From: a virus
DNA length: 35,026 nucleotides
Virus record (IMG/VR): IMGVR_UViG_3300010885_047510
Coordinates: 1-35,026 of that record
Strand: one strand, 5' to 3'
Part shown: positions 1 to 35,026 of the stretch, piece by piece
Position numbering within the stretch: position 1 is the first letter of the stretch
Layout: the number at the start of each line of letters is the position of its first letter
Translations under genes and position numbers: made by a program
The notes under the pieces: model-generated
The model's input: the letters and a program-made list of their open reading frames with translations, nothing else
What the model was told of the DNA's origin: nothing
Databases searched by the model: none

Positions 1-384
1 ATCAATCGGGTGCAATATGCCTTGCGCAATCGGCAATACGGCATGCAATGTAGTTTGCATGAAATCACCAAAATTATCCGCGCCGCTAGATTTCGCAGTC
101 TTGATGTATTGCTTGCGAATATCCTTCGGTATCTGGCTCCGATCGTCTGGATTGAGCAAATTGGACACAGGCGCTCCAACAGCCGTATCAAGCCGCTGCT
201 GAGGTGTCATTGCGTTTTCGTTATCATTCGCCGCCGCAGCCAAATTACTACGCGCTAAATTCTGCACGCCAGAGGTATCAGGCATTTTAGGCGCGGCAGA
301 TTGCGCCATAGGAGCATCGCCCCAATCATTCATCTTCGGCTGGGTAGCAACCGCAGCATCACCCCAATCGTTTGTGTCTGCCAT
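1..384 (-). CDS. Partial large internal-virion or transglycosylase-type protein, N-terminus only
   Basis: The gene runs leftward out of the window; only its first 128 codons are present, starting at the ATG at 384, two bases after the stop of the gene upstream. The N-terminus carries two copies of NDWGDA (about residues 5-10 and 19-24), a short repeat of the kind seen at the N-termini of very large phage ejection or transglycosylase proteins. The rest is Ala/Pro/Asn-rich and then becomes helical. Its place at the end of the gp13/gp14/gp15-like series suggests the last internal virion protein (T7 gp16-like). That role is inferred from order; no catalytic domain lies in the visible part. Confidence 0.6.
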   Translation of the reverse strand, partial: MADTNDWGDAAVATQPKMNDWGDAPMAQSAAPKMPDTSGVQNLARSNLAAAANDNENAMTPQQRLDTAVGAPVSNLLNPDDRSQIPKDIRKQYIKTAKSSGADNFGDFMQTTLHAVLPIAQGILHPID

Positions 385-386
385 AA

Positions 387-2699
387 CTATTGCTTCGTAT
401 ATTGTTGATCGTCTCTAATGTATATAGTGCCAGAAGGCAGCGCATCACGCTGTTCTTTTGTCGTAATAGTAACAGGTGCAGCTTGCGTAGCCTTCTCTGC
501 CGCCGCGTTATAAATCTGCTGCATACGCGATGGGGGTGATGGCATCGGTGGCCCCTGCTTCTTTCCAATGCTAGAGGCAAATTCAGATGGAGACAATTTC
601 TTGTCGACCATCGTCTCATTTTGCTGCCACGCTTTCATTGTTTGGTTATACCACTGAATCGCGCGCTGCTGACCCTTGCCATCAATGTTGCCATTTGCCA
701 TCGCAATTTGCTTCACCTGTGCCGAAAGAACACTCTTTATCGTCGGGTCAAGGTCAATAGCAGGCTTTGCATCCTGAAAATCTTTATAAGAAATGCTATA
801 GCCTGGGTTTGTTGAGCCAAGCCCTTTTGAAAGATAATCAATCCGTGCTTGGCGGGTGAAGTCTTTTGATGTGTCAAGCGCATTTAGAATTGCGTCATAG
901 CCGTTATCTGTATTGACCTCCGACTCCCGATGATTCGCCTTTGCTATCATGGTGTCTATTGTGCCGAAAAACTTACCCTGCTGCTGCATAGTTTTGTCCA
1001 GTATGGGCGCAACTCCAGGTATTAAGCGTAATTCTTCATATGTCGAAGGTAGCTTGCCTTTTGTGAGACTACCATTAATTGCCGATGTGATGATATTTTT
1101 ATCCGAATCAAGCGCGTCATTTTCGGTCTTTATTTGCTGCTGAATGTGCGTCCTTGCTCTGCGCTCTTGTATTTGCGCGCCATAATAATCTTCTGGGTAT
1201 TTTTCTAGGTATGCATCGGTAACATTTTTTACAAACGATTCTTCGTTTGCGCGCAAGTAATCAACCTTATTTGGATAAGTAATTTCGCCTTCCTGTTGCT
1301 GCAAGTTATTCAGCCGATTTGTCCACCCCTTAAAACTGGATGTGTATTGCGGATCGCCGGTAGCGTTAAGACGCTCATACTCTTTGCGACGCATATCAAT
1401 CAATGCTAGTGGCGATGCGCCATTCTTCGCGGCACCAATAAGAGATTTAGCGAATGCACCTTCTCCCCCGCCATTCACGAGATGATCGGCAACAATGGCC
1501 TGAGTATTTGCAGGAAGCGATTTTATATCGTATTTATCAATAAAGTTTTTCTGATAAAAATTATCGGTATATTTTTCGCCAGCATCCTTGCCTTGCGTCT
1601 TATATATCTCCTGTAATTCCTTGACTTCGTTCGGAAAATATTTTGCATTTATGCCATTGATAACATCATAGCTATTACTGTCCTGCCCAACCTTACCAGT
1701 GTAACCCTCGCTCCTGCGAATTGTCGCAAGCGGGGAGCTATTTATTTGCTCGGTAGGCGAGGCGGGGACGTTCATGAGTGTATTACGCACCCATCCGTTT
1801 TCTAATTCGGTGTCTTGCGATGCGATGTTCCCGCTGATAATTTCATTCTTCATTTTCGGAGCAAGGAATTTATTAAGCTGCACTTTTGCTGCATCAGGCA
1901 TGTCATCCCAATGTCTTTTTGACCAATCTGCCGCAGCCGCAGCGCCCTGATTATCAGCAACGGTTTGCGCAGCAGTAAAATATGCTGATGCTAACTTCCC
2001 ATTCGTCACAGCCATATGCGCAGCTTCAGCAGCTTTGCCCTCTGGAGTATCGGGATAGGAATAATGCCCCGTCTCCACATCCTCGCCATTCGCTACCGCA
2101 GAATATCCGTGCAAATCAGCAAGGGCATTACCGCTATGAATAATAGGCGCAAGAACCTGCTCGCCAAACTGCTTATCATCAAGAACAATTCCAAGGTCGC
2201 CTGTTTTGGATACAGCCGTATCCATCAGCGCGCCTTGACTATTAATGTTTGCCGCCTTCACTTGTGTCGCAGCATACTCATTGTAGCGAGCCGAATCATT
2301 TGCTACGGTATTATTTGTATTTATTAAAAATTGATGCTGGGATTTCAGCGGAAGATTTGCAGACCATTTTTCTCTTGTCGCTGCTAAATCCGCTTCATAT
2401 TGTGGACGCATCGCTTCGGCCTGCAAACCAGAATATTGAGAGTATTTTGCTTTGATGGCACCTGCGTCTTTTGTGAAACCAACTTCAGCATCATTTGCCG
2501 CTGTTTCCAGTATCATGCCGCCGAAACGATCTACTTGTTGTTGAGCCTCGTTTCCTAGTCGCTGTTCAGCACCCCCTATCTGCGCACCAAAATCATCAGC
2601 GTTTGCACGTACAGATAAAGGGCGCGCTCCGCTGCCCGATGTATCGGTTTTCTCAGGTACACTGCCCATTGGCCCGTAAAAATCAGCGGAATTTGGCAT
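387..2699 (-). CDS. Internal virion protein with lysozyme-like domain (gp15-like position)
   Basis: This 770-residue protein is probably ejected with the DNA and helps it cross the cell wall. The first 300 residues are Ala/Gln-rich and mostly helical. Residues about 325-468 look like a lysozyme or GH108-type muramidase module: a candidate catalytic Glu in RRSEGY (E331), then AIVADHLVNGGGEGAF and a terminal FKGWTNRLN motif. The C-terminal 300 residues are helical and of unknown fold. I chose the ATG at 2699, not the one at 2726, because it overlaps the upstream stop as TAATG, which implies coupling. The C-terminus is two bases from the next start. The structural role rests on order; the enzymatic call is moderate. 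Confidence 0.75.
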   Translation of the reverse strand: MPNSADFYGPMGSVPEKTDTSGSGARPLSVRANADDFGAQIGGAEQRLGNEAQQQVDRFGGMILETAANDAEVGFTKDAGAIKAKYSQYSGLQAEAMRPQYEADLAATREKWSANLPLKSQHQFLINTNNTVANDSARYNEYAATQVKAANINSQGALMDTAVSKTGDLGIVLDDKQFGEQVLAPIIHSGNALADLHGYSAVANGEDVETGHYSYPDTPEGKAAEAAHMAVTNGKLASAYFTAAQTVADNQGAAAAADWSKRHWDDMPDAAKVQLNKFLAPKMKNEIISGNIASQDTELENGWVRNTLMNVPASPTEQINSSPLATIRRSEGYTGKVGQDSNSYDVINGINAKYFPNEVKELQEIYKTQGKDAGEKYTDNFYQKNFIDKYDIKSLPANTQAIVADHLVNGGGEGAFAKSLIGAAKNGASPLALIDMRRKEYERLNATGDPQYTSSFKGWTNRLNNLQQQEGEITYPNKVDYLRANEESFVKNVTDAYLEKYPEDYYGAQIQERRARTHIQQQIKTENDALDSDKNIITSAINGSLTKGKLPSTYEELRLIPGVAPILDKTMQQQGKFFGTIDTMIAKANHRESEVNTDNGYDAILNALDTSKDFTRQARIDYLSKGLGSTNPGYSISYKDFQDAKPAIDLDPTIKSVLSAQVKQIAMANGNIDGKGQQRAIQWYNQTMKAWQQNETMVDKKLSPSEFASSIGKKQGPPMPSPPSRMQQIYNAAAEKATQAAPVTITTKEQRDALPSGTIYIRDDQQYTKQ

Positions 2700-3292
2700 T
2701 ATGCCCCCATGGGAGTGTTTCGCCAAGGAAGCGAGTTATCGTAAGGTCCGTAGTCGCCAGTAAGCCCTACAGGGTCGGTTTTGGTCAAATGCGCTCCATA
2801 ATAATCCGCCGCTTTCCCTGCGCCACCCAGAACGGTTGTTGCTGCATTAAGATAGCCTGCTGTTTTTGCAGACTTCGCCTGCGACTTATCAAGTTTGGAT
2901 TGAGCTGTATAATTAGTTGATTGAGTCTGGAATCCATATGCGTCACGCACAGCCTTCGAGCGGCTATTCAGCGCATTAAGCATACCGAGTTTTGCTTCTG
3001 ATTGTCGCACATCAACAGCAGAGCCGCTATTAATATCAACACCGCTTGCGCCTTGATTGGCTTCGATGGCTGCGACCTTAGCACGGGTTTCAGCTTGCGC
3101 TGCCGCTACATTCTGATTGCCCTGCGCACCAGCGTAATTCGCATTTTGAGTAGCAACCTCTGCATTTTGAGCTGCGACCTTAGCGTTGTATCCGGCTGCG
3201 GCTGATGCTGCCTTACTTTGCTGGATGGCGCCAACCGCTCCCATGGCTGTGGACCCAACGGTAGCAACGATAGCTAGTGTAGCTGGATCCAT
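2699..3292 (-). CDS. Internal virion protein, T7 gp14-like
   Basis: This 197-residue protein opens with a hydrophobic Ala/Gly segment (ATLAIVATVGSTAMGAVGAI, residues 4-23), followed by a long Ala/Gln/Asn-rich helix with QN and AA repeats, then EANQGASGVDINSGSAVDV. That combination (N-terminal membrane helix, coiled Ala/Gln body, GASGV(D)..SGS motif) is typical of podovirus gp14-type proteins that form part of the DNA-ejection channel. It shares one base with its upstream neighbour's stop and overlaps the downstream start as TAATG, so the three genes look translationally coupled. The family assignment is by pattern recognition. Confidence 0.75.
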   Translation of the reverse strand: MDPATLAIVATVGSTAMGAVGAIQQSKAASAAAGYNAKVAAQNAEVATQNANYAGAQGNQNVAAAQAETRAKVAAIEANQGASGVDINSGSAVDVRQSEAKLGMLNALNSRSKAVRDAYGFQTQSTNYTAQSKLDKSQAKSAKTAGYLNAATTVLGGAGKAADYYGAHLTKTDPVGLTGDYGPYDNSLPWRNTPMGA

Positions 3293-3750
3293 TATGCCCT
3301 TCTTTCTGCCTTATATAAAACTGCATCACCTACGTTTATAGCATTTTTGCCTATCTTGAATTTCATCAACTCAAGCATGCGAATAGCTTTGGTATCATCC
3401 TGACTAACATAATCTTCTAAAATAGGGAACATTTGCTGAAACTTCTCCAATTCCCTTCTATAAGCGAAAGCCACTCTGAACGGATAATCATTAACTTCAT
3501 CAGAAAGTATCAACCACGGCATCCCCACTTCCCCATACAATGTACCACTAATTCCAAAAATTGCACCTATTTTCCCATCTATAAACACAGATTTAGCAAT
3601 AATAGATGCTTTCCATGACCGCCACAAAAGCCGATGAGGAGAAAACCCCATCTTATACGCCGTTTCTGCGGTTTGCTCGTGCATAACACTGACCATATCA
3701 CGGATATGTGCTGCTGTTGTTTCTTCGATGGTGATTTGGGGTGATATCAT
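3292..3750 (-). CDS. gp13-like protein (internal virion/acetyltransferase-like fold)
   Basis: This 152-residue protein resembles the small T7 gp13-type phage protein family, thought to have a GNAT-like fold and to be needed for virion assembly. Visible features are an N-terminal IEETTAAHIRDM segment, a central FIDGKIGAIFGISG strand pair and a C-terminal AIRMLELMKFKI helix, in the order expected for a GNAT-like core. The start is set by the ATGA overlap with the tail-tube gene (ATG at 3750, previous stop 3747-3749); an in-frame extension to 3849 would run deep into that gene and is unlikely. Confidence 0.65.
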   Translation of the reverse strand: MISPQITIEETTAAHIRDMVSVMHEQTAETAYKMGFSPHRLLWRSWKASIIAKSVFIDGKIGAIFGISGTLYGEVGMPWLILSDEVNDYPFRVAFAYRRELEKFQQMFPILEDYVSQDDTKAIRMLELMKFKIGKNAINVGDAVLYKAERRA

Positions 3751-6700
3751 CCCGGTAAGTCCCCTGGTGTAAAATTGACGACTGCGGCCAAAAGATTCAT
3801 TGGCATCGGGTAAATTTGTTGAGCCGCCAGCTGCCCACGAACAGACCAATCTCCCGGCACAAGAATGTAGCTATCGCCGGTATATAAAGGTATTGCCGAA
3901 CCTGCCGTAATAAGTGCATTTCTCTCCTTTATTTCCTTCATGTTGCTCCATGGCAAAGTTGCGCCATTCGGCTGCATTGAGGCATCCGGCTGATTCGTAC
4001 CCACCTGAACGCCGCGACTTTGATCTAGCCGCATAGATGCGCTTTGAATATCCTTTCTTTTGCCTTGCATGGTCATTTGTGACTCTGGGTTGAGGTACAT
4101 AGTCTGAAGCTGCGCCACAAACGGCAACCCAACAACAACCGCACTTGCACTATTCTGCAAGGTTATTGTCCCACCAGAGACTGTTTGTGGCACGATTACG
4201 CCACCATCGGCCAAGCCCGTAACCTCCATGCCTTCAAGGTGATTCAAGCCGTTGATTACGGCAGTTGGTGTCGATATTGACCAGTTTCCAGATATAGCCG
4301 GGGCGGGCAGATCATTCGGATCATCAGGAATTACATCGGTAATAGGGTCAACCATGTTTGCAACGCATGTGGTCCCTGCCTGACTAACAATATTTGCTTT
4401 TCCTCCACCCATGCGTATCACATCGCCAATGTTGCTGGATGTAAAAACGGATGATGATGCCGTAAACGTTACATTATTTGTTATAACTGCTTGAGCAACA
4501 GCACCTGTGCCGGCGCTATCTGTAATAATTATTGAAGTGCGCCCAGCCGTGTACCCAGTACCCTGAATAATAGGGGTGATAGCAGTGATAGAACCGGATG
4601 AAACTGTGACAGAAAATGTCGCACCAACGCCCTCGCCAGAAGCGTCGATTGCTGAGGCGACCGGAGCCACGTAGCCTGATCCACCAGATATGATACTAAC
4701 AGAAGAAATATTATTTGTACCCTCCGCCGAAGCTGCTGTGAGCGTTGCGTTAGGATATGTCATGGGAAGCGATAGCCCTGCATCGACGCAAAAGCATTCT
4801 TCAATATTCGCCCAATCTCGATTGTCCATTCTCTCGGAGTAAAAAACCCATTTGCCCTCGCCAACGATGTATCGCTTAGTAATCACATAAATTGCGTCCA
4901 CCGGCGGCTCAACAACGGAACACACGCCAACAAAAAACCCATTAGTATCATGCCTTGCCCACCCTTCAATTTCCTGCTCTTTCACATAGGTAAGTGACAG
5001 CATGCGCCCATCATTACGGATTGCCCATACCACTTTAAATGGTTCTTCGGCATAAGCCCACTGAGTAAGGGTATAGCCATTAAATAAGTGGTTTGAAAAC
5101 ACGGTAATATCCGTACCGACAAACACATTATTAATAAAGTTGTACGCAACGTCACGCACAATGCTATTTTTTGCTTGCACATAAAGCACATGCAGGTTCA
5201 CATAAAGGGGCGGAACGATTGCAGAGCATCCAATTTGCGCTTGAGCTTGAGCATTCTGATCTGACGGCGTAATAGCGGCAGTGCTACCTCCGCTTACAAG
5301 CCATACGCCGTTTCCGGTTAGCGTGAGTAGCCCGCTTATCGTTGGAACAAGAAACTGTATCCCGTTAATCTGCAATCCCCATGGGGTGCCTATAATAGCG
5401 TCTGAGCTTGTGACGGGTATAGAGCTATCAAAATTAGTGTAAAGGCCAGGACGACTCATAAAATATGTATCAGGCTCATTAATAGTATCTGCATATACGA
5501 GCCGCTGCTGGTAGTATTGCACCGTTCCAGGATATGTGCCTGTTTGTGGCCCAACCGAAAGCGATGCTGTCGCTGTACTAGAAGAATTATTTACCCCACC
5601 GGAAAGTGTAGCGCCACTAATTGCACCGCCATATGTTCCCGCAGCCAATGTATATGAATTACCCGCTGTGCCAAATGATTTATATAGGATATTAAGAACT
5701 GTTCCCGTTGTTATTGAATAGGAGGCCCCCGTAAGGGATGCGTTCGTAGATGCGTTAAGATCGGCAGAAAGCTGATTTATCGTTGCAGCCAAATTAGCCC
5801 CTATTTTAGTTTGCGCCGATGAGCCTACTGTCGTTTTAAATGTCCATGTTACGCCATTCAAAATAATTGTACTGTTATCTGCTGGGTTCCCTACAAACGT
5901 ATAGGTGCCGGTTGCTGCAACTCCGCCAGTCAAAATTGATATTGTATCTGAGTTGGAATACCCGCTTCCGCCATTGTATATTTCAAAGCCAACAAAATTA
6001 CCGTTTTGCACTATGGGTAGACCGTTAAAACCGGACCCCGTTGATGTCGTTATAGTATATTTTGTAGTTGATTGAGTAAGCCCAGACCCAGGAGCAGTTG
6101 GTACAACATCAATAATGGCTCCGCGCGCGAATGGGTCATTACGAATAGGAGGGGTAATCGTAAAATCCGCAATAATGTTAGTATCTATAAATTGCTGACC
6201 AGTAGATGATCCGACCAGCCCATAAGATGCACCGACAAAACCTGGATTGACATATGGCGATACCGTAAACGCTGATGTTGCAGCATAAATATTATAACTG
6301 ACGGCACCCGTTACATGGGAATACTGAATAGTATTTGATCCGGCATTGATAGAAATATTATTATTAAGAACATCCACAGCAGTTGATGCTACGCTTTCAT
6401 TGCCACTCTCATCCACAGCCGTAACGACATAGCTATACCATGTGGTTGCTGTAGTCGAGTTAATAGCCGTAGCCGTAACTACGCTAGGGGGAGATATAGA
6501 TGCGGTAAATGAAACCTGCGTGAATACCCAATTTGTAGCCCCGTTCCTTTTTAGCGTATAAGGTGGATATTCTGTATTTGTCGCTTGATTCCAGCAAACA
6601 AGATTCATCGTGTTCGCTGATTGAGTGAATTTTAAATAATCTAGGTCGGCCGCTGCGTATGGAGACACAACAGTATAAATCCTAGCCGCTGTGCCGCCAG

Positions 6701-7244
6701 ATGTATATGTGCCATAATTGGTAGAATCAACCGTATGCCCGAACAAGTCGGTAAGATTAAATGTATTTGCCGTCACATTGGTAACTATCCATGTCAACCC
6801 ATTTAGCTGAGTCATTCCTGCTACGCCGGATATATAGATCCAATCACCATTTGAGAATCCATGCGCCGCCGATGTAATGACTGCGGGGTTTGCCTTTGTG
6901 GCAGCAGTAATGCTTTTGCCTGCTTCCGTAACATAAGCTCCGCGATACTTTACGCGCATGTAAAGATTCCCAAATTCAAGTGCAAACCCTTGATTAATAT
7001 TATATTGAAAATTTATGTCGCGTGGCTTAGTGTTTATATCGCCTGATGCCCCAGAATTAGGCGCCCCTTGCTTACACATTCCCACATATGCCAGCCCCGC
7101 GCGCGAGGACGACCCGCCAGTGTACCGCACAAAGCAATTGCGCATAGTTGATGCGCCATTTTTGTATTGAGGCTTATCTACGCGGCCCAATACACTTGGA
7201 GATAGTTCGCCTGATACAAGAGATGTTTGAATTGTAGGGAACAT
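3747..7244 (-). CDS. Tail tubular protein B / tail nozzle (gp12-like), expanded
   Basis: At 1165 residues this is the largest gene in the window. The N-terminus (TSLVSGELSPSVLGRVDKPQY, then RNCFVRYTGGSSSRAGLAYV) is the hallmark of podovirus tail nozzle proteins, as is the later segment QYYQQRLVYADTINEPDTYF. Between them lies a long insertion: an FN3/Ig-like stretch ending in YNIYAATSAF, a GGSGY motif, and a beta-rich module of the FVGNPADNSTIILNGVTWTF type. A second pair of glycine motifs (SGGSGY, QGTGYTAG) lies nearer the C-terminus. The insertions make it longer than the usual family member and may be receptor-facing. A clear SD (AGGGAGGAAGG) precedes the ATG. Confidence 0.85.
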   Translation of the reverse strand: MFPTIQTSLVSGELSPSVLGRVDKPQYKNGASTMRNCFVRYTGGSSSRAGLAYVGMCKQGAPNSGASGDINTKPRDINFQYNINQGFALEFGNLYMRVKYRGAYVTEAGKSITAATKANPAVITSAAHGFSNGDWIYISGVAGMTQLNGLTWIVTNVTANTFNLTDLFGHTVDSTNYGTYTSGGTAARIYTVVSPYAAADLDYLKFTQSANTMNLVCWNQATNTEYPPYTLKRNGATNWVFTQVSFTASISPPSVVTATAINSTTATTWYSYVVTAVDESGNESVASTAVDVLNNNISINAGSNTIQYSHVTGAVSYNIYAATSAFTVSPYVNPGFVGASYGLVGSSTGQQFIDTNIIADFTITPPIRNDPFARGAIIDVVPTAPGSGLTQSTTKYTITTSTGSGFNGLPIVQNGNFVGFEIYNGGSGYSNSDTISILTGGVAATGTYTFVGNPADNSTIILNGVTWTFKTTVGSSAQTKIGANLAATINQLSADLNASTNASLTGASYSITTGTVLNILYKSFGTAGNSYTLAAGTYGGAISGATLSGGVNNSSSTATASLSVGPQTGTYPGTVQYYQQRLVYADTINEPDTYFMSRPGLYTNFDSSIPVTSSDAIIGTPWGLQINGIQFLVPTISGLLTLTGNGVWLVSGGSTAAITPSDQNAQAQAQIGCSAIVPPLYVNLHVLYVQAKNSIVRDVAYNFINNVFVGTDITVFSNHLFNGYTLTQWAYAEEPFKVVWAIRNDGRMLSLTYVKEQEIEGWARHDTNGFFVGVCSVVEPPVDAIYVITKRYIVGEGKWVFYSERMDNRDWANIEECFCVDAGLSLPMTYPNATLTAASAEGTNNISSVSIISGGSGYVAPVASAIDASGEGVGATFSVTVSSGSITAITPIIQGTGYTAGRTSIIITDSAGTGAVAQAVITNNVTFTASSSVFTSSNIGDVIRMGGGKANIVSQAGTTCVANMVDPITDVIPDDPNDLPAPAISGNWSISTPTAVINGLNHLEGMEVTGLADGGVIVPQTVSGGTITLQNSASAVVVGLPFVAQLQTMYLNPESQMTMQGKRKDIQSASMRLDQSRGVQVGTNQPDASMQPNGATLPWSNMKEIKERNALITAGSAIPLYTGDSYILVPGDWSVRGQLAAQQIYPMPMNLLAAVVNFTPGDLPG

Positions 7245-7258
7245 TTATGCCTTCCTCC

Positions 7259-8047
7259 CTATAGCGGCCACGCCATAGTGCCGTAAGCAGCATAGGGGCG
7301 GCTTGCCCCTAAATATGCATTGGCGCCTTGGCGAGCTAAAATCCAATCGGGAATATTATCCATAACAGTAATCCCCTCATTACCGTCCTCCGATTGTGCA
7401 GAAGCAATAGCTCGTTCTGCTATAGCAATTTGAGCGCTCATCAATTGCTTATCAAGAGATAGAGCCGGGACAAGATATGCGGCAAGAGATGCGACGAACG
7501 CTGCTGTAAACAGTGCATCCCATGATTGAGGATTTTGTTGATTAACCGTATAATTTGCTCCTGCATTTTGTTGGTCGGTCAAAACTACCTGTAATGGGTT
7601 TCCGTTAGAATCTGCTGTATAGCCTATTTGATATGGTATCCCTTTTATTCTTCCATTGCTTTGTGATATAGCTATATTGTTCACAGACATAAAGGGAATG
7701 CCTGCTCCGGAAGTAGATGTATCTAGCGGCACAATGTATTGTATAGAAAGACAGTCAGGCGGATATATATAAGCATACGCCCACGGTCGCTGAGGAACAG
7801 GCAACGATAAACCTGTAGGGTTTTCTGGGGTTCCTTGCGCTGCCTGTATAAGCGTGAGAGAGTCCTGTTTATTTAGACACCCCCATTGAGTTACACGTCC
7901 TAACTGCTCAAATACGAACGAAAATAAGGTGCTACATGCGTCCGAGGCCGTGGAGCCATCGCTGGGGTTAATACTTGAAATCTGCGCTCTTGCCCCTATG
8001 GATAAAAGAGCTAGATTACAAACGCTTACTTGGTTTTGGGAACTCAA
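7259..8047 (-). CDS. Tail tubular protein A / adaptor (gp11-like)
   Basis: This 262-residue protein should form the ring between portal and nozzle. The N-terminal VCNLALLSIGARAQISSINP, the ACSTLF and WGCLNKQDSLTLIQAAQGTP motifs and the PPDCLSIQYIVP strand are typical of this adaptor family. The start codon is TTG at 8047: it is placed a few bases after a strong SD (AGGGGG), and there is no ATG before the conserved NLALLSIGA motif, so a later start would delete the family signature. It lies 14 bp upstream of the nozzle gene, as expected for a tail A/B pair. Confidence 0.85.
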   Translation of the reverse strand: MSSQNQVSVCNLALLSIGARAQISSINPSDGSTASDACSTLFSFVFEQLGRVTQWGCLNKQDSLTLIQAAQGTPENPTGLSLPVPQRPWAYAYIYPPDCLSIQYIVPLDTSTSGAGIPFMSVNNIAISQSNGRIKGIPYQIGYTADSNGNPLQVVLTDQQNAGANYTVNQQNPQSWDALFTAAFVASLAAYLVPALSLDKQLMSAQIAIAERAIASAQSEDGNEGITVMDNIPDWILARQGANAYLGASRPYAAYGTMAWPL

Positions 8048-8056
8048 TGTAGCCCC

Positions 8057-8419
8057 CTATCTATTATACCGCAAATAACCATTCTTTTTTAAATCAGGCT
8101 CATCAGATTCTTCTTCAACATCCTCATGCGATTCATTTTCTAATCCCATAAAAATAATTTGAAGATTGACGTTTGCTTTTTCACCAGAAGCACTACTATT
8201 TTTATTGACTCCTGTTACCTTTGCCATAACATTCAAATGAATCAAATCATCAATACTGCAATCAGCATCAAGCCCTAATTTTGCCAATGATGTTTCGTCC
8301 AAACAAATTGATAGTCCATATGGGTAATCTTGCTCCTCTACACCGCAAGGCGTATAAGAAGATGCTCTTGCCTCTTTTTCTTCGGCGGTCAATGCCATAT
8401 CAACAAGCTTATTAAACAT
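8057..8419 (-). CDS. Small head-associated protein, possibly capsid staple/stabiliser type
   Basis: This 120-residue acidic protein has a recognisable core, EEQDYPYGLSICLDETSLAKLGL, followed by a beta-rich segment ending NVNLQIIFMGLEN and an acidic tail. Small phage proteins with the YPYGL..LD...L.KLG pattern occur near capsid genes and are sometimes annotated as capsid-stapling or head-stabilising proteins. I assign that role only tentatively, from the motif and from its position between a fibre-like gene and the tail adaptor. The SD is AGGTAATTTGA before the ATG. Confidence 0.5.
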   Translation of the reverse strand: MFNKLVDMALTAEEKEARASSYTPCGVEEQDYPYGLSICLDETSLAKLGLDADCSIDDLIHLNVMAKVTGVNKNSSASGEKANVNLQIIFMGLENESHEDVEEESDEPDLKKNGYLRYNR

Positions 8420-8428
8420 TCAAATTAC

Positions 8429-9475
8429 CTATGCAATACGGATAAATTCAGCTGAGCCGTTAATAAGAGCGACAGTATCGGATGCGTTTGATGTATTTTG
8501 AGCCATTTGAACGTCAACCGTGCCGCCAGTAGTCACAACCATCGTGCCTTCAATAATAGTGCGTATAACAACCGCTGCCTGAGTAAATAGATCGGCCTGA
8601 GTAGTCGTGGATGTAACGTTTTGTGTTGCAGCAGCAGCCGCAGTAAAGCCAACAGCAGAGGATTGGAGGGATGACAAAACTGCGGTAGTGTAGTTAAACG
8701 CATACTTGATACCAGCCGTGCCGCTTGCCACCGTAGAAGGTAAAACAAGCTTAAATACATAGGTGCCAGGGACGACTGTAAAAGAGAGGCCGGTAACGTT
8801 TGAATATGCAATCGAGGCATTTTTGGTTACAGCGGCAGTAGTTCGCTTCACGTCAATAATTGCAAGATTGGTTCCGGTCGTGGAGGCGATTGTGCCAGTT
8901 ACAGCAGGAAGCGTCTGCGTATTAGACCCCGCAACCGCCGGCGCGACTACAGTTGCCGTACCGGATGTAGAGCCGGCCAAGATAAGTTGCGGCTGTGAAG
9001 CTGAGTTTGCTTCACCAGAATTAAAACCTACCATAGTTATGGTGCTGGCCGCAGTATATGTCAGCAAATATGTTGCTGTCGCGCCAGCGGGGATTGCAGT
9101 GATGCCGGATACTGTAACCCCTGTACCGCCGGTTAAGGTAGCTACAGCATTGGTGTTGTTCTGATAAGTATATTCCCATGAATCACCAATCCGTATATAG
9201 GTCTGAGCGGCAATAATCAAATCAGCAGTGGCGGTTGTATCGGTAAACGGTGTACCACTTTGCGATCCTGTGCGCGAGGTAATACCGCCTGCGATGCCTG
9301 CCGCAGTGATGGTCCCTGCGCCAACGGTGCTAAGGGTGGTGATAGCTGTGGTGATGTTACCAGATGTAGATAACGCGGCTATCTCGCCGGTTGTCGTCTG
9401 GAAAGTGGACGCAGCAGGAACTCCCGTAGGGTTCTGGCCGAGGACTTGGAGAGTTTCTAAACCTGTGAGTGCCAT
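8429..9475 (-). CDS. Ala/Thr-rich fibre-like virion protein
   Basis: This 348-residue protein is very rich in Thr, Ala, Gly and Val and predicted to be almost all beta. Its start, MALTGLETLQVLGQNPTGVP, resembles phage fibre or head-fibre proteins, where a short capsid- or tail-binding segment precedes a beta shaft. The C-terminus (INGSAEFIRIA) looks like the last strand of a trimeric knob. It lies between the small head proteins and the tail adaptor, so a head fibre is as likely as a tail fibre. It has a good SD (AAGGAAC). No catalytic or chaperone domain is visible. Confidence 0.55.
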   Translation of the reverse strand: MALTGLETLQVLGQNPTGVPAASTFQTTTGEIAALSTSGNITTAITTLSTVGAGTITAAGIAGGITSRTGSQSGTPFTDTTATADLIIAAQTYIRIGDSWEYTYQNNTNAVATLTGGTGVTVSGITAIPAGATATYLLTYTAASTITMVGFNSGEANSASQPQLILAGSTSGTATVVAPAVAGSNTQTLPAVTGTIASTTGTNLAIIDVKRTTAAVTKNASIAYSNVTGLSFTVVPGTYVFKLVLPSTVASGTAGIKYAFNYTTAVLSSLQSSAVGFTAAAAATQNVTSTTTQADLFTQAAVVIRTIIEGTMVVTTGGTVDVQMAQNTSNASDTVALINGSAEFIRIA

Positions 9476-9489
9476 TTTATTGTTCCTTC

Positions 9490-9768
9490 TTATTTATTAT
9501 TAACAGGTGTGCCGGAGCTATCACTATCGGATGTATCAGCGGCTTTTTTAGAATGCTTCTGAATACGCGCCATCATGTCGGCCTGATGCTTGTCATGCAT
9601 CTTTTTCATTTCGTCATGCTGCTTAATCAATTCATCAAGACCAGCGCCATCAGGCTCATGATCGTCGCCCTTTACTTCCGCTTTCTTTTCAGCCTTTTTG
9701 ACCTTCACATTGCCTTCTTCGTCATGGGCGAGGCTTGGCGTTTCGTCATACATCTTGTGCTTTGCCAT
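9490..9768 (-). CDS. Small charged coiled-coil protein of unknown function
   Basis: This 92-residue Lys/Asp/His-rich protein has a central amphipathic helix (LDELIKQHDEMKKMHDKHQA) and polar low-complexity ends. The start at 9768 was preferred over an upstream in-frame ATG at 9789 because it follows an AAAGGA SD; the upstream ATG would overlap the previous gene by 17 bp. It belongs to a run of three small genes between the decoration protein and the fibre, a position that often holds minor head or assembly proteins. Function unknown. Confidence 0.6.
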   Translation of the reverse strand: MAKHKMYDETPSLAHDEEGNVKVKKAEKKAEVKGDDHEPDGAGLDELIKQHDEMKKMHDKHQADMMARIQKHSKKAADTSDSDSSGTPVNNK

Positions 9769-9772
9769 ATTT

Positions 9773-10006
9773 TTAGTCCTTTTTCCCATACATCGTATTG
9801 CGAATAGTTTTGTTAGAAGCGGATTTCTCGTTATGCGCCTTAGTCATATTCATAAGCGTTTCTGCCAAGCGAGCCTGCTTTCCGAGTTTACCGGAATCAT
9901 GCTCATGCTCACGTGCATACGCAACTGTGGATTTTCCTGCTTTTTCAGCTTTCTCGCGGAATTGACCATGAGCGTTTTCAGTAGCTTTTTTAATCCACTT
10001 CTTCAT
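9773..10006 (-). CDS. Small basic protein of unknown function
   Basis: This 77-residue basic, helical protein has the segments FREKAEKAGKSTVAYAREHE and KLGKQARLAETLMNMTKAH. Similar Lys/Ala-rich small proteins with an AYA+EH motif occur in many phage structural modules, but I cannot name a function. It is preceded by a strong SD (TAGGAG) and its own stop lies four bases before the next start, so it is clearly translated as part of the late operon. Confidence 0.6.
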   Translation of the reverse strand: MKKWIKKATENAHGQFREKAEKAGKSTVAYAREHEHDSGKLGKQARLAETLMNMTKAHNEKSASNKTIRNTMYGKKD

Positions 10007-10015
10007 GTTTTTCTC

Positions 10016-10411
10016 CTAGCGAATAGTATCGTCTGGACCATCTTTGCGAGCGCCCATAACCACATCTGGAGTTGGAATATCGCTGCTAACACCATCTTCC
10101 GTCCATGCCATGCGAGCAAGAGGAATATACTGTTTGCCATTTTGTTTAGCTGCCTTTGCACCAAGCGCATCTAGCTTATCTAAAAAAGCCTGCATGTTAT
10201 CATATGCCAGCTTATTCAGCGGAATAAGGTCTTGGTTTGGTTCACCATCAAAATAAGTAGCCTGACCGGGATAAAGATACTTATCCTTGTCATTAAAGAA
10301 GCCCTTGCCACCAACCAGATATGCGGCGCGATCTTCTTTTAATTTTGGCATACGCTTTTCGCTTGGTGGATTCAAGCTGAGTGCGCCTAATTGTTGCATT
10401 ACTTGAGCCAT
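10016..10411 (-). CDS. Conserved-looking phage head-region protein, unknown function
   Basis: This 131-residue protein has an N-terminal polar segment, a KGFFNDKDKYLYPGQATYFDGEPNQDL stretch (read here in parts: YLYPGQATYF, then FDGEPN) and a helical middle (LDKLDALGAKAAKQ). The aromatic and Gly pattern suggests a folded protein rather than a random ORF. It lies directly downstream of the Bbp16-like decoration gene with a good SD (AAGGAATTGAAAT). I do not recognise its family. Confidence 0.55.
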   Translation of the reverse strand: MAQVMQQLGALSLNPPSEKRMPKLKEDRAAYLVGGKGFFNDKDKYLYPGQATYFDGEPNQDLIPLNKLAYDNMQAFLDKLDALGAKAAKQNGKQYIPLARMAWTEDGVSSDIPTPDVVMGARKDGPDDTIR

Positions 10412-10422
10412 ATTTCAATTCC

Positions 10423-10959
10423 TTACGCGACAAAGTTAGAAGGATAGTTCTGAATTTTCGTAGCGCTTGTTGGATTCAGAACGATATTGGCATTGACGTT
10501 ACCAGCAGAGAATGTGCTAGTAGCAACAACATAATTCATGCGGTAGAAGCGCGGCATTGCCTCGCCAAATGTCGTTGGGGAGACGGGTGGAACCCTAAAT
10601 TGAAAGTTTGCATTAGCGGTAAGTTGTGCAACAGTCAGAGCAGGAGACTCATAAATAGTCACATAAGTGCCAGGAGCATTGCTGCCGTTGTCAGGGGCGG
10701 CTTGGAACTGCAATTGCAGCGTAGCCCCACCAGCAGATACGAATGCAGTGCTTACATCCACATAAACAGATGGAACGGCTATTCCATCGCCTGCGCCAAT
10801 ATCAAATCCGATAAGGGCATTGCCGGATGAGGTAACACCACTAATCATATTGGATGCGTTACCAGAGCCAGCACCAGTTACGTCATAAATGTTGGTTGAT
10901 GCAGCGGTTGATGTAATCGCCTGTGCAGCAGAGAGTTTTACGAGATCATCTAAAAACAT
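10423..10959 (-). CDS. Bbp16-like capsid decoration/cement protein
   Basis: This 178-residue beta-rich protein has the Bbp16-family pattern: an N-terminal ALIGFDIGAGDGIAVPSVYV-type strand, an LQLQFQAAPD strand, and the C-terminal PRFYRMNYVVATSTFSAG followed by VNANIVLNP. In the BPP-1 lineage this family cements the capsid, and it sits next to the major capsid gene, as here. Its SD (AAAGGAGTG) lies inside the last codons of the HNH gene upstream, whose stop is only two bases before this ATG. Confidence 0.8.
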   Translation of the reverse strand: MFLDDLVKLSAAQAITSTAASTNIYDVTGAGSGNASNMISGVTSSGNALIGFDIGAGDGIAVPSVYVDVSTAFVSAGGATLQLQFQAAPDNGSNAPGTYVTIYESPALTVAQLTANANFQFRVPPVSPTTFGEAMPRFYRMNYVVATSTFSAGNVNANIVLNPTSATKIQNYPSNFVA

Positions 10960-10961
10960 AA

Positions 10962-11687
10962 TTAAGCACTCCTTTTGTTAAATTCTTCTGGAAGTTTTGC
11001 GCCCTTGGACAAGTTGCATTTAGGATGCAAAAGTTTCAGATTGCTTTTATCGTTAGAGCCGCCTTTGGAAAGTGGTTTCCAATGATCGACGTGAAATGTT
11101 TTTTCATCGAGGAAAGGCAGTTCGCATAAAGCACAGCAACCTTTTTGCTCGAAGTAAAGAGCGCGAATGTCGGCAGAAGTGTGAGTGCCGGGGGCGTTTA
11201 ATTTACGAGCGCGATATTCTCTGCCATAAACATAATACTCCTCGCGCTTCTCTTGAAATCTCTTTTTGTTATATTCAGAGCGACGCCCTTTGTTTTCTTC
11301 TGCCCAAATTTTGTGCTTTTCAGACATTTTTTCCTTATTCTTAGAAGCATACGCTTTTTGCTTATCTCTGTGCTTTTGGGCACCCTCGGGAGTTGACCGT
11401 TCTTTGCGTTTAATGGCTGCATCGCGCTCACGAATACGATCAATATTTTTCTCACGGAAGCGCTTTTGTGCAGCCTTATCTAGCAATTTGCGTTCTTCAA
11501 CAGAAACCGCTTTCTTCCCCGGCTTGCCGGGAATGCGGCCTTCTTCCAAAGCTTTTGCAGCGCGAATAGCACTACGGCGAGCACTGTTTTTTGCAAACAG
11601 TTCTTTCCGCTGCTCAGGAGTCATCGCGGCAAGTTTTGCTTGCCGTTTCAATCTCCATTCTTCGCGCTGCTTTGCTTCAGTTTTCAT
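10962..11687 (-). CDS. Free-standing HNH endonuclease (probable homing endonuclease)
   Basis: This 241-residue, very basic protein has about 160 residues of Lys/Arg/Glu-rich helices, probably DNA-binding, followed by a classic HNH domain: CCALC, FHVDHWKPLSKGGSNDKSNL and HPKCN. The two CxxC-type pairs bind zinc and the DH..N..H residues form the nicking centre. It separates the major capsid gene from its decoration protein, which are usually adjacent, so it is probably an insertion that targets this intergenic DNA. No clear SD precedes its ATG, so translation may be weak. Its final codons carry the SD of the next gene. Confidence 0.85.
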   Translation of the reverse strand: MKTEAKQREEWRLKRQAKLAAMTPEQRKELFAKNSARRSAIRAAKALEEGRIPGKPGKKAVSVEERKLLDKAAQKRFREKNIDRIRERDAAIKRKERSTPEGAQKHRDKQKAYASKNKEKMSEKHKIWAEENKGRRSEYNKKRFQEKREEYYVYGREYRARKLNAPGTHTSADIRALYFEQKGCCALCELPFLDEKTFHVDHWKPLSKGGSNDKSNLKLLHPKCNLSKGAKLPEEFNKRSA

Positions 11688-11731
11688 GTCAACAATCTAA
11701 TTTTTTAAAAATTACAAGTCAATGATATTTA

Positions 11732-12778
11732 TCAAACAACTCGCGCCTCGTTAACCAAAAGCTGGTCCACGATACGTATAGGAATATCGCGGAAGCCAAC
11801 CACAGGCTGACCGGCGTAGTCACGCAAGCTAATCAAAACGTTTTTATCTCTGATAGCTTGGATATCTAAGTATTCCTGGATCGTACGATTCACATACAAG
11901 CAAGGCATAACACCTGGTTTTGGATCAGTTGGATCATCAGTTTCATCGGCGTTAAACACGCGGCGCGAAGATGCAGGGATTTTGCCCATTGCTTTCGACA
12001 AGAGAACAAACAAATCAGGCGGGTTCGTACCAGCAAGACCAGCAGTTGTAGTGTCAATATTCGCAATACGCACGTTGTAGCGCCAGTCATTGACGCACAG
12101 ACCAAATTTGATGCGGAAGAATGATGTGTAACCTTCAAATTGGTTGCCAGAAGCATCATAAAGCGCACGAATATCACCTTTATCTTCATACACGATGCCA
12201 GATGGAGTGCCTTTAGGGAAAATGCCGTAGCAAGTCGTGTCGCCCCAGTTCACATAGTAAATCGAGGAGTTCGAGCTGCCTGTACCACCAGCATCAATTA
12301 CGTTTGTCGCATTGTATGCAGTCGCTGTGTTTACAGTATTGTACAGCGGGGCGAAACCAGTCATTTGACCAGGGTTTGTACCTTCGTTCGCGTAAATCAA
12401 TGCGCCGGAGACTTGCTGGCTCATGCCTTCGATATGCGCCATGTCTTGCTGATAACGATACTTTTGAATGTTGCCCCACAATTCAGCAATAGAGCGATCT
12501 ACGCCAGAGTAGGAAACAAGCTCAGTAATACCAAACTGCATTTGCGCATTCAATGCCTTGCTAAACGCAACGCCGATGTTTGCCGCGCGGAATGTGCCTT
12601 GTGGCAGTGAAACGCCTACAGTGATTTTATGGCCGAGAGGCATGTTGGCTTCTTGCCAAATCATGTCTTTGAGCATTTGGTTGCACTGGCTTAAGAGCTG
12701 TGCAATGTGAGCTGGAGATCCGTCGGGCGAGACAGATCTCGCCCAATCTACGATATTTGGCAACCCTGACGTGCTCAT
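11732..12778 (-). CDS. Major capsid protein (Bbp17-like)
   Basis: This 348-residue protein builds the icosahedral head. It matches the BPP-1/Bbp17-type major capsid family in length and pattern: N-terminal LPNIVDWARSVSPDGSPA, EANMPLGHKITVGVSLPQG, and LVSYSGVDRSIAELWGNI, typical of the N-arm and E-loop region of this HK97-fold family. The C-terminal GFRDIPIRIVDQLLVNEA is also characteristic. An SD (AAGGAAT) lies in the last codons of the HNH gene upstream. It is flanked on both sides by nuclease genes, which is unusual. Confidence 0.9.
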   Translation of the reverse strand: MSTSGLPNIVDWARSVSPDGSPAHIAQLLSQCNQMLKDMIWQEANMPLGHKITVGVSLPQGTFRAANIGVAFSKALNAQMQFGITELVSYSGVDRSIAELWGNIQKYRYQQDMAHIEGMSQQVSGALIYANEGTNPGQMTGFAPLYNTVNTATAYNATNVIDAGGTGSSNSSIYYVNWGDTTCYGIFPKGTPSGIVYEDKGDIRALYDASGNQFEGYTSFFRIKFGLCVNDWRYNVRIANIDTTTAGLAGTNPPDLFVLLSKAMGKIPASSRRVFNADETDDPTDPKPGVMPCLYVNRTIQEYLDIQAIRDKNVLISLRDYAGQPVVGFRDIPIRIVDQLLVNEARVV

Positions 12779-12782
12779 TTAA

Positions 12783-13493
12783 TTATTCCTTCTCTTTTAG
12801 GTTGTGTTTAGATTTGTATTCCATTAGACCGAGAATAATATTTTCCTTGGTTTCTAATGTTCCGAGGGTAGTATTGCATGGCATGCAAAGCAACGCTCGC
12901 ACTGCGCCAGTTTCATGATTATGATCCAGACATGCGCGATTGGGGCTGGCGCGACCATCTTTATTCTCATGATAAAAAACAATCTCCTTGCCACAAGCAC
13001 GATTAGCACAACGACCAAATTGCGATGCAAACATTTCTTTGACATAAGAGTACGTCACGCCAAACCTCTTCATGAAATAGTTTTCATAATAAGATTCAGA
13101 TGAGTTATATTTTTTCTTTTTCGCCAAGTAAGCCGCGCGAGACTCAGGGGTGTCAAAAGATTGCTTTCTCGCTACCTGATTACGCTCTTTTTGACATTGG
13201 CGGCAATTGGGGCGTATGCCGTCTTTATGGTTATGGCTTTTATTAAAATCCGATATTGGCTTTTCAAAAAGACATACGGAGCATGTTTTGTTTTCTGGCA
13301 AAACATAGTTTTTGGATTTTTCTATGCGCTTTGTTGCCCATGTTGCTTTACGCATTGCAGAAAAGCAATCCTCACATTTTTTAGCAACACTGTCATGATT
13401 GCGTCCCATATTTTGACGGAAAGCGCCAATAGGCTTGCTTTCGCCGCACGCTGCACAAACCTTATCTTCGACCAATTTTATAACGGCACTCAT
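12783..13493 (-). CDS. Endonuclease VII-like HNH nuclease (free-standing)
   Basis: This 236-residue protein has two N-terminal zinc-ribbon-like repeats (CAACGESKPIGAF..CEDC and CSVCLFEKPISDF..CRQC) and then a recombination-endonuclease-VII-type domain: QFGRCANRAC, LDHNHETGAVRALLC and CNTTLG. T4 endonuclease VII cleaves branched DNA, but free-standing members of the family act as homing endonucleases. Its ATG overlaps the scaffold stop (ATGA) and its stop lies four bases before the capsid start, so it fills the scaffold-capsid junction exactly. Homing is inferred from position. Confidence 0.85.
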   Translation of the reverse strand: MSAVIKLVEDKVCAACGESKPIGAFRQNMGRNHDSVAKKCEDCFSAMRKATWATKRIEKSKNYVLPENKTCSVCLFEKPISDFNKSHNHKDGIRPNCRQCQKERNQVARKQSFDTPESRAAYLAKKKKYNSSESYYENYFMKRFGVTYSYVKEMFASQFGRCANRACGKEIVFYHENKDGRASPNRACLDHNHETGAVRALLCMPCNTTLGTLETKENIILGLMEYKSKHNLKEKE

Positions 13494-14317
13494 GAGTTGC
13501 CCCCATAAAATTGCTGGTACGCCTTAACTTTTTGTGGAGCAGGCTTCATGCCGGGAACAATGCGATTGTCCCCGCCATTGCCGTTATCCGATTCAGTTTC
13601 GTATTTATTGATTTTTTTCTGCATGTTAAAAAGAATGCGCGTTACGGCAGGATGATTGCCCACGCCAGTTTCCTTCATTATCTTGCGAAATTCCGAAATC
13701 TGTTCAGGGGTTCCACCATATTGACTTACTGCGTCACGAAGAGCGCTAACAGTTTCATTTAGCTTATCTCCGCCCATTTCTGGGTCTTTTTTAAACGACT
13801 CAAACCATTCTTTTTTTTGGTTCTCATGAAAACTTACATAATAATCATTCAAGCGCTCAATAGATGCTTGAACATTCTTTGTGCCAAGGTCAATAAGTTT
13901 TTGTCCGGCATCCTGATAACCTTTGTGATCCATTTTACCGGCTGCAACCTCAAGTTCACCAAGGAGCTTAGAGAATTCACTGATGGATTCTGGATCGGCA
14001 GAATAATTTTCAGGTAATTTAAATTCTTCATAAGTAGGTAGTTCAACTGGAGCATCAGCGGGTTTTTCACCCTCCGGCTTCGCTTCTGGCTTTTCTTCTG
14101 TTTTTTCTTCAGAAGGTTTATCATCTACTTTTTTATCTTCGCCACCAAGAATATTATCCGCATCATCGACAGCGGGCGTTTCTGTTGCAGGTGCCTCTAC
14201 AGCAGGTTCAGGAGCAACGGCAGGGGTTTCGACCACTGGGGTTTCTACAACCGGAGTCTCTACTGCTGGAGTAGATACTACAGATGGGGCGTCCTGCAAT
14301 GGGGTTTCTGTTTCCAT
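13490..14317 (-). CDS. Capsid scaffold protein
   Basis: This 275-residue protein, directly before the capsid gene, has the usual composition of a podovirus scaffold: an N-terminal acidic, Pro/Val/Glu repeat region (several ETPVV/ETPAV repeats, then a Glu/Lys-rich stretch) and a helical C-terminal half (about 110-250) with a short basic end. It should guide head assembly and then leave. The ATG at 14317 was chosen; a TTG at 14353 in frame is possible. No good SD precedes either start, so the exact N-terminus is uncertain. It faces a rightward promoter just upstream. Confidence 0.75.
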   Translation of the reverse strand: METETPLQDAPSVVSTPAVETPVVETPVVETPAVAPEPAVEAPATETPAVDDADNILGGEDKKVDDKPSEEKTEEKPEAKPEGEKPADAPVELPTYEEFKLPENYSADPESISEFSKLLGELEVAAGKMDHKGYQDAGQKLIDLGTKNVQASIERLNDYYVSFHENQKKEWFESFKKDPEMGGDKLNETVSALRDAVSQYGGTPEQISEFRKIMKETGVGNHPAVTRILFNMQKKINKYETESDNGNGGDNRIVPGMKPAPQKVKAYQQFYGGNS

Positions 14318-14369
14318 GCCATAAATATTGGCACATAAGCATTTGATTTGCAAGTAAAAAAATAAAAAA

Positions 14370-14398
14370 TTGACGCATCCTTTATACTATGTTATAAA
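14370..14398 (+). promoter_or_regulatory. Near-consensus sigma70 promoter for the lone rightward HTH gene
   Basis: TTGACG at 14370-14375 and TATAAA at 14393-14398 are separated by exactly 17 bp. It points rightward, against the surrounding late genes, and lies about 30 bp upstream of an SD (GGAGGG) and ATG at 14427. Host RNA polymerase should recognise it without a phage activator. Confidence 0.7.
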
Positions 14399-14426
14399 AT
14401 ACCTATGCATACATATGGAGGGTAAC

Positions 14427-14609
14427 ATGCAAAAAAGCCTAATGACGATTGAAGTTTTTTTAGCAGAATATTCAATGTCAAGGAGCAAGTTTTATCAACA
14501 TGTGAGAAATAAAAAAATACGAATTACAAAAGATGGCGCAAGAACATATGTCGCACGCGAAGATGCAAATGATTTTTTAAAAAAATTAAGAGAAGATAGT
14601 CCTATTTAG
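14427..14609 (+). CDS. Small excisionase/MerR-like HTH protein in reverse orientation
   Basis: This 60-residue basic protein has a DNA-binding pattern of the HTH_17/excisionase type: MTIEVFLAEYSMSRSKFYQH (helix-turn-helix), then a short wing (KKIRITKDGARTYVAREDA) and a C-terminal helix (NDFLKKL). The ATG at 14427 follows a strong SD (GGAGGG, five-base gap). It is the only rightward gene of the late block apart from the intein nuclease, has its own promoter, and overlaps the next leftward gene tail to tail by 8 bp. It looks like an independently expressed regulator or moron. Its target is unknown. Confidence 0.75.
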   Translation: MQKSLMTIEVFLAEYSMSRSKFYQHVRNKKIRITKDGARTYVAREDANDFLKKLREDSPI

Positions 14610-14958
14610 CATCTATATTTGTTTTGCGCGCAGCGGCTTCCTGCGTCATCAAATAAAAATTATCTGGGCTTGCCTGTATAATATCATTTAAAAGATTCTG
14701 CCCCACTGCCTGCATACCAATCAAAACATGCGCACCATAAGGATCACCAGGCACAATTGGCGCGGTGAATACGCCGCACATATCAAGTTTTGAATAAAGC
14801 CATTGCCGCCCCTCCATGCGCTCCATAATTGCCCGCACGATAAGATGCGATGATTCAGCCTCAATCGCCTTTATTTTTTTGTTTACATCGCCCTCAGTGA
14901 CGCGCACTGATTCAACACCAAAAGCCTCAAGCTGCTTTTCATAAAACTTATCGGTCAC
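14602..14958 (-). CDS. Bbp19-like protein
   Basis: This 118-residue protein matches the small Bbp19-like phage family by its order of motifs: GRQWLYSKLDMCGVFTAPIV, an ALIG/VLIGMQAVGQNLLNDI helix and NFYLMTQEAAAR. Members lie between portal and capsid genes, as here, and their role is unclear. The start is a GTG that overlaps the upstream stop as GTGA, a coupling arrangement. No catalytic residues are evident. Confidence 0.7.
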   Translation of the reverse strand: MTDKFYEKQLEAFGVESVRVTEGDVNKKIKAIEAESSHLIVRAIMERMEGRQWLYSKLDMCGVFTAPIVPGDPYGAHVLIGMQAVGQNLLNDIIQASPDNFYLMTQEAAARKTNIDAK

Positions 14959-15218
14959 TGAATAATTCCTGCACCTGTTTTCATATTTGCAGCCATTAAA
15001 GTTTCAAGCCGGGACATGCCGCGCATACCGGAAAGCTGCACGCCATTTACGCGCATACCATCAAGCATTTTCGCGGTATCTTCCCACTCGGGATCACTGT
15101 ACTCTTTCGCCATTTCGCGCGCGCAGGAAGCCGCTTTTTTCGCGCCCTCGATAAATGCTTCGATGCTTTCCCGCTCACTCATTACGCCTTGATGGCGGGT
15201 TACACTTCCTTGAACCAT
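14955..15218 (-). CDS. Small phage protein of unknown function
   Basis: This 87-residue protein is helical and mildly acidic (SIEAFIEGAKKAASCAREMA), followed by a Met/Gly-rich segment ending in GAGIIQ. The ATG at 15218 has an SD-like GAGGGG about ten bases upstream; an internal ATG at 15182 is a less supported alternative. It is coupled to the Bbp19-like gene through a GTGA overlap. I do not recognise a family. Confidence 0.55.
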   Translation of the reverse strand: MVQGSVTRHQGVMSERESIEAFIEGAKKAASCAREMAKEYSDPEWEDTAKMLDGMRVNGVQLSGMRGMSRLETLMAANMKTGAGIIQ

Positions 15219-15219
15219 A

Positions 15220-15408
15220 TTATGCCCCTCTCATTTGTGGATTTTGCTTCTCAATAGCGTCTTTTACAAGATGCAGCATATCGCGCACAGCGACCCACTT
15301 CATGCCTTTGTCCGGCATTTGATGAATTAATTGTCCTGCCGCGTCAGTCATGGTATTTAACCCTTCCATGAATTCCGCCATAATTTGAATGCGCGAGCGT
15401 TTAGCCAT
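15220..15408 (-). CDS. Small helical protein of unknown function
   Basis: This 62-residue protein starts MAKRSRIQIMAEFMEGLNTM and is predicted to be all helical. The ATG at 15408 was chosen because it follows the SD AAGGGGG; the longer reading frame begins inside the upstream gene. It overlaps the upstream gene by 8 bp and ends one base before the next start. Unknown role, but its packing within the operon argues that it is real. Confidence 0.55.
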   Translation of the reverse strand: MAKRSRIQIMAEFMEGLNTMTDAAGQLIHQMPDKGMKWVAVRDMLHLVKDAIEKQNPQMRGA

Positions 15409-15676
15409 TGAATCCCCCTTGTGGTTTATTGCCACCCATAGCAGCGGCAAGCTTCATCTGTTTTTCGCTTTCCATCATCATCACACAGCAAATTTTATCC
15501 TTGTCGATTGTGAGTGTGCAGCCAAAATCATCAGTGACCTTCAACACTTGAACTGGAAGCGATCCTTTTTGCGCATCATAAATTTGCTTATGTGCAATTT
15601 CTGCGGTTTCTACGCGCTCAAAGAATAATGCGGCGTTTGCTTTGTTATCTGTGGGCACAATTACAATCTGATGCAT
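15401..15676 (-). CDS. Small protein of unknown function
   Basis: This 91-residue protein has an alternating beta/alpha start (MHQIVIVPTDNKANAALFFE) and a CTLTIDKDKICCVMMM strand, suggesting a small folded domain. The ATG at 15676 follows GAGGGGAAATAGC, a good SD; the first in-frame ATG (15691) lies in the upstream gene. Four neighbouring small genes share this tight arrangement. Function unknown. Confidence 0.55.
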   Translation of the reverse strand: MHQIVIVPTDNKANAALFFERVETAEIAHKQIYDAQKGSLPVQVLKVTDDFGCTLTIDKDKICCVMMMESEKQMKLAAAMGGNKPQGGFNG

Positions 15677-15677
15677 G

Positions 15678-15839
15678 CTATTTCCCCTCATATTCTAAAA
15701 CTAAACAAGTGCCATCGAGAACGACCCTCATGACTTTGCTATTGTAAAATTGCTTTTTTGTAGCAACAAAATATTCACAAACGAACGCTGCGTATTCTGA
15801 TGTTTTTTGCTCTAATTCAACGTCCAAAACGGATGCCAT
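15678..15839 (-). CDS. Small protein (53 residues) of unknown function
   Basis: The start at 15839 has an SD (AAGGATTG) and the stop lies one base before the next gene. The protein (MASVLDVELEQKTSEYAAFV, then a basic middle and VLDGTCLVLEYEGK) has the alternating hydrophobic pattern of a small beta/alpha fold. No family recognised. It fills what would otherwise be a gap in the operon, which supports it. Confidence 0.55.
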   Translation of the reverse strand: MASVLDVELEQKTSEYAAFVCEYFVATKKQFYNSKVMRVVLDGTCLVLEYEGK

Positions 15840-15841
15840 GC

Positions 15842-16009
15842 TCAATCCTTATTATAGAGTTTTTGATAATCCTTTTTCTTGGCTTTTGCTTTATCTGCGG
15901 CCTCAAATTCTTTCGCAACAGACTGCGGAATACCTGCTTTGTCAGCAAATTCCTTGCTGTGCGATGCCGCACGCATAAAAGCCGCTTGTTTTTTTGATTT
16001 ACTTGGCAT
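15842..16009 (-). CDS. Small conserved-type phage protein (KSKKQAAFMRAA motif)
   Basis: This 55-residue basic protein starts MPSKSKKQAAFMRAASHSKE and continues FADKAGIPQSVAKEFEAADK. Very similar short proteins (K-S-K-x-Q...F-M..AA..., GIP...A+EF) recur in phage head modules, but their role is unknown to me. It overlaps the upstream gene's stop by 11 bp and ends two bases before the next start. Confidence 0.65.
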   Translation of the reverse strand: MPSKSKKQAAFMRAASHSKEFADKAGIPQSVAKEFEAADKAKAKKKDYQKLYNKD

Positions 16010-16106
16010 TTTGCCTACCCGCCTTATACGCTGAAATGGGCTTGCTTTTTACATCTTTTTTCGGTTTTTTAGCTTCTTTTTTTGGTTTATCTTGTGATTT
16101 AGCCAT
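15999..16106 (-). CDS. Tiny Lys-rich protein (35 residues)
   Basis: A strong SD (TAGGAGGG) precedes the ATG at 16106. The product is almost entirely basic and unstructured (MAKSQDKPKKEAKKPKKDVK, then an AYKAGRQNAK end). It could bind nucleic acid or the head interior, but no family is recognised. It is the first gene after a promoter-like sequence and overlaps the following gene. Confidence 0.5.
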   Translation of the reverse strand: MAKSQDKPKKEAKKPKKDVKSKPISAYKAGRQNAK

Positions 16107-16127
16107 ATACCCTCCTAAGTTTTATAT

Positions 16128-16155
16128 AATATACTGCAAAATTCTAAAATGTCAA
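16128..16155 (-). promoter_or_regulatory. Candidate leftward sigma70 promoter after the portal gene
   Basis: On the minus strand a perfect TTGACA (16155-16150) is followed after 16 bp by TATATT (16133-16128), or after 18 bp by TATTAT. It would drive the small genes, scaffold and capsid as a separate unit. The -35 element lies within TGTCACTTGACA, a near-dyad that recurs upstream of the terminase gene. Confidence 0.55.
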
Positions 16156-16166
16156 GTGACAAATGA

Positions 16167-17999
16167 TTATTGCTGAGGAGAAAGCATAGCCTGAAGTGCG
16201 CTTTGCCCTTGGCCAATATCCGTCTCAGAAAGGGTGCCTGCTGCATTTGCTGCTTTATTCGCTATATCTGCTGCATGTCCAGCCATCATAGCTTGTTGTT
16301 GTTTTTGCTGCTCCTGAGCGCGTTGCTGTCTAATCTCCGCAACCGATTTCGGTCCCTTGAGAACCTTCTGTTTATTACCGAGCATTTGACTATATTCCGC
16401 AAGCACTTCATCCGCATCAACCAAATCAAGCGCTTCGGGTTTACCCATCTGCGCCAACGCTGATCCCATATGCACAAGTGCTTCAAGACCCGTAAGGTTC
16501 GCCGCTTTTTGTGCCAGCGCCAAGGTAGAAATAAAATCCAATTCAAGCGGAACACCCTGCAATGATTGTGGTGGAGGTGGGATGATTTTTTTGCGTTTTA
16601 ATATACCAAAAATTCGACGAAGCTTGCTATTCAAGCCTTCAAGCTGGTTTTCAATTACCGGCCCTAGCACGCTCATGCGCTCAATAACCTTAGCATTTAT
16701 TGAAGTAGCTGTTTCTCTGTCTTGAGATGTTTGCGAAATCATCATAAATAAATCATTGAACAGCCCGACCTTAATCCGCTGCTGTATCATTTCAATATCG
16801 CGCGAAACATAATCAAGATTGAACTGCTGCTCATAAATAGAGCGCATGCCTTTACCGGGAGAAAGATCGTTTAAATACGTCACATGCCCAGGAAGCTGTG
16901 ATGATGGATAATTTTTTAGCTCGGCAGATGCTAATAATGGTGGGCGAATACCTTTTTCAATACCTTCGGCCTTGCGCGAAGTCTCTACCTGTAGCTGCAT
17001 TACATCAGGTAAAATATCCATTCCTGGCGAGCGGCCATACGCGTCATTACTTTGCGTAGCCCATCGTGACGCTGTAAATGGGCATTCCATAAACCCGCGC
17101 ATAGAAAGCGGCTGTTTTGTGCCGGCGCCATAAACCCAATAAACCTCACGCCATGGAAATGCACCTTTAATTTTACCTATTTCTTTGCCAGCAATAGGAA
17201 AATTAGGCTCAATTGAATGAGCAATAAGACGCTCAGTAGTGATGGCGCCACCCTTCTCTTTCCATAATTTTTGAATTTCCGGCGAGCAGTTATCTAGCCC
17301 AAAAAAATCAACAATCTGCGCTACAGTCATTACAAATACACGATATAGGCCATCAATACGCATCGTAGCACCTGATGCCAAATAATACTCGCCTACGCAT
17401 GGTGTGTAACAGCGGATAATATCTTTTTCATCTTCATAAATGATATTTACTGAAGTTCCATATACCACAATATCTTCGCACTCTTGCGAAAATGCATTGT
17501 AAAAATTACTGCGCGCAAGAACGGTGTAAACAATATCTTCAACCGTATCGAGCCAAATACGCGCCTCATCATCAATTTCCACACCACGCATTGCTGGAAT
17601 AATTTTAAACCATGGGCGCGACGGAGAACACAATCCGGACATCAATCCTCCGGAGCATATGCGTGCAGCAAATGTTGCAGTAGGATCAAGTATAGATTCG
17701 TTTATTTCGAGGCCGCGAGTCATGCTATTTGCACTTGGCAAACCACCAGCAGATTGTGTCAGCCATATAGACCTGCGCGGTAAAATAAAACGCGCAAGAT
17801 CAGAGTAATTACTTATCCACCATGTATTGCGCCATGTGCGCAGCATCCCAAGGCGCCCCTCAAGATGCCCGCGAAGAACAGGCCAATCCTTTTCGCTTAT
17901 TATTTTATTGAGGTCTTTTTTATCTGGTTCTACAGGCTGTTTTGATTGCGCAAGCGGGCCAGCCTCTTCATAAAAAGCGAATGATTTATCTTCTGTCAT
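16167..17999 (-). CDS. Portal protein (head-to-tail connector)
   Basis: This 610-residue protein should form the dodecameric ring at the DNA-entry vertex. It matches the podovirus head-to-tail connecting protein family in length and motifs: TWRNTWWISNYSDLARFILP near the start, FAARICSGGLMSGLCSPSRP, YGTSVNIIYEDE, and in the core EVYWVYGAG and GRSPGMDILPDVMQLQ. The C-terminal 80 residues are Gln/Ala-rich helix, as in other portals. The ATG at 17999 overlaps the upstream stop (ATGA); an upstream in-frame ATG at 18014 lies inside the previous gene. Confidence 0.9.
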   Translation of the reverse strand: MTEDKSFAFYEEAGPLAQSKQPVEPDKKDLNKIISEKDWPVLRGHLEGRLGMLRTWRNTWWISNYSDLARFILPRRSIWLTQSAGGLPSANSMTRGLEINESILDPTATFAARICSGGLMSGLCSPSRPWFKIIPAMRGVEIDDEARIWLDTVEDIVYTVLARSNFYNAFSQECEDIVVYGTSVNIIYEDEKDIIRCYTPCVGEYYLASGATMRIDGLYRVFVMTVAQIVDFFGLDNCSPEIQKLWKEKGGAITTERLIAHSIEPNFPIAGKEIGKIKGAFPWREVYWVYGAGTKQPLSMRGFMECPFTASRWATQSNDAYGRSPGMDILPDVMQLQVETSRKAEGIEKGIRPPLLASAELKNYPSSQLPGHVTYLNDLSPGKGMRSIYEQQFNLDYVSRDIEMIQQRIKVGLFNDLFMMISQTSQDRETATSINAKVIERMSVLGPVIENQLEGLNSKLRRIFGILKRKKIIPPPPQSLQGVPLELDFISTLALAQKAANLTGLEALVHMGSALAQMGKPEALDLVDADEVLAEYSQMLGNKQKVLKGPKSVAEIRQQRAQEQQKQQQAMMAGHAADIANKAANAAGTLSETDIGQGQSALQAMLSPQQ

Positions 18000-18244
18000 T
18001 TTGCAACATTCCACCCTGTCAGAAAATATACAACTATTAAAATGCGCGACACCCAGCTATAGTTTTTGGGAGTAAATAAATACTTTACCCTCCATAAATA
18101 ATGGCGAATTGCAAGGTCTACTTGTTCTTGCGTAAATCCAGCATTAAAAGCATCTTTATCCGCCTCAAGTATAAAATTATCGCCAAGCCAAACCAGCCCT
18201 ATTGAGGTGCAGTATTTTTTTGATGCCTCGTAATCATAATGCAT
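17996..18244 (-). CDS. Small protein with C-terminal hydrophobic segment, unknown function
   Basis: This 82-residue protein has a soluble N-terminal part (YEASKKYCTSIGLVWLGDNF, a DAFNAGFTQEQVDLAIRHYL helix) and a hydrophobic end (ILIVVYFLTGW) that may be a membrane or packing helix. An AGGG SD precedes its ATG, and its stop overlaps the portal start. It lies between the Pro/Ala-rich protein and the portal. No family recognised. Confidence 0.55.
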   Translation of the reverse strand: MHYDYEASKKYCTSIGLVWLGDNFILEADKDAFNAGFTQEQVDLAIRHYLWRVKYLFTPKNYSWVSRILIVVYFLTGWNVAK

Positions 18245-18246
18245 GG

Positions 18247-18456
18247 CTATGGCCCTAGAAGATTGCTTTTTGCCGTACTTGGTGGAGCCGATAAATCCGG
18301 GTTTGCAGCCGATGCGCCAGCAGCAAATTGCGCTTTTTTCCGCTGATTAGCTGCAGTCATTGCTACAGCAGTATTAGCCATCGACGCAGGAGCCGCAGCC
18401 GGGGGGGCGGCAGGAAGATCGGGGACCGATGGAGATGATGGCGCTAAAAAACCCAC
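18247..18456 (-). CDS. Pro/Ala-rich small protein typical of the terminase-portal interval
   Basis: This 69-residue protein has an N-terminal hydrophobic-Pro tract (MGFLAPSSPSVPDLPAAPPA) and a C-terminal Ala/Lys segment ending in LLGP. Short Pro/Ala-rich proteins with an MGFL... start and an ...LLG end commonly sit between terminase and portal genes in related phages; their role is unclear. The start codon is GTG (18456-18454), set by a near-perfect SD (AAGGAGG) six bases upstream. Confidence 0.65.
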   Translation of the reverse strand: MGFLAPSSPSVPDLPAAPPAAAPASMANTAVAMTAANQRKKAQFAAGASAANPDLSAPPSTAKSNLLGP

Positions 18457-18488
18457 TGTAACCTCCTTGGAAAAATCAATAATGCCTT

Positions 18489-18516
18489 ATTATATCTAAA
18501 ATAAAATATAAATCAA
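18489..18516 (-). promoter_or_regulatory. Candidate leftward sigma70 promoter before the portal operon
   Basis: Minus-strand TTGATT (18516-18511) and a perfect TATAAT (18494-18489) are separated by 16 bp in an AT-rich gap, 33 bp upstream of the GTG start at 18456. The -10 element is strong, the -35 moderate. Confidence 0.5.
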
Positions 18517-18571
18517 TGCGTTATTCAAATTTCAAAAATGTGTGCATGGGTATGCTATAGTGTGTTATTAG

Positions 18572-18703
18572 CTACTGAACACCAAAATATTCCCCAACCT
18601 GCACCATCAGGTACGCAATAATAACTAGGTATCTCCAAATTAACGCAACTCCGCCAATGCCAATAAACGCGCCGCCAATGTAATTAATTATTGAGCGTGT
18701 CAT
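18572..18703 (-). CDS. Tiny membrane protein (43 residues)
   Basis: The ATG at 18703 overlaps the upstream stop as ATGA. The product begins MTRSIINYIGG and contains one or two strongly hydrophobic stretches (FIGIGGVALIW and YLVIIAYLMVQV), so it should insert in the membrane. A small membrane protein in a phage late operon could be a holin-like or morphogenesis factor, but nothing specific supports that. Translation is supported by the coupled start. Confidence 0.5.
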   Translation of the reverse strand: MTRSIINYIGGAFIGIGGVALIWRYLVIIAYLMVQVGEYFGVQ

Positions 18704-18981
18704 AAATCCGCACTCCTTCTCATTGTTAATTCAGCATATCCGATTATATCTTCCATATGCATATCTTTCTCTGGTCCACCACATACAACCCTCGCCATCT
18801 TTACAGCGATCATCTCAAGCGATTCGCGCATTTCATTTGACAGCAGACACCAATTACTGCTTGTGCGCATTACCATTTTAATCGCTTGCGATATTCCAGA
18901 AACATCTGAGTACCGCCCATGCGTTTTACCGCGCTCCCGCAATAAACCATTAGTATCAATCACCCCTTTATCCCCCTGCAT
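18700..18981 (-). CDS. DUF6378-like phage protein
   Basis: This 93-residue protein has the pattern LLRERGKTHGRYSDVSGISQ, then a helix with MRESLEMIAVKMARVVCGGP and IIGYAEL near the C-terminus. These match the small conserved phage domain known as DUF6378 (RG.THGD.., EAL.MIA.K..RI..G, ..W.DIAGYA.L), whose function is unknown. The ATG at 18981 follows AAGGGAAAT; a GTG at 18963 that overlaps the terminase stop (GTGA) is an alternative start. It overlaps the terminase gene by 22 bp. Confidence 0.7.
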   Translation of the reverse strand: MQGDKGVIDTNGLLRERGKTHGRYSDVSGISQAIKMVMRTSSNWCLLSNEMRESLEMIAVKMARVVCGGPEKDMHMEDIIGYAELTMRRSADL

Positions 18982-21368
18982 ATTTCCCTTGACAACGGAT
19001 TATATTCGACCTGATGCATGTTACGCGCGGCATTATCTTCCTCGATTGGATAGCCGTTTATCATGCCAGCAACCTTGCGCACACGAGAGGCCGAGCGGAG
19101 TTGCATAATTGCATAGCGAGTACATGCCATCAAGTCATCGTACTCCTTCTGCACCTTTCCCTCTTTCCTGTGATACAACCTAAATTCTTCAAACCACTCA
19201 CTCAAATGCCGAAACACCCTAAACCTACCAGTCTCCATGCGCATCAGCATCTCTGTCAATCCCGCCTCTACCGAATTGCTCCCGTTTTCAAAAGTCGCAT
19301 GCTCCGGTAGCATATTAAGCCCTAAATCTCTATATGACACACTCAATTGCTCACCCGAATTTTTATCATGAATATTCCCATCATGCGGCCATGCCCACGG
19401 AAGTTTCCCCCATGGTTTAAGCGCAGCGGCATGAATAATAGGCGTAGCCTCACTCCGTTTATAACAATTCGTTACATAAATAATATCATCCTGCGGATTA
19501 TACAATAATTTTACTGCCGCAGTTGGATGCTCCCACCCGAAATCTATTCCCGCAATTTCTAACCAAAAAAAAGGCACCGATGCCATATCAAACGGATCAC
19601 ATGCAATGGCCTCCTCCGCAACAGGAAATATCCGCCCACTACCCAAAATAGGTTGCCCCATAATACGCGCATTACGCTCGTGCGCCGGATAACTATCAAT
19701 AATCTTTTGCCTCTCCGCCGGAGCAATATGCAGCGCATCCTCAATAGTCATATTAATATCGCAGCGGTCCGGCGATTTATCATGCAGAAATTTTCTAACC
19801 ACTTCGCTCATACCCTTGAGGGGCGTAAACGTCATATACAAAAACCCCTTCGTCGCGTTTGTCCGTGTCAATGCCTCCGTATAAATATCCAATGGCGGCT
19901 CTTCATCAAGCCACACAATATCAACCGTATCCGCCTGGAATTTCTCCCGCCCCTGCTCATAATATTTTAAGCGAATGCGCGTCTTGCCACCTGACGCATG
20001 CTTCACATAAATAGTATCAACCAAATCCGCTACACCCCTACTCGGTGTCGTCTCTACAATATCATCCAGCGGTATAAATCCTGTCCCTGGATTTCCCGAA
20101 TCCCCTATCAATAATTTCTGAATCGAATCCCGAACAACCTCGCCCGTTACACCTGCACACCAAATCACAGGCGCTTTCTTCAGTCGCACACCTTCCCACC
20201 ATGAGGGGTACTTGCCCGTAGCGTGAATTGCCGTGTTAGCGGCAGCGCACATGGTTTTTCCGCAATTATGATGTATAACCCCTTGTAATATATAATTATT
20301 ATTGACAGGAACATGGCAGTCAATAATTGGTTGCCAGCCTATAGGAATGTATGCTATAATCTTCTCGCCAAAAACTAAAACAGGAGATTCTAATGGGTAA
20401 AACATCGAAATGCGCCGAGCATCATAATTTGATTCTGCAAATGAACGAGCAAGGCTATGAGCGTCAAGAAATTGCACAGCACCTTGGCCTACCAAAGACG
20501 ACAATACAGAACTATCTCCAGTCTCGGAATATCCCCCCCGCTGCCGGAGGCGGGAAAAAACTTCTGCGTCAACTAGACACGATTCGCCAGATGATCGAAG
20601 TTCATGGGAAAAGTCAGCAAGAAGTTGCAGATTATTTTCATGTCCATGTTTCAGTGGTAGAAAGACTGATCGCATCCGTGGGCATGAAAACATCTCGTAC
20701 AGGGCCTCGCGCTGCAAGCGGCCACAAACAAAGGTGGAATGGAGGTCGGATTCTTGAAAAAAATTGGTATATTGGCGTATTTGTTCCTCTGCATCCTCAT
20801 GCGAAAACATCAGGCTATGTTTCGGAGCACCGGCTTGTGATGGAAGTGCATCTTGGTCGCTATCTTCTACCAACAGAGGTAGTTGACCATCGAGATAGCC
20901 ATACGCAACACAACTGGCCTGATAATCTTCGAGTTTATGACTCAAATGCAGACCATTTGAGCGAGACATTAACTGGTCGATACGGCAATAGCCGTGTTCG
21001 GTTAATATTTGGTGACTGGTCGAGCAGTCGAACCAGCGACCCGATTCCAGAACTACACGAAACGCTGGCTCAATCCCCCGAAGGATTCCGCGAGAAATTT
21101 GAGCGGTACATCGAGATTCACCGTCCCACGAAGGAACATTCGCGCCTTCCTCGAAAAAAATATCTCCGCACAGGCGCTCACCAGAATCCGTTTCCATAAT
21201 AGACCACGGCGAAAGACATTGATTGCCAGCACGCAACAGAGTTTCACGAAATTTACCAGCATTCCTGTGAAACATTTGCTGCTTCCTGTAAGGCCGATAC
21301 AACTCCAGCTTTCGCTTTTCCGCTTCAAGCCGCAAGCGCGCATAATCTTCAGCTGTAAAATCAGTCAT
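18960..21368 (-). CDS. terL: Large terminase subunit (ATPase-nuclease motor) interrupted by an intein
   Basis: The precursor is 802 residues; removal of the intein leaves about 484. TerL pumps DNA into the head through the portal and cuts the concatemer. The N-terminal half carries the ATPase: Walker A is rebuilt only after splicing as AGNQ|CGKT, and a Walker B-like IVWLDEEP is present. The C-terminal half has the nuclease's first acidic motif, IAGIDFGWEHPTAAVKLLY, and a DDLMACTRYAI helix. The ATG at 21368 overlaps the upstream zinc-ribbon gene; a GTG at 21383 is possible. The inserted 318 residues split the P-loop, so the ATPase must be inactive until the intein is removed. Confidence 0.9.
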   Translation of the reverse strand: MTDFTAEDYARLRLEAEKRKLELYRPYRKQQMFHRNAGKFRETLLRAGNQCLSPWSIMETDSGERLCGDIFFEEGANVPSWDGESRCTAQISRGILRGIEPAFRVVLESGRWFDCSTSHQILTEHGYCRIDQLMSRSNGLHLSHKLEDYQASCVAYGYLDGQLPLLVEDSDQDALPSQAGAPKHSLMFSHEDAEEQIRQYTNFFQESDLHSTFVCGRLQREALYEMFSCPRMRSVFLPLKHGHENNLQLLADFSHELRSSGESCLVDAEVFSRLRQRGGYSETGDSSVLSSLVGQGAVQFLDAHSLARSFAESNYDARRISMFYPLESPVLVFGEKIIAYIPIGWQPIIDCHVPVNNNYILQGVIHHNCGKTMCAAANTAIHATGKYPSWWEGVRLKKAPVIWCAGVTGEVVRDSIQKLLIGDSGNPGTGFIPLDDIVETTPSRGVADLVDTIYVKHASGGKTRIRLKYYEQGREKFQADTVDIVWLDEEPPLDIYTEALTRTNATKGFLYMTFTPLKGMSEVVRKFLHDKSPDRCDINMTIEDALHIAPAERQKIIDSYPAHERNARIMGQPILGSGRIFPVAEEAIACDPFDMASVPFFWLEIAGIDFGWEHPTAAVKLLYNPQDDIIYVTNCYKRSEATPIIHAAALKPWGKLPWAWPHDGNIHDKNSGEQLSVSYRDLGLNMLPEHATFENGSNSVEAGLTEMLMRMETGRFRVFRHLSEWFEEFRLYHRKEGKVQKEYDDLMACTRYAIMQLRSASRVRKVAGMINGYPIEEDNAARNMHQVEYNPLSREICRGIKG
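20331..20360 (+). promoter_or_regulatory. Promoter of the antisense intein nuclease, inside the intein
   Basis: TTGCCA (20331-20336) and a perfect TATAAT (20355-20360) with an extended -10 TG (TGCTATAAT) are 18 bp apart. It lies within intein codons, starting one base after the block F coding segment, and points rightward, antisense to terL. An SD follows at 20382-20386. Confidence 0.7.
20382..20386 (+). promoter_or_regulatory. Shine-Dalgarno site of the antisense nuclease
   Basis: AGGAG lies six bases before the ATG at 20393. With the promoter just upstream it makes a complete expression signal on the strand opposite terL, so the antisense reading frame does not look accidental. Confidence 0.75.
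20393..21199 (+). CDS. HNH homing endonuclease encoded antisense inside the terL intein
   Basis: This 268-residue protein lies wholly inside the intein coding region on the other strand. It has two HTH-like segments (about 15-45, QEIAQHLGLPKTTIQNYL; about 64-98, SQQEVADYFHVHVSVVERLI) and a full HNH nuclease motif at about 141-188: GYVSEHRLVMEVHLGRYL, EVVDHRDSHTQHNWPDNLRV and YDSNADH. That motif is far too specific to be chance. The last 80 residues lie antisense to intein splicing blocks A/B. It has its own promoter and SD, and its stop is 19 bp from the intein edge. The likely target is the intein-free terL P-loop, which would spread the intein. Homing is inferred. Confidence 0.92.
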   Translation: MGKTSKCAEHHNLILQMNEQGYERQEIAQHLGLPKTTIQNYLQSRNIPPAAGGGKKLLRQLDTIRQMIEVHGKSQQEVADYFHVHVSVVERLIASVGMKTSRTGPRAASGHKQRWNGGRILEKNWYIGVFVPLHPHAKTSGYVSEHRLVMEVHLGRYLLPTEVVDHRDSHTQHNWPDNLRVYDSNADHLSETLTGRYGNSRVRLIFGDWSSSRTSDPIPELHETLAQSPEGFREKFERYIEIHRPTKEHSRLPRKKYLRTGAHQNPFP

Positions 21369-21546
21369 ATTTACATTTACCACACGATTTTGTATTTCCC
21401 GATGTCAAATTACTAATTCTTACATTCACCACACTACCACACTCACACGCGCACGCCCACACATTTTCCCGCCCAGACTTGCCAATTAAGCGAAGCGCGA
21501 TTAATTTGCCGAAGTGCATTCCAGTTAGGTTTTTTCCGTAGGCCAT
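21361..21546 (-). CDS. Small zinc-ribbon DNA-binding-type protein
   Basis: This 61-residue protein has the pattern NLTGMHFGKLIALRLIGKSG, then WACACECGSVVNV and GNTKSCGKC. This layout (LTG..FG+L.., C.C.CG, L.SG.TKSCGC) is the zinc-binding N-terminal module of many phage AP2/HNH homing-type nucleases. Here it stands alone, directly before terL, and its last 8 bp overlap the terL start. It could be a remnant of a homing nuclease or an independent DNA-binding factor. No clear SD precedes its ATG. Confidence 0.65.
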   Translation of the reverse strand: MAYGKNLTGMHFGKLIALRLIGKSGRENVWACACECGSVVNVRISNLTSGNTKSCGKCKYD

Positions 21547-21884
21547 TAAAGAACGATAATTTCATTATAATAATACAGAATATCATGAAATTTTATGTAG
21601 GTCAAGTGACATATTTTACACGCGGATATTTTTTGTGGAGGTTTGGTAAGTGACATTATTTGTAGCCGCGTTGTAGCTGGGGGACTATAAAAGTCTCTTA
21701 TCCACCATTGGGGGTATCCCCAGCCCCTGCCACCCCTCCTTCTGAGTTTCCGCTACGCTTACGCTCTATCGCTGGCATAAAATAAGATGGAATATGTTGC
21801 TCATGTTTTATAATGCGTTCGCTTTGCTCACAAACTATAAGAAGTGATTAAGTATTCATTCCGTTATCGTAACGAAACAATTAT
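21547..21884 (-). other. Gene-free region between the small terminase and the zinc-ribbon gene
   Basis: No reliable gene is seen in these 338 bp. It holds a leftward promoter candidate (21577-21605), copies of the TGTCACTT motif at about 21602-21611 and 21647-21656, and a GC-rich block with alternative hairpins: GCTGGGG (21676-21682) with CCCCAGC (21718-21724), or TGGGG (21709-21713) with CCCCA (21718-21722). Packaging sites often lie near terminase genes, so this is a candidate pac/cos region; nothing in it proves that. Confidence 0.5.
21577..21605 (-). promoter_or_regulatory. Candidate leftward promoter for the zinc-ribbon/terL genes
   Basis: Minus-strand TTGACC (21605-21600), a 17 bp spacer and TATTCT (21582-21577) preceded by TGA (extended -10 TGATATTCT). 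The same TGATATTCT appears in the promoter at 23714-23742. The -35 lies within the repeated TGTCACTTGAC motif. Confidence 0.55.
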
Positions 21885-22490
21885 CTATTCATTATCACCT
21901 AATTTTTCTGGCATAGGTGGAATAACAAGCGCATCTTGCCCCGTTATTTTTGCCAATGATTGCTCAAGCTTTAATAATCTTTCTGTACTCATTTTTTGAA
22001 TAGGGTCAATTTCAACTTTCATTGAAATAGATTGTGCTGCTTTTCCTTTTGTGCGATCAGTCCATTCTTTCAAAACATTTAACGATGAATTTGCGCTTTC
22101 AGATGTCAAGCCAGTATGCAGTAATTTCAAGCGCACAGCTTCGTATGCTTCATCATCTGACATAATGCCAACGCCCCAGATTGAGCCGGAAACTTTTTTA
22201 ATTAGCGCGATCAATTGTGGTTTTGAAAATGTTTCTAATTTGTTGAGTGTTTCTTGTGTTATTGGTTCGCCCAGGCGATAGGAATTTGGAGTGCCAAGGC
22301 CGCGACCATTCGGACCAGCATTATTGCCAGGTGCAAATTTACCATTCGGCAAATGTGTAATAGGTAATTCCACATTATTTTCATGTGAATTTAATTCTAC
22401 ATTATTATTTTGTGGATTAGAATCCTTTAATTCCACAGAAATATTATGTAAATAGGGTTTTTTTACGCTTTCGGTGGATATATCAATCAT
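21885..22490 (-). CDS. Probable small terminase subunit
   Basis: This 201-residue protein is the first gene of the leftward block, where the small terminase is expected. It has an Asn-rich N-terminal region with repeats of NNVEL, a basic PNGKFAPGNNAGPNGRG linker (read as PNGKFAPGNN then AGPNGRG), and a helical C-terminal part (LNKLETFSKPQLIALIKKVS, then SANSSLNVLKEWTDRTKGKA). The GKFAPGN..GPNGRG segment is common in phage small terminase-type proteins. The role is inferred mainly from position. No strong SD is seen. Confidence 0.6.
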   Translation of the reverse strand: MIDISTESVKKPYLHNISVELKDSNPQNNNVELNSHENNVELPITHLPNGKFAPGNNAGPNGRGLGTPNSYRLGEPITQETLNKLETFSKPQLIALIKKVSGSIWGVGIMSDDEAYEAVRLKLLHTGLTSESANSSLNVLKEWTDRTKGKAAQSISMKVEIDPIQKMSTERLLKLEQSLAKITGQDALVIPPMPEKLGDNE

Positions 22491-23050
22491 AAGTTATGCC
22501 CAAAAACTTATATAAATGCGATTACAGCATGTTTCCATACCCCTAACTTACACCATATCAGGAATTTAATCAACCCCTCTATTTCATGCTTTATTATGAA
22601 TATATACAGCACTGAATACAAAATACTATAACCTACTGATGTCCATAAACATTTTAAAAGTCCATTGAAGTCATAGCATAGCCTGGACGTAATTAAGCAT
22701 TGATAAATAACAAAATAATGCTTTACGTCCTGAAGTCCCCGAAAAATTCTCAAATTTATGGGGCTAGAAAATGCAATATCTGTAATTGCAATATACAATA
22801 TTGGTAAAATATAAAAACACACTCTTTTACCTATATTTGCTTGGACTTCAGGACTTGATTAATATTATATATATAAAACAACAGATAATAGAAATCTGAC
22901 TACAGCTAACCTTCAAGGACTTGGATTGGACTTGGAAAGGATTTTGTCTGGACTTCATGCTTTTTTATATTTACATTGATATGGTTTTATAATATAAATA
23001 TGCATTCACTATGCTTTTTTCTATAACAATACAATAAAAGGAATATATAC
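22491..23050. other. Divergent control region between late (leftward) and early (rightward) genes, possible origin
   Basis: These 560 AT-rich bases separate the two transcription directions and contain no convincing gene. They carry a cluster of short GGACTT/AAGTCC repeats (22658-22955), a very AT-rich stretch (about 22859-22878) beside the repeat pair, and a TATAAT (22988-22993) with no good -35. A regulator-controlled divergent promoter region or a replication origin would both fit. Confidence 0.5.
22658..22955. repeat. Cluster of GGACTT/AAGTCC repeats
   Basis: GGACTT occurs at 22843, 22851, 22917, 22928 and 22950, and its complement AAGTCC at 22658 and 22733; related TGGACG/CGTCC occur at 22684 and 22726. 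The pair at 22843-22856 (GGACTTCAGGACTT) is matched in reverse by GTCCTGAAGTCC at 22727-22738. Density and symmetry suggest protein-binding iterons or operators. Confidence 0.6.
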
Positions 23051-23227
23051 ATGAAGAAGCTACTTATATGCCTAGATGATAACGAATCACAAATAATAGA
23101 TAAAGAAGCGAAAGCGCAAAAACGCTCTTTTAAAGCTCACGTTGAGTTTATTATTAGTGAATATATAAAAAATAAACCAAAAGCAAAGCATGAGGCAGCA
23201 AAAAAAGAAAGTTGGGCAATTGATTAA
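23051..23227 (+). CDS. Small early protein, 58 residues, unknown function
   Basis: First gene of the rightward block. An SD (AAAGGAAT) precedes its ATG. The product, MKKLLICLDDNESQIIDKEA followed by a basic segment (KSFKAHVEF-like helix and a Lys-rich end), is polar and helical. No family recognised. It ends two bases before the next start, so it is probably translated with the following genes. Confidence 0.55.
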   Translation: MKKLLICLDDNESQIIDKEAKAQKRSFKAHVEFIISEYIKNKPKAKHEAAKKESWAID

Positions 23228-23229
23228 TT

Positions 23230-23469
23230 ATGCAAATAGATGATAATATACCTCTACCCGATACAATCAGGCGCAAAGGCCATAGTCGATATGGCTTTGA
23301 GCAAATAGGCATCGGGCAGAGCGTTTTTTACAAAGCCGACAATCTGGCAGTTGTAAATATACGCTCGGCGCTTACCGAGTGGAAGAAGAAAAACGGACGA
23401 AATTTTGTAACAAGGGAAAGGATTGAAAATGGCATACCTGGAGTCAGGGTCTGGCGATCTGATAAATAG
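23230..23469 (+). CDS. Small early protein with a VRVWR C-terminal motif (DUF7303-like)
   Basis: This 79-residue protein has the pattern of a small phage family I know as DUF7303: GFEQIGIGQSVFYKADN, a basic helix (SALTEWKKKNGRNFVTRERI) and the ending PGVRVWRSDK. Function is unknown; the fold may bind nucleic acid. The next gene encodes a diverged copy and overlaps it by 41 bp. The family name is from memory. Confidence 0.6.
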   Translation: MQIDDNIPLPDTIRRKGHSRYGFEQIGIGQSVFYKADNLAVVNIRSALTEWKKKNGRNFVTRERIENGIPGVRVWRSDK

Positions 23470-23662
23470 CCCTTATTTTAATTGGCCTGAGTTGCATGTA
23501 GATAAAATAGCTGTTGGTGAAAGCAAATTTTATTCTTATGATATTTTCCCCGATCACAAGCGCGTTAAAAATGTGATTAGAGAATGGGGAAAATATAATA
23601 ATGCAAAATTCCTGCTAAAAAGCGAGGGCAGGATTGGCTTGAGAGTATGGAGATTAAAATAA
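23429..23662 (+). CDS. Second DUF7303-like small protein, diverged copy of the preceding gene
   Basis: This 77-residue protein repeats the layout of its neighbour: a VGESKFYSYDIF segment, a basic helix (VKNVIREWGKYNNAKFLLKS) and the ending LRVWRLK. The ATG at 23429 follows an AAAGGA SD six bases upstream, which sets the start and gives a 41 bp overlap with the upstream gene. A tandem duplication followed by divergence is the simplest explanation. Confidence 0.6.
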   Translation: MAYLESGSGDLINSPYFNWPELHVDKIAVGESKFYSYDIFPDHKRVKNVIREWGKYNNAKFLLKSEGRIGLRVWRLK

Positions 23663-23679
23663 ATATTGAAATCAATAGC

Positions 23680-23712
23680 TTGTAAAATAATTGCTGATTT
23701 TGTAAAATAATT
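23680..23712. repeat. Direct repeat of TTGTAAAATAATT before an early promoter
   Basis: Two identical 13 bp copies (23680-23692 and 23700-23712) start 20 bp apart, about two helical turns, immediately upstream of the promoter at 23714-23742. They are plausible operator half-sites. Confidence 0.5.
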
Positions 23713-23713
23713 C

Positions 23714-23742
23714 TTGCATCTATTATTAGAACCTGATATTCT
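23714..23742 (+). promoter_or_regulatory. Rightward early promoter
   Basis: TTGCAT (23714-23719) and TATTCT (23737-23742) are 17 bp apart; TGA precedes the -10 (TGATATTCT, an extended -10). It is 48 bp upstream of the gene at 23791 and downstream of two identical direct repeats. Confidence 0.55.
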
Positions 23743-23790
23743 ATTTTTTAGTTACTTGATACGGCTTAACTTTAACATAAGGATTTTTTT

Positions 23791-23952
23791 ATGACTCGCA
23801 CCTACACGCTACACAATCACCAGGTAATCAAATGCACACAATCCCCACGGCACGAATACCGGCTTGCTACTCGCTTGCTCGATATAGCCGCCGGCACAAT
23901 GTTTCTAATCATCGGCGCGTGCATATTGTGCACGCTGTATGTAATCGCATAG
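23791..23952 (+). CDS. Tiny early membrane protein (53 residues)
   Basis: An SD (AAGGATTTTTTT) precedes the ATG. The product has a polar, basic N-terminal half (MTRTYTLHNHQVIKCTQSPR) and a C-terminal transmembrane helix (GTMFLIIGACILCTLYVIA). It is the first gene after the promoter at 23714. Small membrane proteins early in infection may target host envelope functions, but that is speculation here. Confidence 0.55.
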   Translation: MTRTYTLHNHQVIKCTQSPRHEYRLATRLLDIAAGTMFLIIGACILCTLYVIA

Positions 23953-23960
23953 GGGGAAAT

Positions 23961-24161
23961 ATGAAAAAGTTAGATTTTTCACAGCTAGATCATTGGTTAG
24001 AACAATCACTTAGTGATTCTCTTGCATGGAATAAAAAAGAGCTACAAAAGCCGCAAGAAACAAAAACGGCTTATGAAGCAGGCTTTACTAATGGCTGGCA
24101 AGAAGCAATCAAAATGCTGAAGCTGCACGCAGGTTTAACAATCACCTATGGAGGCAAATAA
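23961..24161 (+). CDS. Small early protein of unknown function
   Basis: This 66-residue acidic, helical protein (MKKLDFSQLDHWLEQSLSDS, a KTAYEAGFTNGWQEAIKMLK helix) follows a strong SD (AGGGGGAAAT). The start at 23961 is preferred to longer frames that would overlap the membrane gene. The AYEAGF.NGW pattern is typical of small phage proteins of unknown role. Confidence 0.55.
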   Translation: MKKLDFSQLDHWLEQSLSDSLAWNKKELQKPQETKTAYEAGFTNGWQEAIKMLKLHAGLTITYGGK

Positions 24162-24162
24162 T

Positions 24163-24369
24163 ATGCAGCACACCGACATATTAAAGTTACGTTTCGGCAC
24201 CGGCCCAGTTGAGGGCGGTTTTATGGGTTTTGTTCAATGCCTTCTTAATAACAAGGTATTATGGAGCCAGCAAAGCGACATAGTGCGATTGACGCGCGAG
24301 GACGCAAAAGCCGATGCTATTACATTAAAAGAAGATACAGAACAATATAATTGCATGAGAAAGGTTTAA
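24163..24369 (+). CDS. Small early protein of unknown function
   Basis: This 68-residue protein reads as a small beta-rich fold (ILKLRFGTGPVEGGFMGFVQ, LNNKVLWSQQSDIVRLTRED). The ATG at 24163 follows GGAGG within the previous gene's last codons, one base after its stop. No family recognised. Confidence 0.5.
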   Translation: MQHTDILKLRFGTGPVEGGFMGFVQCLLNNKVLWSQQSDIVRLTREDAKADAITLKEDTEQYNCMRKV

Positions 24370-24372
24370 TTT

Positions 24373-24543
24373 ATGACATACGGCAACAAGCGAAACTATC
24401 CAAAAATCGACATATACGCCCACGGCATTTATCAATGCAGCACTACATGGGCAAAAACATGTAAGGAAGCTATCGCCCATTATAAATCACCCACCGGCGG
24501 AAATGCTAAGATCACCGCCAGATTCTCAAAAGACAAAGACTAA
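24373..24543 (+). CDS. Small early protein of unknown function
   Basis: This 56-residue protein (MTYGNKRNYPKIDIYAHGIY, CSTTWAKTCKEAIAHYKSPT, then a basic C-terminus) has the look of a small alpha/beta fold: strand, helix, strand (AKITARFSK). It starts three bases after the previous stop with a weak SD (AAGG). No family recognised. Confidence 0.5.
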   Translation: MTYGNKRNYPKIDIYAHGIYQCSTTWAKTCKEAIAHYKSPTGGNAKITARFSKDKD

Positions 24544-24578
24544 CCACCAACCGCCCACAAGGGCAGAAAGATAATTTT

Positions 24579-24974
24579 ATGACAACGATATATGACAAAC
24601 ACGACACGGCTTTTAACAGTATCAACGCTTATGTACTGGCACACGCAACCCCACATGGAATTGAACGTATCGCAACCATTGCTTTCAAGCGCGGTGCAAG
24701 CGGTAATGTTCGCTGCTTCTTTCATCACATAGGCTACACCATGCAGGAAGGCAACGCCGGAGGCGGGGGCTATGATAAACCGAGCGCGGCATTTTATGAG
24801 GCGGCAGTTAAAAACCTTGAAAACGTAGCGGCACAACCTGAAAACGTGCTGAATGAAACGGACGACTTGAAACACGCCCGATTGATACAGCTTGCAGCAA
24901 CCGCCGGCAATGGCTCTAGCCACTGGTATAATGCATTGCGCGACAATGGCTTTTCGCTATTGCAGGCGGTGTAA
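24579..24974 (+). CDS. Early phage protein of unknown function
   Basis: This 131-residue protein has an ordered alpha/beta pattern: INAYVLAHATPHGIERIATI, VRCFFHHIGYTM, a Gly-rich turn (GGGGYDKPSAAFYEAAVKNL) and a C-terminal SHWYNALRDNGFSLLQAV. The His/Gly/Tyr-rich turn is distinctive but I cannot attach it to a function. It is one of the larger genes in this early run. Its SD is weak. Confidence 0.55.
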   Translation: MTTIYDKHDTAFNSINAYVLAHATPHGIERIATIAFKRGASGNVRCFFHHIGYTMQEGNAGGGGYDKPSAAFYEAAVKNLENVAAQPENVLNETDDLKHARLIQLAATAGNGSSHWYNALRDNGFSLLQAV

Positions 24975-24975
24975 T

Positions 24976-25131
24976 ATGACAAACTGCAAAACACTATCAG
25001 CGCTCGAACGCATAGCGAAAGAGCAGGCCGCCTATTATGGCAAAACACCGGAGCAACACGCCGCTTTTATGCAGGATATGGCAGAGGCGCAAGAGATTAT
25101 CGAGCGTGAGGACAAGAAAACCGCTTACTAA
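24976..25131 (+). CDS. Small early protein (51 residues), unknown
   Basis: The start lies one base after the previous stop (TAATATG). The product is a single predicted amphipathic helix with acidic ends (LSALERIAKEQAAYYGKTPE, MAEAQEIIEREDKK). No family recognised; the coupled start supports translation. Confidence 0.45.
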   Translation: MTNCKTLSALERIAKEQAAYYGKTPEQHAAFMQDMAEAQEIIEREDKKTAY

Positions 25132-25196
25132 CCACCACAGGCGCGGGACTATGGCAACCGCGCCGATACCGAAACATTTAACAGGAGTATAAGACA

Positions 25197-25499
25197 ATGA
25201 CAAACCGAGAGCCACACACATTTGAAGGCCATTTTAATATCTATGTCCGTGACCATGAGGACGATTGCACCGGATACGGCAAGCATGATCGCGTTATGGC
25301 GTGTTGTCCAGAGGGGGGCGAACTTTATTGCAGGGTAGATCATAAATGGAACCTTGGCCCGCCCACGCATTCGGAGATACTCGCAGCAGCTAAAAAACGC
25401 AATGGGAGCTACCAACGCGGCAAATGGGTATTAGACCGAGTGGAACAATATCCGCATGGGGAATCAACCGATTATTATTTCAAGCAGGTGCAATCATGA
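25197..25499 (+). CDS. Early protein of unknown function with paired Cys
   Basis: This 100-residue protein is preceded by a good SD (CAGGAG). It is rich in Asp, Gly, Tyr and His, with DDCTGYGKHDRVMACCPEGG and ELYCRVDHKWNL (possible metal-binding Cys/His), and a basic helix (ILAAAKKRNGSYQRGKWVLD). No family recognised. Its stop overlaps the next start. Confidence 0.5.
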   Translation: MTNREPHTFEGHFNIYVRDHEDDCTGYGKHDRVMACCPEGGELYCRVDHKWNLGPPTHSEILAAAKKRNGSYQRGKWVLDRVEQYPHGESTDYYFKQVQS

Positions 25500-25702
25500 A
25501 ACCCATATCCCAAGCCTACATCATGGGCATAAAAGAAGGCCGCGCACTACTCACCGCCGAGCCGAGCTTTAGCCGCTCCGAGATTCTGGACATCATCGAC
25601 AACCTAACCAGCACGCTAAAACGAGGCTTTGCGGGTGACGTTGCCGACATGTTGCGAGGTGAAAGAGATTTTTGGAAAAACCAGTTGAAGGGGACAGTAT
25701 GA
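25496..25702 (+). CDS. Small early protein of unknown function
   Basis: This 68-residue protein starts in an ATGA overlap with the previous gene. MKPISQAYIMGIKEGRALLT and the LDIIDNLTSTLKRGFAGDVA helix suggest a helical fold, with a charged C-terminus. No family recognised. It is the first of a chain of overlapping tiny genes. Confidence 0.5.
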   Translation: MKPISQAYIMGIKEGRALLTAEPSFSRSEILDIIDNLTSTLKRGFAGDVADMLRGERDFWKNQLKGTV

Positions 25703-25851
25703 TTACCGACTTACAAGACGCAGAAAACAGAGGTTTTATATTAGGCTTTGATGCATGCAACCGCATAGATACAAAGCTTAACGCAGCCGCATTTTTTGCT
25801 GGGATAATGTGCGGGCTTTTGGCGGCTACGATTATTATATGGAGCATTTAA
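25699..25851 (+). CDS. Tiny early membrane protein (50 residues)
   Basis: The ATGA overlap with the previous stop sets the start. An N-terminal polar segment (MITDLQDAENRGFILGFDAC) precedes a clear transmembrane helix at the C-terminus (FFAGIMCGLLAATIIIWSI). Role unknown; it resembles the other single-pass early protein at 23791 in layout only. Confidence 0.5.
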   Translation: MITDLQDAENRGFILGFDACNRIDTKLNAAAFFAGIMCGLLAATIIIWSI

Positions 25852-25852
25852 G

Positions 25853-26011
25853 ATGAAATACCTCGCTCAATATAAATCAAAAACACCGCGCACGCCGAAC
25901 ACATACACGCGCATAATTGAAGCCGCCAGCGATCAGGAGGCAACAGAGAAGGCGCAAAAGGGAATAAGAACGCAATATAGATTAATCATGTTAAAACCAC
26001 AGGAGGATTGA
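25853..26011 (+). CDS. Small early basic protein (52 residues), unknown
   Basis: It starts one base after the previous stop. MKYLAQYKSKTPRTPNTYTR continues into an acidic helix (EAASDQEATEKAQKGI) and a basic strand (RTQYRLIMLKP). This looks like a small alpha/beta protein. No family recognised. A GGAGG in its last codons serves as SD for the next gene. Confidence 0.45.
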   Translation: MKYLAQYKSKTPRTPNTYTRIIEAASDQEATEKAQKGIRTQYRLIMLKPQED

Positions 26012-26015
26012 TTTT

Positions 26016-26153
26016 ATGACTATTATCAGGCTCGACAACGGCAAATCTATAAAATTCGGCACATTGCAACACGCCCTTTATTGGATAGCAAAATTTAACA
26101 GGCGAGCGCATTTGCTGGCGCTGGAAACGGTGGGAGAATATAGCCATGTTTGA
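26016..26153 (+). CDS. Tiny early protein (45 residues), unknown
   Basis: An SD (AGGAGG, within the previous gene) precedes the ATG. The product begins MTIIRLDNGKSIKFGTLQHA and has a central Trp/Ala helix (LYWIAKFNRRAHLLALETVG). No family recognised. It overlaps the next gene by 8 bp. Confidence 0.45.
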   Translation: MTIIRLDNGKSIKFGTLQHALYWIAKFNRRAHLLALETVGEYSHV

Positions 26154-26241
26154 TGAATGCGCATTTTTAGAATATTGCGAGGAGCGCTATTTAAAACGCA
26201 ACGAGCCAAAACAATCAGAAAGGACAATATGTCATGAGTAA
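26146..26241 (+). CDS. Tiny early protein (31 residues), tentative
   Basis: A GGGAG SD lies in the previous gene and the frame runs from 26146 to 26241, overlapping both neighbours by 8 bp. The product (MFDECAFLEYCEERYLKRNE, then a polar tail) has two Cys and is helical. Support is only from packing and SD; it may be a translational linker rather than a functional protein. Confidence 0.35.
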   Translation: MFDECAFLEYCEERYLKRNEPKQSERTICHE

Positions 26242-26413
26242 GCACATCATACTTTGTTGGGAAAATGGTTTTTGCGATGCAATCTTTTCCCGCCCCAGCG
26301 CCTCACCCTACACCGAACACCACCGCGCGGCGGAGTATCTGGCGGGCTATTTTGCCGGAGAAGATGCGAGGCGGAGGCATGGGATAAAAAAATGTGCGGA
26401 ATTGCCAAGCTGA
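26234..26413 (+). CDS. Small early protein (59 residues), unknown
   Basis: It overlaps the previous tiny gene and encodes MSKHIILCWENGFCDAIFSR, then SPYTEHHRAAEYLAGYFAGE and a basic tail. Aromatic and Cys residues suggest a folded small protein. No family recognised. A short inverted repeat followed by a T-run lies just downstream. Confidence 0.45.
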   Translation: MSKHIILCWENGFCDAIFSRPSASPYTEHHRAAEYLAGYFAGEDARRRHGIKKCAELPS

Positions 26414-26420
26414 CAACCGG

Positions 26421-26436
26421 AGCCATTGGCTTTTTT
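26421..26436 (+). terminator. Weak terminator-like hairpin after the small early genes
   Basis: AGCC-ATT-GGCT followed by six T (26431-26436, the first T being shared with the stem). The stem is only 4 bp, so any termination would be partial. It marks the end of the tiny-gene run. Confidence 0.25.
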
Positions 26437-26515
26437 AAATAAAATCGCCTAGGGGAAAACAAAAAATTGAATGAAGTAAAATTTAATTACAGATTTTTAG
26501 TATGGGAAAAATGTT

Positions 26516-26731
26516 ATGCCTGACTACATCGGAATAAAAGAAGCGTGTGCGATACTGCAACAGCGTGGCGCGAAGGTATCGCCGCAACTGATCAATCACT
26601 ATTGCGTCACAGGCCGCGCACCTATTGGCACAATTAAAACGGGCAACCACTGGATATTTACGCGGCAGGGGGTTGCAAACTGGTATCCGAAAATAAAAAA
26701 GGCAGGGAGGCCGAGAAAAGAAATTACTTGA
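26516..26731 (+). CDS. Excisionase/MerR-like small DNA-binding protein
   Basis: This 71-residue basic protein has the layout of a helix-turn-helix regulator of the excisionase/HTH_17 type: YIGIKEACAILQQRGAKVSP (first helices), a recognition helix (QLINHYCV), a wing (APIGTIKTGNHWIFTRQGVA) and a basic tail (KKAGRPRKEIT). It lies directly upstream of the primase gene and of an inverted repeat at 26779-26800 that could be its operator. Confidence 0.75.
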   Translation: MPDYIGIKEACAILQQRGAKVSPQLINHYCVTGRAPIGTIKTGNHWIFTRQGVANWYPKIKKAGRPRKEIT

Positions 26732-26778
26732 CATTACAGCCACCGCCACTCGTTAAAAAATCATGAAACAAAATAACG

Positions 26779-26800
26779 CTTGCATACAGTCATATACAAG
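26779..26800. promoter_or_regulatory. Inverted repeat before the primase gene, candidate operator
   Basis: CTTGCATA (26779-26786) and TATACAAG (26793-26800) form an 8 bp dyad with one mismatch and a 6 bp centre. A possible promoter overlaps it (TTGCAT at 26780, TATTAT at 26801, 15 bp spacing, which is short). The excisionase-like gene just upstream is a natural candidate regulator. Confidence 0.4.
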
Positions 26801-26840
26801 TATTATCGTCTAATAAATAATCCATAAAAATGTTGCGCGA

Positions 26841-28979
26841 ATGAGTCAAGATTTCATCAATGAACTTGCAAGGGTAGGAATCCCCCCAACGCATGCGCTG
26901 GTATTTGACGGGAAATTCCGTCGATACAATGTTGCTAGTGACAAAAAAGGCCGCAGAAATGGCTGGTATAGGTATGTTCAGGTAAGAGATGATTTTGCAT
27001 GGGCTGTTTATGGCTGCAACAAGCGCGGGGTGGACGGTAAGTGGAATAGTTACGGTGCGGCAAGATTAACAAAATATGATGCCACACAAATCAGAAAAAA
27101 GCAAGCAGAAATCAAAAAAGAGGAAGAAGAATTACAGGGGCGCGTGGCTGCAAAGGCCAATCAGATATGGACGCGCCTATCTGTTCTTGCTGCAAATGCT
27201 TATACCACGCGCAAAAAAGTCGGGATTTATAACGCACGCGAGATGAGCGGCTCGCTTGTCGTGCCGGTATATGAGAATGACTATATAGTTTCGCTGCAAT
27301 TTATCACCGCGCAGGGCGAAAAGCGCTTTTTATCGCATGGCAAGGTAATGGGCTGCTATGGAATTGTGGCGCGGGAGGTTACGCCGCGTATATTTATTTG
27401 CGAAGGCTATTCAACGGCGGCGACAATTTTTGAGGCCACCGGCGACATGGTTATTCTGGCATTTTTTGCGGGGAATTTGCCAGCGGTTGCGGCGGTTATT
27501 CGGGAGAAACACCCCAATGCGGCAATTTTTATAGGAGCCGACAACGATCAATTTGGGAATGGTGGCAACGCTGGCATATCCTACGCAAGAGAGGCCGCAG
27601 AAAAAATAGGCGCGAAAGTTGTATATCCTGATTTTCCAGCCGATGATAAGCAACGCGGCACAGATTGGAACGACTGGTATATAAAGCATGGATTGGATTC
27701 CACCCGCGATGAATTGCTAGGCGTAAAAAAACCTAAAAATGTACCCGCAATTGCTGATGATAATCTCTGGAAAACACAGTTGATCGAGGGCAAGGAATTT
27801 CGCCCAGGTTATTGCTTGTTTGACGGAAAATCGAAAGCAAATGTTTATGCATTTATGGCAAATCACGATTGGTACAAAGGACTGATTGTTTACAATGATT
27901 TTAGCGATAAGATTATGATGCGCCATTGCCCGCCATGGGAAAAAGAAGATAAATTTGTTCCGAGGGAATTAATTGAATATGATTGTTCGCAGTGGGTAAA
28001 CAGCCTAGAGAAGCTTGGCATAAAAACTAATAAAGATATTGTGAATGATGCAATTTTGCATATAGCAAAACAAAACACCATAAACCCGCCCGCTGATTAT
28101 TTTAATTCGCTGGTATGGGATTGCGTTCCGCGCCTCAATAAATGGCTCACCTACTATCTTGGCGCAGAAAAACAGGATGCAGAATATCTGGCACTTGTCG
28201 GCAGCAAGTGGCTTATGGCGATTGTTGCGCGCGCATTTAATCCGGGTACGAAATTTGACAATGTGTTGGTGCTGGAGGGCATACAAGGGCTTAAAAAAAC
28301 AGGGGCATTTGAAGTGCTCGCTACATTTGGTAATGAGAATTTCTTTTTAGAGTTTTCGGGAGATTTTACAAACAAGGACAGCCTAAGTCTTATGCAGGGG
28401 AAAATGATTGTAGAGATGTCCGAACTTGCCAGCGTGAAAAGATCGCAGGCGGAAGAAACAAAAGCTTTTATATCGCGCCGGATTGATGAATACAGGCCAC
28501 CATACGGCAGATTAAACATCAAGCGCCCGCGCCGGTTTATATTGGGCGGCAGCACAAATAAGGTAGGACAGGAATATCTTGAAGATGAAACGGGCGCGCG
28601 TCGGATATGGCCAGTAGAATGCGGTGCAGTAATTGACCTGGATGCGCTGCGTAAAGATCAGTCGCAGCTATATGCCGAGGCGGTGGCACGGTATAAGAGC
28701 GGCGAAAGAATATGGCTTGAGGGTGATGAGGTGGAATTGGCGAAAAGCGAACAGGCGGATAGGCAAGCAGAGGATGCATGGGAGCAGAAAATTTCGGTAT
28801 ATGTATCTCATATGCTTGAAACAACGACTGCTGAGGTAGGGACGGGAATAGGTCTTACTACAAAAGATTTGAATAATTTTAACACAAACAGAATAAAAAA
28901 ATGTTTGAAAAACTTGGGCTGGGAGGAATACAGGCCGGGAACGGGAAAAGAAAGGTTGCGAAAATGGAGACAGAAATAA
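26841..28979 (+). CDS. Toprim primase fused to a VapE-type helicase/ATPase
   Basis: This 712-residue protein probably primes and unwinds DNA for phage replication. The N-terminal part (to about 280) carries a Toprim domain: catalytic Glu in FICEGYSTAAT (about residue 188), IGADND (233-236) and GTDWNDWY. The C-terminal part (about 330-640) is of the virulence-associated-E type: VLVLEGIQGLKKTGAFEVL (480-487, a P-loop with Lys where the last Gly is usual), GKMIVEMSELA (Walker B-like) and the GGSTNKVGQEYLEDETGARR motif. No clear SD precedes the ATG; a 4-codon leader (26830-26844) overlaps it as ATGA. Confidence 0.9.
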   Translation: MSQDFINELARVGIPPTHALVFDGKFRRYNVASDKKGRRNGWYRYVQVRDDFAWAVYGCNKRGVDGKWNSYGAARLTKYDATQIRKKQAEIKKEEEELQGRVAAKANQIWTRLSVLAANAYTTRKKVGIYNAREMSGSLVVPVYENDYIVSLQFITAQGEKRFLSHGKVMGCYGIVAREVTPRIFICEGYSTAATIFEATGDMVILAFFAGNLPAVAAVIREKHPNAAIFIGADNDQFGNGGNAGISYAREAAEKIGAKVVYPDFPADDKQRGTDWNDWYIKHGLDSTRDELLGVKKPKNVPAIADDNLWKTQLIEGKEFRPGYCLFDGKSKANVYAFMANHDWYKGLIVYNDFSDKIMMRHCPPWEKEDKFVPRELIEYDCSQWVNSLEKLGIKTNKDIVNDAILHIAKQNTINPPADYFNSLVWDCVPRLNKWLTYYLGAEKQDAEYLALVGSKWLMAIVARAFNPGTKFDNVLVLEGIQGLKKTGAFEVLATFGNENFFLEFSGDFTNKDSLSLMQGKMIVEMSELASVKRSQAEETKAFISRRIDEYRPPYGRLNIKRPRRFILGGSTNKVGQEYLEDETGARRIWPVECGAVIDLDALRKDQSQLYAEAVARYKSGERIWLEGDEVELAKSEQADRQAEDAWEQKISVYVSHMLETTTAEVGTGIGLTTKDLNNFNTNRIKKCLKNLGWEEYRPGTGKERLRKWRQK

Positions 28980-29149
28980 CACCAGAAGAACTTGCGGCAC
29001 GGTGGCGCATGTCAGTTGATACGCTGCGCGTATGGCGCTCCATTAAGCGCGGCCCGTCATACAATAAGCGCGGCGGCAAGGTGACGTATAGCCTAGCGGA
29101 TATTGAGAAATATGAAAGCGAAAATAAAGTGAAAATAGTTGTTGAATAG
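28964..29149 (+). CDS. Small HTH_17/MerR-like DNA-binding protein
   Basis: This 61-residue protein has the layout of a single winged HTH: ITPEELAARWRMSVDTLRVW (helix-turn-helix), SIKRGPSYNKRGGKVTYSLA (wing) and DIEKYESENK. The start at 28964 follows AAAGG and overlaps the primase end by 16 bp; a longer frame from 28901 lies in the primase gene. It is the third small HTH protein in the window, with those at 14427 and 26516. Confidence 0.7.
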   Translation: METEITPEELAARWRMSVDTLRVWRSIKRGPSYNKRGGKVTYSLADIEKYESENKVKIVVE

Positions 29150-29170
29150 AATATAGAGTTCTGATATTAT
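29142..29170 (+). promoter_or_regulatory. Rightward promoter before the gene at 29202
   Basis: TTGAAT (29142-29147), 17 bp spacer, TATTAT (29165-29170) with TGA just before it (extended -10). It starts inside the HTH gene's last codons and is followed by the shared leader ACCAACCCA...GGAGCAACCAAATG. Confidence 0.55.
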
Positions 29171-29201
29171 TATTTTACCAACCCAACGAAGGAGCAACCA
29201 A

Positions 29202-29948
29202 ATGACCGACATATCTCTACCACCAAAGTCACATAATAATCCACCAAGTGACATTGAAATCCTAGAAGATCAACTCGCCTTGCGCCATGTGTCACTGATG
29301 CGTGATGCTGATGCAAAAAACAAATTAGCGGCAAAAATTCCTGATGTATTTACGGCGCAAAATGAAGCTGATTTTGTATCGGACTTTATCAAGGAAATTT
29401 CTGCATTGCAAAAATCACTTGAATCAGCGCGCAAGGAAGAAAAAGAACCGTTCTTGCGACAGGGGCAATTTGTAGATAAATTTTTTGGTGATTACATCAA
29501 GGGGCTTGATGCCGATATAGAAAAAGCGAAAACTCCGCTTACTGTATGGCTGAAAAAATGTGCCGCCGAGGAACAGGCTAGGCGTGATGCAGAGGCGGAA
29601 AGATTGCGCAAAGAATCCGAATCCAAAATAATTCAGGCAGCACAGAAACCTACCGAAGAAGCCACGACAAGCATGGTTGAGGCGGTTGAAGCCGCGCATG
29701 TCGCCCAGCAGGTTGCCGCTGCTCCAGTGGTCAGTATGGCGGCAGCGCAGGGCAAGTATAGTCGTGCGGGACTCAAAAAAGAATGGGTTGGCACGATTAC
29801 CGACATAAGCAAGGTGGATTTAGAAAAATTGCGTGCGTATATCAAGCCGGAAGCAATCCAGGTTGCGCTTAATGCTTATGTGAAAATGGGCGGCAGATCG
29901 TGTGAAGGCTGCTTGATTGAAGAAACAGTGAAAGTGGGGGTGAAATAG
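29202..29948 (+). CDS. Coiled-coil early protein of unknown function
   Basis: This 248-residue protein has a polar N-terminus (SHNNPPSDIEILEDQLALRH), a long charged coiled coil (about 80-150, rich in Glu/Lys/Ala), an Ala/Val-rich linker and a compact C-terminal region (KKEWVGTITDISKVDLEKLR, then ALNAYVKMGGRSCEGCLIEE). Similar proteins occur beside recombination or replication genes of other phages, but the role is unknown. It has a strong SD (AAGGAG) in a leader shared with 33112-33151. It lies one base before the next gene. Confidence 0.6.
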   Translation: MTDISLPPKSHNNPPSDIEILEDQLALRHVSLMRDADAKNKLAAKIPDVFTAQNEADFVSDFIKEISALQKSLESARKEEKEPFLRQGQFVDKFFGDYIKGLDADIEKAKTPLTVWLKKCAAEEQARRDAEAERLRKESESKIIQAAQKPTEEATTSMVEAVEAAHVAQQVAAAPVVSMAAAQGKYSRAGLKKEWVGTITDISKVDLEKLRAYIKPEAIQVALNAYVKMGGRSCEGCLIEETVKVGVK

Positions 29949-30500
29949 ATGAGCAAAATAACCAAAGACCTTCGTGAGCGTATAGCTCAAAAAGCAGCTA
30001 ACGCAACATATACACCGAAAAAAGATGAGCTAAAAAAGCAGGAGGCGAAACTTGCTATTGAGGCTTACAATCATATTTTTCCTAAGAAAATTCGAGATGC
30101 CGTAGCTCTTGTGCCTGATAGCTGGTTTCGCACATGCTCATGTTTGCGCTTTAATGCGGCAGGCTGGAGCGTTACGTTGTGTGCTGGAAAAGAAATGCCT
30201 ACGCCTCATTCGGCAGGCTGCACCAATCTTGGCAGCTTAACTGGAGATATTGCGGATAAGGTGCAAAAATTCTCACAGGAGAAAAAGACGCTCGAAGAAA
30301 ATCATCGGGCTGCATATCATAAAATGGTTGGCTTTCTTGAGCAATTCACTACGTTCAAAAAGCTGGAAGAAGCATGGCCAGAAGGCAAGAAATTTTATGC
30401 AGAATATAACGCTGATAGGCCAAAATCAGGAGTGCCAGCGGTAATTACAAAAGAGATAAACGAAATGCTTGGGATAAAAGGAGATAAAAATGGAAAATAA
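29949..30500 (+). CDS. Early protein, possibly Nmad5-like, function uncertain
   Basis: This 183-residue protein starts MSKITKDLRERIAQKAANAT and has a mixed alpha/beta middle with Cys (WFRTCSCLRFNAAGWSVTLC) and a helical C-terminal half. The N-terminal pattern and length remind me of phage proteins annotated as nucleotide-modification-associated domain 5 (Nmad5), but this is memory, not a search. A GGGGGTG SD in the previous gene precedes the ATG. It overlaps the exonuclease gene by 11 bp, suggesting joint expression. Confidence 0.5.
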   Translation: MSKITKDLRERIAQKAANATYTPKKDELKKQEAKLAIEAYNHIFPKKIRDAVALVPDSWFRTCSCLRFNAAGWSVTLCAGKEMPTPHSAGCTNLGSLTGDIADKVQKFSQEKKTLEENHRAAYHKMVGFLEQFTTFKKLEEAWPEGKKFYAEYNADRPKSGVPAVITKEINEMLGIKGDKNGK

Positions 30501-31101
30501 GTGGGATGGCAATTTATTGGATGGAGAGAGGTTTGTCTCAAAGCAGGAATTGGAGTATTTAAAAAATGGATTGATACTTGTGTGGGATTGCGAAACAACA
30601 GGTATCCCCAAGCGCGACATACCGCTAGGCGATCCAAGTCAACCGCGTATATTGTCGCTTGCCGCTATTCTATGCGATAACGAGGGCAATATCGTAGAGC
30701 AAATGGACACACTAATTCATCATCCTGGATTGGTTATTCCCGAATTTATTACTAATATAAACGGGATTACGCAGGCGGATTGTGAAGCTCGTGGCACGAC
30801 TATTGACGCGGCGCTACATGCTTATAATGATATGAAATCCCGCTCCACAATTAGAGTTGCGCATAATATATCGTTTGATAAGCAAATGATTGCACGTGAA
30901 ACGCTTGCGCTTGGGCTTGAGCATTATCCCTATGCTGGCGAATCTTTTTGCACCATGGCAATGTGCCGCACGATGGGGTTAAAGGGAAATTTAGAAAAAA
31001 TGTATCATGCGCTATTTGGACATGAAATGAAAAATGCTCATACAGCAATGGGTGATGTGCTGGCGTGTAAGGGAATATTTTTTAAGTTGAGGGCGAGATG
31101 A
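30490..31101 (+). CDS. DnaQ-like 3'-5' exonuclease (DEDDh)
   Basis: This 203-residue protein has the DEDDh exonuclease signature: ILVWDCETTG (D33, E35), VAHNISFDKQM (D130) and KNAHTAMGDVLA (H184, D189). The family includes the proofreading subunit of DNA polymerase III and single-strand trimming exonucleases. Here it lies beside the primase, helicase and ATPase genes, so a role in phage replication or recombination is likely. A clear SD (AAGGAG) precedes the ATG, and its end overlaps the next start. Confidence 0.9.
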   Translation: MENKWDGNLLDGERFVSKQELEYLKNGLILVWDCETTGIPKRDIPLGDPSQPRILSLAAILCDNEGNIVEQMDTLIHHPGLVIPEFITNINGITQADCEARGTTIDAALHAYNDMKSRSTIRVAHNISFDKQMIARETLALGLEHYPYAGESFCTMAMCRTMGLKGNLEKMYHALFGHEMKNAHTAMGDVLACKGIFFKLRAR

Positions 31102-31310
31102 AGCTAATTGCAATCGACCCGCCAAAAGAGGGTAAATTCATAGCGTTCTTTGGCGATGGCTCTGGGGCGGGATTATTTATGTGCGTTGACGGCGGTATAA
31201 TCGACCATGAGGGAGATGATATTGATGATGATTACTTGCTGAACGCCGGATATTGCCAGTGGATGCCGCTGCCAGATGATTTTAAATTATGGTTTGAAAC
31301 AACAATATGA
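31098..31310 (+). CDS. Small acidic early protein, unknown
   Basis: This 70-residue protein overlaps both neighbours as ATGA. It is strongly acidic with an FFGDGSGAGLFMCVDGGIID segment and a C-terminal CQWMPLPDDFKLWFETTI that looks like a small folded motif (W.PLP..F). Comparable small proteins with this ending are common in phage operons, function unknown. It sits between an exonuclease and a helicase. Confidence 0.55.
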   Translation: MKLIAIDPPKEGKFIAFFGDGSGAGLFMCVDGGIIDHEGDDIDDDYLLNAGYCQWMPLPDDFKLWFETTI

Positions 31311-32434
31311 CAATGCAATTCACCGATGAACAAAACCGCGCTATTGACCGTATTGTTGAATGGTATGGCGAAGAAGGTAATATGGAGCTGTACATAGCTG
31401 GGTATGCTGGTGTTGGCAAGTCCAGCGTGGTCAATGAAGCCGTATCGCGGATTAAAAGCAAATACGATATTGAGCATGTGCCTACTGCGGCATACACCGG
31501 AAAGGCCGCTTATGTTTTAAAAAGCAAAGGCAATAAAAATGCGCAGACCATCCATAGCCTTATTTATAAATGTGTGCCGATAAAAGATGAAAAAGGCAAT
31601 GAAACCGATCAATTCGAGTTTGTATTAAACCGCGACTTGCTGGCCGATTTAATTGTGCTGGATGAGTGCAGTTTTGTATCGGAGGATTTGGCAAAAGATT
31701 TGCGCTCATTCCGCCGGAAAATGTTAATTATGGGCGACCCCGCGCAGTTACCACCTATCAATGGCGAAGGGGCATTTACAAATCGTGAGCCGGATATTTT
31801 TCTCAAGGAAATCCATCGCCAGGCACTCGATTCGCCTATTCTCGTGCTAGCTAATATGGCGCGGCAAGGCATTCCACTTCCTATCGGCTTCGATGAAGGC
31901 GGCGTGAAGGTACTGCCGCTCACCACAGAGACGGAAGAATATTTGCATAATCCTGAAACACAAGTATTGTGCGGATTGAATCGTATTCGCCGGAAGGTTA
32001 CGCAATTAATGCGGCAGAGGCTTGGTTTTACAGAGCCGTTCCCAATGACAGGCGAACGGATTATTTGCTGCAAGAATAACAAAAACAAGGGGCTTTTCAA
32101 CGGTGGTATGGGAACGATAAATAAAATAAAAACTACGACTGGCGGAGCATATGGAATGGACGCCGAAATTGAGGGCGTGGAATATAAGAAATTGATTGTT
32201 GATCCATATATGTTCAAGCAGCATTTTGAACCAAATCCGATGAAGGGTGATTGGAACAAGAAATGGGAAATGGCGGATTGGGGCCACGCAATCACCACGC
32301 ACAAAGCCCAGGGGAGCGGATTCCCGCATGTGACGATTATTGATGACTCTGATTCATTCCGCGAAAATAAATGGAAGTGGCTATATACCGGAATTTCGCG
32401 CGCACAAGAGGGATTGATTGTTTTGGTAAAGTAA
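31307..32434 (+). CDS. SF1 DNA helicase, RecD/Dda-like
   Basis: This 375-residue protein carries a complete set of superfamily 1 motifs: Q-motif-like FTDEQNRAI, Walker A AGYAGVGKSS (about 31-40), DExx-type VLDECSFVSED, motif III GDPAQLPPINGEGAF, and C-terminal THKAQGSGFPHV and YTGISRAQEGLIVLV. Length and motif spacing match phage Dda/RecD-like 5'-3' helicases, often used for origin opening or recombination. It starts in an ATGA overlap with the previous gene. Confidence 0.9.
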   Translation: MTMQFTDEQNRAIDRIVEWYGEEGNMELYIAGYAGVGKSSVVNEAVSRIKSKYDIEHVPTAAYTGKAAYVLKSKGNKNAQTIHSLIYKCVPIKDEKGNETDQFEFVLNRDLLADLIVLDECSFVSEDLAKDLRSFRRKMLIMGDPAQLPPINGEGAFTNREPDIFLKEIHRQALDSPILVLANMARQGIPLPIGFDEGGVKVLPLTTETEEYLHNPETQVLCGLNRIRRKVTQLMRQRLGFTEPFPMTGERIICCKNNKNKGLFNGGMGTINKIKTTTGGAYGMDAEIEGVEYKKLIVDPYMFKQHFEPNPMKGDWNKKWEMADWGHAITTHKAQGSGFPHVTIIDDSDSFRENKWKWLYTGISRAQEGLIVLVK

Positions 32435-32452
32435 GTATAATGGCTTTATACT
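32423..32452 (+). promoter_or_regulatory. Candidate promoter of the HNH gene at 32472
   Basis: TTGGTA (32423-32428), 18 bp, TATACT (32447-32452), within the helicase end and the short gap before an AAGGA SD. It would let the nuclease be made independently. Confidence 0.4.
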
Positions 32453-32471
32453 TTATGCCATAAGGATTTAT

Positions 32472-33080
32472 ATGATTTGTTCAAAATGCAAAAAAATAAC
32501 TGACGAAAGATGTTTTGCTACATTCAGAACCAAAAATGGAGAAATAAGAAGGCGCGGTATATGCAATGATTGCAGGGGTCTTTATGCTAAAGAGAATTTT
32601 GACACATTGAAGGAGTGGAGAAAAAATTATAATCAAAAAAACAGAAGCCGCAAGCAGCAAAGGGATTATGATTTAAAGAAGAAAAGCAAAGCCACCATAG
32701 ACAAGATAAAGGCGGAGTCTATGTGTAGCGATTGTGGCAAACAATTTCATCCTGTCGCCATGGACTTTGACCATGTACACGGGAAAAACAGAAGCATAGC
32801 GGGCATGGTGAGCGGCGGCTATAAATTGGATTTAATATTAGAAGAAATAAAGTTATGTGAAATTGTGTGCGCTTGCTGTCATCGGATAAGAACGCACATA
32901 AGAAAGCAAAATCATGCGCCCATAATAAATAAAAAAGATAATAGCGAGAAAATTAAATTAGCCATCATAATGAGAGATTTGGGATTTTATCATAGGGAGA
33001 TTGGCGAGATTTTGGGCGTAGCTTTTCAAACCGTCTCAGAATACATTATAGCGCACAAAGAAAATCAAAATAACCCTTGA
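32472..33080 (+). CDS. Free-standing HNH endonuclease with zinc ribbons and C-terminal HTH
   Basis: This 202-residue basic protein has an N-terminal zinc ribbon (ICSKC..RRRGICNDC), a basic helical linker, an HNH-like core (MCSDCGKQFHP, MDFDHVHGKNRSIAGMVSGG, then CEIVCACCHRIRTH) and a C-terminal HTH (YHREIGEILGVAFQTVSEYI). The core matches small phage HNH nucleases in which DFDH and the final CC.R.TH carry catalytic and zinc-binding residues. It lies between the helicase and ATPase genes, with its own SD (AAGGAT). Homing is likely but unproven. Confidence 0.8.
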   Translation: MICSKCKKITDERCFATFRTKNGEIRRRGICNDCRGLYAKENFDTLKEWRKNYNQKNRSRKQQRDYDLKKKSKATIDKIKAESMCSDCGKQFHPVAMDFDHVHGKNRSIAGMVSGGYKLDLILEEIKLCEIVCACCHRIRTHIRKQNHAPIINKKDNSEKIKLAIIMRDLGFYHREIGEILGVAFQTVSEYIIAHKENQNNP

Positions 33081-33105
33081 CTATAAGAACCCTATATTCT
33101 ATAAT
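33077..33105 (+). promoter_or_regulatory. Strong rightward sigma70 promoter now facing an opposing HNH gene
   Basis: TTGACT (33077-33082), exactly 17 bp, TATAAT (33100-33105). It is one of the strongest promoter matches in the window, but the next gene on its own strand starts only at 33938. Transcripts from it would be antisense to the HNH gene at 33154-33834. Confidence 0.65.
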
Positions 33106-33111
33106 AATCTC

Positions 33112-33151
33112 ACCAACCCACCTAACAATCTAACAAAGGAGCAATCAAATG
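33112..33151 (+). repeat. Copy of the leader also found at 29177-29204
   Basis: ACCAACCCA (33112-33120) and AAGGAGCAATCAAATG (33136-33151) match ACCAACCCA (29177-29185) and AAGGAGCAACCAAATG at 29189-29204, where they lead the gene at 29202. The second copy ends at an ATG (33149) with only a short frame behind it. Confidence 0.6.
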
Positions 33152-33268
33152 AGTCAGCACAACAATGTAATTCTATTCCCCTTGCGGATATTCTCCATCT
33201 TTTCTAGTGGACGGAGATTTCTAAAATTAAAGCAAGCTAGCTGCTCGCTTTCCACAGTCAAATCATAA
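33149..33268 (+). other. Orphan start: short frame after a strong SD, antisense to the HNH gene
   Basis: The ATG at 33149 has a perfect SD (AAGGAG) and a strong promoter upstream, yet the frame (MSQHNNVILFPLRIFSIF...) closes after 39 residues and is antisense to the HNH C-terminus. It is best read as the old expression signal of the downstream ATPase gene, cut off by insertion of the nuclease, rather than as a functional small gene. Confidence 0.45.
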
Positions 33269-33834
33269 CTGGCGCAGGGACGTATATGATCGACATGCCA
33301 ATAAATTCCGTAATTTTCCCAAGTCATTTCTTTAGTGAACTGACGTTCGAGGTGGATTTTCAGCGCCTCAAAAGTGCAGCCAATAAGGACTTGGCTTTTT
33401 TGAGATTTCCATCCGTATTTAAGAGAGTCGCGGATTCTATTCCTAATGCGAACCGCAAGCTTCGAGGTGGTGGATTTTTTGTGATAATGGCGCTTACGCA
33501 TGACAAGAACCTTATCCATGTTTTTAGCAGACCACTTTCGGCAGCTCGCTCTTTTTTTATCAGGATTCTTTTTATCCCATATTTTGCCATACGCCCTTTT
33601 CTTAATTTTATCCACTCTCGGAAGGTATTTTTTGGTGTATGCCTTGGTCTTTTCAGGATTGCTTTCCGCCCACTTCCTTTTGGCTCGCTTAACGCATATG
33701 ACGCATCCGCTGCTCGCGGTAAATCTATGAGCAATGTGACCCTTTGGGCATGGCTTTCCAGTAAAGTAGGACTTAACGCCAGTAGCGATAGCTTCCCTGC
33801 GGCGCATAACTATGGTATTGTCGGAGGTATTCAT
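33154..33834 (-). CDS. Free-standing HNH endonuclease, reverse to its neighbours
   Basis: This 226-residue protein has an N-terminal zinc-knuckle segment (SYFTGKPCPKGHIAHRFTAS, then SGCVICVKRAKRKW), a long basic helical middle and a C-terminal HNH-type domain: MTWENYGIYWHVDHIRPC, SYDLTVESEQLACFNFRNLR and PLEKMENIRKGN. This is the well-known phage pattern (TWENYG..WH.DH...C.S.DL...N..NL.PL...NR.K). The ATG at 33834 follows GAGAAGGAAC; longer frames are less likely. It is the only leftward gene in the early block, and it lies between a strong promoter and the ATPase gene. Confidence 0.85.
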   Translation of the reverse strand: MNTSDNTIVMRRREAIATGVKSYFTGKPCPKGHIAHRFTASSGCVICVKRAKRKWAESNPEKTKAYTKKYLPRVDKIKKRAYGKIWDKKNPDKKRASCRKWSAKNMDKVLVMRKRHYHKKSTTSKLAVRIRNRIRDSLKYGWKSQKSQVLIGCTFEALKIHLERQFTKEMTWENYGIYWHVDHIRPCASYDLTVESEQLACFNFRNLRPLEKMENIRKGNRITLLC

Positions 33835-33859
33835 AATGAGGTTCCTTCTCGTTGTGATA

Positions 33860-33894
33860 GAAGCCTCGTATCTGTGCCAACAGTGCGGGGCTTC
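33860..33894 (+). other. Nine-base-pair hairpin before the ATPase gene
   Basis: GAAGCCTCG (33860-33868) pairs with CGGGGCTTC (33886-33894) over 9 bp, allowing one G-U pair in the rightward RNA; the leftward RNA would have a C-A mismatch instead. No U-run follows directly, so it is not a standard terminator. It may be a processing or translation-control element, 43 bases before the ATG at 33938. Confidence 0.4.
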
Positions 33895-33937
33895 GCTATT
33901 TATACACCAAATGTAATTTTTTAGATAGGAATATTTT

Positions 33938-34912
33938 ATGTCAAACATTATTATTCGCAAGGCTACACGCAAAAAAGCAAAGCTTCGTCTTGCTATCGCT
34001 TCGCCTAGTGGTGGAGGTAAAACCATGTCTGCCCTACTTCTGGCATATGGCATGATGAAAGAAACCTATCCAACAATTTCCGATGACAAACTTTGGGAAA
34101 AAATAGGGTGTGTTGATACCGAGGAGGGGTCAGCCGAGCTGTACGTTGGCGTAGAAAAACATGGCGTTCGTATTGGTGAGTTTCCCTATATCCGTATTTC
34201 AAATAACTATGATCCTGTGAATTATGTGAATGCAATCCATGCTTTTGAAAATGCAGGTGTTGAGGTAATCATTTTAGATAGCCTTAGTCACGCATGGGCA
34301 GCCCAAGGAGGCTTGCTTGATAAGCAAAATAAAATGACCGAGGCTGATTCAAAAAAGAACAGCTATACAGCGTGGCGCACCATTACACCGCAGCATGATG
34401 CTTTTGTTGCAGCTATGCTGCAATCAACTTGCCATATTATTGGTACGCTTCGTAGCAAAACCGAGTACGCTATGCAAACTGGCATTAATGGAAAACAGCA
34501 AGTTGTGAAGCTTGGTATGGCTCCCGTTCAAAGGGAGGGGCTTATTTATGAGTTCACTGTTTTCTTTGACATCAACAGCGATAACCATCTAGCATCAAGT
34601 GCGAAGGATAGGACGGATTTATTCAGCACCTTAAATGCCGATGGAACAGTAAGCCGCCGCGAGTTTATCATCACGCCTGCCGTTGGTGCTGAATTGATGC
34701 GCTGGCTCAACACCGGAGCAGAACCCCCGCGCCCACTCATGGAATTAGTCAATGAAATGGCGGCGGATGTACAAAATTCTACCAATGTAGCTGAAACAGT
34801 AAAGCTGCATCAAACTACATTTGATAGATTGCAAGCGGAGGATGCGTTTCTTTTTGGAGAGATGAATAAACTGCTTGAGGCGAAACACACTGAATTAACA
34901 ACGAAGGAGTAA
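33938..34912 (+). CDS. AAA/RecA-like P-loop ATPase (Sak4/AAA_24-type recombination protein)
   Basis: This 324-residue protein has an N-terminal Walker A (SPSGGGKT, about 22-29) preceded by RKATRKKAKLRLAIA, a Walker B-like VEVIILDSLSH (D114) and a Cys-poor helical C-terminus. The layout matches phage ATPases of the AAA_24/Sak4-like group, which pair with single-strand annealing or SSB proteins in recombination and replication. The next gene encodes a DUF669-like protein, a common partner. Its SD is AGGAAT. The nuclease at 33154 separates it from the promoter at 33077. Confidence 0.8.
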   Translation: MSNIIIRKATRKKAKLRLAIASPSGGGKTMSALLLAYGMMKETYPTISDDKLWEKIGCVDTEEGSAELYVGVEKHGVRIGEFPYIRISNNYDPVNYVNAIHAFENAGVEVIILDSLSHAWAAQGGLLDKQNKMTEADSKKNSYTAWRTITPQHDAFVAAMLQSTCHIIGTLRSKTEYAMQTGINGKQQVVKLGMAPVQREGLIYEFTVFFDINSDNHLASSAKDRTDLFSTLNADGTVSRREFIITPAVGAELMRWLNTGAEPPRPLMELVNEMAADVQNSTNVAETVKLHQTTFDRLQAEDAFLFGEMNKLLEAKHTELTTKE

Positions 34913-34916
34913 TATC

Positions 34917-35026
34917 ATGGCTACACTAGATTTTAATATGGACGACGTAAAACCCGCCGGTGAATATGCTGAGTTACCTGCTGGTGAATATATCGTGCGA
35001 ATTGAAGGCACAGAGAAAAAAGGCAC
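34917..35026 (+). CDS. DUF669-like protein, N-terminus only
   Basis: Only about 36 codons are present before the window ends. MATLDFNMDDVKPAGEYAEL and PAGEYIVRIEGTEKKGT match the start of DUF669 phage proteins (..F..DVEP...F..LPAGEY.V.I..SE.K.T), which follow AAA ATPase genes in many phages and may bind DNA or stabilise the ATPase complex. A strong SD (GAAGGAG) precedes the ATG four bases after the ATPase stop. Confidence 0.75.
   Translation, partial: MATLDFNMDDVKPAGEYAELPAGEYIVRIEGTEKKG

Follow-up and report, generated by a model that had tools for sequence, protein, structure and literature searches.

Mobile inteins conventionally carry their nuclease as an in-frame domain, as in the full-length VMA, RecA, and DnaB inteins with LAGLIDADG or HNH nucleases. 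The locus described here raises the question of whether an intein can be mobile when its nuclease is encoded by a gene on the opposite strand of its own coding sequence. The window analysed is a 35,026-base IMG/VR virus record (IMGVR_UViG_3300010885_047510, positions 1 to 35,026).

An intein in the Walker A motif of terL

The terminase gene terL of the window is interrupted by an insertion with the following features (slashes in sequences mark junctions).

18960-21383 (-): terL precursor ORF, 807 aa, with Pfam Terminase_6N and Terminase_6C
21219-21383 (-): terL N-extein
20265-21218 (-): intein, 318 codons, in the terL Walker A motif, supported by alignment, profile, and model; the empty allele in L127 is GNQ/MGKT
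18960-20264 (-): terL C-extein (Terminase_6N and Terminase_6C)
21216-21218 (-): Cys1, the N-terminal splice nucleophile, invariant in the alignment
21012-21014 (-): block B His (His69, STSH), invariant in the alignment
20319-20321 (-): block F Asp (Asp300), nearly invariant but replaced by Cys in the PHS3 group
20265-20270 (-): block G His317-Asn318, with the +1 Cys at 20262-20264
within 20265-21218 (-): intein splicing domain, residues 1-90 and 270-318

The sequence-only reading had proposed a 318-residue intein-like insertion in the terL P-loop, running from Cys1 to HHN followed by Cys, and these boundaries proved exact to the base (21218 down to 20265). The insertion is in frame and splits Walker A, with the junctions LLRAGNQ/CLSPWS...GVIHHN/CGKTMC. 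At the exact junction it is absent from the intein-free homologues L127, L117, L366, and L367, of which L127 has the terL closest to that of the window (82% identity, uninterrupted). A head-to-tail connector gene comes after terL.

The residues expected of an intein are conserved. In an alignment of 69 inteins, C1, H69, and N318 are invariant and D300 and H317 nearly so. In the larger set, Cys1 was present in all 166 testable inteins, and the +1 residue was Ser, Thr, or Cys in 178 of 179. The NCBIfam model intein_Nterm matched 31 of the 69 members. Comparison of the intein profile with the PDB identified the DnaB mini-intein 4o1r (E 6e-24) in two blocks, 2-91 and 251-291, leaving the HNH-covered middle unmatched. 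In the AlphaFold model of the intein, pLDDT was about 95 for residues 1-90 and 270-318, and much of 98-257 fell below 50, with one central helical stretch at about 80; a Foldseek search with this model ranked DnaB mini-inteins first (E 3e-6). By the tested features (Cys1, block-B His, D/H/N, +1 Cys, Hint fold, and empty junctions) the insertion meets the definition of a class 1 intein; protein splicing itself is inferred.

No sense-strand nuclease was detected in the window intein, since the family search matched only intein-containing proteins. An in-frame nuclease in the sense middle was ruled out by the lack of a family match together with the low-confidence model, and the earlier statement that the intein carries no sense-strand nuclease thus held.

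Two further observations concern neighbouring ORFs. A 61-aa ORF (21361-21546, minus strand) overlaps the terL start, contains CxC...CGxC motifs, and resembles the module at the N terminus of other HNH/AP2 proteins from phages; searches of Pfam and NCBIfam gave no match for it. Two adjoining 79-aa ORFs on the plus strand (23230-23469 and 23423-23662) have the look of tandem paralogues, both ending in '...G.RVWR'.

An HNH gene on the opposite strand

The strand opposite to the intein carries the following features.

20393-21199 (+): putative HNH homing endonuclease gene, 268 aa, wholly inside the intein coding sequence
20408-20680 (+): two helix-turn-helix DNA-binding domains (HNH residues 6-44 and 61-96)
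20825-20962 (+): HNH nuclease core, with E145-H146-R147, H166, N174, N178, and H188 conserved
20963-21199 (+): HNH C-terminal tail over intein blocks A-B, constrained in both frames according to the substitution profile and alignment
20382-20386 (+): Shine-Dalgarno AGGAG upstream of the HNH ATG (20393)
20331-20360 (+): promoter-like TTGCCA-18-TATAAT, 11/12, TG-extended, upstream of the HNH gene in the intein C-terminal coding sequence; consensus match only

The complete 268-residue HNH protein that had been read on this strand was recovered with exact coordinates, and its helix-turn-helix domains and HNH_3 were matched. The stop codon of the gene lies 19 bases inside the N-terminal edge of the intein and the ATG 128 bases inside the other edge. 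HNH codon position 1 faces intein position 1, HNH position 2 faces position 3, and HNH position 3 faces position 2. The HNH_3 domain was found in 66 of 68 homologues, and H146, H166, N174, N178, and H188 are invariant in all 68. The protein model had a pLDDT of 87, and its best structural match was the homing endonuclease I-HmuI (E 0.2, probability 0.94). A Shine-Dalgarno sequence was present at 39 of 57 HNH starts, compared with 0-13 of 57 at offsets of at least 15 nt, and about a third of the starts have no obvious one. By chance alone, the region should contain about 1.9 sites like the promoter-like element. The ORF opposite the intein is a real gene, the expression and cleavage activity of its product being inferred.

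Recurrence in phages and prophages

Related loci were collected by an IMG/VR scan with the HNH and from GTDB, and each match was classified by profiles of both proteins. The search for relatives suggested in the sequence-only reading recovered the antisense-in-intein arrangement in 179 of 184 distinct HNH genes, all in the same phase and inside a longer open ORF matching the intein profile. The five exceptions were L012, L222, and L231, which are free-standing, and L048 and L296, which are secondary minus-strand matches. The HNH queries came from intein-embedded members, so the ratio of 179:3 overstates the rarity of free-standing relatives. The possibility that L222 (3459-3977, plus strand) and L231 (1779-2411, plus strand) are split cases was rejected, both being free-standing HNH genes. 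That the HNH merely lies near terL was likewise rejected, given its position inside the intein frame in 179 cases.

The embedded HNH genes form 110 clusters at 70% identity. Nearly all readable junctions are in Walker A (137 of the form x/[CST]GK[ST] and 17 after GK), and the C-exteins match the Terminase_6 and Terminase_3 families. L217 has the element in a helicase ORF of the Strawberry-notch type (2,537 aa), at a Walker A-like motif (sense residues 1097-1396). Querying GTDB with the HNH alignment found Acinetobacter and Enterobacter prophages; the window HNH alone gave no match there, and a plasmid search gave only distant HNH matches. The HNH was intact in most relatives, with broken copies inside an open intein in L013 (two in-frame stops) and L113 (one stop), so the outcome named earlier as a refutation, an HNH broken in all relatives, does not apply.

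In the HNH tree, the embedded HNHs cluster together and the two free-standing ones, L222 and L231, are nested within them. This topology suggests that the embedded HNHs may have had one origin, with at least one putative escape from an intein, but the root of the tree is arbitrary.

A second terL intein was also observed, overlapped on its own strand by a zinc-finger HNH gene in a shifted frame, with both frames open. Of 44 related IMG/VR loci, 36 had this arrangement, and the frame was the same every time.

L013, 1771-2445 (-): same-strand HNH class
L259, 1289-1897 (-): same-strand HNH class
L088, 2671-3204 (-): same-strand HNH class
L386-L431: same-strand HNH class

In L013 (IMGVR_UViG_3300032462_000086) the second intein sits at a terL nuclease-domain site (EYDDI/C...VHN/C), and the stops in the antisense HNH of the first fall within a fully open intein. 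This terL is thus doubly invaded, by an intein with a decaying antisense HNH and by a second one with a same-strand HNH.

Constraint on the two reading frames

Synonymous codon shuffling of the window HNH gave a mean of 6.0 antisense stops in the intein phase, and none of 200 shuffles was open. By the same procedure, the median expectation was about 4.8 antisense stops for each HNH gene; in 96 genes (17,421 codons) the in-phase stops numbered 0 and those in the other two phases 949 and 573. Over 35,619 codons, stops in the three antisense phases numbered 27, 1,728, and 1,138, and the exceptions accounted for all of the 27. Dipeptides of the type Phe-[IMTNK] force an antisense stop in the intein phase. 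Their count was 0/268 for the embedded HNHs, against 6/21 for the free-standing HNHs and 470/1571 for the terL C-exteins. For short GC-rich members taken alone (e.g. L005), an open antisense frame is not improbable (P ~0.2). On the basis of the shuffles, phase statistics, and controls, a chance ORF was rejected.

Substitution rates in 15 pairs of relatives differed along the intein. In the C-extein, intein-frame position 3 changed at 0.459, compared with 0.080-0.121 for the other positions, and position 3 was the fastest in the exteins, block A, and blocks F-G. In the core, the fastest was intein position 2, which is HNH position 3 (0.24-0.31 vs 0.07-0.16). The HNH tail over intein residues 8-88 was slow in both frames. 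Mean identity in the core was 0.18 for the sense product and 0.37 for the HNH, and the less conserved sense product is therefore best seen as a tolerated linker. Sense-frame constraint beyond openness was not demonstrated in the HNH-covered core, and HNH position-3 rates were not below the single-coded third positions of the intein. Along most of the HNH gene, what the sense frame encodes resembles a linker with little conservation and mostly low model confidence, for which the main requirement is openness. Genuine constraint on two proteins at once is found chiefly in the stretch shared by the HNH C-terminal tail and intein blocks A-B. The proposal that both proteins are overprinted with both frames open thus stands and recurs in about 180 distinct loci, with the refinement that two-protein constraint is found mainly at the HNH tail.

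Mobility and empty alleles

The element is present sporadically among close relatives. Enterobacter cloacae DSM 26481 (L115) bears the intein, and two prophage terL alleles with 97-98% protein identity do not. The 295 genomes of this family yielded 15 closely related terL genes, of which only the query contained the intein. Similarly, Escherichia coli MEI003 (L116) bears the intein and E. coli ET729 has an empty site. As the sequence-only reading had proposed to check, the HNH is absent from intein-free alleles (ET729, L127, and L366/L367). In the pair L105/L106, the inteins are 89-95% identical at the nucleotide level and the flanking exteins 61-79%; in L076/L087 and L115/L116 the intein identity is likewise far above that of the exteins. 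Because nearly identical inteins reside in much more divergent terL genes and close intein-free alleles exist, the element moves. It moves horizontally into empty alleles; homing as the mechanism is inferred, as we have no crossing data.

Cultured phages and gene annotation

Cultured carriers of the element are seven Pectobacterium phages (Ymer genus), Dickeya phage Setonix, and Pseudoalteromonas phage PHS3. One terL was detected in each of the four cultured-phage genomes searched, and it bore the intein. Since the only detected terL of these viable phages bears the intein, splicing is very likely, although this remains an inference without biochemistry. These phages make the arrangement testable.

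The double coding also accounts for systematic misannotation of terL. When pipelines pick the antisense HNH, terL is misannotated as a pseudogene or shortened: in E. coli MEI003 (L116, 3101-5388), PGAP labels terL a pseudogene and annotates the HNH, and the record of phage PHS3 (L011, 1541-3667) shows a shortened terL beside the HNH. Terminases with an antisense HNH are probably widely missed by annotation pipelines.

Proposed mechanism and alternatives

We consider it highly probable that the window contains a mobile intein with the gene for its homing endonuclease on the antisense strand and that this arrangement is widespread; splicing, HNH expression, cleavage, and homing are inferred. In the mechanism that we propose, terL mRNA would be translated through the whole intein, and the Hint domain (residues 1-90 and 270-318) would excise itself post-translationally, restoring the terminase Walker A, as judged from its catalytic residues and fold. 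An opposite-strand transcript with its own Shine-Dalgarno would yield a free 268-aa HTH-HTH-HNH protein, for which coding selection is the evidence. In co-infected cells or at prophages, this nuclease may cleave or nick the Walker A site of terL alleles without the intein. Repair would then copy in the intein together with the antisense gene and, usually, a splicing-competent +1 residue; we infer these events from alleles with and without the intein and from its horizontal transfer. The central ~170 residues, when translated in the sense frame, presumably form a mostly tolerated linker that needs only to remain open. Because free-standing members of the HNH family exist, the nuclease gene is probably the older code. 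The intein frame would have been overprinted on it, probably once, and the element would afterwards have reached further terL families and at least one helicase.

Other explanations were weighed against this scheme. The HNH could serve the host phage, for example in packaging or the exclusion of rival phages, with the intein as a safe berth. Some HNH proteins do act with terminases (PMC11855218) and terL is the usual host gene, and the abundance of close terL alleles without the element may also be counted in favour of this idea. However, homing is consistent with the sporadic presence, with horizontal movement of the intein as one piece, and with sites that are empty precisely at the junction, and one copy resides in the Strawberry-notch helicase of L217, making a host-serving role without homing unlikely. 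It is more doubtful still that the intein alone matters and that the HNH ORF is a fossil or arose by chance. Some copies are indeed broken (L013 and L113), but the third-position bias in the HNH frame in 15-17 pairs, the conserved catalytic residues, the Shine-Dalgarno enrichment, and ~180 intact copies speak against this possibility.

Introns can bear nuclease genes on either strand, and the insertion might accordingly be removed as RNA (a group I/II intron with an antisense ORF), its resemblance to an intein being incidental. No intron RNA structure was found in the window by Rfam at the gathering threshold, and the intron reading was rejected on this ground. The sense frame is moreover open in all 179 cases, Cys1, block-B His, Asn, and +1 C/S/T are conserved, and a Hint fold is predicted, leaving this reading scarcely credible. 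Nor does it seem at all probable that the antisense transcript, rather than a protein, matters as a regulator of terL: any antisense promoter within terL could alter its expression, but the HTH and HNH are conserved at the protein level and the codon-position bias lies in the HNH frame.

Under the preferred reading, a mobile intein with an antisense nuclease gene, nuclease output is decoupled from host-protein output, which may explain intein life in a late essential gene. We regard it as quite likely that antisense-HNH inteins are a large undescribed mobile class, comprising at least 179 distinct phage/prophage genes in several terminase families and one helicase, in a single phase, and that, with the second, same-strand class, overprinting is a common mode of carrying the nuclease in phage inteins. 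The overlap is a long, heavily replicated natural antisense protein overlap, and well over a hundred distinct homologues are available for testing overlapping-gene theory.

Comparison with known systems

The element shares with HEN-containing inteins a Hint splicing domain, empty sites, a mobility-driving nuclease, and insertion in a conserved ATP-binding motif. In contrast to those inteins, where the nuclease is in frame, it has a separate antisense gene and an in-frame linker middle. The conventional feature of an in-frame nuclease is thus not met by the window HNH, which breaks the textbook rule for mobile inteins. Dassa et al. reportedly described 'fractured genes' in 2009, split inteins in which a nuclease gene separates the two halves. 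They are similar in that a separate nuclease gene occupies the place where the in-frame nuclease domain would sit, but the host gene is split there, whereas here a single uninterrupted ORF runs through the nuclease gene. Free-standing phage HNHs (for example Jabbawokkie gp30, Squillium gp42, and MW202481) have a homologous HNH core but are intergenic, with 2-17 stops in the antisense phase.

The paper on the Ymer genus has no mention of inteins or HNH (PMC11445585). In the open-access literature we found no antisense nuclease gene within an intein, subscription papers and preprints being largely outside our reach. The arrangement is apparently undescribed, although priority is not certain. The earlier impression that no such intein had been described is in line with the absence of any catalogue entry in open-access papers, the ShiLan domain being the only near case.

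The ShiLan domain/Pacc40 is a hidden out-of-frame HNH insertion in phage methylases (Arsenault, Gosselin, Gogarten 2025, PMC11855218); it lacks intein features and is thought to remain in the protein (PMC11855218). Like the present element, it is a mobile insertion in which an HNH gene and an open host frame share the same bases, and the HNH cores of ShiLan/Pacc40 are distantly related to the antisense HNH (H88 and H174, 41-44% over ~80 aa). The window element does not meet the ShiLan-type criteria of a same-strand out-of-frame HNH and no splicing domain: the ShiLan HNH lies on the same strand without an intein, whereas that of the window is antisense in an intein.

Follow-up and report, generated by a model that had tools for sequence, protein, structure and literature searches.

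The window analysed here, the whole 35,026 nt stretch of viral DNA (positions 1 to 35,026 of IMG/VR record IMGVR_UViG_3300010885_047510), carries a large terminase gene, henceforth referred to as terL, with a putative intein inserted in its Walker A motif and an HNH endonuclease ORF on the strand opposite the insertion. The features of the locus are collected in Table 1. The original prediction that the nuclease is read rightward and terL leftward was correct relative to the replication and structural genes. The rightward genes include replication-type functions (primase-helicase, exonuclease and Dda-like helicase), and the leftward genes include the structural tail, major head and head-tail proteins in addition to terL.

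Table 1 Features of the terL locus in the window. A slash marks a splice junction.
Feature	Position	Strand	Remarks
terL (large terminase) ORF	18960-21383	-	807 aa, intein-interrupted; Terminase_6N 4.9e-32, Terminase_6C 2e-18
terL N-extein	21219-21383	-	
terL C-extein	18963-20264	-	
Putative intein	20265-21218	-	318 aa; insertion in terL Walker A motif, GNQ/C ... HHN/CGKT
Intein block B region	20993-21052	-	Opposite the nuclease C-terminal tail; amino acid identity 0.52 for the intein, 0.41 for the nuclease
-35 hexamer TTGCCA	20331-20336	+	
Extended -10 TGCTATAAT	20352-20360	+	TG at 20352-20353, TATAAT at 20355-20360
Shine-Dalgarno AGGAG	20382-20386	+	6 nt before the ATG at 20393
Antisense HNH endonuclease	20393-21199	+	268 aa; N-terminal helix-turn-helix domains; entirely within the intein
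HNH core	20825-20959	+	EHRL ... EVVDH ... N...NL ... NADH (alignments A1 and A5)

The splice junctions were read directly from the terL translation (RAGNQ/CLSPWS...VIHHN/CGKT), and the terL frame remains open across the whole insert. The residues for protein splicing are present, namely an N-terminal Cys nucleophile, a C-terminal HN and a Cys at position +1, and C1, H317 and N318 are invariant in alignment A4, as is H69, the block B histidine in the sequence STSH. In the AlphaFold2 model the N- and C-terminal beta-rich parts of the intein are confident and the middle (residues 110-266) is of low confidence. Foldseek returned the Ssp DnaB mini-intein as the best match to this model (E 3.2e-6), together with DnaE and RecA mini-inteins, so that the insert is predicted to adopt the Hint fold of mini-inteins. 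The Pfam Intein_splicing profile did not match the window intein and matched 2 of 14 members, at best with 6.4e-4. An RNA (group I) intron at this position was ruled out by the open terL frame and by the absence of any Rfam match over 18900-22600 at E values up to 1.

The nuclease ORF of the window is full length. Its HNH residues E145, H146, H166, N174, N178 and H188 are invariant in alignments A1 and A5, and HNH_3 was matched in 19 of 23 nuclease members. Foldseek matches to the whole nuclease were weak throughout, the first being I-HmuI (E 0.22), and the fold by itself was therefore not taken as proof. The canonical layout, in which the endonuclease is fused in frame within the intein, was not found here; the nuclease is on the opposite strand at all loci.

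TTGCCA-18-TATAAT with its extended TG, the AGGAG and the ATG, all predicted to lie within the intein reading frame just beyond block F, were confirmed there, on the N-terminal side of that block; the promoter and Shine-Dalgarno elements thus occupy the run of intein codons that separates the C-terminal splicing blocks from the nuclease start. The two hexamers are separated by an 18 bp spacer, transcription would be expected to start near 20367, and the -10 ends 32 nt upstream of the nuclease ATG, a position common to many relatives. No other site on either strand of the window has as high a sigma-70 score as this putative promoter. Generic promoter matches in this part of the window were not enriched (26 found, 26.2 expected from shuffles). 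In a synonymous recoding test, the intein protein was held fixed and its codons were redrawn from terL usage in 20,000 versions; the promoter score was reached in 330 of them (1.65%, p = 0.0165), and the promoter score and AGGAG together in 5 (0.025%). Taken alone, the modest p value for the promoter and the lack of generic enrichment would be compatible with the promoter and ribosome site being chance by-products of intein codons or base composition from which the nuclease is not expressed. This explanation was weighed against the wider family.

The family sample was obtained by searching IMG/VR and cultured phages with the nuclease and its alignment. At 97 of 97 loci examined, the window counted, an open terL-type frame of about 500-1200 aa faces the nuclease on the other strand, and the codon phase is identical in every case, nuclease position 1 lying opposite intein position 1, position 2 opposite 3 and position 3 opposite 2. 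In most loci the intein ends with HN/[CST] in or beside GK[ST], some being inserted one step later (GK/T). The distance from the splice junction to the start of the nuclease is 113-134 nt in most loci. For a second, independent sample, members were picked solely by a protein alignment of the intein C-terminus. The same nuclease family is present in most of them and was found only in one antisense frame; the nuclease-free remainder consists mostly of short inteins and a few large ones. Among cultured phages, the carriers are Ymer and its relatives (Pectobacterium), Setonix (Dickeya) and PHS3 (Pseudoalteromonas); single-protein queries found no relatives in bacterial genome contigs. The public annotation of phage Ymer gives the terL frame only. 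In PHS3 (locus L011, 1041-4882) the annotated terL is truncated because the HNH was called on the opposite strand, and a terminase ATPase subunit is annotated further upstream.

Additional insertions were observed in several of these terL genes. In L001 (1560-5168, minus strand), the same terL gene bears a second intein in its nuclease half, within which a same-strand, out-of-frame HNH ORF is hidden (1771-2448, minus strand; HNH_3 E 9.4e-15), so that one gene houses both an antisense and a same-strand hidden HNH. L047 (1680-4832, minus strand) resembles it: besides the antisense HNH of the Walker A intein, its terL frame of 1051 aa holds another ORF (1783-2538, minus strand) that is on the same strand, out of frame, and has an HNH-like motif. 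The terL frames of L018 (1578-5030, minus strand; 1151 aa) and L049 (1353-4934, minus strand; 1194 aa) exceed those of their relatives, which suggests a second insertion in each, here lacking an obvious HNH motif.

Promoter signals were evaluated in 62 clusters at 80% identity, each compared with synonymous recoding of its own intein. The upstream sigma-70 score exceeded recoding in 56% of the 62 clusters at p <= 0.05 and in 32% at p <= 0.01, using a weight matrix of general E. coli-like consensus frequencies and nuclease starts assigned as the first ATG, a rule that adds noise. At control sites antisense to the terL exteins (n = 372) the corresponding value was 3% at p <= 0.05 (Mann-Whitney 1.5e-21 against the clusters). 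Shine-Dalgarno matches of at least 5 nt were found at 40% of cluster starts and 3% of control sites. Column-permuted motifs gave a mean of 8%, and 0 of 200 reached the 48% of the true motif, all scored without the TG bonus; low G+C therefore does not explain the promoter excess. By these measures the sigma-70-type promoter signal predicted in this family is in excess of coding constraint. A separate observation was that the extein antisense control sites score below synonymous recoding (median p 0.68, 62 clusters), as if promoter-like sequence antisense to terL were avoided outside the intein.

Near-perfect promoters occur in unrelated terL genes (for example TTGACA-17-TATACT and TTGACA-18-TATAAT), and that of PHS3 is TTGACA-17-GATAAT. 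The -10 repeatedly lies 31-33 nt upstream of the ATG, the window being one such case; another group has it 6-11 nt upstream, a position that would imply leaderless messages. The -35 of the window is not retained in its nearest relatives. About 40% of clusters have no significant sigma-70 match and may use other promoters, have mis-set starts or have decayed. The promoter signal was detected in 52% of 42 nuclease-bearing inteins and in 1 of 14 sister inteins without a nuclease. The exception, L147, has lost the nuclease coding region and retains TTGACA-17-TATACT with an SD-like AGGAGG near the junction, an apparent relic of nuclease deletion. Synonymous recoding, the extein control sites and the permuted motifs all speak against a chance origin of the promoter, which was rejected; with the promoter largely missing from nuclease-free inteins and the -10 position repeated, it must be considered very improbable. 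The original claim that the nuclease can be expressed independently of terL from signals in intein codons is, at the level of sequence, strongly supported family-wide.

Divergence at the three codon positions was then used to compare the two overlapping frames. In 3202 of 3205 pairs, conservation is higher for the nuclease than for the intein frame opposite it, a count that is descriptive because the pairs are not independent. Nuclease third positions are the most variable. A spurious antisense ORF was rejected on the basis of this codon-position divergence. Conservation flips in the block B region, where the intein frame is above the nuclease frame. With the nuclease constrained in most of the overlap and the intein at block B, both proteins appear to matter, in different stretches.

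The same data bear on a reading in which the promoter mainly generates antisense RNA, or antisense transcription, over the 5' part of terL and so delays terL, the nuclease being secondary. The predicted transcript does run into the terL 5' end, and the scan listed no terminator-like plus-strand site from the nuclease stop up to the start of terL. However, codon-level selection falls on the nuclease protein, the Shine-Dalgarno and start are enriched, and most nuclease-free inteins have no promoter, which together make a primarily regulatory antisense transcript unlikely.

Evidence for mobility was obtained from related phages. The terL of Pseudoalteromonas phage AL (L186), 94.9% identical to its PHS3 counterpart, is missing precisely the 900-bp intein. 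Around the insertion point the flanks agree at 118 of 120 positions, showing an empty site for this pair; both mismatches are within 4 nt of the site, at the N-extein bases adjoining the insertion, and possibly fall in the recognition site. Nucleases about 50-60% identical reside in terL genes whose C-exteins lack significant blastp similarity, as was the case for 1117 of 1622 comparable C-extein pairs. In L001, the nearest relative of the window, the nuclease contains two stop codons, and some copies are therefore dead. This pattern of gain, spread and decay is that expected of a homing element.

Since the HNH always lies within a terminase-type gene in this family, it might instead be a working part of the DNA-packaging machinery, similar to the free-standing HNH proteins found close to terminase genes, rather than a homing endonuclease. 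Such a role is very unlikely given the HTH-HNH_3 make-up with I-HmuI as first structural match (at a weak E-value), the absence of the whole element from the close relative's terL in AL compared with PHS3, the broken copy in L001 and the scatter of the nuclease over dissimilar terL genes. The stops in L001 and the promoter and SD kept by L147 after nuclease loss would also be compatible with the window nuclease being an inactive relic and its promoter a leftover. This is improbable as well, as the window ORF is full length and all invariant HNH residues, the SD and the ATG are intact.

The locus is therefore very probably a mobile intein with an antisense homing endonuclease gene that would be expressed from its own promoter. 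Sequence-level support comes from the architecture, the fixed antisense phase, the selection on the nuclease frame and the promoter and SD signals beyond codon constraint, with further support from the predicted Hint fold and from related phages in which one and the same site is either occupied by the element or empty. From this evidence we infer transcription, cleavage, homing, splicing and early timing of the element. In the proposed mechanism, the Walker A motif of terL would carry a protein-splicing intein into whose codons the sigma-70-type promoter and Shine-Dalgarno of the nuclease gene are written, so that the nuclease would be made from its own rightward transcript regardless of terL transcription. 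The nuclease would cut intein-free terL alleles during mixed infection, and repair would as a result copy intein and nuclease together; protein splicing would restore terL. As originally suggested, the nuclease may plausibly act ahead of terL synthesis, since a host-type sigma-70 promoter requires no phage factor; early expression would follow were host RNA polymerase to use the promoter upon entry. The embedded signals and the direction in the original prediction were borne out and independent expression was strongly supported; that the arrangement is a widespread mobile class and no single case had gone unrecognised.

A more comprehensive joint reading is offered tentatively and is rather doubtful as a whole. 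It would describe a widespread class of mobile inteins in which two opposite-strand proteins share one fixed codon phase, constraint is divided regionally, the nuclease promoter is coded in the splicing domain and the two genes act at different times: the rightward promoter of host type would act first, for homing, later leftward terL transcription would shut it off, and the element would also time the packaging gene.

Intein homing endonucleases are usually regarded as domains that are produced along with their host protein. Separate nuclease genes tied to an intein are reportedly found in the fractured genes of Dassa and colleagues (2009), where the homing endonuclease gene is said to lie between the halves of a split intein; the window intein differs in being one continuous frame that the nuclease overlaps antisense. 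Inteins with active endonucleases in terL P-loops are known, including those of mycobacteriophage TerL (PMC5050341), which resemble the present element in that a protein-splicing Hint domain interrupts the Walker A motif of a phage terL and that nuclease and intein travel together. Inteins of this known kind carry a LAGLIDADG or HNH endonuclease in frame, whereas the window nuclease is a separate antisense gene with its own promoter and ribosome site. The ShiLan domain is a homing-type HNH likewise hidden in the open reading frame of a host gene, on the same strand and in another frame of a non-intein insertion in a phage methylase; its authors detected no ribosome site and posed the translation of such genes as a question (PMC11855218). 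The window nuclease differs in being antisense, in a Hint intein and equipped with a promoter and SD. Antisense homing endonuclease genes are also found in nuclear rDNA group I introns, such as that of I-DsqI, for which expression and cleavage were shown (PMC9548176). The endonuclease gene there also opposes the interrupted gene, and I-DsqI is independently expressed and cuts the empty site, but these are RNA introns of rRNA genes with an untranslated sense strand (PMC9548176), while both strands of the window locus are protein-coding. No description of an antisense endonuclease within an intein was found in the open-access literature, and one may exist elsewhere.

The predicted promoter bears directly on the question posed for hidden HNH genes, namely how they are expressed (PMC11855218). 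Annotation pipelines hide one partner of the pair, as seen for Ymer and PHS3, and PHS3 and AL constitute an almost ready-made occupied/empty pair for testing. The loci provide a large natural collection of dual-coding gene pairs, fully antisense and in a single fixed phase, in which the nuclease, uncoupled from its host gene, could be made while the target gene is off.
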